The position numbers and the translations under genes are program-made. Shown one piece after another: positions 1-51,832 of a DNA stretch of 51,832 bases. Positions within the stretch are counted from its first letter, which is position 1; the number at the start of each line of letters is the position of its first letter. The notes beneath the pieces are model-generated. The model was not told the origin of the DNA. It made no database searches and saw nothing but the letters and a program-made list of their open reading frames with translations. This stretch comes from Desulfuromonas sp. Lineage in GTDB: Bacteria > Desulfobacterota > Desulfuromonadia > Desulfuromonadales > Geopsychrobacteraceae. The stretch spans positions 1-51,832 of the forward strand of contig PKUD01000036.1 in NCBI GenBank assembly GCA_002869695.1. The letters are read 5' to 3'.

Positions 1-930
1 GATGATCTGAAGCGCATCCTCAACATGGTTCACAAAATCGCCCAGAGCGATGCCGGGACCGTGCTGATCCAGGGCGAAAGTGGCACCGGCAAGGAGCTGA
101 TTGCCAAGGCTATCCATTACCAGAGTGGTCGTTCGGACCAGCCGTTTGTCGCCATCAACTGTGCCGCGGTCCCGGAAACCCTGCTGGAAAGCGAGTTGAT
201 GGGGCATGAGAAGGGTGCATTTACTGACGCCCGGACGCTGAAGAAAGGTCTTTTCGAGATTGCTGACTGCGGAACGGTTTTTCTCGATGAGATCGGCGAC
301 ATGCCCCTGTCGATTCAGGCCAAGCTGCTAAGGGTTCTGGAGGACCGGGTGTTCCGCCGGGTGGGGGGCACCAAGGACATCCATGTTGACGTGAGGATCG
401 TCTCGGCGACCAACAAGGACCTGCTCGAGGCGATTCATGAGAAAACCTTCCGCAACGATCTTTATTACCGCTTGCAGGTGATTCCGATCATGTTGCCGCC
501 TCTGCGGGAGCGGCGTGACGATATTCTGCCGCTGACCAGAACCTTTATCGCGGATTTCAATAAGGAGTTCGGCAAGGCGGTCAAGGGGATTTCTCCGCAG
601 GCGGAAGCGTTCCTGCTCGATTATGACTGGCCGGGAAATGTTCGTGAGCTGCGCAATGTCATCGAGCGGGCAGTGATTCTCGAAAACGATGAGATCATGC
701 AGCTGGAGCACTTGCCCCGCGAGATGATTGCCAGACCTGCCACGCTGTCTTCCGGCAGCCAGTTGACATTCAATCTCCCTCCTGAGGGGATCGATATCGA
801 GGATGTTGAGCGCGAGTTGATCCATCAGGCACTGCTGGCGACCGACGGCAACCAGTCAAAAGCGGCCAAGAGGTTGAATCTTGGGATTGACGCATTTCGC
901 TACCGGATGAAAAAATTCAAGCTGCTTTAG
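1..930 (+). CDS. Sigma-54-dependent transcriptional activator, 5' end outside window
   Basis: The frame is open to base 1, so the gene begins upstream; the ATG at 25 is internal. The visible part is an AAA+ sigma-54 activation domain followed by a Fis-type helix-turn-helix. Counting from the ATG at 25: Walker A GESGTGKE (17-24), the sigma-54 contact loop as GAFTDA (64-69) rather than the usual GAFTGA, Walker B VFLDEI (85-90), arginine-finger region [17 protein letters not shown] (202-209), and a C-terminal helix-turn-helix starting near [10 protein letters not shown]. Such proteins hydrolyse ATP to open sigma-54 RNA polymerase promoters. The missing N-terminus is probably a receiver or sensory domain, but that cannot be seen. 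It converges on the fadL-like gene, 37 bases away. Its targets are unknown; a good sigma-54 promoter lies far off, before the cytochrome gene at 51.4 kb. Confidence 0.93.
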
Positions 931-967
931 CAGGGTCTACGCTCCAGGGGCCGGTCGATCCGGTGCC

Positions 968-2242
968 CTAGAAGTGGTACCCGATGCTGGCGGCCAGCAG
1001 GTGGATATCGGCCTGATACTCGCCGTTTGCCGTCATGCCGGTTGACACCCCGATCTGATTGTTCTTGCTGCGGTCCCGGTGGTGTTCGAAACCGTAGGCC
1101 AGATCGAGTGTCCAATCGCCCAGGGTCAGGCCGGTGCCGATGGTGAACAGGTGAGCGTCAGAGTCCGGTACCGTCGGATCGAAGGTGCTGTCCGGGACCG
1201 GATTGTCACTGTAGAGGTAGCCGGCCATCAAGGAAATCCTGTTGTCCAGTTGGTACTCTGCGCCGATGTTGACAGCCCAGGTGTCTTCCCAGTCCCGGGG
1301 GATGAGATCTGCCGATTGCCCAAGTAGCGGCTGGTCGAAGTCGGTGCGCAGCTCCTCGGTTGAACTCCAGTCTTCCCAGCGCGTACCGCACTCGATGAGC
1401 AACTGGTCGGAGGCCTGCCAGGCCAAACCGAAGCTCGCCTGACGCGGCAGGCGGACGTCCGCGCTGCCGCCCGTGTCGGGCAGAAGTGCTGCCAGCGGCG
1501 CTGCGTCGAGCGGAACCTGAAAACCGAGTTCGCCATCGACCTCGACATCAATGTGACTGCGGAAGGTGGCGCCGAAGCTCAGCTCCTCGTTTATTCTGTA
1601 GATCATCCCCAGGTTGTAACCGACCCCCCAACCGTCCCCGCTGAATTCCTGCCCCACATCAGGCAGCATGCCGAGGCCCTCTGGAGGATTGATCAGAACG
1701 CCGATCAGGGTACTGTTCAGCTGGCGTGCCAGTTCCGCGTCCAGGTAGAGAATGTCGAGCCCGACGGCGATGGAGAAACGATCATTGTAGCGATAGGCGA
1801 CGACCGGGTTGATATTGGTTGTCGCGACATCCGATGTGGTGGCGATATAGCGTCCCTCCCAGTCTTTATCCCATTCGGTCGACAATCCGAACGGGAAATA
1901 GATCCCCAGACCGGCACTCACCTGGTCATTGAGCTGGGTGGTGAAATAGAAGCTGCTGGGGGTTTTCAGCGAATCAGCGCTCTCTTCACCGAGGCCGGTC
2001 GCATCGCTTCTGAAGGTTCGGTCTGCGACGACCAGGGTGGTCCCGGCTTCAAACCAGGTCCCCTGGAGATCGGTCAGCAGGGCCGGGTTGAAATAGAGGC
2101 TGGAAGGTCCTGTGACATGGGCCGTGACCGCATTGCTCTGCGCCAGACCTTTTGCGCCCTGGGTGAAAACTCCGAAGCCGGAAGCGTGCAGTGGTCCCGC
2201 CATGCAAAGAGACAGAAGGATCGCCAGATAGATATTTTTCAT
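968..2242 (-). CDS. FadL/OmpP1/TodX family outer membrane transport protein
   Basis: A 424-residue outer membrane beta-barrel of the FadL family, which moves long-chain fatty acids or hydrophobic compounds across the outer membrane. A signal peptide of about 20 residues ends near PLHA, and the mature protein starts SGFGVFTQGAKGLAQ, the typical FadL plug start. The conserved NPA motif occurs in LYFNPALL near residue 54. The C-terminus ends in aromatic Phe (IGYHF), as expected for barrel insertion. The length is normal for the family. AAGG lies about 7 bases before the ATG. It stands alone: convergent with the sigma-54 activator and 133 bases downstream of the PilZ gene's stop. The substrate cannot be told from sequence. 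Confidence 0.92.
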   Translation of the reverse strand: MKNIYLAILLSLCMAGPLHASGFGVFTQGAKGLAQSNAVTAHVTGPSSLYFNPALLTDLQGTWFEAGTTLVVADRTFRSDATGLGEESADSLKTPSSFYFTTQLNDQVSAGLGIYFPFGLSTEWDKDWEGRYIATTSDVATTNINPVVAYRYNDRFSIAVGLDILYLDAELARQLNSTLIGVLINPPEGLGMLPDVGQEFSGDGWGVGYNLGMIYRINEELSFGATFRSHIDVEVDGELGFQVPLDAAPLAALLPDTGGSADVRLPRQASFGLAWQASDQLLIECGTRWEDWSSTEELRTDFDQPLLGQSADLIPRDWEDTWAVNIGAEYQLDNRISLMAGYLYSDNPVPDSTFDPTVPDSDAHLFTIGTGLTLGDWTLDLAYGFEHHRDRSKNNQIGVSTGMTANGEYQADIHLLAASIGYHF

Positions 2243-2375
2243 TGTGTCTACCTTGAGATAAATGAACGGAAATTGGTCGGAATGAGGTTGTCTTCATCCC
2301 GGAGGGGGGATGCATTCAGGAGTATGCCTGCCGAACTCTCCCTGCGCAAGATGAAACAATTATTATGAGCAAATT

Positions 2376-4406
2376 CTAGCTGTTCGAGCGGTGTTTTTCA
2401 ATGAAGTTGTTCAGAAAGTGCATGTACTCTTCAATATGGAGCATGTTCTGAATCATCATTTCGTAGGTTTTCTCTCTCTTGAATAGATGCTTTTCCGGGT
2501 AGCTGGCGGGGAAGATCATCAGCGGAGGTTGTTCCAGGGTGAATTTTACGACCAGCCTTTGCAGTTTAAAACAGAGCAGTTCGGGGGGCAGTTCATCGTT
2601 GAGGACATAGCAGATCACAACGTGATCCATCCGCGAAAGCGACAGGCCGGTGTCAGATTCGTGCAGCTCGATGATGGCCATCAGCTCCTGGCCGCGCTTG
2701 ACGGAATAGAGGTGGCGCCGCCGGGTCAGGCCGAGTTTCGCAAATTCCTCTTCGATAACAGTGCGGCCGAGCATTTCCGCTTTCAGGGAGAGTGCGTCTG
2801 CCATGCACCCTCCGGAGACCTGCTCATAGAAACCGTTAAACTCAATCAGATCTCCGCGGGTTGTCTGCTGCAGTCGCCACGCCGGAGTCGTTTCGGTCCG
2901 GCTCCACTGCTTATAACATTCGGGAATCCGGGAGAAGTAGGCGAACAGGTCGAGGCTGGCAGCTTTTTTATTATTCAGCTGTTTGACGGCACTTCTGAAA
3001 TAGCGTGAGGGGAAACGGTTTTCCGGTCGATAAAACCCCGCGACATAACCAATCTTATCGTTGTTCAAGTGACAGGCATTGTAGAAATACTCTGTCAACT
3101 GGTGAAGAACTTCAAGCCCGACCGCATGCTTCCCGGCACGCCTGGCAGCATGATGCTGTTGAAACCAGGTCTGTTCATACAGGCGTATCGCAGAGAGGTG
3201 CGCCATTATCTGTCCTTCGGATTGGAAGGTGAAGTGGCGGGCGATTGGCGTCTGGTCAAGATAGGTTTTACGGAAAGAGTTGAGAAAGCCATCTTTCTGT
3301 TGAGCAAGTTGCTGATACTTTGAAGGGTAGATGAACCCGGTTTCAAAGAAAAACTCCCACAAGGCTTCAATATCGACTTCACTGGAAAGATGAGCATTAC
3401 GATTCTGCGCCCGCTGCAGCAGCGAAAGAAGTCGGAGGTGGTCCTGGATGTCGATATCGAGAATAGCAATGCCGCACTGTGTCCCGTTGGCATGGTCATC
3501 GACCTGGTTACGGTATACAACCTGGCCACTGCAGGGAATGAAAAAACCTGTAACCAACTTTATGTGCATCATCGGCAGAATCATTCCCGGCAGCAGCATG
3601 GCTTGTTCCGGGTATTCTTTGATGCCCATGCCGAGTCCGGAGAGGTTGGTGATGTTCAGTTCAAGGTGCCGGCCGGTGAGTGGGTGCTTGAAGGCGAGAG
3701 TCGGCTCTGGAAAAAGAAATTCGCGACTGGGGCGATAACGCCTGGTGGTAAATCGCGGTGTATTCATCTCCCGCGGGGCGAGGACAAAGGATTGACTGTC
3801 GAGTCCGGTCTGGTTGCGGAGGACCTCGGTCTCACCCGAAAAAAGAATCCCCTGGTCATTCTCGAGAGTCAGATGAACCTGACGTTCGGCAACGATCCAG
3901 TAGCGGCTGTGAGGTTTTTCTATCCTGATTTCTACACAGAGAGACTGGGCGGAGAAGTCGATCAGACGGCCCTCAAACCGGGCGCTGTGCTGAGAAAGAG
4001 TTGCCTTGATGCCATCCAGGGACCGGTGCCTGGTGGCCTGACGTGCGGGGAGCGCAGTGCCCGCTGGCGGCAACGGGCAGGATATCCCTTTGGCGGTGAT
4101 TTCATGCTGTCCAATGGAGATCGTAAAGGCCCTGGGATCACCCGGCAGGACAATGCCGCTGATCTCGTACTGGCTGGCGTTGTCCGGCAGGGGATCCCGC
4201 CAGTGGACCTCGAGAGTCTCCCCATCGCACGGTTGGGGGTCCGCTTTGACGGAAAGAGTAAAATCGTACCTCGGGTGGGAGAGGAGAACCCTGACGGGCT
4301 CTCCTAAAAAATTCAGACGGTTAACCCGGTCAGCCACTCGCCTTCTGGTTGTTTTTTTCTCACCCTCCTGCTTGGTGAGTTTATCGGTTACGACTGCAAT
4401 TGTCAT
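2376..4406 (-). CDS. Large PilZ-domain protein with uncharacterised C-terminal half
   Basis: 676 residues. The N-terminal part (about 30-210) looks like a PilZ-related beta domain. A PilZ domain at about 220-335 carries the c-di-GMP signature: an arginine cluster RRYRPSR (222-228) and NLSGLGMG (254-261, the N/DxSxxG motif). It should therefore bind cyclic di-GMP. Residues 340-676 have no motif I can name; the alternating helices and strands recall acyltransferase (GNAT-like) folds, but this is a guess. There is no signal peptide or obvious membrane segment. It is transcribed after the methyltransferase and the HD-GYP gene on the same strand (34-base gap to the methyltransferase stop), which suggests a c-di-GMP signalling operon. 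The start codon has only a weak ribosome-binding site, so the start is not certain. Confidence 0.8.
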   Translation of the reverse strand: MTIAVVTDKLTKQEGEKKTTRRRVADRVNRLNFLGEPVRVLLSHPRYDFTLSVKADPQPCDGETLEVHWRDPLPDNASQYEISGIVLPGDPRAFTISIGQHEITAKGISCPLPPAGTALPARQATRHRSLDGIKATLSQHSARFEGRLIDFSAQSLCVEIRIEKPHSRYWIVAERQVHLTLENDQGILFSGETEVLRNQTGLDSQSFVLAPREMNTPRFTTRRYRPSREFLFPEPTLAFKHPLTGRHLELNITNLSGLGMGIKEYPEQAMLLPGMILPMMHIKLVTGFFIPCSGQVVYRNQVDDHANGTQCGIAILDIDIQDHLRLLSLLQRAQNRNAHLSSEVDIEALWEFFFETGFIYPSKYQQLAQQKDGFLNSFRKTYLDQTPIARHFTFQSEGQIMAHLSAIRLYEQTWFQQHHAARRAGKHAVGLEVLHQLTEYFYNACHLNNDKIGYVAGFYRPENRFPSRYFRSAVKQLNNKKAASLDLFAYFSRIPECYKQWSRTETTPAWRLQQTTRGDLIEFNGFYEQVSGGCMADALSLKAEMLGRTVIEEEFAKLGLTRRRHLYSVKRGQELMAIIELHESDTGLSLSRMDHVVICYVLNDELPPELLCFKLQRLVVKFTLEQPPLMIFPASYPEKHLFKREKTYEMMIQNMLHIEEYMHFLNNFIEKHRSNS

Positions 4407-4440
4407 TAGCCATCAATCCATCGGCGAGATGTGCATGGCG

Positions 4441-5241
4441 TTAAACGCGAGGTTTTCTGCCGCGAACGATGATCAGCGGGGTATAGATAAACCGCCGCGG
4501 GTCATTGAAATAGGTGTTGAACTCCTCATGCATCGCTGAAAAATCACCATCATACTCTCTAAAGCTGCAGCCGGAGTTTTTGACCGCTACCTGGATTTTA
4601 CTTTGCCAGTTGGCCGCGTCGACGGGGTTCAGCTTACCATAAATGAGATGATGTGCCTCTACATTCACACGAATATCGGTAAACTTGAGTTCAGACATAT
4701 GTGCATAAAGCTTGCGCCCTGAGTAGGGATCGAAGTTGTGGTTCTCTTCCAGACATTCGACTATTTCGTTGATGGTCTTCTCCAGCCGCTCCGGGATGCC
4801 ATAGTGGATCAAACTGTTGTTGTCCAGGTCCGCCAGGACAAGAATGCCGCCGGGCTTGAGACTGCGGATGGCGTTCTTGACAATGGTAACGGGGTCGTCG
4901 CGGAAATATTCCAGCAGAAATCGGATCCAGACCGCATCATACTCATCTGGCGAGTCGAAGGGTTCACGAAGATTGTGCTCAATGAATGTAATCCCGTCGT
5001 GACCGTAGGTCGCTCTGGCTTCAGTCAGGCGGGCTGACGAGATGTCCAGACCGGTGGCACGACCGTTCTCACCGACCACCTGTTTCAGGATGGAGGTTGT
5101 TGTTCCGCTACCGCAGCCGGCGTCCAGGATATGCATGCCCGGTTTGAGTCCTGCCCACTCGGCCTGCCTAATGACCTGCTCCGCACGGGTTTTTTGCGCA
5201 AGTCGGGTAAACTCCTCCGGATGTTCCATCAGGTAAGCCAT
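4441..5241 (-). CDS. Class I SAM-dependent methyltransferase
   Basis: 266 residues with a Rossmann-type methyltransferase core. Motif I is ILDAGCGSGTTT (about 38-49), followed by an acidic residue in GLDIS, then DAVWIRFLLEYF and LKPGGILVLADLD as post-motifs. The N-terminus (MAYLMEHPEEFTRLAQKTRAEQV) is typical of small-molecule methyltransferases related to the UbiE/arsenite-methyltransferase group, but the three conserved cysteines of ArsM are absent. The substrate is unknown. It lies between two c-di-GMP proteins with gaps of about 34 bases on each side, so it is probably cotranscribed with them; a role in modifying a signalling or envelope component is only an inference. AAGG sits 7 bases before the ATG. 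Confidence 0.85.
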   Translation of the reverse strand: MAYLMEHPEEFTRLAQKTRAEQVIRQAEWAGLKPGMHILDAGCGSGTTTSILKQVVGENGRATGLDISSARLTEARATYGHDGITFIEHNLREPFDSPDEYDAVWIRFLLEYFRDDPVTIVKNAIRSLKPGGILVLADLDNNSLIHYGIPERLEKTINEIVECLEENHNFDPYSGRKLYAHMSELKFTDIRVNVEAHHLIYGKLNPVDAANWQSKIQVAVKNSGCSFREYDGDFSAMHEEFNTYFNDPRRFIYTPLIIVRGRKPRV

Positions 5242-5275
5242 GTTAGAACCTTTGTTGTCTGGGAAAGGAATTTAA

Positions 5276-7585
5276 TCAGTGCGTCATCCGGCTGCCATGC
5301 GCCAGGTAGTTTTCACGGTACTGCTCAACGGTCTGTTCCAGGACCGGCGGTGTTTCGCTGAACTTAACGCCGAAGCCCTGCGGAAGATGGGGGGCGGTTT
5401 TGTTTTCACCGTTGATCCAGGCCACTTTCGCCGGAACCTGAATCAGGGTGTGTTGCTCCGGAATCGTGAAGGTGATCTGAATTCCTGCTGCCGGTTTCAG
5501 CTTGGTTGCTTCATCGCTGCCGACAAAAAGTCCCCCCTGGCTGATATTGATACTGGTGCCGGTGATCACTTTCTGTTCCGCCCTGATCGAGACTTCAGTC
5601 CGGTACGGCACTCGGAACTGGCGCGGTTCTGTTCGCCAACGATTCTTCTCCACAGTTTTAACCGGTTTATGAGAAGTGCTCAAGGAAAAAACATTATTTT
5701 CCAGGTAGCGGACAAAGGCGTCGGCAATTTCTGGCTGAAAAGATTTGCCTGACTCTGACAGGAAGGTTTCCAGGGCGACGCGGGTTTTCATCGGCGCCCG
5801 GTAATGACGCTTGGCGGTGATTGCTTCGTAAAAATCAGCGACGGCAATGATTCTCGAGGCCAGCGGGATTTCTTCCCCCTTGAGCGCATTCGGGTAGCCC
5901 TCTCCATCCCAGCGTTCATGGTGTGACTGGCAGATCGCCGGTATCATCTTGTACGGGCCTTCGAAGGTGACCTTTTCGAGAATCTGTCGGGTTTTCGTCG
6001 GATGGGTTCGGATGACTTCACGCTCTGCAGCTGTGAGCGGACCGGCTTTCTTCAGGATCGAGTCGGGAATGGCAATCTTGCCGTAGTCATGCAGAAGGGC
6101 CGCCATCCGGATCACCCGGCATTCCTGTTCGTTCAACCCCAGCTCTTCGGCGACGCCGACCGCATATTCCGCAACCTTTTCTGAATGACCGGCGGTGAGA
6201 AAGTCGCGGGCGTCGATAGAGTCGGCCAGCACCTGCAGGGTTGATTCGAACTGGGCCGTACGTGCTTCGAGAAGTCGCGCATTCTGGATGCTGACCGCGA
6301 TCGCCGGGGAAATCCCCATCAACAGATTGACGTCCGATTTGAGCAAAGGCTTCTTGGTTTTGAGGTTGTCGACGGCAAGCACGCCGATCGAGATTCCTTC
6401 CAGACTAATCGGGACGCAGATGAAACTCTGGGTCCCGAGGGCCTGAGCGAAATCAAGAGATTTTTGCGAAAGACTGTCTTTGATTTTTTCAATATCGTTG
6501 ATCAAAAATGGCTTCTGCTCCCTGAATGATGAGACAAACATCCCCCGACTGTCAGGTTTGTCGAGGCTGAAGGACAGGTGGGTCAGAATATCCAGATGCT
6601 GTTCCTGATAACCATAAGCACCTCGAATGTCCAGTCGGTTTCGTTCCTCATTTGCCAGGAGGATCAGACCACGGTCGAAATCGAGGGTGTTTTGCAGAAT
6701 ATGCACCACCGAGTCACACACCTCTTCGATGCTGGTCCGGTTGGCAATCACATCACCGACATCTGCCGCCAATTGGGTGTTGCGGTAGTTGAGGTCGATC
6801 TGGTCTGCGAGTTGCTCGGAACTGTCCCAGAGGTGTTCGATGTCTCGATTCAGTGTCCTGGTACGAAGATGGGCTGCCAGCCAGCCGATTCCAAGGTAGC
6901 CGATAACGCTCAAAGGGAGGACTGTGCCGAGGGCTATCGCCGGGTCGAACAGCAGTCCGGCCAGTACGGCAAGGGAGCCACCGGCCAGGGTGATGTCGCG
7001 GACCCTGTTGACCAGCAGCGACAGGTTGTGGGGCCAGGAAATAATATAGCGACACTTCGAGTCGCCTCTGAACAGGCACTCGGGGTGCTCTATCAGCGGA
7101 ATCCCGATGTTGAAGATGTTAACAATGGCTTCGAAAAAGCCGATTCTATTTTCACACTGAAAAGATTTTTCCTGAAATTCTGGGTACGGAGTGGCGGTGA
7201 TTTCGACCTTGTTATTGTTGATTTTACGGAATGAGTAACTGCTGGAGCGAGTGAACTTTTTTGTCGTTGCGCCAATCAGTGAAAATGATTTTAGGGGGCC
7301 GGCCAGCCCCAGCATGTACTGCCGCATGGCGCCAAGTGTCCCGGGTTTGGCCGCAAATCGTCCGGCATCACGGGCGATATTCTTGTCACCGGTCAGTTCA
7401 ACGCACTTGTTGTAAAACAGATCAATCTGTTCCTGGCTGAACCAGTGCCCCTGGTCGGCCACTTCGTAGGCAGCCATCCCGGCATGATCCAGCAAAGCTT
7501 CAGTATCGAGAGCAGGGTAGCGCTCATGCAGAAACTTCAGATAGGTGTCGATAATGCGACTGTTGTAAGGACGACGTGAATCCAC
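5276..7585 (-). CDS. V4R-like sensor, GAF, HD-GYP and PilZ multidomain c-di-GMP phosphodiesterase
   Basis: 769 residues. Residues 1-185 form a sensor resembling V4R/heme-NO-like ligand domains, ending in EHPECLFRGDSKCRY. Two hydrophobic segments span about 199-237. A GAF domain covers about 270-440. The HD-GYP phosphodiesterase domain has HD (499-500) and HHERWDGEGYP (555-565), so all signature residues of an active c-di-GMP hydrolase are present. The C-terminus (about 655-750) is a PilZ domain: RQFRVPYR and NISQGGLFVG. One chain thus senses a ligand, degrades c-di-GMP and probably binds it. GGAG precedes the ATG by 9 bases. It is the first gene of the run followed by the methyltransferase and PilZ genes. 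Confidence 0.92.
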   Translation of the reverse strand: MDSRRPYNSRIIDTYLKFLHERYPALDTEALLDHAGMAAYEVADQGHWFSQEQIDLFYNKCVELTGDKNIARDAGRFAAKPGTLGAMRQYMLGLAGPLKSFSLIGATTKKFTRSSSYSFRKINNNKVEITATPYPEFQEKSFQCENRIGFFEAIVNIFNIGIPLIEHPECLFRGDSKCRYIISWPHNLSLLVNRVRDITLAGGSLAVLAGLLFDPAIALGTVLPLSVIGYLGIGWLAAHLRTRTLNRDIEHLWDSSEQLADQIDLNYRNTQLAADVGDVIANRTSIEEVCDSVVHILQNTLDFDRGLILLANEERNRLDIRGAYGYQEQHLDILTHLSFSLDKPDSRGMFVSSFREQKPFLINDIEKIKDSLSQKSLDFAQALGTQSFICVPISLEGISIGVLAVDNLKTKKPLLKSDVNLLMGISPAIAVSIQNARLLEARTAQFESTLQVLADSIDARDFLTAGHSEKVAEYAVGVAEELGLNEQECRVIRMAALLHDYGKIAIPDSILKKAGPLTAAEREVIRTHPTKTRQILEKVTFEGPYKMIPAICQSHHERWDGEGYPNALKGEEIPLASRIIAVADFYEAITAKRHYRAPMKTRVALETFLSESGKSFQPEIADAFVRYLENNVFSLSTSHKPVKTVEKNRWRTEPRQFRVPYRTEVSIRAEQKVITGTSINISQGGLFVGSDEATKLKPAAGIQITFTIPEQHTLIQVPAKVAWINGENKTAPHLPQGFGVKFSETPPVLEQTVEQYRENYLAHGSRMTH

Positions 7586-7739
7586 TTATGCTCCTGTCAC
7601 ATCCTGCCGGGAACTTGGCACATTCCTTGTGTTTGTGACCTGTTGCCGTTCTGTCCAGACGGCCGTGGTCAGCGCTCTGCTGCTGCTCAACCGGTGGATA
7701 AGGATTTTGTTGGGTCTTCGCATAGCGAGATTAAAAAAT

Positions 7740-7766
7740 TTTATAGAAAAAGATGAGAATAGTCAA
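7740..7766 (-). promoter_or_regulatory. Candidate sigma-70 promoter for the HD-GYP operon
   Basis: On the minus strand TTGACT (7761-7766) and TATAAA (7740-7745) are separated by 15 bases, about 155 bases before the HD-GYP start codon. The hexamers are good but the spacing is short. Confidence 0.35.
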
Positions 7767-7830
7767 ATGGAAAGATTCAGGGCAGGCGTTTATTGGTTGC
7801 TCCGCTGATCGCGGTCACCGGACTGAGTCG

Positions 7831-7862
7831 AGCAGAGCCCAGTCCACGGAATGGGCTCTGCT
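7831..7862 (-). terminator. Hairpin after the 82-residue orphan gene
   Basis: AGCAGAGCCCA and TGGGCTCTGCT form an 11-bp perfect stem with a 10-base loop, 7 bases beyond the stop codon of the small minus-strand gene. There is no T-run after it on either strand, so it may be a transcript-end stabiliser rather than a classical terminator. Confidence 0.5.
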
Positions 7863-7869
7863 GCCCATG

Positions 7870-8118
7870 CTAGTCGAGGTGGGTGTCATACTCGTGCGGG
7901 TGCTTCAGCGTTTCAGAGTATTTTACTTTGAAGCCGTGAGTCAGTTCGGTACAGATGTCACGATCCCAGGTTTCGCGGTGTCCTTTCACATCGACTTCAA
8001 TCATGTTTTCTCGACAGCCGGTGACGCGTCCTTGCAGATGACTGGTCTGGTTTTCTACCCAGACCATTTCACCATCGCCGAACAACTCGCACATACCTTT
8101 GTATTCGGTCGTGTTCAT
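7870..8118 (-). CDS. Small orphan protein, 82 residues, SH3-like
   Basis: Not recognised. The ATG at 8118 is chosen because AGGAGAAC precedes it at good spacing; a longer frame to 8187 adds residues without a ribosome-binding site. The protein starts MNTTEYKGMCELFGDGEMVW and is rich in short beta strands, with alternating hydrophobic and charged residues (QGRVTGCRENMIEVDVKG). This recalls small SH3/Sm-like barrels and PilZ-type modules, but no signature is present. No membrane segment or signal peptide. It is flanked by intergenic DNA on both sides and so is probably monocistronic. Confidence 0.7.
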   Translation of the reverse strand: MNTTEYKGMCELFGDGEMVWVENQTSHLQGRVTGCRENMIEVDVKGHRETWDRDICTELTHGFKVKYSETLKHPHEYDTHLD

Positions 8119-8271
8119 GACTGTTCTCCTTCTCTCGAACGAACGTTCAATCCCGGTGAGAACAATAACAGGAAAGGGGTTGAACATCCTTTTTCCCCTC
8201 TCTCTGTTTCATTATATACCGGAATGGATGATGGGGAACAGGGGGCTAACCCGGCTCGGTCCGGGTCCGTT

Positions 8272-8880
8272 CTATTGGGCTTTTTTGATGAGGTCATAGA
8301 CGGCTTCAGCGAGTAAGTGATAGCCGCGGGTATTGGGATGGATGGTGTCGCTTTTCAGGGTGCTTTCGCCCAGAAGGTCGACAAGGACGTTCTTTGCGTA
8401 TGGAATGTCGTTGCTTTCCGCAATCTCCTCATAGAAACTCGGGACATTAAGCCCCCAACCCAGTTTCGGTACACCGATCAGCACAACGTCCGCGCCACTG
8501 GCTCGGATCATTTCGACCATCGCCCTGATGTTGTCTCGGGTCTTTTTCTGGTCAAGGCGCCGTAAGAAATCGTTGCCGCCGTGACAGAGAATAACCAGAG
8601 CCGGGTTGTATTTTTTAAGTTCCATGGGGAGCCGTGAGCGTCCGGCAGCGGATACCTCGCCAGGAATACCGGCATTGATTACCTTGCGGCCGAGCAGGCT
8701 GCCGAGGACCTCCGGGTAGGATTGGCCCTTGGCAGCTCCAGTGCCGTGAGTGAGGCTGTCGCCGAAAGAGAGGATCAGGGCGTCCGGTCCGAGCGGTGTG
8801 ATGTGCGGGCTGGAATCGCAGCCAGCGCACAACCCGATAAGGACAAGAACAAAACAGCTAACGAAAAAGGTGCGGCGCAT
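8272..8880 (-). CDS. GDSL-type esterase/lysophospholipase lipoprotein (TesA-like)
   Basis: 202 residues. A lipoprotein signal ends in LCAGC with the lipid-modified Cys at position 21, so the enzyme should be membrane-anchored in the periplasm. SGNH hydrolase blocks are clear: block I FGDSLTHG with the nucleophile Ser, block II Gly in NAGIPGE, block III GGND with the oxyanion Asn, and block V DTIHPNTRGY with the catalytic Asp and His. It should hydrolyse acyl or thioester bonds in lipids or aryl esters; the true substrate is unknown. GGAG precedes the ATG. The MscS gene's stop lies 30 bases upstream of this start on the same strand, so cotranscription is likely. Confidence 0.92.
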   Translation of the reverse strand: MRRTFFVSCFVLVLIGLCAGCDSSPHITPLGPDALILSFGDSLTHGTGAAKGQSYPEVLGSLLGRKVINAGIPGEVSAAGRSRLPMELKKYNPALVILCHGGNDFLRRLDQKKTRDNIRAMVEMIRASGADVVLIGVPKLGWGLNVPSFYEEIAESNDIPYAKNVLVDLLGESTLKSDTIHPNTRGYHLLAEAVYDLIKKAQ

Positions 8881-8910
8881 GGTACTCCTGTCTTGTCATT
8901 ATCCAAAAAT

Positions 8911-10023
8911 TCAGCTTAAGGCCGGTTCCTTGTCCTGATTGTTCTCCAGATAAATCGTTCGACTGGGGAAGGCGATCTCCAGGCCCATCCCTTCAAGAAT
9001 GTCCATGATCTTTAGGCAGAGATCCTGTCGGGCGTCCAGATATTCCTGCCAGACTGTGCTGCGGGTAAAACAATAGACCATGATATCGAGTGAGGACGCA
9101 CCGAAATCGGTAAAGTTGACCAGGAAGAACTCCTGGTCAATATCCGGATGTTCGCGCAGCGTCTGGCGTATTACCGAAACGGCTTGACGCATCTGTTCGG
9201 CGCTGGTGGCATAGGTGATCCCGATATTCATTTTGATGCGCCGTTTCGGCATGCGGCTGTAGTTGTTAATCGGCAGGTTCATCAGCACGCTGTTGGGAAC
9301 TGTGATTTGGGTTTTAGCAAAGGTGCGGATTTTGGTGGAGCGAAAGCCGACCTCTTCAATAGTCCCCTCCATGTCGCCGGTTTCAATCCAGTCGCCGATG
9401 GCAAAGGGACGATCAAGCAGGATCATGATAGATCCGAAGATATTGGAGAGGGCATCTTTTGCTGCCAGGGCAATGGCTAGTCCACCGATGCCGAGAGAGG
9501 CGAGCAAACCGGAAATGGAGTAGCCGAGGTTCTGCACCACCATGACGATGGCCATGATGACGATAAAGATGCGCAGCGATTTGCGAATAAAGGGAAGGAG
9601 ATGATCGTCAAGGTCGGTGTCCGTTTTTCGGGCCCATTTTAACAGGAGCGCGTCGAGGACATCAACCAGGTTGTAGAGCGCCCAGCCGATATCAAATGCG
9701 ACCAGAAATTTAACCAGCGCGCCGGACAGGGCCCGCATGTCGACCGGTTCAGTTGGGAGCTGCAGCAGCAATCCGGCGAGGTAGAGCCCGGCGATGACCG
9801 CAAGAAATTCTGCCGGCTTGCGCAGTGCCTGGATGGCTCGGTCGTCAAATTGACTGCTGGTCCGATTGGCGATCGGCTGGAGGACGCGCACAAAAAATTG
9901 GCCGATCAGTTTCTTTACCAGAAAGGCACAGATCAGCGCAGCAAAGGCTGCCGCAAAGCGACCCAGGCTGATGCCGAAAAAAGTCTGGTCCATCTGGGTG
10001 AGAAACTCTTTAAGCGCTTCCAT
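8911..10023 (-). CDS. MscS-family small-conductance mechanosensitive channel
   Basis: 370 residues. Four hydrophobic segments lie in the first half, and the pore helix is recognisable as GLLASLGIGGLAIALAAKDALSN with the Gly/Ala packing typical of MscS TM3. It is followed by the beta domain signature PFAIGDWIETGDMEGTIEEVGFRSTKIRTF and VPNSVLMNLPINNYSR. These inner-membrane channels open under membrane tension to release solutes during osmotic downshock. AGGAGAGGATC precedes the ATG. The length is a little above E. coli MscS because of extra N-terminal membrane helices. Confidence 0.94.
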   Translation of the reverse strand: MEALKEFLTQMDQTFFGISLGRFAAAFAALICAFLVKKLIGQFFVRVLQPIANRTSSQFDDRAIQALRKPAEFLAVIAGLYLAGLLLQLPTEPVDMRALSGALVKFLVAFDIGWALYNLVDVLDALLLKWARKTDTDLDDHLLPFIRKSLRIFIVIMAIVMVVQNLGYSISGLLASLGIGGLAIALAAKDALSNIFGSIMILLDRPFAIGDWIETGDMEGTIEEVGFRSTKIRTFAKTQITVPNSVLMNLPINNYSRMPKRRIKMNIGITYATSAEQMRQAVSVIRQTLREHPDIDQEFFLVNFTDFGASSLDIMVYCFTRSTVWQEYLDARQDLCLKIMDILEGMGLEIAFPSRTIYLENNQDKEPALS

Positions 10024-10105
10024 GATCCTCTCCTTGTCGTTTGGATGGCAGGCTGATTATCTGGCTTTTTAATGGATTTGGCAAGGGGAGGGAGTTGCCG
10101 GGTGG

Positions 10106-10612
10106 CTATTGCGCCCAAAGCCCGATCGCTGCGTCGCGGGCCTGCTGCTCAACGGCTAGAAACTCCTGCTTCAGGCGAAAATCGTAACGGCGATAGGTGC
10201 TGGCGAGACCTTCCCGGATAAGCTGTCGATTGAGCAGGGAGCCATCTGGTAGATAGAGATAGGCAAGGGTTCTGCCGAACTTGTCCTGCTTCTGTCGGTC
10301 AAATTCAAGCCGGACCAGGTCCCCTTTGACTCTTTGTATGTTACGTGCCAGAGCGTCCGCAGCGACCTGGCGCAATCTGCTGGCAGGAATCCGATATCTC
10401 TCCCAGTAGAAGTTGTCCCGCGCTGAAGCTTTGCCTTCCGGGGTGTCAATACCGATCAGCCTGACCTTGCCAACGCCAGCGACCTCGAGGGTGTCGCCAT
10501 CGTAGATCCAACTGACCCGGCCGGTTACCGCTGCGCTGCAGAGCGATGGAATCCAGAAAAGCAGCAGGCAGAGGCCCAGCAGGCTGATTCTGCGCGGGAT
10601 CAGCGACCCCAT
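10106..10612 (-). CDS. Secreted thermonuclease-like (SNase) protein
   Basis: 168 residues from the ATG at 10612. An upstream extension of the frame overlaps the neighbouring membrane-protein gene and has no signal peptide, so it is rejected. A signal peptide ends near SLCSAA. The staphylococcal nuclease fold is shown by VSWIYDGDTLEV (Ca-binding Asp), RLIGIDTPE (catalytic Arg and Asp) and FGRTLAYLYL (second catalytic Arg). It should be an exported Ca-dependent DNA/RNA nuclease. Its start overlaps the end of the upstream membrane-protein gene by 13 bases, implying translational coupling. Confidence 0.9.
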   Translation of the reverse strand: MGSLIPRRISLLGLCLLLFWIPSLCSAAVTGRVSWIYDGDTLEVAGVGKVRLIGIDTPEGKASARDNFYWERYRIPASRLRQVAADALARNIQRVKGDLVRLEFDRQKQDKFGRTLAYLYLPDGSLLNRQLIREGLASTYRRYDFRLKQEFLAVEQQARDAAIGLWAQ

Positions 10613-11022
10613 AGCAGGCGGGTGAAAAAGCCGGTGGTAAAGCCCCAGGCGAAGTTGATGAAGAGAATAAACAGGGGTGTCAATAAACCGAGTTGCAGCC
10701 CTGCCTGGCCGAGACGTAACTGGTAGGGAAACACAAAAAAAAGGGTGGCCAGGGTCGGCAGCAGACTGCACCAGAGGGCTTTGCGGATCCAGTGGCGACG
10801 GGTGCGTGGCAGGCTGACGAAGAAAAAATAAGGGATGCCCCACAGCCCACCCCAAATCAAGCGGGGATAGAGCCACGCCTCGTTCAGGGTCGGGGCAATT
10901 TTGACCCCGGCCATCGCCGTCAAGCCCCATCCCCCGAGGAGCCAGAGCAACAGGCTGCTGACCAGCCCGCCGATAAGTCCGGCTGAGAAGCAGACGGCAA
11001 GCAGGGCTCCGCTTTTGGGCAT
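10600..11022 (-). CDS. Small integral membrane protein, unknown function
   Basis: 140 residues with about four predicted membrane helices: ALLAVCFSAGLIGGLVSSLLLWLLGG at the N-terminus, a short helix in GGLWGIPYFFFVSL, LLPTLATLFFVFPYQL, and LGLLTPLFILFINFAWGFTTGFF at the end. No catalytic motif is seen. AGGAGTT precedes the ATG. It overlaps the thermonuclease start by 13 bases, so the two are likely made together. I do not recognise the family with confidence. Confidence 0.8.
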   Translation of the reverse strand: MPKSGALLAVCFSAGLIGGLVSSLLLWLLGGWGLTAMAGVKIAPTLNEAWLYPRLIWGGLWGIPYFFFVSLPRTRRHWIRKALWCSLLPTLATLFFVFPYQLRLGQAGLQLGLLTPLFILFINFAWGFTTGFFTRLLWGR

Positions 11023-11067
11023 AACTCCTCCCTATACTCGGTTCAGGGTGATTGTTGCGTTGACCGG

Positions 11068-11901
11068 TCAGGACGCTGGCAATGTTTCATTCATGCTGCC
11101 GGTTCGGTAGCCTTGCAAGTCGAGGGTGACGTAGCTGAAACCGTTTTTTTTGCATCTTTCCACCAGTTCCCGGCGCAGGTTGTCATCGAGCAGGCGGGGG
11201 ATCTCCTCCGGGGCGACTTCGACCCGGGCGATCTCCTGATGATAACGCACCCGGTAATTGGTAAATCCCCGCTCGCGTAGGAATTCTTCACACCGGTCGA
11301 TCTGGTCCAGCCTTTCGGCGGTGATCCGCGTTCCGTAAGGAAAGCGGGACGCCAGACAGGCGAAAGGTTGTTTGTTCCAGGTCGGCAGTTCCAGTTTCTG
11401 ACTCAATTGGCGGATTTCTGCTTTGCTCAGTCCGACCTCCTGCAGTGGTGAGCGCACCTGGAGTTCCTTGGTCGCATCACGTCCCGGACGATAGTCCCCG
11501 AGGTCGTCCAGATTGGAGCCGTCCAGAACTGTAGCGATGTTCATCTCGGCAGCTCTTCTGACAAACTGTGAAAAAAGTTCGCGTTTGCAATGATAACAGC
11601 GGCGCGGACTGTTCTCAGTGAACCCGGTGAGTTCCAACTCACGGCTCTGGATCACCTGCTGCTCTACCCCCATGGCTGCTGCCAGTTCGCAGCTTTCTGC
11701 AAATTCGAATTCCGGGTAGCTGGGCGACTGTGCTGTCAGTGCCAGAACTTTGTCCGGACCGAGGATGTCTCGTGCGATACGAAGCAGCAAGGTCGAGTCG
11801 ACGCCGCCGGAAAAAGCAACCACAACTGAGCCCATCTCCTGCAGCATCTGTTGCAGGAGATGGTATTTTTCGGCAAGGGGTAAATCTGAAGGATTAGTCA
11901 T
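11068..11901 (-). CDS. larE: LarE-type ATP-dependent sulfur transferase
   Basis: 277 residues from the ATG at 11901, which overlaps the stop of cysK by 8 bases (ATGACTAA); a longer frame lies inside cysK and is rejected. The PP-loop SGGVDST (31-37) activates substrate with ATP. LarE supplies sulfur to the nickel-pincer nucleotide cofactor of lactate racemase. Three cysteines, Cys102 and Cys105 in RCYHCK and Cys182 in [10 protein letters not shown], match the arrangement reported for LarE forms that carry a [4Fe-4S] cluster, as opposed to the sacrificial single-Cys form. larA, larB and larC are not in the window, so the acceptor here is open. Coupling to cysK and an Rrf2 regulator ties it to cysteine/sulfur supply. 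Confidence 0.88.
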
Positions 11902-12814
11902 AGATGCCGGTCGACAGGTAACGTTCACCGGTATCGCAGAGGATGGTGACAACCGTTTTTCCCGGACCGAGCTGTTTCGCCACCTGGCGGGCAATGAAAA
12001 CGTTGGCTCCGGCTGAAATGCCGGTAAAGATGCCTTTCTGGCGGGCCAGCTGGCGGGTCGTGGCAATGGCATTCTCATTGCTGACGGTCATGACTTTATC
12101 ATAAATCGACGTGTCGAGGGTGTCCGGAACAAATCCGGCGCCGATTCCCTGGATTTTGTGTGGCCCTGCATCCCCACCAGAGAGTACCGGTGAGTCATTT
12201 GGCTCTACCGCGATGATTTGCACCGCCGGGTTGAGTTTGCGCAGAACCCGGCCGACACCGGTGATTGTGCCGCCGGTACCGACGCCGGCAACGAACGCAT
12301 CGATCTTGCCGTCGAGGGCTGCAACAATCTCTGGGCCGGTCGTCTTTTCATGAATTTTCGGGTTGGCCTGATTGCGGAATTGCTGGGGGAGAAAACCGTC
12401 CCGCTGCTGAGCCAGTTCTTCGGCTTTTTCGATCGCTCCGCGCATCCCCAGGCTGCCGGGCGTCAGAACCAGTTCCGCGCCATAGACATTGAACAGGCGA
12501 CGGCGCTCGAGGCTCATCGTGTCCGGCATGGTCAAAATCAGCGGGTACCCTTTCACCGCAGCCACCAGGGCCAGGCCGATGCCGGTATTGCCACTGGTCG
12601 GTTCTACAATTGTCATGCCGGGCTTGAGTCTGCCGTTCTGTTCGGCGTCCTCAATCATGGCCAGAGCAATACGATCCTTGACGCTGCCGCCGGGATTGGT
12701 CCCTTCCATTTTCCCCCAGATCGCTGCTTCACCCCGGTCTGATTCACTGTTGATGCGAACCAGCGGCGTGTTGCCGATCTGCCCCAAGGGGGTTTCGCTC
12801 GTCACTTGCGGCAT
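11894..12814 (-). CDS. cysK: Cysteine synthase (O-acetylserine sulfhydrylase)
   Basis: 306 residues, the usual length. This PLP enzyme makes cysteine from O-acetylserine and sulfide in the cytoplasm. The PLP lysine is Lys46 in GGSVKDR, the substrate loop is TSGNTG (73-78), and the phosphate-binding loop is [19 protein letters not shown] near the C-terminus is the PLP-ring contact. CysM cannot be fully excluded, but the C-terminal [11 protein letters not shown] fits CysK. It sits 75 bases after an Rrf2 regulator gene and overlaps larE, forming an rrf2-cysK-larE operon. Confidence 0.93.
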
Positions 12815-12889
12815 CCTCTTCCTCCTGATTTATTGCTGCCGGAACCCGGTGAGATCCCGAATGAATCAACCGGACTGAACCCCGGTTCA

Positions 12890-13378
12890 CTAGATGAAGT
12901 ACATGAACCGATGATCCAGTTCTTTTTCCAGCCCCATCTCCTTGGCTCTGTCGCAGAGTGTTTTCAGAGTGATGCCCCTGAAATACTCGCCGAGAATCCG
13001 GCTGCCCTCTGCCCAGAGTGGTTGGGTAATACAGTGCGCGCCATGCTCACATGACTCGACCTCAGTATTTGACGCATCGCTGTTTTTGCGCAGGCCTTTG
13101 ACGCAGTTGACCAGCAATAGTTCGCCTTCCGCTGCAAGGACGATATCCTCGACAGTGATTTCATCCGCCGGTTTGGCGAGACTATATCCCCCTTGAGGGC
13201 CGCGCCGACTTTTCAGCAGGCCGCCCTTTTTCAGATCCTGAAAAATCTGTTCAAGGTAGCGGGGAGAGATCTCCTGGCGACGGGAGATGTCCTTGATTTG
13301 TGCAGGTAAGGTTCCTGCGTGGTAGGCCATGTCGAACATGGCGCGGACTCCATAGCGGCTTTTTGTCGAAAGTTTCAT
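12890..13378 (-). CDS. Rrf2-family transcriptional regulator (IscR/CymR-like)
   Basis: 162 residues. The N-terminal winged helix-turn-helix starts MKLSTKSRYGVRAMFDMA and includes ISPRYLEQIFQDLKKGGLLKS and RGPQGGYSLAKP. Three cysteines, Cys92, Cys110 and Cys116, lie where Fe-S-sensing Rrf2 proteins (IscR, NsrR) carry cluster ligands, so a [2Fe-2S] or [4Fe-4S] sensor is plausible. The position just before cysK suggests CymR-like control of cysteine synthesis, possibly in response to sulfide, cysteine or Fe-S status. GGAGGA precedes the ATG, and a good promoter lies about 35 bases upstream. Confidence 0.9.
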   Translation of the reverse strand: MKLSTKSRYGVRAMFDMAYHAGTLPAQIKDISRRQEISPRYLEQIFQDLKKGGLLKSRRGPQGGYSLAKPADEITVEDIVLAAEGELLLVNCVKGLRKNSDASNTEVESCEHGAHCITQPLWAEGSRILGEYFRGITLKTLCDRAKEMGLEKELDHRFMYFI

Positions 13379-13410
13379 CGGCTTTTCCTCCGTTAGGTTT
13401 GCTTGTTTGC

Positions 13411-13440
13411 ACTATATGGAAATCCTACTTTGAGTGTCAA
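13411..13440 (-). promoter_or_regulatory. Sigma-70 promoter of rrf2-cysK-larE
   Basis: On the minus strand TTGACA (13435-13440) and TATAGT (13411-13416) are spaced by 18 bases, 33 bases before the rrf2 start. The spacer contains GTAGGATTTCC, a possible Rrf2 operator half, which would give autoregulation; that part is inference. Confidence 0.65.
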
Positions 13441-13577
13441 GAATAATTTACACCACTTTGTGGGATTAACTGGTTTGGCATAGGTTTTTTGGCGTTTTTT
13501 TTGTCGTTGAATGAAATCTGGATCGCTCTGAAACAGGCATAATAAATACAAAATTATATTTATCAGGTCTGAGTGGA

Positions 13578-14300
13578 TCAATCTTGAATGACGGTTTGCT
13601 TCTGCAGGCGCTTGTAGTAGAAATTCTGCCCATAAAGAACGGCGATCGGGTTGTGGCCGGTTACCCGGTCTTTGACGATCAGTGTTGAAACGGGCGCTTT
13701 TGAGTGTTTGGCAAACAACATGTCGTGACCGACGCAAAGTCCAACGATCAGATTCATGTCGGTTTCGGCCTGATTGAGCAGCCGAGCCTGGGCAATCGGG
13801 TTACAGGCCGGCTCGAAGCTTCCGGGGCGAACTTTTTCTTCTTCTTGCAGCCCGAGTTCCAGCTTGTCAATGCTTCCTGCCTTGCAGCAGACCGATTGAG
13901 GCTGCAGTCCCTGTGCAGACAGAATATCACCCAAGCGCTGCGTTTCCTCCAGCAGGCCGATACAGGTGGCGATCCCGATTTTACGGTAACCCATCAGCTT
14001 GGCCAGGGCGACGGTATCCTCTACGCGGGTCCAGCGGGCATTGACCGCGTCACTGCCGGGGACAGGCTGGTAACAGAGCCCTTCAACCCGGGCTGCGACT
14101 TTGGCCAGCCGGGCGTCCTCGTCATCCGCCAGGTAACGCTGAAAAGAATCATCGATCACATTTGCTTCACGGGTACTCGGACAGTAGCCGGGTTCTTTGT
14201 CTCGCTCATTCGGCTCACTCCAGCAGCTTGTCGTTCCCTGGTTGCGAAACTGGCTGCTGCAATAAGCACAGGAGAGATCAGGGTGCTTTTCAGTACTCAT
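13578..14300 (-). CDS. DUF1847 cysteine-rich protein
   Basis: 240 residues, the last gene of a four-gene operon. It starts with a probable metal site, CAYCSSQF, plus further cysteines in SCWSEPN and GYCPST. Later motifs are KIGIATCIGLLEET and GLCVGHDMLF, typical of the DUF1847 family of predicted metal-binding cytoplasmic proteins in anaerobes. KHSKAPVSTLIVKDRVTGHNP is the conserved C-terminal block. No biochemical role is established as far as I know. GGAG precedes the ATG by 7 bases, and the DUF134 gene ends 29 bases upstream. Confidence 0.85.
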   Translation of the reverse strand: MSTEKHPDLSCAYCSSQFRNQGTTSCWSEPNERDKEPGYCPSTREANVIDDSFQRYLADDEDARLAKVAARVEGLCYQPVPGSDAVNARWTRVEDTVALAKLMGYRKIGIATCIGLLEETQRLGDILSAQGLQPQSVCCKAGSIDKLELGLQEEEKVRPGSFEPACNPIAQARLLNQAETDMNLIVGLCVGHDMLFAKHSKAPVSTLIVKDRVTGHNPIAVLYGQNFYYKRLQKQTVIQD

Positions 14301-14329
14301 GGTCGGGCTCCAGTTGATAATGAAAAGTT

Positions 14330-14668
14330 TCAGTTGTTGCGGGGTTGCTCGGTCGCAGGAGTATTGACGGTGGCCTCAGGCGGTCCTTGCACGGCAATGG
14401 CTTGCGAACCTGTGATGGCATCCACCAGTTTTTTTCGGCCACTGACGACCAGCCGCTGGATTGTTCCCCGTGATATCCCCATCTTTTCACCGGCCTGTTG
14501 CTGGGTCAGGCCGAGGCTGTCGCAGAGATGCAGGGCTTCCAGTTCGTCGTGGTCCAACTCTATCGTGGGCAGGTCCTTCATGGGTGTGCCTGCTGGCTTG
14601 AACACTGAGTCGTGATTGCCGAGGAAGGGGCAGCTACATTTTCTTGGTTTTTTCGGTCGTGGCGACAT
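14330..14668 (-). CDS. DUF134 helix-turn-helix DNA-binding protein
   Basis: 112 residues. MSPRPKKPRKCSCPF and FKPAGTPMKDLPTIELDHDELEALHL are the standard DUF134 N-terminal block. GLTQQQAGEKMGISRGTIQRLV is a sigma-70 region-4-like helix-turn-helix. The CxC near the N-terminus (CSC, 11-13) may bind metal. The C-terminal tail, after about 90, is low-complexity Pro/Thr-rich. It sits between the permease (4-base gap, probably translationally coupled) and DUF1847, so it is the likely regulator of this operon. Confidence 0.85.
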   Translation of the reverse strand: MSPRPKKPRKCSCPFLGNHDSVFKPAGTPMKDLPTIELDHDELEALHLCDSLGLTQQQAGEKMGISRGTIQRLVVSGRKKLVDAITGSQAIAVQGPPEATVNTPATEQPRNN

Positions 14669-14672
14669 GAAG

Positions 14673-15707
14673 TCAACCTTTGCAAGGTAAGTTTGCCGTA
14701 CTTGTTTCCGCTACCGGCGTCACTTTTTCTTCCCCCCGTCCAAATATCCAAGGGACAAGTTTAATGTACCATGCCGCAGATTGAATCTGAAAGATATATG
14801 CCATGGCGATTAACAGAGCAATAGTGGACCCTTCCTTGCCGAAAGCGGTCATTGCAATGGCCAGAGCGATCGACAGGTCACGCATCACGACGCCGAAGAC
14901 CATAGCAATCGCATCCTCACGACTGAAAAACAGTTTTCCGACCAGTGACAACAGGGAGTAAGACACGAGGTAAAAGATCACCAGTGGAATCACGATGGTC
15001 AACAGGTCTGCGGGATTGGCGAGAATGTTCTTGGCTTTCAGGGACATGGCAACAAAGGCAATCATGATCACCCCGAGCGCCGAAAAAGGTGGGAACTTGG
15101 GCTTGTAAATGTTCATCCAAGCCTGCTTGCCATGCTTATTGGTCAGATACGTTTGAGTTATTATGCCTGCAACCAGCGGGACAAACACAAAAATGCAGAT
15201 CTGTTTGAACATGTGCAACATGTCGACATCGACAGTTGTGCTCATGAAGACTTTGGTGTAGACCGGAGCCGCGGCGGAGCCGATGATCAGTCCGAAAACC
15301 AGCATCTTGGTTGCGGCTTCCTTGTTGCCATTGGCAAAGCCCGTCCAGGAAATAGTCATCCCGGAGGCGGGCAGCACCCCGATCAGGAACAGGCCAACAG
15401 CCCAGAGCCCGAACTTGGCCTCATCGCCACTGAGAAAGAGCTTGCCGAGGCCAAACACTATGACCGGAATCAGGATAAAGTTGATCAGCTGGGTGGCCAC
15501 CTGTAGTTTGGTATCTTTGCCGGAAAAGACCGAGCGCACATTGAGTGTCGCCATCATCGGATAGATCATCACAAAAGTGATCGGAATAATTAGTGATTTC
15601 AGAGGCTTGGCGTCAAAGATAAACCCGCCTCCCAGCAACCCGAGAACCATCGCGATTGGAATTGCATAGACCAGATTTTTCTGCAATTTACTGAGAATTG
15701 TTACCAT
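14673..15707 (-). CDS. BASS/ACR3-superfamily permease (arsenic-resistance or anion exporter type)
   Basis: 344 residues with about ten membrane helices. It belongs to the bile acid:sodium symporter/arsenical resistance superfamily: GVLPASGMTISWTGFANGN corresponds to the conserved crossover region and VFGVVMRDLSIALAIAM to the second one. The Cys that is essential in true ACR3 arsenite pumps is absent at the expected place (SGMTISW), so arsenite efflux is not assured and another anion or thio-oxyanion is possible. CAGGAGAGAACA precedes the ATG. Neighbours are DUF302 (upstream) and DUF134 (downstream, 4-base gap). Confidence 0.82.
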   Translation of the reverse strand: MVTILSKLQKNLVYAIPIAMVLGLLGGGFIFDAKPLKSLIIPITFVMIYPMMATLNVRSVFSGKDTKLQVATQLINFILIPVIVFGLGKLFLSGDEAKFGLWAVGLFLIGVLPASGMTISWTGFANGNKEAATKMLVFGLIIGSAAAPVYTKVFMSTTVDVDMLHMFKQICIFVFVPLVAGIITQTYLTNKHGKQAWMNIYKPKFPPFSALGVIMIAFVAMSLKAKNILANPADLLTIVIPLVIFYLVSYSLLSLVGKLFFSREDAIAMVFGVVMRDLSIALAIAMTAFGKEGSTIALLIAMAYIFQIQSAAWYIKLVPWIFGRGEEKVTPVAETSTANLPCKG

Positions 15708-15767
15708 TGTTCTCTCCTGTTAAAACGAACGAATTCCTCGGGAAAAGGCGCTATGCTGGATTAAGGA

Positions 15768-16175
15768 CTAAACCGCTGCATCTATGAGCGTGGTCAGAGT
15801 CGCAAAACTTTCCTCCAGGGAGCCAGAAAACTCCTCGTCATCAACGAGTTCGGCGATCAGTCCACTCCCATACTTGAGCATGCGTACCTGGGTTTTCCCC
15901 TCCTTGGTAAAGGCGATTACAAACTTCGGCATCAGAACGGCACGTTCCGGGTTCTTGTCCAGGCTTTGGGCCGCTTTGGTCGGTTTGCAGACCTGCACCA
16001 TATGCAAATCAAACTCTTCAGCGACGTCAGCACCATGGGCGCGGAAGATATGGGCCATTTCCATTTTGTCTTCGTTCTGGATGGTAAATCCACGTGTCGC
16101 CGCGATTTGGCCGAATGCGGCAACAAACTGATCTACACTCTTATCCGATTCCGCCCGATAAACGCTGGTTGACAT
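15768..16175 (-). CDS. DUF302 protein
   Basis: 135 residues, first gene of the four-gene operon. The DUF302 pattern is seen in SVDQFVAAFGQIAATRGFTIQNE, FRAHGADVAEEFDLHMVQVCKPTKAAQ, and NPERAVLMPKFVIAFTKEGKTQVRML. No signal peptide. The family often accompanies thiosulfate/sulfide, metal or redox-stress genes; its activity is not known. CAGGAGAGATCG precedes the ATG. The gene is divergent from the thioesterase gene across a 298-base region. Confidence 0.85.
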   Translation of the reverse strand: MSTSVYRAESDKSVDQFVAAFGQIAATRGFTIQNEDKMEMAHIFRAHGADVAEEFDLHMVQVCKPTKAAQSLDKNPERAVLMPKFVIAFTKEGKTQVRMLKYGSGLIAELVDDEEFSGSLEESFATLTTLIDAAV

Positions 16176-16473
16176 CGATCTCTCCTGTTGTTCGACTCTA
16201 AATTGAGGGTATATTGGAGACTCTGGCCGACTGGTACGCTACCCCCTGACCACGACTGAGTCTGATTGAGAATAAGAGGGTTCAGTTGAAAATCTGCCTT
16301 CAGTTCGTGTGCATATGCACAATAGGGGGAGGGAGAAAGATTGTCAATATGGTTTTTTGTGAATATATGAAAAGTAGCATTATTGTGTCACGCCAAGCAA
16401 CCGATTGTTTGTGTTTCCTCTCACTTCAACGTAAGCTGTTAGCGATGATTCAGTCCTTTAGAAGAGGCACTTG
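16176..16473. other. Divergent intergenic region with a perfect 14-bp palindrome
   Basis: This region separates the DUF302 operon from the thioesterase gene and must hold both promoters, but I see no pair of hexamers good enough to name. The clear element is TGTGCATATGCACA at 16308-16321, a perfect palindrome typical of a dimeric repressor site. No small gene with a ribosome-binding site is visible. Confidence 0.6.
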
Positions 16474-16893
16474 ATGAAACAGCACTGCTATGCCCTTGAA
16501 CTTCTGGTGCGTGACTATGAATGCGACATGCAGGGGATTGTCAACAATGCCGTCTACCAGAACTATCTGGAGCATGCCCGGCATGAATATCTTAAATCCC
16601 AGGGGGTCGATTTCGCCGAATTAGCAAGGGAGCAGGTCAATCTGGTCGTGCTGAGGGCGGAACTCGATTACCGGCAGTCGCTCCGCAGTGGTGACCGGTT
16701 TCAAGTCACTGTGCGGCTGGAGCAGGTTTCCAGGTTACGGTTTGCCTTCTGCCAGGAGATTTATCGGCTGCCGGACAGGGCCATCGTTCTTCAAGGGAAA
16801 ATAACCGGCACCGCGCTGGGGCCCAATGGGCGGCCATGTCAGTCGGAAGGGATCTCTGCACTGTTTCATCGGGTGGAATTCCGTTCACGGTAA
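16474..16893 (+). CDS. Acyl-CoA thioesterase, YbgC/4-hydroxybenzoyl-CoA thioesterase family
   Basis: 139 residues, a single hot-dog fold. The motif VRDYECDMQGIVNNAVYQNYLEHARHEYL is the YbgC/FadM signature in which an Asp or equivalent near the first helix activates water (here CDMQGIVNN replaces the more usual DxxGIVYHxNY). It should hydrolyse acyl-CoA thioesters in the cytoplasm. The start is the ATG at 16474, not the in-frame TTG just before it; AGAGG lies 7-8 bases upstream. The gene is divergent from the DUF302 operon and has no partner downstream. Confidence 0.88.
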   Translation: MKQHCYALELLVRDYECDMQGIVNNAVYQNYLEHARHEYLKSQGVDFAELAREQVNLVVLRAELDYRQSLRSGDRFQVTVRLEQVSRLRFAFCQEIYRLPDRAIVLQGKITGTALGPNGRPCQSEGISALFHRVEFRSR

Positions 16894-17345
16894 AAGCGAG
16901 AGGTTTTTTTGCTTAAATAGTGAAAATTCTGACAGAAAAAAAGGCCGAGAAACCTGCTGCAGGACCATTCTCTGAGTTGTTCACAGCCCCTGTTGATAAG
17001 CGGCCCTCTCGGCGGGCTTGCACGGATAAAGTTATCACAAATACAGCCAGTTTAACGTTTTGCCTGTTATTTGTGCACCTATTTAAGGTAAATAAAAACA
17101 GACACTTAATGATCTTTAACAGTTTTTAAGGGTGAATTTAAGAGAATTTGGGATTTTTTGAAAACAGTCTATATAATCATGGGTGAAATGCCCCTGTTCG
17201 TGTTGACAACTGTGGTTGTAACGGTGCAGTTTCTGAGTAACGACACGACTTATCGTTGATTGTGCCATATGCCCCGCCTCGCGAAAAGGCGGAGTTGGCT
17301 CCTCGGCAGGATGAACCCTTTTTCGCAGTTATTTCGCTATGGGAG
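16894..17345. other. AT-rich intergenic region before cvfB
   Basis: 452 bases without a supportable gene. A 69-codon GTG-started frame at 16920-17129 has no ribosome-binding site and non-coding composition. The region holds an imperfect hairpin around CCTGCTGCAGG (16962-16972), a T-rich stretch after the thioesterase stop that could help termination, and the candidate cvfB promoter at 17148-17177. Confidence 0.5.
17148..17177 (+). promoter_or_regulatory. Candidate sigma-70 promoter of cvfB
   Basis: TTGGGA (17148-17153) and a perfect TATAAT (17172-17177) are spaced by 18 bases. Transcription would start near 17184, giving a leader of about 160 bases before the chosen start codon. Confidence 0.5.
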
Positions 17346-18200
17346 ATGCAGGTGTTTGAAATAGGGCGGATAAACAGGCTTGTCATAAAAAAAATCGATG
17401 CACAGGGGGCGTGGCTGGCTTCGGAATTGGGGCCGATTCTGCTCCCTGAAGTTGAGTGCCCGTCTGGGATCAGACCCGAAGACCGGATAGAGGTGTTTGT
17501 CTACCGGGGCAAAGACAATTCTCTGGTCGCAACCCTACAGCGTCCGCGCGCACAGGTCGGAGAGTTTGCCCTGCTGCAGGTCCGGCAGGTAACCAAACAT
17601 GGTGCTTTCCTTGACTGGGGTTTGGAAAAGGACCTGCTGGTTCCTCACACCGAGCAGACGGAAAAGATGCTGGAAGGAAGAAGTTACCTGGTCAAGGTCT
17701 GCCGCGACAGTGCAAACCGGGTGGTCGGGACGGCAAAAATCGAACGTTGCCTGGAAACCGAAAAGGTCGATCTTCAACCGGGGCAGGAAGTTGATCTGAT
17801 CATCTGGAAGTTTACCGATCTGGGCGCCAAGGTGATCGTTGACCATCTCTACGAAGCGCTGATCTACCGGGACCAGCTTGGCAGTGGCCTGAAGCGCGGG
17901 GATCATCTCAAGGGTTATGTCGACCGAATTCGCACGGATAAAAAGGTCGATGTTTCACTCCAGAAGGGCGGTGCCGAAGGGATTGATGTTGCCAAGCAGG
18001 TGATCATGACGGCGCTGGCTGAATCCATGTTTCTGCCCTTGCATGACAAGAGTTCTCCGGCCGCCATTCAGCAGGCGCTGGGACTGAGCAAGAAACTGTT
18101 CAAAAAAGCCTTGGGCGGTCTCTACAGGGAGGGGCTGGTCGAGCTGACGCCGACCGGGATCAAAGTGAAAAACGTGCGTTCCCCGAATGACGCTCAATAA
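17346..18200 (+). CDS. CvfB-family S1-domain RNA-binding protein
   Basis: 284 residues from the ATG at 17346; a longer frame to 17256 exists. The family normally starts just before IGRINRLVI, so the internal ATG is preferred, although GGGAG lies too close to it to be an ideal ribosome-binding site. Three S1-like beta barrels are visible: IGRINRLVIKKIDAQGAWLAS, LLQVRQVTKHGAFLDWGLEKDLLVPHTEQ, and LGAKVIVDHLYEALIYRDQL. A winged-helix domain follows (AAIQQALGLSKKLFKKALGGLYREGLVEL). CvfB homologues bind RNA and affect virulence or biofilm genes in Gram-positives. The last 41 bases overlap the convergent HdrB-like gene. Confidence 0.85.
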   Translation: MQVFEIGRINRLVIKKIDAQGAWLASELGPILLPEVECPSGIRPEDRIEVFVYRGKDNSLVATLQRPRAQVGEFALLQVRQVTKHGAFLDWGLEKDLLVPHTEQTEKMLEGRSYLVKVCRDSANRVVGTAKIERCLETEKVDLQPGQEVDLIIWKFTDLGAKVIVDHLYEALIYRDQLGSGLKRGDHLKGYVDRIRTDKKVDVSLQKGGAEGIDVAKQVIMTALAESMFLPLHDKSSPAAIQQALGLSKKLFKKALGGLYREGLVELTPTGIKVKNVRSPNDAQ

Positions 18201-18849
18201 AATCATCTAATTTGTGATGCCACTCCTCCGGTTCAAATATTCCTGGACAGGTCTGTTCTCCGAACAGCAGATCGACCAGATAGCGTGGGCGCTTGCCACC
18301 GATATGCATCGCCTTGATGCACGAGACGCAGTACACGACGACATCAATGGCGGGCATCTCCGCCGCACGCTTTATCATCTGCTGTTTGACTTCTGCAACC
18401 GGCACCTTGCCGAAGAAGCTGTCGCCGCAGCACGTACTTCTGGCCCCTGTCTGCTCCGGTTCATGCAGTTCAATATTCATTCTGCCTAACAGGGTGCGGA
18501 TAGCCTGATGCACCCGTTCCTGGTCTCGTGTCGGACATGCGTCCAGAATTGACATCTGCTGCCCTCGGTAATCGGGCAAGGGGAACTGCTCATCTGAAGC
18601 CAGAACCTCCCAGAAAGAGATGGTCGAGGTTGCTTGGTGGAGTTCTCGGTAGCGCTTGTCACACCCGGCACAGACGTTGATGACCCGGACTCCGGTTGCC
18701 AGTCCAGGTTCGTGCCGGCAACAGATCGTGTGCTCTTCGATCGCAGGATCATGTTCGACAAGAAGTTTGCCTATGCGCTCAGCCAGCTCTGGTTTGTAGA
18801 TCAGCAGCGCACAGCCGGGGGCGAATACCTGTTTCATATGTTCTTCCAT
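18160..18849 (-). CDS. Stand-alone HdrB-like CCG-domain Fe-S protein
   Basis: 229 residues with two cysteine-rich CCG units like those of heterodisulfide reductase subunit B. Unit one has Cys13, Cys43-Cys44 (CCR instead of CCG) and Cys60/Cys63 (CAGC). Unit two has Cys105, Cys140-Cys141-Gly142 and Cys174/Cys177 (CVSC), close to the canonical C-X31-39-CC-X35-36-CxxC pattern. In HdrB such units hold non-cubane [4Fe-4S] clusters that reduce disulfides. HdrA, HdrC or a dehydrogenase partner is not adjacent, so the electron donor is unknown. Two starts are possible: 18849, or 18837 which has GGAAG just upstream. It overlaps cvfB tail-to-tail by 41 bases. Confidence 0.82.
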   Translation of the reverse strand: MEEHMKQVFAPGCALLIYKPELAERIGKLLVEHDPAIEEHTICCRHEPGLATGVRVINVCAGCDKRYRELHQATSTISFWEVLASDEQFPLPDYRGQQMSILDACPTRDQERVHQAIRTLLGRMNIELHEPEQTGARSTCCGDSFFGKVPVAEVKQQMIKRAAEMPAIDVVVYCVSCIKAMHIGGKRPRYLVDLLFGEQTCPGIFEPEEWHHKLDDFIERHSGNARFSL

Positions 18850-18913
18850 CTCTTAGGGTTCAGCAGACAGGGGAAGATGTCATGTCTTGGGTAAGCAATC
18901 CACCCGTTACTTG

Positions 18914-19807
18914 CTATTTCAGCTGTTTTTCCGCACCCTCGACCAGCGTTTCGGTCAGCAGGGTCAAATGGCGCGAATCAAGATTCCAGCAATGCCAGTA
19001 AAGATCTACGAAAATCGGCCTGTCCAGGACCAGTTCCACCAGATCACCACCTCTCAGCAGCGACTCTCCCTGCAGGTCCGGAACCATCCCGTAGCTGTAT
19101 CCTGAGGTAATCATCTCCAGGAACGGTTCCGGTGATGGTACATAATGCGCGGGAAGCTTGTCCGGCAAACGACCGAAAACCTGCCTGAAAAATCGATTAT
19201 GAAGGTTGTCTTTACGGTTGAATACGACTGCAGGAGCAGTCCGGCATGCAGCCAGGGTAAATCCGTCCGCAAACCATTGTCTGGCAAATTCGGGTGTCCC
19301 CAGCATCCGGTAGGCCATCTGCCCGAGAATTTCAACGCGACAGCCCTGCATCGCTTTTTCTTCAGTGCTGATACAGCCGATGACGTCTCCATCACGGAGG
19401 AAGTTGTGGGTCTGTTCCTGATCGTCAACGCGCAGGTCAAGGAGCAAGTCGCCATTGCATAACAGCGGGCCAACCAGCTTGATAAACCAGAGCGACAAGC
19501 TGTCGGCGTTGACACCGATGTTCAGTACGGTCGGACCGTCGTCGATCCCTTCCGTCAGCTCCCTGGAGAGGTTTTTTTCCAGCAGGCTGACCTGGTGGTA
19601 GTGCTTGATCAACTGCAATCCGGCTGCACTGGGGCGCGGAGGTGAACTGCGGGTCAGCAACACCTGTCCGGTTCTCTCCTCGAGTTGTCGTATCCGTTGT
19701 GAAACGGCCGACTGGGTGAGGTAGAGTGACCGTGCCGCGCGTTCGAATCCGCCCTCCTGAATAACCATGGCCAGGGCTTCTATGAGCTTGTAATCGAGCA
19801 TGAACAT
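18914..19807 (-). CDS. argP: LysR-family regulator ArgP (IciA)
   Basis: 297 residues. The N-terminal helix-turn-helix FERAARSLYLTQSAVSQRIRQLEERTGQVLLTR and the following PPRPSAAG are close to ArgP of enteric bacteria, where the protein senses lysine/arginine and activates the exporter gene argO. The effector domain follows (LNIGVNADSLSLWFI, GCISTEEKAMQGC). The divergent gene is an ArgO/LysE exporter, which strongly supports the assignment. Two starts lie close together (19807, and 19801 giving MLDYK). Confidence 0.9.
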   Translation of the reverse strand: MFMLDYKLIEALAMVIQEGGFERAARSLYLTQSAVSQRIRQLEERTGQVLLTRSSPPRPSAAGLQLIKHYHQVSLLEKNLSRELTEGIDDGPTVLNIGVNADSLSLWFIKLVGPLLCNGDLLLDLRVDDQEQTHNFLRDGDVIGCISTEEKAMQGCRVEILGQMAYRMLGTPEFARQWFADGFTLAACRTAPAVVFNRKDNLHNRFFRQVFGRLPDKLPAHYVPSPEPFLEMITSGYSYGMVPDLQGESLLRGGDLVELVLDRPIFVDLYWHCWNLDSRHLTLLTETLVEGAEKQLK

Positions 19808-19809
19808 AT

Positions 19810-19824
19810 ATTAGCTCAGCTAAT
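19810..19824. promoter_or_regulatory. Perfect inverted repeat in the argP-argO intergenic region
   Basis: ATTAGCT-C-AGCTAAT (19810-19824) is a perfect 7-1-7 inverted repeat and contains a T-N11-A core, the LysR-family operator pattern. It lies 2 bases from the argP start and about 100 bases from argO, so it could give autorepression; activation of argO would need further contacts nearer its promoter. Confidence 0.65.
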
Positions 19825-19924
19825 GGCATTTCAAAACAATTAATTTTACATTTCATGGCAGGATATTCATTCTCTCCCCTGAACCACACGTCAGCTGCTT
19901 ATTACGTTCTACGGAGAAAATATT

Positions 19925-20539
19925 ATGTTGGTTCCTTTTCTGCAGGGTGCCGGGCTCGGGGGTGGCTTGATTGTCGCCATCGGAGCTCAGAACGCTTTTG
20001 TCTTGTCGCAGGGGGTCAGGCGCAATCACCCGTTACCGATCGCCTTGCTCTGCGGTTTCTGTGATGCGCTGTTGATTCTGCTCGGTGTCAGCGGCGTCGG
20101 TAGGCTGGTGGCTTCCAATCCACTTCTGGGACAGATTGCTGTCTGGGGTGGTGCGCTGTTTCTTTTCTGGTATGGTCTTCGATCACTGCAGTCTGCATTG
20201 CGCGGCGGGCTCCTTGACACAGAGAAAACCAGTAGCCCCTCATTGCGTGCCGTTCTTGGCGCCACTCTGGCTGTGTCCCTGCTCAACCCCCATGTCTACC
20301 TCGATACGCTGGTACTGCTTGGTGGCATTAGCGGCCAGTTCCCGGAGCAGGAGCGTTACCTGTTCGGTCTTGGTGCGATGACGGCGTCTTTTGCCTGGTT
20401 TCTGACCCTCAGCCTGGCGGCCGGTTTTCTGGCTCCGCTGTTTCGGCAGCCGGTTGCCTGGAGGATACTGGATAGCTTGGTGTTCCTGACCATGTGGAGC
20501 CTCGCTCTGTCACTGCTGTGGGGAGAGATGAGCGGGTAA
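19925..20539 (+). CDS. argO: LysE/ArgO-family amino acid exporter
   Basis: 204 residues with six predicted membrane helices. GGGLIVAIGAQNAFVLSQGVRR is the LysE-superfamily signature, and LLNPHVYLDTLVLLGG is the conserved second half. It should export arginine and possibly lysine from the cytoplasm. CGGAGAAAATATT precedes the ATG. It is divergent from argP, the classical regulator-exporter pair, and convergent with the peroxiredoxin-like gene. Confidence 0.92.
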   Translation: MLVPFLQGAGLGGGLIVAIGAQNAFVLSQGVRRNHPLPIALLCGFCDALLILLGVSGVGRLVASNPLLGQIAVWGGALFLFWYGLRSLQSALRGGLLDTEKTSSPSLRAVLGATLAVSLLNPHVYLDTLVLLGGISGQFPEQERYLFGLGAMTASFAWFLTLSLAAGFLAPLFRQPVAWRILDSLVFLTMWSLALSLLWGEMSG

Positions 20540-20575
20540 GTTGATTCCGGTCAGACGGGTCCCATGGTTTCCTCC

Positions 20576-21220
20576 CTACAGCTCTTTGAGTCTGGCCAGC
20601 GTCTCTTCCGGCTCCGGACGGGTTGTGTGATCGGGATGAAAATCGCAGTCGCGCAAAATACCGTGTCGGTCGATGAGGGCCCGGCCTGGGAGGGCCAGTT
20701 GCCAGCTGTTGTCATTGTTGAAGCGTTCCAGATCAATACCGAAGCTCAGATAGATTTCCCGCAGTTTCGGGTCCAGGGTGAAGACCAGGCCGAATTGTTG
20801 GGCTATCTGGTTGCCGGGATCGCAGAGCAGCGGAAACTCCAGACCGAGCTTTTTGACCAGCTGCTGAGAATACTTCTGCTGCATCGGCGAGATGGCCAGC
20901 ATTTCTGCTCCTGTCTCCCTGATTTGCGGAAGGAGGTTTTGCAGAGCTTCCAGCTCCGCATTGCAGTACGGTCACCAGATGCCCCGGTAGAACGTCAGCA
21001 GCAAAGGGCCTTTTTTGCGCAGCTCGCGCGAGTCGAAAGTGTTGCCGGCAGCATCCTGCAGCGAAAAATCAGGAGCGCGTGTCCCCGGCGAAAGAGTTTT
21101 TTCAAGAATTTCCGAGGTTGAGAGCAGGGCCGTAGCCTGCTGCATTATGGCCAGTCTCTCGGCAGGTGCGCTGGCAACGAATTCCTGTTTGATATTGTCA
21201 AGAGTCTGTTGCAGTCCCAT
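20576..21220 (-). CDS. Peroxiredoxin-like selenoprotein (AhpC/TSA family, UxxC), in-frame TGA
   Basis: Two frames that would usually be split join across one in-frame TGA at 20972-20974: 82 residues before it and 131 after it, all in the same phase. The join reads LLLTFYRGIW-U-PYCNAELEAL, where homologues have FYRGxWCPYCN. The TGA thus replaces the redox-active first Cys (Sec83), leaving Cys86 as partner. A stem-loop with the bacterial SECIS features follows (separate entry). The protein belongs to the thioredoxin-fold peroxiredoxin-like group and should reduce peroxides with thiol or thioredoxin support. No signal peptide, so cytoplasmic. AAAGGACATCGCT precedes the ATG. UxxC members of this family are known in Deltaproteobacteria. 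Sec synthesis genes are outside the window. Confidence 0.9.
20940..20960 (-). promoter_or_regulatory. Bacterial SECIS-like stem-loop of the peroxiredoxin-like gene
   Basis: In the mRNA, UGCGGAGC and AGCUCUGCA flank the loop UGGAA, giving an 8-bp stem with one G-U pair. The loop starts 19 bases after the TGA and has G at its second position. Both fit the accepted bacterial SECIS rules (loop about 16-37 bases after UGA, a G among the first two loop bases). It lies inside coding sequence, as bacterial SECIS elements do. Confidence 0.7.
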
Positions 21221-21303
21221 AGCGATGTCCTTTCGGCAGAATTCCTTATAATACTTAACAGCTTTACCTGGGATCGCAATGGTTATTTTGGCCGAATGTT
21301 TAC

Positions 21304-21331
21304 TTGACAGGTCATCTATGGATGGTATCTT
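21304..21331 (+). promoter_or_regulatory. Candidate sigma-70 promoter of the DUF411 gene
   Basis: TTGACA (21304-21309) and TATCTT (21326-21331) are spaced by 16 bases, about 92 bases before the DUF411 start codon, in the divergent region shared with the peroxiredoxin-like gene. Confidence 0.45.
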
Positions 21332-21422
21332 TGTTTACCAATTCCGGCAGGCAATGCCCACGCGGCAAACCATCAGATTTTTTAGGCAGCCTGCCGAGAA
21401 CAATCGCCAGAAAGGAACTATC

Positions 21423-21890
21423 ATGGCTCGCTTATTCTCCATACCGCTTCTGGCCATCGGTCTGTGCCTGTTGCTGGTCGCTCTGCCGGTTGCCGCAGAT
21501 CCCCTTACGTCATCCCGGGTAGCTGTCTTCATGTCCCCTGGTTGAGGGTGCTGTGGTGGCTGGGTCGATCATCTGGAAAAGCTTGGCTTTAGCGTCGAGA
21601 CAAGGAAAGTTGATAATATTTCGGCGATTAAAGACCGGCACGCAGTTCCAGATGATCTTCGATCCTGCCATACTGCCATCGTTGATGGCTATGTGATTGA
21701 AGGGCATGTCCCCGGGGCCGAGATTATCCGCCTGCTGCAACAGAGACCGGATATTGCCGGATTGAGTGTGCCGGGTATGCCGGCCGGTTCGCCGGGTATG
21801 GAGATGGAAAACGGAAAAACCACCCCTTACCAGGTGATTGCTTTCGACCGTGAGGGGCGGGTGTGGCCCGTCGCTCGATATCCGCAGTAA
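21423..21890 (+). CDS. DUF411 secreted metal-binding protein, probable selenoprotein (UGCC), in-frame TGA
   Basis: 155 residues if the TGA at 21543-21545 is read as selenocysteine. AAGGAAC precedes the ATG at 21423. A signal peptide (about 1-25, ending PVAA) is followed by VAVFMSPG-U-GCCGGWVDHLEKLGF. The DUF411 family normally reads CGCC at this spot, so Sec41 replaces the first metal- or redox-active Cys. After the TGA all family hallmarks remain in frame: LRSCHTAIVDGYVIEGHVPG, AGLSVPGMPAGSPGME and PYQVIAFD. There is no other stop or frameshift before TAA at 21890. DUF411 proteins are linked to copper or other metal handling in the periplasm. A nonsense mutation is the alternative, but the position, intact downstream frame and neighbouring Sec gene argue against it. 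Confidence 0.8.
21553..21572 (+). promoter_or_regulatory. Possible SECIS-like hairpin of the DUF411 gene
   Basis: After the TGA, GUGGUGGC can pair with GUC-G-AUCAU across the loop UGG (21561-21563), giving about eight pairs with one bulged G and several G-U pairs. The loop starts 15 bases after the TGA and has G at positions 2-3. This fits SECIS geometry loosely and is weaker than the neighbour's hairpin. Confidence 0.4.
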
Positions 21891-22002
21891 CGGGGCTGCC
21901 GGTTTGCTGCCCCGGCCGGAGGATCCGCTATCGCGAGTCAGATGTGATAAAGATGCCCTTTCGCACGATATCGAACGAAGGGGCTTTTGTTGCCATTATT
22001 CA

Positions 22003-22638
22003 TTACCGGTATAGTCGGTCGTCCATCATCATCGCTTCAAAAACCTCTGCCGGTGAATTGCTGCTGTCTGCAGTCAACTCCTTCAGGGTGATGTCGCCGG
22101 TGCTTGCTGTGAAGCCTTTCTCCCGCAGGTGTTCCAGCGCCCCCGCAAGATTGAAATCTATCCGTTTGGCCAGCTGTTTCAGGGGCATTAGCTCCGCATG
22201 GGGAAAGGGCGGATGAACATCCTGCCCTGCGTACCAGGTCTTTTTGATCGTTGCACCCAGATCCATAACCGAGCTGAACGGGGCATAGCCGCTGATGCTG
22301 CCGTGCAAGCAGATGGCTCCCAGCAAGAGCGTCGCGAGCAGTTCTCTGCGCAGGGCAAAGCTGCGCTTGACGCGGTCTTTCAGGTAGCTGAGCAGCACGG
22401 TCCAGTTGTAGTAGAGATGAAAGCCTGCGGCTAAGAAGAAGATCAGGCTGAGAAAGGTGTGGATCGTGCCCCACTGCTCTTTATCGAGACCGATCAGGCG
22501 CCAGTCGGTCCAGTAGGCCACCCGTCCTTCGGGCATGACATATAAAACCAGCCCGGAAATCAGCATGACCAGGCCGCTAAAAGTGATCAGCAGCGAGAAA
22601 AAACTGCGCAGATTGAAGTTCTGTCGGTTTTGCTGCAC
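22003..22638 (-). CDS. DUF4405 membrane protein
   Basis: 211 residues, GTG start with GGAG 6 bases upstream. Three to four membrane helices fill the first 125 residues: LLITFSGLVMLISGLVLYVMP, IHTFLSLIFFLAAGFHLYYNWTVLL and LLATLLLGAICLHGS. His residues in helix two (IHTF, GFHLYYNW) and helix three (CLHG) are placed as heme b ligands would be, as seen in DUF4405 and related cytochrome-b-like proteins; this is inference. The C-terminal soluble part (PFPHAELMPLKQLAKRIDFNLAGALEHL) resembles a small helical domain found with such proteins. It is convergent with the DUF411 gene and 115 bases downstream of pgi. Confidence 0.8.
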   Translation of the reverse strand: MQQNRQNFNLRSFFSLLITFSGLVMLISGLVLYVMPEGRVAYWTDWRLIGLDKEQWGTIHTFLSLIFFLAAGFHLYYNWTVLLSYLKDRVKRSFALRRELLATLLLGAICLHGSISGYAPFSSVMDLGATIKKTWYAGQDVHPPFPHAELMPLKQLAKRIDFNLAGALEHLREKGFTASTGDITLKELTADSSNSPAEVFEAMMMDDRLYR

Positions 22639-22753
22639 ACAATACTCCTGTAGCGATTAAGAGCGATCGGCTGATAAACGTTTGTTCAATAGGCTAATAA
22701 TATCACTATTTGAATGTTTGCATGTCAAGAGAGTGATTGCACGTCCGCAGGTC

Positions 22754-24394
22754 TTAACGGCTCGTTTTATAATGGTTGATAAGTCCGTTGGTGGAACTGT
22801 CATGACTGCCGACCGCGTGATCGTCTGCCAGCTCGGGAAGAATTTTATTCGCCAGTTTTTTCCCCAGTTCTACGCCCCACTGGTCATAAGGGTTGATTCC
22901 CCAGACGGCTCCCTGAACGAAAATCTTGTGTTCATAAAAAGCGATGAGCATGCCCAGCGTGCGTGGCGTCAGTTTGTGGAAAAGAAAGGCGTTGCTCGGG
23001 CGGTTGCCGGGAAAAACCCGGTGTGGCAGCAGATGTGTGATCTCGGTAGCATCCAGGCCGACTGCCGTCATCTCGTTGCGGGCTTCTTCCGCAGTTTTCC
23101 CGCGCATCAGCGCTTCGGGCTGGGCGAAGAAATTGGACAGCAATATTTTGTGATGCTCCCCCAGCGGGTTGTGGCTGATTGCCGGAGCCATGAAGTCTGC
23201 CGGTATCAAACGGGTCCCCTGGTGGAGCAGCTGGTAGAAAGCATGCTGGCCATTGGTGCCCGGCTCACCCCAGATGACCGGTCCGGTGTGGTAATCCACC
23301 GGGTCCCCCTTGAGGGTGGTCCTTTTGCCGTTGCTCTCCATGTCTCCCTGCTGGAAATAGGCGGGGAAGCGGTGCAGGGACTGGTCATAGGGGAGAATGA
23401 CATGGCTGTCGGCGCCGAAGAAGTTGATATACCAGATTCCGAGCAGACCCATGATCACCGGGATATTCTGTTCCAGTGGGGTGTTGCGGAAATGTTCATC
23501 GGCCAGATGCGCCCCCTCCAGCAGTTCTTCAAACCGATCCATTCCCACCGAAAGGGCGATCGATAAACCAACCGCCGACCAGAGCGAGTAGCGACCTCCG
23601 ACCCAGTCCCAGAACTTAAACATGTTCGCTGGATCGATGCCGAATGCAGAGACTGCTTGCCGGTTTGTGGAGACGGCAACAAAGTGACGGGCCACCGCGT
23701 TTTGCTCGGCTCCCGCAGCGAGCAGCCAGTGTTTGGCTGATTCGGCATTGCAGAGGGTTTCCTGGGTGGTAAAGGTTTTTGAGACGACCAGGAACAGGGT
23801 GGTTTCCGGGTTGAGCTGTTTCAGGGTTTCAGCGATCTGCGTTCCGTCAACGTTGGAAACGAAATGAACCTGCAATTTATCCCGGGAATAAGGTCTCAGC
23901 GCCTCGCAGACCATCAACGGCCCGAGGTCGGAACCGCCGATGCCGATATTGACGATATCGCGGATCGGCTTGCCCGTGTGGCCTCTCCAGCGCCCGTCGC
24001 GCACGCGGTCCGAAAAATTGCGCATCTGCCCCAGCACCTGGTTTATCCCGGGCATGACATCCTGCCCATCGACCTCGATCGGTCGGTTGGATCGGTTCCG
24101 CAGGGCGACATGGAGCACTGCCCGCTGTTCAGTGAGGTTGATCTTCTCGCCGGAAAACATCCGCTCGCGTTTCTTCTCCATACCTGCGTGACGGGCAAGC
24201 TTGAATAGCAGGGGGAGAGTGTCGGCGGTGATCCGGTTCTTGGAATAGTCGAAGAGGAGATCGTCCAGGCGCAGGGAGTATGTTGTAAAACGCTCCGCGT
24301 CGGCACTGAACAGGTCGCGCATGTGCAGTTTGGCAACCGATTCCGCGTGGGACGTCAGCGTCTGCCAAACGTTCGATTCGGTAAGTATGGACAT
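22754..24394 (-). CDS. pgi: Glucose-6-phosphate isomerase
   Basis: 546 residues, the family length, from the ATG at 24394 with AGGGG upstream; a longer frame to 24442 adds residues not found in the family. It interconverts glucose-6-phosphate and fructose-6-phosphate. Signatures: [54 protein letters not shown] in the form [16 protein letters not shown], and [12 protein letters not shown]. The Glu and His of the active site occur in [18 protein letters not shown]. Cytoplasmic. Neighbours on the same strand are the ferritin-like gene (55 bases upstream) and DUF4405. Confidence 0.97.
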
Positions 24395-24449
24395 GGATGT
24401 TTCCCCTCGGACAGAAGTTGCCAGCGATTGCGGCAACCGCAATAGGCTG

Positions 24450-24935
24450 TCAGGTAGAAGGATGGACCAGCTTGTAATCTTCGCTGATCAGTTCCAGATG
24501 GCGATGGGTCATGCGGGCGTTTCTCAGGTAGACCTCGCGCACGTCAGGATCTTCAATCTGATCGGCTATGGTCCGCAATTCCTGTTCCAGAGCCTGCTCC
24601 CGTTTCATCGCCAAAGACAATGCCATTTCCTCGTCGAAGTCCCCCAGCATGGTCGTTTGCAGTTCCTTCCACCAGGATGATCCGGTGTCCGGTGTGATGT
24701 CCATCATTTCCTCAAAGGATGGCAGGTCTTCCCAACGGTAGGCATCGTAGAAGGACCGCGCATGCTCACGTTCCTCCCGGGCCAGCAGTTTGAAGGTCAG
24801 GCGCGGGCGTTCGTTGTACATCTTCTTTGCGGCATGCTGGTAGAAGTCCATGGCATCCTTTTCCGCCAGAATCGACTCCCTGATCGCTGTTTTCAGACCT
24901 TCCTCGTTCAGCCTGTTGGCCTTGCGTCTCCACAT
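24450..24935 (-). CDS. Ferritin-like/rubrerythrin-type diiron protein
   Basis: 161 residues forming a four-helix bundle. Diiron ligands are recognisable as repeated Glu/ExxH pairs: [28 protein letters not shown], and [12 protein letters not shown] followed by [11 protein letters not shown]. There is no C-terminal rubredoxin CxxC domain, so it is a short rubrerythrin or erythrin-type protein, probably handling peroxide or iron in the cytoplasm. GGGGGAACGTT precedes the ATG. The J-domain gene ends 34 bases upstream. Confidence 0.85.
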
Positions 24936-24969
24936 AACGTTCCCCCGGTCCAGGTGCGGCTTTGTCGAG

Positions 24970-25740
24970 TCAGTTTGCGGTCCGCGAACTCATCACGGCC
25001 TCATAAGAGGCGTTGATCTCTGCCAGCTTGTCGTTGGCGAACTTTATGAATTCAGGTGGCAGGCCCTTCCCTTCAATTTTATCAGGGTGAAATTCTGCTG
25101 CTTTCTTGCGGTAGGCCTTCTTGATTTCACCGGTGCTGGCTTCATCGCTGATGCCGAGAATTTCAAAATGTTTTATCAGGGAGGTTGACGTCCTGGCCGA
25201 GCCACCGACGAAACGGCTGTACATCGATTGATAGACCGAATCGTGCAGGCGGAAGGCCTGCTTGGCGCTCTGCAGCATCTGCTCCTCGCTGGGGTGCAGG
25301 GAGCCGTCCGCCATGGCCACCTGAAACAGAAAGCTCATCATGAAACTGCACATCTGTTGATCCTGCCAGAACAGTTCGCCGAATTCACGCGCATAGTGAT
25401 CGAACGTCTCTGGGCTGTCCTTGGCCTGGCTGAAAACGTTGATGGCAAACTGTCGGGTCTGGGCATCCAACCCCAGGGCCTCGCGGCTGACCCGCTGAAT
25501 CGCTTCTATCTCATTGCTACAGACGCGACCGTCCGCTTTGGCAAGCTTGCCAACCATGGAAAATGCTGCGGTGAAAAAGATCGCCTGTTTGCGTTCTGTG
25601 TCCGTATAGCCGATGTGACTGCCGGATGCGGCCGGTTGTCCGCCCATGCTCGAACCGATAGCAGCACCGATGATGGCACCAAATGGTCCGGCGATCATTG
25701 CTCCGATACCACCGCCGATGATGCCTGAAAGCCAGCTCAT
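24970..25740 (-). CDS. TerB-like/J-domain protein (DjlA type)
   Basis: 256 residues. The first 40 are glycine/alanine-rich and hydrophobic (SGIIGGGIGAMIAGPFGAIIGAAIGSS), a probable membrane-inserting segment. A TerB-type helical domain follows (about 50-165: AAFSMVGKLAKADGRV, VAMADGSLHPSEEQML). The C-terminus is a J domain with HFEILGISDEASTGEIKKAYRKKAAEFHPDK, including the essential HPD. It should stimulate DnaK, at the membrane, as DjlA does. AAGGGAAAATC precedes the ATG. Confidence 0.88.
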   Translation of the reverse strand: MSWLSGIIGGGIGAMIAGPFGAIIGAAIGSSMGGQPAASGSHIGYTDTERKQAIFFTAAFSMVGKLAKADGRVCSNEIEAIQRVSREALGLDAQTRQFAINVFSQAKDSPETFDHYAREFGELFWQDQQMCSFMMSFLFQVAMADGSLHPSEEQMLQSAKQAFRLHDSVYQSMYSRFVGGSARTSTSLIKHFEILGISDEASTGEIKKAYRKKAAEFHPDKIEGKGLPPEFIKFANDKLAEINASYEAVMSSRTAN

Positions 25741-25806
25741 GATTTTCCCTTTATCCTTGTTGGTGGTTTATTGGTAGATCCGTACCGGGAGGGTGTCCCG
25801 ATCAAT

Positions 25807-26316
25807 TCACGTTTGTGGCTGTTCGCTTTGCCAATTCAATTCATCCATCCGGCGCAAGGAGTTCATAATCAGTCGGCCGGTGGCAATCCGGATTGTCCCC
25901 CTGCTGAGAACTTCCGGCAGAACCTCGGTGAAACAGAAGCGACTGGTCGGGTTTGATACCGCTTCCATGAGGATGATTTCAGCAAGCTGAACAAGGTTTT
26001 CGGTCAGGATCTCTTGCGGGACCTTGCTCTCTTCGATCAGGTACTGGGTAAAGCAGAGCCCGGCTTTCTGACTCTTGACCAGCGCGAGCTCCACTTCAGT
26101 CTCATCAAGCGTGCCCCCCTGGGCCAGGACTTCACCAAACCGCTGCCCCGGCTTGCTGGAGGATACGAAAATGATCGAACCCTCCTCGAAATAGAACGAC
26201 TGGCTGAACCCCTTTCCGGAAAGGGTCAGTTCTCCTGATTTGCGGCTCGATTCAAGCCATTGCAGCAGATCAGGGAGAGGCATGAAGCTGATGCTGCCCT
26301 TGAGCAGTGTTTCCAT
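25807..26316 (-). CDS. DUF4388 (PATAN-type) signalling protein
   Basis: 169 residues from the ATG at 26316, AGGA upstream; a TTG three codons earlier is less likely. The N-terminal DUF4388 domain reads LLKGSISFMPLPDLLQWLESSRKSGELTLSGKG and YFEEGSIIFVSSSKPGQRFGEVL, a module of delta-proteobacterial and cyanobacterial regulators that links to two-component or GTPase circuits. The rest is helical with no further motif. It opens the minus-strand run leading through the J-domain, ferritin-like and pgi genes. Confidence 0.82.
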   Translation of the reverse strand: METLLKGSISFMPLPDLLQWLESSRKSGELTLSGKGFSQSFYFEEGSIIFVSSSKPGQRFGEVLAQGGTLDETEVELALVKSQKAGLCFTQYLIEESKVPQEILTENLVQLAEIILMEAVSNPTSRFCFTEVLPEVLSRGTIRIATGRLIMNSLRRMDELNWQSEQPQT

Positions 26317-26410
26317 GATCAGCAATCCTCGTTAGAGTTAAAACCGGGCAGGCCCGCCGCAGTTGTCATGTGACGATCTTGCTGGTTCCCCCACAGGAGA
26401 CCACAGTTCG

Positions 26411-26453
26411 TTTGCACCCTGCAAAGATAGGGTGAGATATGGAAGGTTGTCAA
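26411..26453 (-). promoter_or_regulatory. Sigma-70 promoter of the DUF4388 gene with palindrome
   Basis: On the minus strand TTGACA (26448-26453) and TATCTT (26424-26429) are spaced by 18 bases. TTTGCA-CCC-TGCAAA, a perfect 6-3-6 inverted repeat at 26411-26425, touches the -10 element and covers the likely start site, where a repressor would block it. Confidence 0.5.
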
Positions 26454-26490
26454 ATTTTAAGTGGACAACCCATCCTGCAAGAAGTTTGAA

Positions 26491-26518
26491 TTGACGTAAG
26501 AAATGGCAGTGGTATAAA
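26491..26518 (+). promoter_or_regulatory. Sigma-70 promoter of plsC
   Basis: TTGACG (26491-26496) and TATAAA (26513-26518) are spaced by 16 bases, 34 bases before the plsC start codon. Confidence 0.55.
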
Positions 26519-26552
26519 TGCGCATATGACTTTCTGACCTTGGAGATTCCTG

Positions 26553-27185
26553 TTGAAAACATCCCTGTTGAGACGTGTCTGGGTACTGCTGGTTGCATCT
26601 GTTATCGGTTTTTACGGTTACGGGTTGAACCGGTTACGGGTGACGGGCTCTGAACATATCCCGCCGGCCGGTGGCGTCCTGCTGGCGGCCAATCATATTT
26701 CCGGTTTTGACACAGTGCTGTTGCCCGCAGTCGTGCTCCGTTCATTTCCGCTGCAGATGGTCTGGGCTCCGGCGAAGGAAGAACTGTTCCGCAACCGGTT
26801 TCTCGCGTGGATCTTCAGTTCCTGGGGGGCGTTCCCGGTGCGGCGAAGGCGAGATGTGCGAGCCGGTAAACATCTTGGCGAACTGTTAAAGAGCGAAAAG
26901 GTGATGCTCTTTCCGGAAGGAACCCGCAATAAGGATGGAATACTGGGCAAGGGCAACCGCGGGGTCGGCAAGCTGATCTATGATCATCGGCCAACGGTGA
27001 TTCCGGCCGGTTTGCAGGGACTCAATCGCTGGAACTTCCCTGGACTGGGACAACCTGGCCAGATCAGTTTCGGTGCTCCGATCGATTTTTCCGACCTCTT
27101 TCTCCTGGAGGACTGTAAGGAGACCCATCTGCTGATCGTCGAGCGATTGATGGCAGCGATTGCCGGCCAGTTGGACCAGAACTGA
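26553..27185 (+). CDS. 1-acyl-sn-glycerol-3-phosphate acyltransferase (PlsC family)
   Basis: 210 residues, starting at TTG with GGAG about 8 bases upstream. It transfers an acyl chain to lysophosphatidic acid in phospholipid synthesis, at the inner membrane. Acyltransferase motifs: NHISGFD (HX4D, catalytic), GAFPVRRRR (motif II) and FPEGTRNKDG (motif III), then VIPAGLQG (motif IV). A hydrophobic helix near the N-terminus (VWVLLVASVIGFYGYG) anchors it. Paralogues with other acyl acceptors exist, so the exact substrate is not proven. Confidence 0.9.
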   Translation: MKTSLLRRVWVLLVASVIGFYGYGLNRLRVTGSEHIPPAGGVLLAANHISGFDTVLLPAVVLRSFPLQMVWAPAKEELFRNRFLAWIFSSWGAFPVRRRRDVRAGKHLGELLKSEKVMLFPEGTRNKDGILGKGNRGVGKLIYDHRPTVIPAGLQGLNRWNFPGLGQPGQISFGAPIDFSDLFLLEDCKETHLLIVERLMAAIAGQLDQN

Positions 27186-27341
27186 TTCGCCCTGTCACAG
27201 GTCCGGCAGAGAGCATACAGGGGAAGCAGAAGCCATGTCCTGCCCGGCTGGCCCTGTTTCAAGCTTTCACAGGTTCCTTATCTGTGGTACTGATACGATT
27301 AATCTTCAAGAAAATAGATCCACGCATGGAGGAATAGAGCG

Positions 27342-27827
27342 ATGGCAACAGCAAAAAAAGGTGACGAGGTCCGGATCGATTTTACCGGTAAGCTGGAAGA
27401 TGGAACGGTGATTGATACGACTCTTGCGACTGAAAAAAAAGAGCACGAGGGTGACTGCGCCGATGATGGGTGTGGGTGTGGAGAAGTCGGTCCGATGGCG
27501 CTGGTGATCGGTGATGACGAATTTTTTGTCCCGATCGAAGAGGCTCTGGTCGGCATGTCGGTAGGAGATCGGAAAACTGTGGTTATCCCTGCCGAGGATG
27601 CATTCGGCGAATATGATCAGGAGCGGGTCTTTGTCGTGGAACGTTCGATGTTTCCAGACGGGATAGAGCCTGAAGTCGGTGCCCAGTTTGAGATTGTCGG
27701 TGATGACGATGAGGGAATGCTGGTGACCGTGGTTGAGGTCGATGACGCTAACGTCAGCCTCGATTCCAACCACCCGTTGGCTGGAGAAGAGTTGATCTAC
27801 GATTTTGAGCTGGTGGAAATTTCCTAG
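27342..27827 (+). CDS. SlyD-like FKBP peptidyl-prolyl isomerase with Cys/Asp-rich insert
   Basis: 161 residues. The FKBP core is split as in SlyD: DEVRIDFTGKLEDGTVIDTT at the start and VGDRKTVVIPAEDAFGEYD later, with the inserted chaperone-type domain between about 85 and 140 and the closing NHPLAGEELIYDFELVEI. An unusual insert at about 31-45 (KKEHEGDCADDGCGCGE) carries three cysteines and many acids and should bind metal. It replaces part of the loop before ALVIGDDE. SlyD itself binds nickel through a C-terminal His/Cys tail, absent here, so this insert may serve instead. GGAGGAATAGAGCG precedes the ATG. Confidence 0.9.
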   Translation: MATAKKGDEVRIDFTGKLEDGTVIDTTLATEKKEHEGDCADDGCGCGEVGPMALVIGDDEFFVPIEEALVGMSVGDRKTVVIPAEDAFGEYDQERVFVVERSMFPDGIEPEVGAQFEIVGDDDEGMLVTVVEVDDANVSLDSNHPLAGEELIYDFELVEIS

Positions 27828-27853
27828 CAAAAAATCAGGTATTGTGACTTTCG

Positions 27854-27889
27854 ACAGGGTGCCTTTAGGGGTGCCCTGTTTGCGTTTTT
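27854..27889 (+). terminator. Intrinsic terminator after the SlyD-like gene
   Basis: ACAGGGTGCC and GGTGCCCTGT form a 10-bp stem (two G-T pairs) with a 6-base loop, followed by TTGCGTTTTT. It lies 27 bases past the stop codon. Confidence 0.7.
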
Positions 27890-28158
27890 GCTCAGGGCCA
27901 ACCCGGTTGTCAGGTTTGCCGGTATCTTTTCGCCGGAGAAAGCTGTACACTGAGTAAAGCGTACCCGTCTCAGATCCTCGCCATCCCCTACCGCACTGCG
28001 CAACCTCTCCGGAGATGAAGTTACGGATTGGTGAAGCCCGCGTGATGTGACGGCCATATTACAAAAGAGCAATTGGTCAAATCTGACCTGTAGATCCCAG
28101 ATGTCTCCCTGGTGTTTATCGGACACAGCTTGACTGGCTCCATTAAGGGAGAAAATGA
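27880..28158. other. Intergenic region between slyD-like gene and zinc-ribbon gene
   Basis: After the terminator I see no gene or conserved motif here; it presumably holds the promoter of the gene at 28159. A GAAAAT ribosome-binding context directly precedes that gene. Confidence 0.4.
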
Positions 28159-28560
28159 ATGCAAAAGACTCTGTCCGCGGGAGATCCTGTTGAGGCCCGT
28201 TGCACCAAATGTCGTAAAATCACCAACCATATCGTTATCGCCATGGCTGAAACGGTCCCGGCCAAGGTTGAATGCAATGTTTGCAGTGGTCAGCACAAGT
28301 ACCGTCCGCCAGCGGCAGCAAAAAAACCGGCCGTGCGGCGGACCGTAAGCCAGAAGACCTCAGCTAAGCAGGAGTGGGAAGCTCTGCGCCCGAAGATGGA
28401 CAGCGACAAGGCGAAAGACTATTCCATGGAAGGGTCTTACAAGGTCAATTCACTGGTCAACCACCCGCTTTTTGGACTCGGAGTGGTTCAGCGGAATGTC
28501 GGTTCGCAAAAGATGGAGGTGCTCTTTGAGATCGGGTTAAAAACGATGCGCTGCAAGTAA
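28159..28560 (+). CDS. Zinc-ribbon protein with C-terminal SH3-like module, unknown function
   Basis: 133 residues. The N-terminus holds a four-Cys zinc ribbon, CTKC (15-18) and CNVC (39-42). A basic Pro/Ala/Lys linker follows, and the C-terminal VNHPLFGLGVVQRNVGSQKMEVLFEIGLKTMRC resembles the CarD/Tudor-like module found in related delta-proteobacterial proteins; VNHPLFGLGVV is the conserved block. It may bind nucleic acid or RNA polymerase; this is inference. AAGGGAGAAAATGA precedes the ATG. It and the next gene (78-base gap) are both small zinc-ribbon proteins. Confidence 0.82.
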   Translation: MQKTLSAGDPVEARCTKCRKITNHIVIAMAETVPAKVECNVCSGQHKYRPPAAAKKPAVRRTVSQKTSAKQEWEALRPKMDSDKAKDYSMEGSYKVNSLVNHPLFGLGVVQRNVGSQKMEVLFEIGLKTMRCK

Positions 28561-28638
28561 CGTTACCGCGGTTACCGGCAGACCTGTCTTGAGCTGAAAG
28601 GCAGGAAAAGAAAGCGTTGCCCCGATGGAGAGAAACTA

Positions 28639-28854
28639 ATGGCGATTTGTAAACTTTGTGAAGCCCAGGCAAAAAGAAAAAATGGGGGGAAGCCCCATGA
28701 CGACCTGACAGAAATGGGGACTCCGCGTGTTTTTAGTGGCGTTCCCCCGCGGGGGTTTACCGAGCAGGATTACCAATGTCTCGTCTGCCAGGCCAAATTT
28801 ACCCAGAGTACGAATAGAAACGATCTGGCCTGGACTCTGTGGGAGGCCAGCTGA
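28639..28854 (+). CDS. Small zinc-ribbon protein, 71 residues
   Basis: Two CxxC pairs, CKLC (4-7) and CLVC (47-50), form a zinc site. Between them is a charged stretch with KRKNGGKPHDDLTEMGTPR. The last part, FTQSTNRNDLAWTLWEA, is helical. I do not recognise a function; small ribbon proteins of this type often bind nucleic acid. GGAGAGAAACTA precedes the ATG. It follows the larger zinc-ribbon gene on the same strand. Confidence 0.75.
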   Translation: MAICKLCEAQAKRKNGGKPHDDLTEMGTPRVFSGVPPRGFTEQDYQCLVCQAKFTQSTNRNDLAWTLWEAS

Positions 28855-28997
28855 CTTTTTTCCGACCGGCGCTTGAGGAGAAAAGGGCTCGGTTTCATCC
28901 GTGGAATGCGGCCGGAGGTGAATTCTTATTTTTTTATAGGTGTTTAGCCCTTGCTTTTAAAAAGAATTCCGTGTACGTTATTAAGACTTAAGCAAGT

Positions 28998-29026
28998 TTG
29001 TGTACGTTTCCGCCACCATTCATAAT
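28998..29026 (+). promoter_or_regulatory. Sigma-70 promoter of the cold-shock gene
   Basis: TTGTGT (28998-29003) and CATAAT (29021-29026) are spaced by 17 bases. Transcription would begin near 29033, giving a leader of about 108 bases, in line with the long leaders of cold-shock genes. Confidence 0.5.
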
Positions 29027-29047
29027 GACAAGGTGTCAATATGAATT

Positions 29048-29080
29048 AAACACGCAGACCTATATAGGGTGCGTGTTTTT
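29048..29080 (+). terminator. Terminator-like hairpin inside the cold-shock gene leader
   Basis: AAACACGCA and TGCGTGTTT pair perfectly around an inner CCTATATAGG self-pairing, followed by TTTTTTATTTT. It is a convincing intrinsic terminator, but it lies about 15 bases after the predicted cold-shock promoter start and 62 bases before the start codon. It either ends transcripts from the zinc-ribbon gene upstream or attenuates the cold-shock gene. Confidence 0.7.
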
Positions 29081-29141
29081 TATTTTCGGTGACAGGACAT
29101 GACACAACAAAAAGTTTCCGCAGGGGAACATGGAGAAGAAA

Positions 29142-29342
29142 ATGGTAGAAGGTACAGTAAAATGGTTTAACGACTCAAAAGGATTTGGTTTTATCGAGCA
29201 GGACAATGGACCGGACGTGTTTGTTCATTTCTCCGCAATTGAAGGCGATGGATTCAAGTCCCTTGCTGAGGGTGACCGGGTAAGCTTTGAGGTGACCGAG
29301 GGCCAAAAAGGACCTCAATCAGCCAATGTGCGCAGAATTTAA
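29142..29342 (+). CDS. Cold-shock protein (CspA family)
   Basis: 66 residues from the ATG at 29142 with GGAG six bases upstream; an earlier ATG at 29130 with AGGGG would add MEKK. The single OB fold is textbook: [17 protein letters not shown] (RNP1), DVFVHFSAI (RNP2). It binds single-stranded nucleic acid and melts RNA structure at low temperature. It is followed by a strong terminator, so it is expressed alone. Confidence 0.95.
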
Positions 29343-29364
29343 CTAAGGTTTTGCATATATTTGC

Positions 29365-29399
29365 AAAAAGAGCCCCACGGATTCCGTGGGGCTCTTTTT
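29365..29399 (+). terminator. Strong intrinsic terminator after the cold-shock gene
   Basis: AAAAAGAGCCCCACGG and CCGTGGGGCTCTTTTT pair perfectly over 16 bp with a 3-base loop. It carries T-runs on both strands, so it could also act on minus-strand transcripts. Confidence 0.92.
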
Positions 29400-29472
29400 G
29401 CTGAGACACTCACAAAGGCGGAATATTCCGGGCCTGAATTCGGGCCGGACTCCTGCCGGGAAGGATTCCCCG

Positions 29473-29598
29473 ATGGCCAGAAAACCGAACTACGGCTTTG
29501 AGAAGCGGCAAAAGGAACTCGCCAAGAAGGCCAAAAAGGATGAAAAGAACAGGCGCAAACAGCAGGAAAAGGAACAGGGCACTGACGAAGAGGAGTAA
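29473..29598 (+). CDS. Small Lys/Glu-rich conserved protein, 41 residues
   Basis: The start is the ATG at 29473, with GGAAGGA 8 bases upstream; an earlier frame start lies inside the terminator hairpin and is rejected. The protein begins MARKPNYGFEKRQKELAKK and is almost entirely charged helix. Similar tiny proteins with this N-terminus occur widely in Gram-negative bacteria with unknown role. It may bind nucleic acid or a ribosome; nothing in the sequence decides it. Confidence 0.72.
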   Translation: MARKPNYGFEKRQKELAKKAKKDEKNRRKQQEKEQGTDEEE

Positions 29599-29643
29599 CT
29601 CACCTGCTTGCCGTTCCTTCCCCGCCTTTGCCAGAGGCTCTCT

Positions 29644-30162
29644 TTACTCGACGTTCAGAAGCTTGATTTCGAAATAGAGCGTCTGTCCGGCCAGCGGATG
29701 GTTGAAATCAACCTTGACCATATCCCCTTCGATGCTGACAACCTTGCCACGCAGCTGCCGACCGTCCTGCCCCTGGGTCTGAACCATGGCACCGACCTTT
29801 TGCAGGTCAGCAGGAAACTGGCTGATGTTGGCCGTAGTGATCGCTTCCTGGTAAACCGGTCCATAGGCCTCCTCCGGGGCAATCTCGACGTTTTTCTGTT
29901 CCCCGACCTTCATCCCGCCGACCGCTTTTTCGAGTCCGGGAATGATCTGTTTTGACCCATAGACAAAGGTGAGGGCTTCACCGCCGACATTACTGTCGAT
30001 GACACCCTGGTCTTTCAGGGTGAGACTGTATTCCAGTGAGACCTTGCTCCCTTCGGTAATCGGGGCTGCTGTTTCGGTTTGAGCACTGACGAAAGAGAAA
30101 GTCGAAAGCAGCAGCAGCGTGCTGAAGAGTAAGGTGGCTAGTCTCGTAACAGAATTTTTCAT
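29644..30162 (-). CDS. Periplasmic SlyD-type FKBP peptidyl-prolyl isomerase
   Basis: 172 residues with an N-terminal signal peptide (about 1-27, ending FVSA, with Gln next). The FKBP core (VSLEYSLTLKDQGVIDSN, LTFVYGSKQIIPGLEKAVGGMKVGEQKNVEIAPEEAYG) and the insert and closing strand (VDFNHPLAGQTLYFEIKLL) are typical of SlyD-like isomerases. It should catalyse proline isomerisation and act as a chaperone outside the inner membrane. It is a paralogue of the cytoplasmic SlyD-like protein at 27.3 kb but lacks its cysteine insert. AAAGGACATCG lies upstream of the ATG. Confidence 0.92.
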   Translation of the reverse strand: MKNSVTRLATLLFSTLLLLSTFSFVSAQTETAAPITEGSKVSLEYSLTLKDQGVIDSNVGGEALTFVYGSKQIIPGLEKAVGGMKVGEQKNVEIAPEEAYGPVYQEAITTANISQFPADLQKVGAMVQTQGQDGRQLRGKVVSIEGDMVKVDFNHPLAGQTLYFEIKLLNVE

Positions 30163-30461
30163 TGGTGCGATGTCCTTTCAGAACATGAATGGTCCCCGGA
30201 GGGAGCGGCAGATGACAGGCCGGTCTAAAGGGCAAGCCATCACGTAGCTATCACCAGGAGTGAGGCCAAGAACGTCTCTCAGATGCCATACGGGGATAGA
30301 GCAGGATGCGGATCGAAGGTATGGTGACCAAAAAAGGCAACTCAGCGCGGGTTGTGTTCAGCCTGCTGCCGAACAGGCCATATGCTAACAGGTCTCCGAA
30401 CTGAATTCAAAGTAAATCAATAGGAATTTCCGGGCGCTGAGTGGAGGGTTGTCAGGCGCAA
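30163..30461. other. Intergenic region between FKBP and phosphagen kinase genes
   Basis: 299 bases. It holds the upstream region of the FKBP gene and the tail after the kinase stop. I see no terminator with a T-run, no small gene and no repeat that I can support. Confidence 0.4.
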
Positions 30462-31535
30462 CTAACTTCTCTGCTCTATCTCCCGCAGGGCCACGATCCC
30501 CTCGTAGAGGCATCGGCAGATTTCTTCTTCGGTAATCTGGAGTCGGCCACTGGGGGAAAGGTCCACTAGCCCTCCTGCACCTGCTTCCGTATGCTCTCCT
30601 CCCGCACCGCGAACCGAGAGTCCCAGCGTCTTGGTTAACTGTTTCAAGCCCTCCAGCGTCGTTCCGTTTTTGGTCAGTTTCGGGAGCTCCAGGTGCAGGC
30701 TGGCTCGCATGCCAGTGCCCAGATTGGTCGGACAACTGGTCACATAACCGTAGGTGGCAGAGCGGGCGAAAACCAGCCCCTGTCGCTCAATCGCATCGAG
30801 ACTGATCCGCAAACGAGCGAAGATATCATTGAGCAGGGCACCACGTTTCATTGTCATGATGCGCAGATGATCCTCCTCGCCGACCCAGACGATGAGCTGG
30901 CCATCTGTGGATTCGTACATGCCCCTTCCATAGGGCCAGTCGGAACTGATGCCCGCCGCCGACAGGTAAGGGTCGGCGCTCATATCCTTGAACATCTTGT
31001 GTTCATCGACCAGTTGCTGATACTGCTCTTCTGAAATCTGGTAGGGAGAGTCGGGGGTCAGTGAGAGGTAGCGGCCACCGAAATCCGGGGAGTCGACCAG
31101 TCCGGAAAACACTCCGACCATCCGCTTCTCAAAAGCCAGTCGATCTTTTTTGCTCATGGCCCCGGGTAGAGGGAAGTCGGCCAGGTTCCGTCCGACCCGA
31201 ACCCGCATCGAACTGTTGGCCAGAACGGGATCAATATTGCGGAGGTCGAACCGCTCATCCGAACCCCAATCCGAAACCTGCTTCAATTCACCCTTGATGT
31301 TGTGGTAGTCGCGAATCATCTTGTCCAGGTAGGGCTGGAACAGGTCGTAATCCTCTGGGTGCATGGCATATGCGCCCATGATGCTGTCGGGGTTTTCGAT
31401 GCCGGTTAGGATGATCTGCTGAAGGCGTTTTTGCTGGGCAGGGCTGAGAGAGGCAAAATAGGCCGGATCGAAATGTCTGGCCATGAGATTGTCGTGATGG
31501 CATTGGCGAATCTTGCAGATTTGCTCCGTGAGCAT
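30462..31535 (-). CDS. Full-length phosphagen (arginine-type guanidino) kinase
   Basis: 357 residues with both domains of an ATP:guanido phosphotransferase, unlike McsB protein-arginine kinases, which lack the N-terminal substrate domain. The N-terminal part includes NPDSIMGAYAMHPEDYDLFQPYLDKMIRDYH, equivalent to the guanidino-specificity loop, and short as in arginine kinases. The C-terminal catalytic part has SSMRVRVGRNL, WVGEEDHLRIMTMKRG (catalytic Glu pair) and CPTNLGTGMRASLHLELPKL (reactive Cys and phosphagen signature). It should reversibly phosphorylate arginine or a similar guanidine with ATP, an energy-buffer reaction rare in bacteria. AGGAGGAGA precedes the ATG. The gene follows a 26-codon ORF with a TAA-ATG junction. 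Confidence 0.9.
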   Translation of the reverse strand: MLTEQICKIRQCHHDNLMARHFDPAYFASLSPAQQKRLQQIILTGIENPDSIMGAYAMHPEDYDLFQPYLDKMIRDYHNIKGELKQVSDWGSDERFDLRNIDPVLANSSMRVRVGRNLADFPLPGAMSKKDRLAFEKRMVGVFSGLVDSPDFGGRYLSLTPDSPYQISEEQYQQLVDEHKMFKDMSADPYLSAAGISSDWPYGRGMYESTDGQLIVWVGEEDHLRIMTMKRGALLNDIFARLRISLDAIERQGLVFARSATYGYVTSCPTNLGTGMRASLHLELPKLTKNGTTLEGLKQLTKTLGLSVRGAGGEHTEAGAGGLVDLSPSGRLQITEEEICRCLYEGIVALREIEQRS

Positions 31536-31616
31536 TTATCTCCTCCTGGCCAGCAGCAAGGACGTGGCCGGTTCTTCGTCAATGATGAGGATACGAAATT
31601 TTGGCGATGGTTTCAT
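31536..31616 (-). CDS. 26-codon upstream ORF: leader peptide or response-regulator remnant
   Basis: The ORF has its own strong ribosome-binding site (GGAGGGAGG, about 4 bases before the ATG at 31616) and ends in TAA directly joined to the kinase ATG. The peptide contains RILIIDEEP, which resembles the first strand and acidic pair of a response-regulator receiver domain, then LLLARRR. The last three codons are AGG AGG AGA, which at the same time form the Shine-Dalgarno of the kinase. So it could be a regulatory leader peptide with Arg codons, or the start of a truncated receiver gene. Confidence 0.55.
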   Translation of the reverse strand: MKPSPKFRILIIDEEPATSLLLARRR

Positions 31617-31619
31617 ATA

Positions 31620-31683
31620 GCCTCCCTCCTGCTGCACGGCAAATATTTCCTGAATGTGCAGATTTTTATCACAGGAGGGAGGC
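31620..31683 (-). promoter_or_regulatory. Structured leader that sequesters the upstream ORF's ribosome-binding site
   Basis: GCCTCCCTCCTG (31672-31683 on the minus strand) is perfectly complementary to CAGGAGGGAGGC (31620-31631), which is the ribosome-binding site 3 bases before the leader ATG. The 40-base loop holds a second 6-bp stem, CTGCAC with GTGCAG, abutting the first. No T-run follows, so it is not a terminator. It suits translational control of the leader ORF and, through coupling, of the kinase. Confidence 0.75.
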
Positions 31684-31746
31684 GGCGCAACTGATGCCAC
31701 GTCTCAAGGTGTCAGTCGAAACGGATATATTTGCCATGTCTGTGAA

Positions 31747-32940
31747 TTATTTGCGCCCCTTTTTCTTTTGTCTCGCCTTGTTAAACAGATCAGCAAATGT
31801 TCCCATCCCGGCCTCGGAAGGCTGCTCGCTGTAGCTGGTCTCTCCTGCTTCGACATCCGTCCCTGCCGGGGTCAGCGAGATCCGGCGCTGCTCGAGGTCG
31901 ATCTTTTCAATGACCACCGGCAGTTCTTGCCCGACCTTGACCACATCCTGTGGATGACGAATCTGCTTGCCTTCGCCCAGCTTGGAAATATGCACCAGCC
32001 CGTCGACCCCTTCCTCCAGGGTGACGAAAGCCCCGAACTGGGCCAGCCTTGAGACCTTTCCGGTCAACTGCATCCCTTCCTTGTAGATCGAGCCGACCTT
32101 GCTCCAGGGATCGGCCAGGGTGTCGCGAAGGCTGAAGGAGAATTTGTTGTTCTCCCAGTCGAGCTTCTTGACCGCCACTTCAAGTTCCTGGTCGACTGAG
32201 AGCACCTCGTTGATATCCTCGACCCGGCCGTAACCGACCTCAGAGATCGGCAGCAGACCCTCCAGTCCGCCGATATCCAGGAATGCGCCGAAGTCGCGGA
32301 CCGAGGTGACGACGCCCTTGACCACTTGTCCTTCTTTCAGCGTGTCTCTCAGAGCGTCGCGCTGCTGGCGGCGTTCTTCCTCCAGAATCTCCCGATGCGA
32401 AACGACAATATTACGACCCCGCTCGCCGAACTGGCTGATCTTGAAGGAGTAGCTCTTGCCGATCTCTTCCTCCGGGTTGCTCTGTCGGCGCAGACCGAGC
32501 TGGGAGAAGGGGCAGAAGGCACGGACCGATCCGGCCAGTTTGATCTCGTAGCCGCCCTTGATCTCTTTCTCGATCCGGCCCTCGACCGGGATGCCGCTGC
32601 GCCAGGCTTCTTCAAGCTGTTCGGTGCCGGTGGACCCTCCGCCGAGCTTGGTGGTGAAGCGCAGTTCTCCACCCGCACGGGAGAGGAAATAGGCACCAAT
32701 CTTGTCGCCGATGGCGATGCTCAGATTGCCATCAGCGTCAAGCAGTTCACTGGCCGCTAGGACGCCTTCGCCTTTCTGGCCGACATCAAGGAAAACCCAC
32801 TCGTCACCAATCTGCAGGATTGTTGCCTCGATCTTCTTGCCCGGTTCCAATTCGACGGCACCTAGCAGGCTTTCTTCGAGCATGGCGGCAAAGCTTTCTT
32901 CTCCGTTTTCCTCTTCCTGGTCGAAATTCTCGTCAGTCAT
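31747..32940 (-). CDS. S1-domain RNA-binding protein (RpsA-like, four S1 repeats)
   Basis: 397 residues from the ATG at 32940 with AGGATG upstream; the frame extends further but without a ribosome-binding site. An acidic N-terminus (DENFDQEEENGEES) is followed by four S1 motifs: GKKIEATILQIGDEWVFLDVGQKGEG, GIPVEGRIEKEIKGGYEIKLAGSVRAFCP, GQVVKGVVTSVRDFGAFLDIGGLEGLLP, and GMQLTGKVSRLAQFGAFVTLEEGVDGLVH. A basic C-terminal tail (KARQKKKGRK) follows. It is shorter than ribosomal protein S1 (six repeats) and is of the 30S-S1-like accessory type; it binds RNA, with an unproven role in translation or stress. Confidence 0.9.
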   Translation of the reverse strand: MTDENFDQEEENGEESFAAMLEESLLGAVELEPGKKIEATILQIGDEWVFLDVGQKGEGVLAASELLDADGNLSIAIGDKIGAYFLSRAGGELRFTTKLGGGSTGTEQLEEAWRSGIPVEGRIEKEIKGGYEIKLAGSVRAFCPFSQLGLRRQSNPEEEIGKSYSFKISQFGERGRNIVVSHREILEEERRQQRDALRDTLKEGQVVKGVVTSVRDFGAFLDIGGLEGLLPISEVGYGRVEDINEVLSVDQELEVAVKKLDWENNKFSFSLRDTLADPWSKVGSIYKEGMQLTGKVSRLAQFGAFVTLEEGVDGLVHISKLGEGKQIRHPQDVVKVGQELPVVIEKIDLEQRRISLTPAGTDVEAGETSYSEQPSEAGMGTFADLFNKARQKKKGRK

Positions 32941-33085
32941 GGAGCATCCTTTGTTGATGTTGAAAGCCATGTTTACCACAGAGTCACATAGAGCAGAGAG
33001 AGTTCTTTTCATTTCCTTATTGAGTGTTCGGAATTTTCTCTGGGATTCAGTGTCTCAGTGGTGAAATCAATTTTATCCTTATCCT

Positions 33086-34441
33086 CTATACCGGCTCACG
33101 TATGGTAACGAGTTCTTCCGCTGAGGTCGGATGGACCCCGATCGTACTGTCGAAGACCCGCTTAGTGGCCCCGGCTCTGAGAGCAACGGCAAAGCCCTGG
33201 ATGATTTCAGCTGCAGCACTGCCGACGGCATGGACACCCAAAACCCGGTCCGTGTTCTTGTCAACCACCAGTTTCATCAGTGCGCGTTCGTCGCTGCCGC
33301 TGAGCGAATGTTTCAGTTCGCGGAACTCAGAGCGGAAAATTTCCACATCATAGCCCTGCGCCCTGGCAGCCTCTTCAGTGAGCCCGACTGTTCCGATGTC
33401 GGGTTGACTGAAGACTGCGGTCGGGATGTTGTCGTAGTCCATCGGCTGATCAATGTTCCGGTAGAGTCGGTTCACCAGGTTCATCGCTTCAGCCAAAGCA
33501 ACCGGGGTCAGCTGGACCCGGTCGATCACATCGCCCAAGGCATAGATTGACGGCAGGCTGGTGCGGAACGTGTTGTCAACCTTGATCGCGCCGGACGGAT
33601 CGGTTTCCACTCCGGCTTTTTCCAGTCCCAGACCGGCTGTGTTCGGTCGGCGGCCGGTGGCGAAGAAAATCTGCTCCGCCGTCATTTTGCGGCCGTCAAT
33701 CAGGCGGGCTTCCAGACAGCCGTCGGGGTGTTTTACGACCCGCTCAAGGTTGCTTTCGAAGTGCAGGGTGATGCCCTTTTTACTCATTTCGTCGCGGACA
33801 AAAGAGCGCAGGTCACGATCAAAACCACGCAGAAACAGGTCGCCCCGGTAGAGCAGGTCGGTCTTGATCCCGAAACCATTGAATATGCCGGCAAATTCAA
33901 CGGCAATATAGCCTCCGCCGACCACCAGGATGTCACGGGGTAAGCGCTCGAGGTAAAACACATCGTCTGAAACCAGCACATGCTCGGACCCTGGGAACTC
34001 GGGCACGTGAGGTCGACCCCCCGTTGTCAGCAGGATTCTTTCCGCACTGTAAGTGGCGCCGTTGACCGCCACCCGGTGAGCGTCGATGAGGGTCGCTCGG
34101 CCGCGCAGCAATTCAACTCCGGCAGCGGCGAGCATTTTGTCGAAGGCCTTGTTGATCCGCTTGATGTCTGCCGTTTTATGATCGCGTAGGGTCGGCCAGT
34201 CAAAAGTGGGAGGGTCGGGGATCTGCCAGCCAAAACCAACCGCATGGTGAAAGTCCTCCCGGTAATGGGCTCCGTGAACGAACAGTTTCTTCGGCACACA
34301 GCCCAAGTTGACGCATGTGCCGCCGAGCTGTTTCTCTTCAGCCAGCGCGACCCGGACCCCCTGTGCCGCAGCCATACGCGCGGCCCGGACGCCGCCTGAT
34401 CCGCCGCCGATTACCAGCAGATCGAAATTGAATTGACTCAA
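33086..34441 (-). CDS. gor: Glutathione-reductase-type NADPH-disulfide oxidoreductase
   Basis: 451 residues, the usual length. TTG start with AGGAGGG 8 bases upstream. FAD binding: VIGGGSGGVRAARMAA. Redox disulfide: GGTCVNLGCVPKK. NADPH binding: VVGGGYIAVEFAGIFNGFG with YRGDLFLRGFD arginines, which select NADPH. Second FAD block: IYALGDV. Catalytic His-Glu: GVHPTSAEE. It reduces glutathione disulfide or a related thiol in the cytoplasm. It is divergent from leuC. Glutathione-synthesis genes are not in the window, so another thiol substrate cannot be excluded. Confidence 0.92.
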   Translation of the reverse strand: MSQFNFDLLVIGGGSGGVRAARMAAAQGVRVALAEEKQLGGTCVNLGCVPKKLFVHGAHYREDFHHAVGFGWQIPDPPTFDWPTLRDHKTADIKRINKAFDKMLAAAGVELLRGRATLIDAHRVAVNGATYSAERILLTTGGRPHVPEFPGSEHVLVSDDVFYLERLPRDILVVGGGYIAVEFAGIFNGFGIKTDLLYRGDLFLRGFDRDLRSFVRDEMSKKGITLHFESNLERVVKHPDGCLEARLIDGRKMTAEQIFFATGRRPNTAGLGLEKAGVETDPSGAIKVDNTFRTSLPSIYALGDVIDRVQLTPVALAEAMNLVNRLYRNIDQPMDYDNIPTAVFSQPDIGTVGLTEEAARAQGYDVEIFRSEFRELKHSLSGSDERALMKLVVDKNTDRVLGVHAVGSAAAEIIQGFAVALRAGATKRVFDSTIGVHPTSAEELVTIREPV

Positions 34442-34634
34442 TGTCGGTCCCTCCTTTGCAGAATCATCCTGCTTTTATATGCTTTTTCTGCCCGCGAGTA
34501 AACTCCCTGTTGGTGACAGGTTCCGGTCGCTCTGGCAATATTCTGGATTAATGACAGATTATTTCACCCGTCGAATGGTTGTCGACCGCGGATTTTGATA
34601 GGATGAAGAAAACCAACTTTCAGGAGGTTCTTTG

Positions 34635-36047
34635 ATGTCCGCAAAAACACTCTATGACAAACTATGGGAACGGCATCTGGTTCATTGCCGAGAGGCCGGG
34701 ACCTGCCTGCTTTATATCGACCGGCAACTGGTCAATGAAGTCACTTCGCCGCAGGCGTTTGAAGGGTTGCGCCTGGCCGGGCTGAAACCCTGGCGGGTGG
34801 CTGCAAACCTGGCGGTGCCGGACCACAACGTGCCGACCACCGACCGTAGTCTCGGGATTGTTGATCCGGTCTCTCGGCTCCAGGTGGAGACCTTGGATCG
34901 CAACTGCGCAGAATTCGGCATTACCCAGTTCAGCATGAACGATATCCGCCAGGGGATCGTTCATGTCATTGGTCCGGAGCAGGGGGCGACCCTGCCGGGG
35001 ATGACCGTCGTCTGTGGTGATTCACATACCGCAACCCACGGGGCCTTCGGAGCTCTGGCCTTCGGCATCGGGACGTCCGAGGTTGAGCATGTGCTGGCCA
35101 CCCAGTGTTTGATTCAGAAAAAATCGAAATCGATGCTGATTCGGGTCAACGGGAAGGCTGGGGCGAGGATCACCGCCAAGGATATTATCCTCGGGATCAT
35201 CGGCCGTATCGGCACAGCCGGGGGGACCGGCTATGTCGTTGAATTCGGGGGCGATGCCATCATGGACCTGTCGATGGAAGGAAGAATGACGGTTTGCAAC
35301 ATGGCCATCGAGGGCGGGGCTCGGGCCGGCATGATCGCCGTCGATGAGAAGACCATCGACTATGTCAAGGGTCGTCCGTTTGCGCCCTCCGGAGACATGT
35401 GGGAGCAGGCGACTGCGGACTGGCGGACTCTGCACTCGGACCCGGCCGCGGTATTCGACCGGCTGGTCGATATCGACGCAGCTGATCTCAATCCGCAGGT
35501 CAGTTGGGGGACGTCCCCGGAGATGATGACTGATATCGAGGGCAAGGTGCCCGATCCTGCCGATGAGCCCGATCCGGTGAAAAAAGAAGGAATGCTGGCA
35601 GCTCTAAACTATATGGGGCTGGAAGCGAACACGCCAATCTGCGAGATTCGTCCGGACAAGGTGTTTATCGGCTCATGCACCAACGGGCGGATTGAAGATC
35701 TGCGCGCTGCCGCCGCGGTTCTCAAGGGCCGCAAGATCGCCGACAATATTCAACTGGCGATGGTCGTTCCTGGCTCAGGTCTGGTCAAGCAGCAGGCGGA
35801 AGCCGAAGGGATCGATAAAGTCTTTATCGCCGCCGGGTTCGAATGGCGGGAGCCGGGCTGTTCGATGTGTCTGGCGATGAACAATGATCGCCTGCTGCCC
35901 GGGGAGCGCTGTGCTTCAACCTCGAACCGCAATTTTGAAGGGCGGCAGGGGCAGGGGGGGCGGACCCACCTGGTCAGCCCGGCGATGGCGGCCGCAGCTG
36001 CCATCGCAGGACACTTTGTTGATGTTCGAGAACTGGAGGTGATCTGA
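34635..36047 (+). CDS. leuC: 3-isopropylmalate dehydratase large subunit
   Basis: 470 residues from the ATG at 34635, AGGAGG upstream. With LeuD it isomerises 2-isopropylmalate to 3-isopropylmalate in leucine synthesis. The [4Fe-4S] ligands are Cys in [10 protein letters not shown] and the CxxC in [36 protein letters not shown] is the aconitase signature. Its TGA overlaps the leuD ATG by one base (TGATG), so the two subunits are translationally coupled. leuA and leuB are outside the window. Confidence 0.97.
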
Positions 36048-36700
36048 TGCAACCCTTTAGCGAACTGAACGGGCTGGTGGGACCCCTGGACCGAGCCAAT
36101 ATAGATACCGACGCGATTATTCCAAAGCAGTTTCTCAAGTCGATCAAGCGGACCGGGTTTGGTCCCAACCTGTTCGATGAATGGCGTTATCTCGATCATG
36201 GTGAGCCGGGGCAGGACTGCAGTAACCGGCCCATCAACCCGGACTTCGTCCTTAACCAGCCGCGCTATCTCGGTGCCGAAATCCTGTTGACCCGGGAGAA
36301 CTTCGGCTGCGGATCGTCCCGCGAGCATGCGCCCTGGGCGCTCCTCGATGCGGGGTTCAGGGCGGTTATCGCACCGAGTTTTGCTGATATTTTCTACAAT
36401 AACTGCTTCAAAAACGGTATCCTGCCGATCGTCCTGGATCCGCAGCAGGTGGCCGACCTGTTTGTCGAGGTCAATGCCAGCCCCGGGTACCGGCTGCAGG
36501 TCAATCTTCCCGAGCAGCGCGTGACGACACCGAGCGGAAGACAGCTCTATTTCGAGATCGACCCGTTCCGCAAAGATTGTCTGCTCCACGGGTTGGATGA
36601 TATCGGTCTGACCCTGCAGCAGGTTGAGCACATCAGGAACTACGAAGAACGCGCCAGGGTGGCAACTCCGTGGCTATTCCCCGAAATGCAGAAGGGCTGA
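36047..36700 (+). CDS. leuD: 3-isopropylmalate dehydratase small subunit
   Basis: 217 residues. It completes the LeuCD enzyme with the swivel domain. [25 protein letters not shown] and [15 protein letters not shown] are family signatures; the latter binds substrate. It starts on the last base of the leuC stop codon and is followed after 15 bases by queF, which probably shares the transcript. Confidence 0.97.
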
Positions 36701-36715
36701 GAGGAACGGAGACGG

Positions 36716-37546
36716 ATGAACGAACTGGAAACCTCATTGCCGCTTGGCAAGCCGACCGATTACCGGTCGGAATATGACCCGCGCCTGCTCTGCCCCTTCC
36801 CCCGGAAGGTAAAAAGGGATGAAATTGGCATCGGTGACAATCTGCCTTTCCACGGTTTCGATATCTGGAATGCCTACGAGCTCTCCTGGCTTAACGGCAA
36901 AGGGAAGCCGGTGGTCGCCATGGCTGAATTCCGGATTCCCTGTCGCTCCGTCCATTTGATCGAATCGAAATCGTTCAAACTCTATCTCAATTCTTTCAAC
37001 CAAACCCGCTTCGATACGTTCGACCAGGTCCGGCAGACCATGGCGGACGATCTCGAACGGGCGGCGGGTGAGCCGGTGACGGTTCGCCTGCTGGGTTCGA
37101 CAGGGTTTTCAGCCGGCCGGATCGACTCCCTGCCGGGAGTTTGCATAGATGGACTGGATATTGCCATCGACAACTACCGCCTTGATCCCTCTCTGCTTGA
37201 GGGCGCGGCCGACCCGCAGCAGCCGCTGAGCGAAACCCTGCACAGTCACCTGCTGAAAAGCAACTGCCTGGTCACCAACCAGCCCGACTGGGGGAGTGTG
37301 CTGATCCGCTACCAGGGGCCGAAAATCGACCAGGAAGCGCTACTGCGCTACCTGATCTCTTTTCGCCAGCACAACGAATTTCACGAACAGTGTGTCGAGC
37401 GGATCTTTGTCGACCTGCTGCGTTACTGCCGGCCGGAAAAGTTGAGCGTCTATGCACGCTACACCCGCCGCGGCGGTCTGGATATCAACCCCTTTCGCAG
37501 TAATTTTGAAAGTGATGTCGAAAATATGCGACTGGCCCGGCAATAA
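36716..37546 (+). CDS. queF: NADPH-dependent 7-cyano-7-deazaguanine reductase (QueF, long form)
   Basis: 276 residues, the bimodular type. It reduces preQ0 to preQ1 in queuosine synthesis for tRNA. The QueF motif is seen as [19 protein letters not shown], the catalytic Cys in [14 protein letters not shown], and the substrate-binding Glu in [13 protein letters not shown]. Cytoplasmic. GGAACGGAGACGG precedes the ATG. It is placed directly after leuCD. Confidence 0.95.
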
Positions 37547-37567
37547 TCTTTGTCGTGGTTGAAAGGA

Positions 37568-38851
37568 CTATTTTTTCTTTTCCATCAGGAAAAACTGATA
37601 GCCGAAACTGTCACCGTAGCGGCGGTACATTTCTATCTCCTGCTCGATCTCCTCACACACGGCCAGTGCCTCCGGCTGATCCGGGTATTTCCCGCGCATT
37701 TTCTGCAACTGGGCAAATTGCGGTTGATAGTATTCCTCCAGCCAGTCCGATGCCGGCAGCGGGAAATCACCGAGCAGCTGGTAACCACTGGCGGCAATGG
37801 TTTTCCTGTTCTGCTCAACCGTCTGCATGGCCGGATAATTGACCTTCCAGTATGTGATGATCTCTGCCGGAGGATCTGCTGTGAACCAGCTCACTTCAGT
37901 CACGGCAAGCAGACCAGCCGGTTTCAGGAGACGTCGCCAGTTCTGCAGCCCTTCGCCAAAGCCCATGATGTAGATCGCTCCCTCTGACCAGATCAGATCG
38001 AAGGATTGGTCGGCAAAGGGCAGCTCAAACATGGATGCCAGGTACGGTGTGATCCGGTCGGTTAACCCTTCCTGGACAAGGGTCTGCTGCAGTTTGTCGA
38101 GAAACTGCTGATGGTTGTCGACGGCGATGATCTGACCGCTTAGCCGTTCGGCCAGGACCAGGGTCTGGAGACCGCAACCGCAGCCGATATCCAGAATTTT
38201 TGCGCTACCAGGTAGCGCGGGCAGCCGCTCCAACGCGGCCAACGTGCTTGCGGTTGAGCCTGGACCGAGTCGGTCCAGGCCCTGATAAAATTCGTAGACG
38301 TATTTCATCTTTAACGGAGCCTTCTCCGCGTTGCGGGAAAGTTTGCGGATCTGCAGCGCCTCTTTCTCAGAAATTCCGATCGCCAGCAGAAAAGCGTGGT
38401 GGTCTTGCGGCGCCAACTGCTCGAACTTCTGGTGCCAACGGGTCATGGCTGCGTCATCCATACCGGCAGAGCGGAACATGCTGACCCATAGCTCCTTATC
38501 TGTCGCTGAAAAGGGCGCTGTTTTGGTCGCTTTAATCTTGAGAATGCCGGCCAAAACTTTCTGCTGATTCTGCAGCGCCTGGATTTCCCCGCCGAGTTGG
38601 TGCAGTCGCTGCTCGAGAACTTCCCGCTCTCGAGCAGCGACACTGTCGAGAATGCTGCGGATATCATCCAGGCTCAGTCCGGTCCGACGGTAGGCACAAA
38701 TGGCCTCGAGTCGTTTCGCATCGCTCTCGCTATAGAGGCGATAGCCGGCCTCGTTACGAGCGGAGGGGGTGAGCAGCCCGGTTCGGTCGTAGTAAAGCAG
38801 TGTGCTGCGTGACAGGTTGTATTTGCTTGCCAGTTCACTGATGCGGTACAT
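37568..38851 (-). CDS. MerR-type regulator fused to a SAM methyltransferase
   Basis: 427 residues from the ATG at 38851, GAGG upstream; a longer frame overlaps the small gene. Residues 1-70 are a MerR DNA-binding domain (RISELASKYNLSRSTLLYYDRTGLL, GYRLYSE). A coiled-coil region covers about 70-110. Residues 121-172 form a middle domain that resembles the separate 61-residue protein encoded just upstream. From about 210 a class I methyltransferase appears: KILDIGCGCGLQTLVLAER, IIAVDNH, and FDLIWSEGAIYIMG. So the sensor output is joined to a small-molecule methyltransferase. The substrate is unknown. Confidence 0.87.
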   Translation of the reverse strand: MYRISELASKYNLSRSTLLYYDRTGLLTPSARNEAGYRLYSESDAKRLEAICAYRRTGLSLDDIRSILDSVAAREREVLEQRLHQLGGEIQALQNQQKVLAGILKIKATKTAPFSATDKELWVSMFRSAGMDDAAMTRWHQKFEQLAPQDHHAFLLAIGISEKEALQIRKLSRNAEKAPLKMKYVYEFYQGLDRLGPGSTASTLAALERLPALPGSAKILDIGCGCGLQTLVLAERLSGQIIAVDNHQQFLDKLQQTLVQEGLTDRITPYLASMFELPFADQSFDLIWSEGAIYIMGFGEGLQNWRRLLKPAGLLAVTEVSWFTADPPAEIITYWKVNYPAMQTVEQNRKTIAASGYQLLGDFPLPASDWLEEYYQPQFAQLQKMRGKYPDQPEALAVCEEIEQEIEMYRRYGDSFGYQFFLMEKKK

Positions 38852-38862
38852 CTGTCCTCGAT

Positions 38863-39048
38863 TCAACGGAATCGCGTCCTGATGTCGGCGATATCCTTTG
38901 ACGGCAGTTTCAACCACTGCAAAAAGTTCTGGTGACTCTCCGGATATCGAGCCTCGAACAGCCGATGCCAGTTTTCCATCATTGTTTCGTCGAGACCGGT
39001 TTCGCGAAACAACTCAATCCACTCCTTTTTTCCGAAATCCTCTGCCAT
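38863..39048 (-). CDS. 61-residue protein resembling the middle domain of the MerR-methyltransferase
   Basis: AAGGAGAACGCT precedes the ATG. The sequence WIELFRETGLDETMMENWHRLFEARYP-x-SHQNFL aligns by eye with WVSMFRSAGMDDAAMTRWHQKFEQLAP-x-DHHAFL of the next gene. Its stop is 11 bases before the MerR start, so both are coexpressed. I do not know its function; it could bind the same ligand or dimerise with the fusion protein. Confidence 0.75.
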   Translation of the reverse strand: MAEDFGKKEWIELFRETGLDETMMENWHRLFEARYPESHQNFLQWLKLPSKDIADIRTRFR

Positions 39049-39150
39049 AGCGTTCTCCTTGTAGTCTGTTGCGGTGAAGGTTCTGTGTCATGACAGGAGC
39101 GACTCTAAACTGTGAAGTTATAGACGGGTCAAGAAGAAATGTGACAAATT

Positions 39151-40041
39151 TTACAGCCAGTTACTGACGATGATTCCAAGACCGATGCGGTTATTCACGT
39201 GGTCGTAATCAATCAGACTTTCGCCGTAACCGTTAAAATATTGCAGGTAGCCATTCAGTCGATGCCCCGGCAGGGGAAAACTCCAGTCGAGCTGGACCGC
39301 GCCGCGGTTGTCGGAAGAGCGCAGGTTGTTGCGCCAGGTCACACCAAAGCGGTGTTCTTTGTAGAGGTAGAGAGCGTAGAATTCGCCATAGCCGAGGTAT
39401 GCGTCGATATCCGGATTGTCGTCATCGCTGGCTTCGGGAATCCGGTACCAGGGTCTGATGGCGCAGTAGAAATTGCCGCGTTCAAACGCTGCGAGGGCAT
39501 AGATCCGGTTCCAGCTGCGCGACAGGTCGCCGCTGCGGCCGTTGGACTGATGTGAAAAACCGATCGAGACGAAACGGCTGCGCAGGCCGAGCAGGGAGTA
39601 ATTGGTCACAAAATCGACATACAGTTCCGGTTCATAGTTGGTTTCGCGGAACGGGGCTGACTGCTGATCGTTGTAGGCCTGCCAGAACGACTGCTGGGTA
39701 TAGCCGGCGAACAGGTTGCCCTGACCGGCGATCAAACCCTTGGCCAGGGGGATTTTGAAGCTGAACTGAAATTTCAGCTCCAACCGATCAAGGTCTTCAC
39801 CGACGTCAGCGTAGGTGCGCTTGTTGGGGTGAGTGTTGTAGGCCAGCGGCAGGATATAGTTCTGTTTATAGGGCAGCAGGGAAAAACGGCTGGACTCAAC
39901 CCGTTCTTCCGCTTTCTGCCGCTGGACAATCGCTGATCCGGTGGGGCTGATCGGAACCGGTTCCATCGCCAGCGCAGCTGAAGTGGAGAAGCCGAGCAAC
40001 AGGCTGACGATGACAGGAAATAGCAGGGCGGGTTTCTTCAT
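39151..40041 (-). CDS. pldA: Outer membrane phospholipase A1
   Basis: 296 residues with a signal peptide (about 1-25, ending ALA). It is a 12-strand outer membrane barrel that hydrolyses phospholipids when lipid asymmetry is lost. The catalytic triad is in GFSHQSNGRSGDLSRSWNR: His164, Ser166 and Asn178, matching His142/Ser144/Asn156 of E. coli OMPLA, and the Ca-binding Arg-Ser pair follows (RSGDLSRS). The C-terminus ends in NWL instead of the common terminal Phe. GGAGGAGCCG precedes the ATG. Confidence 0.93.
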   Translation of the reverse strand: MKKPALLFPVIVSLLLGFSTSAALAMEPVPISPTGSAIVQRQKAEERVESSRFSLLPYKQNYILPLAYNTHPNKRTYADVGEDLDRLELKFQFSFKIPLAKGLIAGQGNLFAGYTQQSFWQAYNDQQSAPFRETNYEPELYVDFVTNYSLLGLRSRFVSIGFSHQSNGRSGDLSRSWNRIYALAAFERGNFYCAIRPWYRIPEASDDDNPDIDAYLGYGEFYALYLYKEHRFGVTWRNNLRSSDNRGAVQLDWSFPLPGHRLNGYLQYFNGYGESLIDYDHVNNRIGLGIIVSNWL

Positions 40042-40122
40042 CGGCTCCTCCGGGACACGTTGCCGTTGTCGATCTCCTCTACATATATAATCAGACCGCG
40101 AGCCCTGGGCAAGTCTTTCAGC

Positions 40123-40160
40123 AAAAAAACGGCTGCTCTCCTTGCTGAAGAGCAGCCGTT
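40123..40160 (-). terminator. Intrinsic terminator of asd
   Basis: AACGGCTGCTCT and AGAGCAGCCGTT form a 12-bp perfect stem with a 9-base loop, followed on the minus strand by a run of seven T (40123-40129). It lies 26 bases past the asd stop. Confidence 0.9.
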
Positions 40161-40185
40161 TGTTATTGGTTCCTGTGTAGGGCCA

Positions 40186-41286
40186 CTAATCCTGGTCTGC
40201 CAGTATCCGGATCATTCTCCGTAGCGGCTCGGCGGCACCCCAGAGCAGCTGGTCGCCGACGGTAAACGCGGACAGGTACTGCGGCCCCATCTTCATCTTG
40301 CGCAAGCGCCCCACCGGGGTTTTGAGGGTGCCCGAAACAGCGGCAGGGGTCAGCTGGGACAGGGTCTCCTGTTTGACGTTGGGGACGACATCAACCCAGT
40401 CATTGGCATTCTGCAGAATGTCTTCGATCTCGCCGATCGGCAGATCCCGTTTCAACTTGATGGTCAGCGCCTGGCTGTGGCTGCGCATGGCTCCGATACG
40501 AACACAGATGCCGTCGATCGGAATCGGTGTGTCGTTGCCGAGGATCTTGTTGGTTTCCACCAACCCCTTCCACTCTTCGCGAGACTGACCGTCCTCGACC
40601 TCCCGGTCGATCCAGGGAAGCAGGCTGCCGGCTAGCGGGAATCCGAAATTCTCGGTCGCCAGTCCGGAACCCGTCAGTTGGGCTGAAACCTGCTTGTCAA
40701 TCTCCAGAATCGCTGAACCTGGATCCTGCAGCATGGGGGCGACAGCCTGGTTGAGCTGGCCCATCTGCACCAGCAGTTCGCGCATGTTCTGGGCTCCTGC
40801 GCCGGAAGCCGCCTGGTACGTCATGGAGGTTGCCCATTCGACCAGATCATGTTCGAACAGGCCGCCCAGGGCCATCAGCATCAGGCTGACGGTGCAGTTG
40901 CCACCGATGAAGTCCTTTATGCCGGATTTCAGTCCCCTGTCGATAACGGAACGATTGACCGGATCGAGGATGATGATCGCATTCTTCTCCATCCGCAGGC
41001 TGGAGGCCGCATCGATCCAGTACCCCTGCCAGCCGGCCTTGCGCAGCTCGGGGTGGACCGCCTTGGTGTAGTCTCCACCCTGGCAGGTGATCACCGCATC
41101 CAGCTGTTTCAATGCCTCTATGTCATCGGCTTTTTTAAGGATGCCTCCGCCCATTGGCGCGGGCTGCCCCGCTTGAGAGGTGGTGAAAAAAACCGGTTCA
41201 ATTCCGGCAAAATCGTTCTCTTCCTGCATCCGCTGCATCAGGACAGAACCGACCATGCCCCGCCAACCGACAAATCCGACTCTCAT
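40186..41286 (-). CDS. asd: Aspartate-semialdehyde dehydrogenase
   Basis: 366 residues from the ATG at 41286, GGAG upstream; an extension to 41334 is not family-like. It reduces aspartyl phosphate to aspartate semialdehyde with NADPH in the lysine/threonine/methionine and cell-wall pathways. [20 protein letters not shown] is the NADP-binding start, GGNCTVSLM holds the catalytic Cys, and [16 protein letters not shown] and [17 protein letters not shown] (catalytic His) follow. It resembles the enteric long type. It is monocistronic, with its own terminator. Confidence 0.96.
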
Positions 41287-41476
41287 AATCTGTACTCCTG
41301 CTTTTGCTGTTGTCTGTAAGGCTGAATTCTTCACCCGGTTCGCTTTACTGAACCGGTGAGCTGAAGAGGGTGATCATATCAGGACGCAGGAACATAGGGG
41401 AATACTTTTTTTGCCTTGTCTCCTTATTCTTTCTCGGGTGGTTGTGGTCGTCTCGGTGAGCCGCTAAACTGTAATA

Positions 41477-42991
41477 ATGTCTATTAAATACGAGCAAAAA
41501 CCGATCCTGGTTGCTGGAGCGACCGGTTACATCGGGGCGAGATTGATTCCGCGACTGCTTCTCGTCGGTTACCGGGTGCGTGCGGTGGCACGGACGCCGG
41601 AGAAACTGGCGAGCCGTCCCTGGGCGGGGCATCCGCAGCTTGAGATTGCCCAGGCCGATCTGCTGGATCGGGATTCTCTCGCGGCGGCCTGCCGGGGCTG
41701 CCGGGCAGCCTATTATCTGGTTCACTCCATGGATCCGGGGGCTGCCGATTTTGCCCGGACAGATCGTGCCGCTGCCCGCAATATGGTCAGCTGTGCCGAA
41801 CAGGCGGGGATGGAGCGGATCATCTACCTGGGCGGACTCGGGGAAGACGAAGCAGGGTTGAGTGAACACTTGAAATCCCGCGCTGAGGTCGCTGATATTC
41901 TGTGTGCCGGCCGCGTTCCGGTAACCGTTTTTCGCGCGGCGATGATCATCGGCTCGGGGAGTGCTTCGTTCGAGATTCTGCGTTACCTGGTGGAGCGGCT
42001 GCCGGTGATGATCACACCCCGCTGGGTCAATACGCCCTGCCAGCCGATTGGGGTGCGCAATGTTCTGCACTATCTGGTGGAGTGTCTTGATTGTGAAGAA
42101 ACAATCGGCGAATCCTTTGACATCGGCCAGCAGGATGTTCTGACCTATCGGGAGTTGATGGTTCTTTTTGCCGAGGAGGCCGGCCTGCGGCGCCGACTGA
42201 TCATCCCCGTTCCGGTGCTGACTCCGCGACTCAGTTCCTACTGGATCCACCTGGTAACACCGGTCCCGGCAGTCCTGGCCCGCCCGTTGGCCGAAGGTCT
42301 CAGCAACCGGGTGGTCTGTGCTGACCAGAGAATTCAAAAGCTGTTGCCACAACCATTGCTCGATTGTCGTCAGGCGATCCGCTTTGCCCTCGAGCGGGTC
42401 CGTGACCAGCAGGTGGAAAGTTCCTGGTCCGATGCCGGGGCCATCCCTCCTGCGGAGTGGGCGATCCCCGGTGACCCTGACTGGGCGGGTGGAACCCATT
42501 ATACCGACGCCCGCCTCATCGTTTTCGAGGCAGATACCGCTCAGGTCTGGAAAGCGGTCACCTGTATCGGCGGTGGCACCGGTTGGTACTATGCCGATTG
42601 GCTCTGGTGGTTGCGCGGGCTGGTCGATCGTCTGGTTGGCGGAATTGGTCTGCAGCGCGGTCGCCGCTGCCCGGTCGAGGTGTCGGCCGGAGATGCGATA
42701 GATTTCTGGCGGGTCAGCCGGGTCGAGCGGGAACAGCTGCTGCTGCTTGTTGCCGAAATGAAACTGCCGGGTCGGGCGACGTTGGAATTCAGGCTCGAAG
42801 CTGAAGGGGAGCAGCGTACCCGGCTGACCTTAACCGCACGGTTTCTGCCGCACGGGGTCGCAGGGATGCTCTACTGGTATACCGTCATGCCCTTGCACAA
42901 CCTGGTTTTCAGCGGACTTCTGCAAGGGATCGGCCGGCGTCTCAAGGCACGGGTCCTGCGAGGTCCGGAGAAACTCCACGACCCAGTGTGA
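41477..42991 (+). CDS. SDR/NmrA-type NAD(P)-binding protein with C-terminal DUF2867
   Basis: 504 residues. The N-terminal half is an atypical short-chain dehydrogenase: VAGATGYIGARLIPRLL nucleotide-binding loop, then AYYLVHSM and YLGGLGED. The C-terminal half (about 330-490) is a DUF2867 domain: TDARLIVFEADTAQVWKAVTCIGGGTGWYYADWLWWLRGLVDRLVGG and DAIDFWRV. The family occurs widely; the reaction is not known, though DUF2867 looks like a lipid/ligand-binding START-like fold. The ribosome-binding site is weak (TGTAATAATG). It converges on the GspE-like gene 19 bases away. Confidence 0.88.
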   Translation: MSIKYEQKPILVAGATGYIGARLIPRLLLVGYRVRAVARTPEKLASRPWAGHPQLEIAQADLLDRDSLAAACRGCRAAYYLVHSMDPGAADFARTDRAAARNMVSCAEQAGMERIIYLGGLGEDEAGLSEHLKSRAEVADILCAGRVPVTVFRAAMIIGSGSASFEILRYLVERLPVMITPRWVNTPCQPIGVRNVLHYLVECLDCEETIGESFDIGQQDVLTYRELMVLFAEEAGLRRRLIIPVPVLTPRLSSYWIHLVTPVPAVLARPLAEGLSNRVVCADQRIQKLLPQPLLDCRQAIRFALERVRDQQVESSWSDAGAIPPAEWAIPGDPDWAGGTHYTDARLIVFEADTAQVWKAVTCIGGGTGWYYADWLWWLRGLVDRLVGGIGLQRGRRCPVEVSAGDAIDFWRVSRVEREQLLLLVAEMKLPGRATLEFRLEAEGEQRTRLTLTARFLPHGVAGMLYWYTVMPLHNLVFSGLLQGIGRRLKARVLRGPEKLHDPV

Positions 42992-43010
42992 GTCTTTGCC
43001 GCGGTATCGC

Positions 43011-45293
43011 TCAGGCGCAGACGCGCAGGATCTGTTGCAGGTCGGTCTGTCCTTGCAGGATTTTTTTGATCCCGTCCATCTTCAGTGTACACATCCCGTC
43101 ATCTATTGCCAGGTCACGAATATCTTCCAACGCCAGATTGTCCTTGATGGCCCGGCGGATTACTTCGGATGTCGCCATCAATTCATGGATGGCGATACGG
43201 CCTCGATAGCCGGTCTGGCCACACTTTTCGCAGCCCTGCTTGCGATAGAGGGTGATCTCTTCCGGATTCCGTGGCAGTTCATGTTTCTGGTAATACTCCT
43301 TGCCGTACGCCTGGACCAGTTCACCCAGCTCAGTGATGCTTGGATGGTAGGGTTCGCGACAGTCGGGACAGAGTCTACGGGCCAGTCGCTGGGCCAGGAT
43401 GCCGACCATCGCGTTGGCGAAATTGAACGGGTCCATACCCATCTCGATGAGCCGGACGACGGTCTCGGCAGCACTGTTGGTATGCAGGGTGGTAAAGACC
43501 ATATGGCCGGTCAGTGACGCCTCGATAGCAATTTTAGCGGTTTCCGCATCGCGCATCTCACCAATCATGATCACGTCCGGGTCGGCACGCAGAAAAGATC
43601 GTAGCGCCTCGGGGAAATTGAAGTTGATTTTCGGCTGGATTTGGACCTGGCGAAGTCCGGCCTGAGTGATCTCCACCGGGTCTTCCGCCGTCCATATTTT
43701 TCGATCCGGTGTGTTGATATGGCCGAGGGCCGAGTGAAGGGTCGTGGTTTTTCCCGAACCGGTCGGACCGACGCAGAGAACGATACCGTAGGGGGTACTT
43801 AGCATGCCCCTGAAGCTTTCCAGGTTCTGCTCGGAAAAGCCCATCTGCTCCAACTTTAACGGTTTGGAGGAAGAGAGTATCCGCAGCACCGCATCTTCCA
43901 GACCACCGGTTGTCGGGGTAATTTCAACCCGGAACTCGATCTTCTTATTGCCGGAGCGCATCAGGATTTTGCCGCTCTGTGGTCTGCGTCGTTCCGCAAT
44001 ATCCAGCTGGGAAATGATCTTCAGCCGTGAAATGATCGCCTTTTTGAACTTGTGTGAAACCTGGTGGGCGACATCGCAGATGCCGTCGATCCGGTAACGG
44101 ATCTGCAGCGGCTTTTGCCCATGCCCCGGTTCGAAGTGGATATCCGAGACTCCTTTGTTATAGCCATCGAGCAGAACCCGGTTGACCAGGGTGATGATCT
44201 GCGAATCTTTCTCGGTAATTTTGTAGTCGGAAACATCTTCGGTGTCCTGAATGTCAATATCATCCTCATCCATATCACCGATCAGATCAGAAATCGATTC
44301 GTCCAACTGTGCCGATTCTTGGGCGTAAAATTTGTCGATCGCCTCTTGGATCTTGGTCGCCGGGGCGGTTACAAATTCGACAACATAGCTGGTGGAAAAA
44401 CGCAGCGTGTCGCCGATTGTGTGGTTGGTCGGGTCTGACGTCGCCACCGTCAGGACGTTCCGTTCGAGGGACACGGGAAAGGCTTTTAGTTGGTTGACCA
44501 TGGTCTTGTTCAGGGCGTCCAGCGCCCGCTTGGTCGGCTCAAGGGACTCCAGGTCAACCTGGCGCATGCGAAACTTTGCCGACAGGGCGGCCAGCAGCTG
44601 TTCCTCGGTGATCAGCCCGTTTTCGATCAGCAGTTCACCAATCCGTTTTTTCTTTCCCTTGGTCTGGGACTCCAGCGCTGTTTCCACCTGTTCCCGGGTG
44701 ACCAGGCCCGCTTCGATGAGCAGATCTCCGACCCTGAATTTGGCATTGGGAGAGAGCTTGTTCGCTGCGTCCTGAATAGTTTTTTCGAGCTTTTCCGGAG
44801 CGACTCCCTGTTCTTCAGTCAGAATTTCACCGACTTTGCGTGTGCGCAGTTTCTGCTGCTCGGCCAGCACCTTTTTGACGTCGTTCTCTTCGATCACTCC
44901 ACCTTCTTCGAGGATTTCAGTCAGGTGACGGTCCTCGTTGCGTTGCCTGATTCCATTGATGGTAAAGAAGATATTGCGATATTCGGTGTCCTTGCGTACC
45001 GGGAAAGCGAGGACTCCGGAGGGGTATTCCTGTTTCGGAGACACCCTCATCTTGAACGATTCTCCGGTCACGGTTTCAATATGTTCAACCTTTTCATCCG
45101 GCGAAGAGGGGATCTGCCATTCACCCTGGGCCATGATCATCACGTAGCAGAGGCTCTCCAGCGGGATGTGGGCCACCTTTCCCGAGGAGGTCAACTCGGC
45201 CTGTATACTTTTCTGGCGGGGATGAAAGGCACTGAGCAGGGTGGCGTCCACGCTGCGTCCGTCAAGATATTTCAGAATCAGAGGATGTTTCAT
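43011..45293 (-). CDS. GspE/PilB-type secretion ATPase with extended N-terminus
   Basis: 760 residues. N-terminal region (1-130) starts LILKYLDGRSVDATLL. Two MshEN-type repeats follow (RVGDLLIEAGLVTREQVETAL and RIGELLIENGLITEEQLLAAL); in other ATPases this domain binds c-di-GMP. The core has Walker A GPTGSGKTTT (about residue 508), the Asp box, Walker B DPDVIMIGEMRD, His box TGHMVFTTLHTN, and a zinc tetra-cysteine motif (CPDC and CEKC). It powers type IV pilus extension, type II secretion or a related machine; no pil or gsp gene is adjacent, so the machine is not identified. A sigma-70 promoter lies upstream. Confidence 0.92.
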   Translation of the reverse strand: MKHPLILKYLDGRSVDATLLSAFHPRQKSIQAELTSSGKVAHIPLESLCYVMIMAQGEWQIPSSPDEKVEHIETVTGESFKMRVSPKQEYPSGVLAFPVRKDTEYRNIFFTINGIRQRNEDRHLTEILEEGGVIEENDVKKVLAEQQKLRTRKVGEILTEEQGVAPEKLEKTIQDAANKLSPNAKFRVGDLLIEAGLVTREQVETALESQTKGKKKRIGELLIENGLITEEQLLAALSAKFRMRQVDLESLEPTKRALDALNKTMVNQLKAFPVSLERNVLTVATSDPTNHTIGDTLRFSTSYVVEFVTAPATKIQEAIDKFYAQESAQLDESISDLIGDMDEDDIDIQDTEDVSDYKITEKDSQIITLVNRVLLDGYNKGVSDIHFEPGHGQKPLQIRYRIDGICDVAHQVSHKFKKAIISRLKIISQLDIAERRRPQSGKILMRSGNKKIEFRVEITPTTGGLEDAVLRILSSSKPLKLEQMGFSEQNLESFRGMLSTPYGIVLCVGPTGSGKTTTLHSALGHINTPDRKIWTAEDPVEITQAGLRQVQIQPKINFNFPEALRSFLRADPDVIMIGEMRDAETAKIAIEASLTGHMVFTTLHTNSAAETVVRLIEMGMDPFNFANAMVGILAQRLARRLCPDCREPYHPSITELGELVQAYGKEYYQKHELPRNPEEITLYRKQGCEKCGQTGYRGRIAIHELMATSEVIRRAIKDNLALEDIRDLAIDDGMCTLKMDGIKKILQGQTDLQQILRVCA

Positions 45294-45628
45294 GGTCAGG
45301 TGCCCCTCCTGCGAGCGCTGTTAGCAGGTAGATAATTGCATTGTAATGGCACAAAATTAAGAATATTCTCATTTTTATAATGTAATGGTGTTTTTGTCAA
45401 ATAAAAAAACATGAAATATTAGATGGATAGCTTCGGCGTTATGCTTTGGCCCGCAATTTTTTTAATTCACGGGAGGAAAGTGACCTTAGATTATATTATT
45501 TGGCGGGAATGAAAAAACTTGTTGTAAAATTAGATATGACTAATATATTATGGTCATTCAATTCTCCTGTGTGCGGGAGTCTTCCTTTAATTTATTGAGA
45601 GTTGCCCCTTACATTGAAGTGGTAAGTC
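45294..45628. other. AT-rich divergent intergenic region
   Basis: 335 bases between the ATPase gene and the GGDEF/EAL gene. It carries the ATPase promoter. For the GGDEF/EAL gene, TTGTAA followed after 16 bases by TATATT around 45524-45551 is the best candidate pair. A short hairpin CTCC-TGTGTGCG-GGAG (45563-45578) is also present. No gene is seen. Confidence 0.5.
45374..45400 (-). promoter_or_regulatory. Candidate sigma-70 promoter of the GspE/PilB-type gene
   Basis: On the minus strand TTGACA (45395-45400) and TATAAA (45374-45379) are spaced by 15 bases, about 80 bases before the start codon. Confidence 0.4.
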
Positions 45629-48625
45629 ATGAATCAACTGGAAATCATATCTGTTGTCCAGGTCGCGATCGGTGCTGTGCTGATGTTGTTCCCGATCGTC
45701 GCCAGCATGCGCATCAGGACTCAGGTTCCGAGCAAATTCCGCAGGAAATGGCTGGATCTGATCTGGTTGATGGTTTTCTTCTTTGTCGGGTACCTCTGCT
45801 ATATCGCCAACCTGTTCAGTTCCATCGCTCTGCCGCTGGAACTGGTTACCGGCACGATCTTCATGGGTGGTGCTTTTTTCGTCTACCGGGTCATCAGTAT
45901 CTCCAGTACCACGATCAGCGCATTTCGCCAGAGCAACAAAGCACTGAAAACCGAAATCAGGCAACGGGAACAACGCGAAGCCGATCGGCATCGCTACGAG
46001 AATGGCCTCGAAGTTCTTGACGCCCAGGTCCGCAAGCTGATCCTGGCGGCCAGCGATGTGGATCGGTTTAACCGGACCCTCTGTGAGTCGGTGCGGGATC
46101 TTGTCAGCGCTGATATAGCGTTGGTTTTATCACTGGACAAAGACGGAAGAGCCTTTACCTACCTGGAGGCCATCGGTGAAAAGTCGGAACTGATCCTTGG
46201 ACAGACGGTCACCCTGGAAGATGGTGGAATCTGCGGGCTGATGTTCAACCAGGAGGATACGGTCTATATTCCCGCGCTCAGTGAGAGCCCGCATACAAAT
46301 CAGCAGCTTGCCGCAAAACTCGAGGTATCGACGGGCATGGTGGCACCGCTCTGGCACCTGGATCGGATTGTCGGTGGGCTCACCGCATTCCGGCGGGAAG
46401 AACCGTTTGACGAGATCGACAGTCAGTTATTGAACCTGTTCAGTCTACGCGCATCAATCGCCCTGCAGAACATGAAACTGCTGGCCGATCTGGAGCAGCG
46501 GGTCAAGGAACGGACCGTAGAGCTTGATTCGCAGAACAAGTTACTGGAGAAGATTATCACCAATATTCCCAGTTACGTGTTCTGGAAAGATCAGCATGCC
46601 AACTACCTGGGCTGCAATTCGAAATTTGCCAGCCTGGTCGGTCTGGAAAGCCCCCTGGATGTCCCAGGCAAGTCGGATTATGATCTGCCCTGGTCTGCAG
46701 CCACGGCGGAGAGAAATCGACGTGAGTCGATCAAGGTAATCTCCTCCGGTCTCAGTGTGCTGCACGACGAGGTGGTGGAACCTGTTGCTGACCAGGTCTT
46801 CAAGTATTACCAGCACAGCCGCATTCCCCTGAAAGACAGCCACGGACAGGTCACCGGAATGCTCGGGATTATCGACGACGTGACCGAACGGAAAAGGGCG
46901 GAACAGGTCATAGCCAGCGAACGCAGTTTCCTGCAGACAGTGATCGATGGGGTTGTCGATCCCACCTTTGTCATTGGTCTCGATTATGGGGTCCGCTTGA
47001 TGAACAAGGCTGCCAAAGGGTATCTCACCGATACGATGAATGAGGATGGTCCCCTTTTCTGTTACCAGGTCTCTCATCATCAGGAGTCTCCCTGCAACAG
47101 CAGCGAACACCCCTGCCCGCTGCAGGAAGTTCAGCGGACCGGTCGGGCGGTCAACGTTGTCCATGAACACAAACTGCCCAACGGTGAAATGCGCAGCTTT
47201 GAACTGCTGGCATCACCGCTGTGGGATGAAGAAGGCGAGTTGAGCGGGATCATCGAATCGGCTCGCGATATTACCGACCGCCTGAAGGTGGAGGATGATC
47301 TGCGCGAACACCAGCGGCACCTTGACTTTCTTGCTCACCACGATTCCCTGACCGGGTTGCCGAACCGACTGCTGCTGAACGATCGGTTGCGCCATGCCAT
47401 GGCGACTGCTGCCAGAAATAAGCAGACGCTGGGTCTTCTGTTTATCGATCTCGACCGGTTCAAGAATATCAACGATTCGTTGGGCCATGAACTGGGCGAC
47501 GACCTATTGCGCGAGGTGGCCAAACGGCTGAGCGGATGTCTGCGCGACCTGGACACCCTGGCGAGGATGGGGGGAGATGAATTTGTCGTCGTCCTGGAGC
47601 GGGTCAAGTCCCCGCAGGAGGTTTCGCTGGTCGCGAACAAGATTCTCGACTGTTTCTCCCGCTCTTTCCTGCTTTCCGGGCATGAAATCTTTACCACGGC
47701 GAGCATCGGCATCAGCCTCTATCCCGATGATGCCGTGGACGTGATGGGCCTGATGAAGAGTGCCGATTCCGCCATGTATCGGGCCAAGGGCAGTGGCAGG
47801 AACAACTACCAGTTCTATCGTCCGGAGATGAATGCCCGGACCCATGACCGCCTGCTGTTGGAGAACAGTTTGCGCAAAGCACTGGAAGGGGATCAGCTGC
47901 TGCTTCATTTCCAGCCGCAGGTCGATATGGTGAGCGGTGAACTGACTGGGATCGAGGCTTTGGTGCGCTGGCAGCCGCCGGGGCAGGAGATGGTCTCGCC
48001 AGGTGACTTCATTCCGCTGGCGGAAGAGACCGGTCTGATCCTGCCGCTGGGCGAGTGGGTTCTGCGGGCCGTCTGCCTGCAGATCAGTCGCTGGCAGACA
48101 GCGGGACTCAAGCCGGTACAGGTTTCGTTGAATATTTCCGCCCTGCAGTTCAACCAGCACAATTTCCTCGAAGTCGTCGACCGGATACTGGCGGAAACAG
48201 GAATAGACCCGCAATGGATAGAATTTGAACTGACCGAAAGTGCGGCGATGGCGAATGTGGAATCGACGATCAATATTCTCGATCAGCTGAAACAGCGCGG
48301 GATTAAACTCACGATCGACGATTTCGGTACCGGATATTCCTCACTCAGCTACCTCAAGCGCTTACCGATTTCCAAGCTGAAGATCGATCGTTCCTTCGTT
48401 CGCGATATTACCGTTGACTCGCACAACGCATCCATCACCACATCCATTGTCGCCCTGGCTCGCAGCATGCAACTGAATGTCCTGGCTGAGGGGGTCGAAA
48501 CTCAAGAGCAGAGCCGCATATTGCTGGAACAGGGCTGTCAGCTGGGGCAGGGGTTCCTCTATTCCCGACCGGTTTCGGCGGCTGAAATGGAGAAAATTCT
48601 CGAGCGGCAGAAGATTGCCGTTTGA
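45629..48625 (+). CDS. Membrane GAF/PAS/GGDEF/EAL c-di-GMP regulator
   Basis: 998 residues. Membrane helices lie in the first 95 residues (VVQVAIGAVLMLFPIVAS and LIWLMVFFFVGYLCYIANL, then LVTGTIFMGGAFFVYRV). A GAF domain spans about 135-285, a coiled coil about 285-305, and two PAS domains about 310-550. The GGDEF site (about 648-652, RMGGDEFVVVLE) is intact, and so is the EAL domain (EALVRW about 775, NISALQF, ELTESAAM, TIDDFGTGYSSLSYL, KIDRSF, EGVE), so both diguanylate cyclase and phosphodiesterase activities are possible. It is followed by a strong hairpin. The upstream sequence has only a weak ribosome-binding site (GAAGTGG). Confidence 0.93.
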   Translation: MNQLEIISVVQVAIGAVLMLFPIVASMRIRTQVPSKFRRKWLDLIWLMVFFFVGYLCYIANLFSSIALPLELVTGTIFMGGAFFVYRVISISSTTISAFRQSNKALKTEIRQREQREADRHRYENGLEVLDAQVRKLILAASDVDRFNRTLCESVRDLVSADIALVLSLDKDGRAFTYLEAIGEKSELILGQTVTLEDGGICGLMFNQEDTVYIPALSESPHTNQQLAAKLEVSTGMVAPLWHLDRIVGGLTAFRREEPFDEIDSQLLNLFSLRASIALQNMKLLADLEQRVKERTVELDSQNKLLEKIITNIPSYVFWKDQHANYLGCNSKFASLVGLESPLDVPGKSDYDLPWSAATAERNRRESIKVISSGLSVLHDEVVEPVADQVFKYYQHSRIPLKDSHGQVTGMLGIIDDVTERKRAEQVIASERSFLQTVIDGVVDPTFVIGLDYGVRLMNKAAKGYLTDTMNEDGPLFCYQVSHHQESPCNSSEHPCPLQEVQRTGRAVNVVHEHKLPNGEMRSFELLASPLWDEEGELSGIIESARDITDRLKVEDDLREHQRHLDFLAHHDSLTGLPNRLLLNDRLRHAMATAARNKQTLGLLFIDLDRFKNINDSLGHELGDDLLREVAKRLSGCLRDLDTLARMGGDEFVVVLERVKSPQEVSLVANKILDCFSRSFLLSGHEIFTTASIGISLYPDDAVDVMGLMKSADSAMYRAKGSGRNNYQFYRPEMNARTHDRLLLENSLRKALEGDQLLLHFQPQVDMVSGELTGIEALVRWQPPGQEMVSPGDFIPLAEETGLILPLGEWVLRAVCLQISRWQTAGLKPVQVSLNISALQFNQHNFLEVVDRILAETGIDPQWIEFELTESAAMANVESTINILDQLKQRGIKLTIDDFGTGYSSLSYLKRLPISKLKIDRSFVRDITVDSHNASITTSIVALARSMQLNVLAEGVETQEQSRILLEQGCQLGQGFLYSRPVSAAEMEKILERQKIAV

Positions 48626-48653
48626 CGAACTGCTCCTGCGATACATCTCCCTG

Positions 48654-48686
48654 CAAGGCCCCCGACATGCAATGTCGGGGGCCTTG
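48654..48686. terminator. Strong hairpin between the GGDEF/EAL and dioxygenase-like genes
   Basis: CAAGGCCCCCGACAT and ATGTCGGGGGCCTTG pair perfectly over 15 bp with a 3-base loop. It lies 28 bases after the plus-strand stop and 23 bases after the minus-strand stop of the next gene, so it can serve both. The T-run is poor, so termination may rely on stem strength alone. Confidence 0.75.
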
Positions 48687-48708
48687 TTCGTTATGTCGCT
48701 TTACCGGA

Positions 48709-49194
48709 TCAGGGGACGGGAATCAGGGTCAGATCAAAAACTGAACTGGTGGTCCCTCGCCGCAGGTAGTGCTGGGTCACCAGTGTCCGGAATCCGGGCG
48801 CCGAGACCCGGATATGGATATGTGCCGGACGGGTCAGGTATTCCCCCGGAATGTCGGTCTCCAGCTGATACCCTCCGCTCTCGCCGGTGATCACCGCGGC
48901 CCGGTGAGCATCATCATAGCGGCCGTCAGGGCCAGTCTGCCAGAACTCGATCAGGCTGGCAGATATTTCTGAGCAGTCGATTGCAGATTTTACTGTTCCG
49001 GTCAGCAGGTAGCCTTTCCCTATCTGCGACCGCAATGGAGCACCGGGACGGTAAAAGGGACCCATTTCGTCTTCCTGGGTCGGCTGGCACAGGTACCCGG
49101 TTGCTTTTTGCTGAACGGCTGTTTCAGCCCCACCGGCCGAAACGGCAAACCCGGTTGAGAGCATCAGTAGAATAAGAAGCTGCGGTCTCCACAT
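48709..49194 (-). CDS. Secreted intradiol-ring-cleavage dioxygenase-like protein
   Basis: 161 residues with a signal peptide (about 1-23, ending SAGGA). The intradiol dioxygenase fold is shown by DEMGPFYRPGAP, GTVKSAIDCSEISASLIEFWQTGPDGRYD (Tyr iron ligand) and RPAHIHIRV (the two His ligands). The protein is shorter than catechol dioxygenases and exported, so it is an intradiol-like family member whose substrate is unknown. The ribosome-binding site is weak. It is minus strand and converges on the GGDEF/EAL gene. Confidence 0.85.
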   Translation of the reverse strand: MWRPQLLILLMLSTGFAVSAGGAETAVQQKATGYLCQPTQEDEMGPFYRPGAPLRSQIGKGYLLTGTVKSAIDCSEISASLIEFWQTGPDGRYDDAHRAAVITGESGGYQLETDIPGEYLTRPAHIHIRVSAPGFRTLVTQHYLRRGTTSSVFDLTLIPVP

Positions 49195-49242
49195 AACAGC
49201 AGTATAACATTGCCAGCAGTCGCTTTTCGAGGGCGATCGGTG

Positions 49243-49268
49243 AAAAAAAAGGCGGCCATGCGGCCGCC
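49243..49268 (-). terminator. Intrinsic terminator of the decaheme cytochrome
   Basis: GGCGGCC and GGCCGCC pair around a 4-base loop; on the minus strand eight T follow (49243-49250). It lies about 36 bases past the cytochrome stop codon. Confidence 0.85.
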
Positions 49269-49303
49269 CGATTTCATTGGAAAGAGAATCTTAGTTCAGC
49301 GAA

Positions 49304-51325
49304 TCAGTTACAGACATCGCTGTGATCATACAACACAGTGTCGACAAACTCACTGACGCAGTTCGGGTCGCACGGTGAGCAGAGGCCACGCTCGGGGCGC
49401 TCGAAGCTGTGGCAGAAACCACAACCGATACCGGAGCCCTTCTGCAGGTGGCCGTGCATCCGGCCCTGGTCGCGGGGCAGTTTTTTGTCGCTGTGGCACT
49501 GGTTACAGACGTCAGCTTTCGGCCCTTTGAGTTTGTAGCCGAGAAGGTCCAGTTCACTGTCGCTGTCGACGCTGAAGCTGTTGTGGCACTGCGCGCAGTC
49601 GATGGTTGCCGCCTGGGGAGCGCCATGGTTGAGTAGCCCGTAGGTTTCGGTGGTGATCAGTTCCCAGGGCTCATTGGACGGATATCCCATGTTGACCAGA
49701 CCGGAGGCGACTGCGGTGTCAAGGTCACCGGAGACCTTGAGGAAGTCAAAGGTGTCCACGGAAATAATCACATCGTCAGCGATGGTCTTCGGCTGGTAAG
49801 CGGTCTTGTACTTGAAGGGATACAGCTTGCCATCATTGATGTCACCGTTCGGCCGTGAGGTCGGATAGGTTCCGGTGGCCGGATCGAGGACTGCCGTTTC
49901 GCCGAGCAGGCCGTTGTGGCTGGTACGGTTCCAGAACTTGAGCACCGGCTTCAGGTCGGAGGCCAGTTCAGAGTAGGGGTGGCCGGGGCCGGAGACGCCG
50001 TCAGCCGGCGCACCGTCATGATGGAATTCCCAGTCACGATGAACTTCGGTGGGCCACTTGCCGTACAGGTCGATATGGCAGGCCTGGCAGGAGACCCGGT
50101 TGACGTGACGGTCAGCGTCGGTACGGTTCAGGCCGGCGTCGGTGTGGCCGGTGCCACTGTCCATGCCGGTGTGGCAGGTGGTGCAGGCAACTTCAGAAGC
50201 GTAGTCAGTGGCCCGCAGGTCGGAGCCTTTTCCGGTGACCTTGTGGTTAACGAAGGTATGGCATTCGAAGCAGCTAACATTGGCGCCTGCGTTGTTCATA
50301 TGCACGTCGAAGTCGGGGTCGGTGTTGGTGATGTCGGCCATGGACAGATCGCCACGCTTGACGCCGTCGCCGCCGCCGGCATTGGCGTGGCACTTCAGGC
50401 AGTTTTTGCGCGCGGGCTTGCCGATTGTCCGCACATATGACTCGAGGGTCGCCTGGTCGGTGCCGACCGGTGCGCCCATGGAACCATCAGCAAGGCGGGT
50501 CCTGACCAGCGGGTAGTCGGTGGTACTGTGGCACATCAGGCAGTCGATATTGCTGTTGTCAGCCTGGGAATCATCCGGACGCAGACCGCGACCCACGTGG
50601 CAGGTGCCGCAGACCGGCCAGTCACCGAGAATGTTGATGCAGTAACTGTTGAGAGCGTTGGTCAGTTTGCCCTGCTGGGTGCCGGGCTGATTCGTCATGT
50701 CGGGAGCTTCGCCAACCCAGGTGTAATGCAGGGCACCAGCCATCTCGTTGAACTGAGCGTTGTGACAGCTCATGCAGTTTGCCGGATACTCTTCGTAGAG
50801 CAGGGCGTTGTGCGGATCGGTGCAGGCCGGGTCGCCGCTGCACTCGCTGTCGGCGCAGTCGGTGGCGCCGTCGCAATCGTCGTCATTGTTGTCAGAACAA
50901 TTGACTTCGGAGGAAGCGGTCGTGGTGCAGGTGCTGCAGCCTTCGTCTGTCTGGCCGTCACAGTTATCGTCGATACCGTTGTCACAAACCTCGGCAACGC
51001 CGGGGTTAACCTCAGAGAGAGTGTCGTCGCAATCTTCCTGCGCAAAGGTGCAGGACGCGTCAGCTGGGAAGCCATAGCCGTCACTGTCGTTATCGACGCA
51101 GGTGACGGGCTCACATCCTTCGTCAATGACCCCGTCGCAGTTGTTGTCGACATCGTCACAGACTTCAGTCGCACCTGGATTGATAGCGGCATCACTGTCA
51201 TTACAATCCTTGTTGCTGGTGTAGCCGTCTTTGTCGCCATCGACCGGCTTGCCGGCAAAAGCCGTTGCGCTGCTGAGTGTCAGCACCAGAAACAGGATGC
51301 TGATGATTGCCAGAAACTTCTTCAT
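49304..51325 (-). CDS. Secreted decaheme c-type cytochrome with MopE-like Ca/metal repeats
   Basis: 673 residues from the ATG at 51325, AAGGAGG upstream. A signal peptide ends near TAFA (about 24). Two MopE-type repeats follow: DKDGYTSNKDCNDSD-x-INPGATEVCDD and DNNCDGVIDEGC, then a second copy and a third, degenerate one (to about 168). Such DxDxDG/Cys repeats bind Ca or other metals and occur on secreted proteins. From residue 184 onward there are ten CxxCH heme sites: CMSCH, CGTCH, CLMCH, CLKCH, CFECH, CTTCH, CQACH, CAQCH, CNQCH and CGFCH. It should carry electrons outside the inner membrane, probably at the cell surface in metal or electrode respiration. A sigma-54 promoter lies upstream. 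Confidence 0.93.
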   Translation of the reverse strand: MKKFLAIISILFLVLTLSSATAFAGKPVDGDKDGYTSNKDCNDSDAAINPGATEVCDDVDNNCDGVIDEGCEPVTCVDNDSDGYGFPADASCTFAQEDCDDTLSEVNPGVAEVCDNGIDDNCDGQTDEGCSTCTTTASSEVNCSDNNDDDCDGATDCADSECSGDPACTDPHNALLYEEYPANCMSCHNAQFNEMAGALHYTWVGEAPDMTNQPGTQQGKLTNALNSYCINILGDWPVCGTCHVGRGLRPDDSQADNSNIDCLMCHSTTDYPLVRTRLADGSMGAPVGTDQATLESYVRTIGKPARKNCLKCHANAGGGDGVKRGDLSMADITNTDPDFDVHMNNAGANVSCFECHTFVNHKVTGKGSDLRATDYASEVACTTCHTGMDSGTGHTDAGLNRTDADRHVNRVSCQACHIDLYGKWPTEVHRDWEFHHDGAPADGVSGPGHPYSELASDLKPVLKFWNRTSHNGLLGETAVLDPATGTYPTSRPNGDINDGKLYPFKYKTAYQPKTIADDVIISVDTFDFLKVSGDLDTAVASGLVNMGYPSNEPWELITTETYGLLNHGAPQAATIDCAQCHNSFSVDSDSELDLLGYKLKGPKADVCNQCHSDKKLPRDQGRMHGHLQKGSGIGCGFCHSFERPERGLCSPCDPNCVSEFVDTVLYDHSDVCN

Positions 51326-51460
51326 TGCGTGCTTCCTCCTTGGCATCGTTGAGGGGCCTTCATGGTCCCGTTAAAAAAATGGTTCTATCTGGGGTGTGCA
51401 TAAGAAACGCTGAGCAGGCCTCAGCAAGAAGTAACGTTTTGTTTCGTCCGCTTGTTCTTG

Positions 51461-51477
51461 AGCAATTAGCTTGCCAA
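51461..51477 (-). promoter_or_regulatory. Near-consensus sigma-54 promoter of the decaheme cytochrome
   Basis: On the minus strand TTGGCAAGCTAATTGCT matches the -24/-12 consensus YTGGCACGrNNNTTGCW, with the invariant GG and GC separated by exactly 10 bases and TTGCT intact. Only one or two positions differ. It would give a leader of about 125 bases. RpoN-dependent expression through an activator would follow. Confidence 0.8.
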
Positions 51478-51731
51478 GTTCATTGATTTGAAAAATTGTC
51501 CAGTAATATCAGAGATTATTCAAAATATAATATGCGTTTTTATATGGGGGGTAGAGTTGTGGGTTGTGGGGCTTATCCCGCAGCTGCCTGGGGCAAAATA
51601 CCCATTCTTGACCCACTCGCTATGTTGAATATATTTATAGTTGAATGTTCAAATATCGTAGGTTTTGTGGAAAACAGAGAGACTTAATGCGGCAAAGAAT
51701 TTGTCGATTTGATCTTTGGAGCAACAGACAC

Positions 51732-51759
51732 AAAAAAGGGGCGGCCGATTGGCCGCCCC
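51732..51759 (-). terminator. Intrinsic terminator of the gene at the right edge
   Basis: GGGGCGGCC and GGCCGCCCC pair over 9 bp with a 4-base loop; on the minus strand six T follow (51732-51737). It lies 35 bases past the partial gene's stop. Confidence 0.85.
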
Positions 51760-51794
51760 TTTGGCGTTACTTTTTACTGTCTAACGATTTGAAC

Positions 51795-51832
51795 TTAGTT
51801 GCCACATCCATGGTTGAACGGAATGTTGTCAA
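51795..51832 (-). CDS. 3' end of a minus-strand gene, C-terminus DNIPFNHGCGN
   Basis: Only the last 11 codons and TAA are in the window. The tail contains His and Cys (FNHGCGN), similar in style to the ends of secreted cytochrome or MopE-like proteins, but that is weak evidence. A strong terminator follows, which supports a real gene end. Confidence 0.5.
   Translation of the reverse strand, partial: DNIPFNHGCGN

Follow-up and report, generated by a model that had tools for sequence, protein, structure and literature searches.

A probable selenocysteine form of the copper protein CopG (DUF411) in Desulfuromonas, with relatives in at least four phyla

An in-frame TGA in a DUF411 gene

The stretch of Desulfuromonas sp. 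DNA analyzed here (51,832 nucleotides, referred to as the window) carries a DUF411 gene with a TGA within its reading frame, which raises the question whether this TGA is a stop codon or a codon for selenocysteine (Sec, U), and what a Sec residue would do in such a protein. Translation with TGA read as U showed only one internal TGA, at codon 41 in the context PGUGCC, and the gene is intact 3' of this codon, with no further stops up to the terminal TAA (Table 1). Residues 79-126 match the Pfam domain DUF411 (PF04214; E 8.5e-27, 93.1 bits compared to a cut-off of 27). A first-pass annotation had described a good ribosome-binding site in front of this DUF411 gene, a single TGA at the first Cys of the CxCC motif and an otherwise intact frame, and this description is borne out by the translation, the Pfam match and the AAAGGA element in front of the ATG. 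The second and third Cys of the motif are intact and the motif reads UxCC. Because the first Cys codon is TGA, the encoded protein appears from its sequence to be a Sec variant of the CopG/DUF411 family rather than a standard CxCC member. The N-terminus (MARLFSIPLLAIGLCLLLVALPVAA) resembles a signal peptide when inspected by eye, and residues 7-19 form a helix with low pLDDT in an AlphaFold2 model of the protein.

Table 1. Positions of the Sec-CopG gene, its motifs and the neighboring selenoprotein gene in the window.
Feature	Position	Strand	Details	Basis
AhpC/TSA (peroxiredoxin-like) selenoprotein gene	20576..21220	-	TGA 20972-20974 in IWUPYC	Pfam match, translation
SECIS-like hairpin downstream of the AhpC/TSA gene TGA	20940..20960	-	9 bp, GGA loop	RNA folding
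Probable ribosome-binding site	21411..21416	+	AAAGGA, 6 nt 5' of ATG	read from sequence
Sec-CopG (DUF411) gene	21423..21890	+	155 residues and TAA stop (21888-21890)	
Signal-peptide-like N-terminal segment	21423..21497	+	residues 1-25	by eye
In-frame TGA (U41)	21543..21545	+	first position of CxCC	translation, homologue alignment
C43 and C44	21549..21554	+	remainder of UGCC motif	invariant in 35 aligned Sec/Cys homologues
Candidate SECIS	21560..21576	+	CTGGGT[CGATC]ATCTGG, 6 bp, several G-U pairs	weak, no excess over codons
C82-H83	21666..21671	+	invariant	alignment of 35 homologues
M119-x6-M126	21777..21800	+	conserved Met pair; copper-binding in CopG	alignment; motif defined in PMC8456105

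Relation of DUF411 to CopG

The first-pass annotation can be refined in that the role of DUF411 is known, the family being the copper protein CopG. The window protein matches the CopG structures 6wis and 6wje at sequence level (E 6e-33), and its AlphaFold2 model (pLDDT 89.5) superimposes on 6wje_C with Z 21.2 and an rmsd of 1.4 over 124 residues (44% identity), whereas the next thioredoxin-fold structure scored far lower (Z 6.4). CopG is a periplasmic copper protein with a thioredoxin fold. In the model the thioredoxin fold is followed by a C-terminal extension, and U41 is located immediately before helix 45-53, with U41..C44 reading as UxxC. Across 35 Sec and Cys homologues C43, C44, W47, C82, H83, H95, M119, and M126 are invariant.

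CopG is described as using its CxCC motif and two Met residues to bind a cluster of four coppers (PMC7558416, PMC8456105). The corresponding motifs in CutG of Rhodobacter capsulatus are C40xC42C43 and M120x6M127 (PMC8456105), and the equivalents in the window protein are U41xC43C44 and M119x6M126. Because U41 aligns with the first Cys of the CxCC motif of CopG, Sec would occupy the position of a copper-motif Cys, and the copper role of the window protein is predicted by this homology. In Rhodobacter CutG, substitutions in the Cys or Met motifs barely affected the accompanying multicopper oxidase (PMC8456105), and because of this small effect the link between motif function and copper tolerance in Rhodobacter is not a firm one. 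The window protein has the whole-domain fold, the spacing of CxCC, the conserved Trp and the M-x6-M pair in common with CutG and with CopG of Pseudomonas aeruginosa (6wis, 6wje), and its signal-peptide-like N-terminus would fit export as in these proteins, but it carries Sec in place of the first Cys and its gene stands alone rather than among copper genes. Selenoproteins with a thioredoxin fold and a UxxC motif (Trx, Grx, and Prx-like) likewise have Sec at the first UxxC position, in front of a helix; the window protein differs from these in its UxCC motif, in the C-terminal extension with Met ligands, and in having, by homology, a predicted metal site rather than being a known dithiol enzyme.

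Distribution of Sec and Cys forms

The DUF411 gene was found in 12 of 136 genomes of the window's order, and all 12 copies have TGA at the same codon (50-57% identity). These close relatives keep TGA instead of a Cys codon and show no decay. When 84,980 species genomes were scanned for the pattern PGUGCC-x-GW, 51 stretches were obtained, 24 of which are DUF411 genes according to a profile search; the remainder, about half of the matches, lacked DUF411 and was rejected as chance. The 24 genes originate from Desulfuromonadales, an Acidobacteriota MAG, a Syntrophobacter MAG, a Dehalococcoidia MAG, a MAG labelled Gemmatimonadetes, and many MAGs of Acidimicrobiia and other actinobacteria. Searches per order and phylum added further Acidimicrobiia Sec genes and 15 more from Acidobacteriota, which mostly read PT-UGCC (one UPCC); the PG-U-GCC pattern by itself misses the PT-U-GCC forms of this phylum. 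Four weak phylum matches with a partial domain (E ~1e-4, 17-19 bits, far under full homologues) were excluded.

The distinct Sec forms (n = 57) belong to Desulfuromonadia, Acidobacteriota, Acidimicrobiia, one Syntrophobacter and one Dehalococcoidia, representing at least four phyla. When these 57 sequences were compared with 68 Cys sequences, TGA was always found in the column of the first Cys. Most homologues carry Cys at this position; among 398 sampled genomes of Pseudomonadota the protein is present in 193, with Cys in every copy retrieved. TGA recurs in independent assemblies, including that of Deltaproteobacteria bacterium IMCC39146 (a record title without MAG label), which answers the concern that the codon might be a misread TGC or TGT. 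The sequence 3' of the TGA is under purifying selection, with dN/dS values of 0.04-0.34 in 13 of 14 pairs of relatives; the two sequences of the remaining pair are almost identical and therefore uninformative. With 12 of 12 order homologues sharing the TGA and low dN/dS in these pairs, the earlier judgement that a chance nonsense mutation is unlikely holds.

On a tree of 124 sequences, made with the motif residue masked and based on 127 columns only, with many forks unresolved, Sec and Cys forms interleave and the state changes at least eight times. One Cys gene is nested among the Acidimicrobiia Sec genes and another among those of Acidobacteriota. A Cys CopG encoded on a plasmid of Paracoccus marcusii (L115, 4001-4363) falls on a long branch among the desulfuromonad Sec forms, which may reflect a transfer accompanied by a Sec-to-Cys change. 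The Sec-CopG gene of the Gemmatimonadetes-labelled MAG (L055) groups within the Acidimicrobiia genes and represents either a mis-binned contig or a transfer. Two Sec-CopG genes (L043 and L056) lie about 2.5 kb apart on contig CAMYMH010000057 of one acidimicrobial MAG, a case of local selenoprotein gene duplication.

Hairpins downstream of the TGA

Hairpins downstream of the TGA were evaluated against independent codon shuffles that preserve the protein. Hairpins were in excess over the synonymous expectation in the Sec genes of Acidobacteriota (z 8.3 for the best stem), and the Sec genes of Acidimicrobiia carry a fixed hairpin, GTGGGT[CGGGT]ACCTRC, starting from the 15th nucleotide past the TGA (z 6.7), both z values being inflated by relatedness. 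The same shuffles gave no hairpin excess in Cys genes of Acidobacteriota and Pseudomonadota, and the contrast between Sec and Cys genes within one phylum goes beyond an effect of relatedness. The codons of the Acidimicrobiia hairpin are frozen: Val is encoded by GTC in 24 of 24 cases, and CTA accounts for 9 of 25 Leu codons at this position compared to 5% over these genes. Synonymous constraint peaks at these codons (p 2e-4 against other conserved columns) and is gone in Cys genes. Energy-based hairpin tests were weak and the codon-level test was clearer. The register of the hairpin differs between phyla, and RNAalifold on all Sec genes returned almost nothing, with no single consensus hairpin.

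The search for a SECIS element proposed in the first-pass annotation therefore had a divided outcome: a SECIS hairpin is present in the Acidobacteriota and Acidimicrobiia relatives, but the clade of the window shows no excess (z 0.3 in codon shuffles). The 48 nt after the TGA of the window gene fold worse than shuffles. The candidate hairpin in the window (Table 1) has the same register as the stronger one in Acidimicrobiia.

Selenocysteine machinery

The presence of selA, selB, selC and selD had been named as a check on the Sec assignment. In the genome of the window (219 contigs, 96.8% complete) selA, selB, and selD are located side by side on contig 196, with an in-frame TGA in SelD itself, and a tRNA-Sec (anticodon tca) adjoins yedF on contig 182. 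A tRNA-Sec with a good score was detected in about 41 of 52 genomes with a Sec form, the window's own included; at a score of at least 56 bits, and apart from the window's genome, positives numbered 20 of 23 genomes in one set and 20 of 28 in a second set of additional Sec-form genomes. Genomes without a match cluster in small actinobacterial MAGs, and the missed tRNA-Sec genes are probably due to incomplete assemblies. Two weak tRNA-Sec candidates in one such MAG were rejected as tRNA-Ser. Within Acidobacteriota the Sec form is not discriminated by tRNA-Sec, which is present in 13 of 16 Sec genomes and 20 of 26 Cys genomes, because most of the phylum decodes Sec.

Gene neighborhood

The second Sec gene that had been reported next to the DUF411 gene is an AhpC/TSA gene with the motif IWUPYC (Table 1). 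It is divergent from Sec-CopG and the two genes have a promoter region in common. Copper genes adjoining Sec-CopG were not found in the window and are absent at most sampled Sec loci, and no conserved gene neighborhood was found across the Sec loci. In Ilumatobacter (L045) the Sec gene is closely preceded by a gene for a Cu-type P-type ATPase, and the interval between the two holds no further large ORF; in an Acidimicrobiaceae genome (L083) a CopC-CopD gene adjoins the Sec gene. One Cys homologue is part of a sil operon. Support for a copper role from neighboring genes is modest.

Elsewhere in the window, positions 30462-31535 (-) encode an ATP:guanido phosphotransferase of the arginine or creatine kinase family, which is full-length with both N and C domains and is uncommon in bacteria. 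The gene at 49304-51346 (-) encodes a multiheme cytochrome c that carries putative metal-binding (copper) motifs of the MopE type. About 1 kb (28560-29608) contains no ORF of 80 residues and no Rfam match.

Discussion

We consider it likely that the window gene encodes a Sec form of CopG, an exported copper protein with Sec in its copper/redox site. The assignment of the TGA as a Sec codon is nearly certain. The conserved TGA, the Sec machinery, the selection after the TGA, the homology and fold of CopG and the intact ligand positions are observed, whereas we infer that Sec is actually inserted in this protein, that the protein is exported and binds copper, and in which direction its redox chemistry runs. 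SelB and tRNA-Sec would decode codon 41 (TGA) as Sec, giving a UxCC metal/redox motif. Outside the cytoplasm, the selenolate would most likely replace the thiolate of the first Cys in a proposed copper site formed by U41, C43, C44, M119, and M126, and the function of this site could be copper binding, redox exchange of the Cu(I)/Cu(II) or Cu-thiol type, or a combination of binding and exchange. A more specific reading is put forward tentatively and has somewhat less than an even chance of being correct: Sec would itself coordinate the multinuclear CopG copper cluster in a natural copper-selenium site, tuning both copper affinity and redox potential, with repeated gains and losses of Sec across at least four phyla.

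A TGA normally stops translation, and together with the missing SECIS excess in the window's clade this could be taken to indicate a nonsense mutation or sequencing error in a pseudogene. Independent genomes from several phyla, however, share this TGA, the sequence downstream of it is under purifying selection, no other stops are present and the genome has the Sec machinery. From the recurrent TGA and the low dN/dS after it, a pseudogene or sequencing error is therefore excluded for practical purposes. Reading of the TGA as Cys or Trp, via suppression or sulfur-charged Sec machinery, would fit the Cys found in most homologues, but is highly improbable: other genes of these genomes, DUF411 homologues among them, end in TGA, tRNA-Sec is present, and TGA has been kept over long divergence without reverting to TGC or TGT.

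The main rival accepts a genuine selenoprotein but assigns it to thiol-disulfide or peroxide chemistry, with U41-x-x-C44 as an ordinary UxxC oxidoreductase motif, or to the handling of a soft metal or metalloid other than copper (Ag, Hg, As). The modelled place of U41 just before helix 45-53 would be the usual position of a nucleophile, the divergent neighbor is a Sec AhpC/TSA protein, copper genes are missing beside Sec-CopG in the window, and the sil operon contains a Cys homologue. On the other hand, all copper ligands of CopG are invariant in the Sec forms, including M119 and M126, a Met pair that plain thioredoxin-like oxidoreductases do not need, and some Sec copies are flanked by copper genes. 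We regard this explanation as rather unlikely and rank copper redox or binding by the Sec form of CopG as the most likely role.

Sec-CopG appears to be a selenoprotein family missing from the current list of 119 (PMC13188914). Neither DUF411 nor CopG is included in that review of May 2026 or in the deep-Sep list, and NCBIfam has no model matching the Sec-CopG protein. No literature joining DUF411 (or COG3019) with selenoproteins was found in a search with preprints and subscription papers outside its scope, and among the matches listed for CopG and selenoprotein only human or animal cells were concerned; the earlier impression that DUF411 is not among the listed selenoprotein families holds in the literature searched. 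Copper-linked Sec is also predicted in the SO_0444 family Cu/Zn efflux transporter and in CopZ-type (2Fe-2S) proteins (PMC13188914), which are protein families other than DUF411.

The DUF411 label is now tied to the structurally known CopG. Sec-CopG is widespread, and annotation pipelines will cut the gene at the TGA. Sec and Cys forms within one phylum are natural pairs for studying what Sec does beyond Cys, and a copper site that contains selenium would connect the physiology of the two elements in anaerobes and in soil bacteria.
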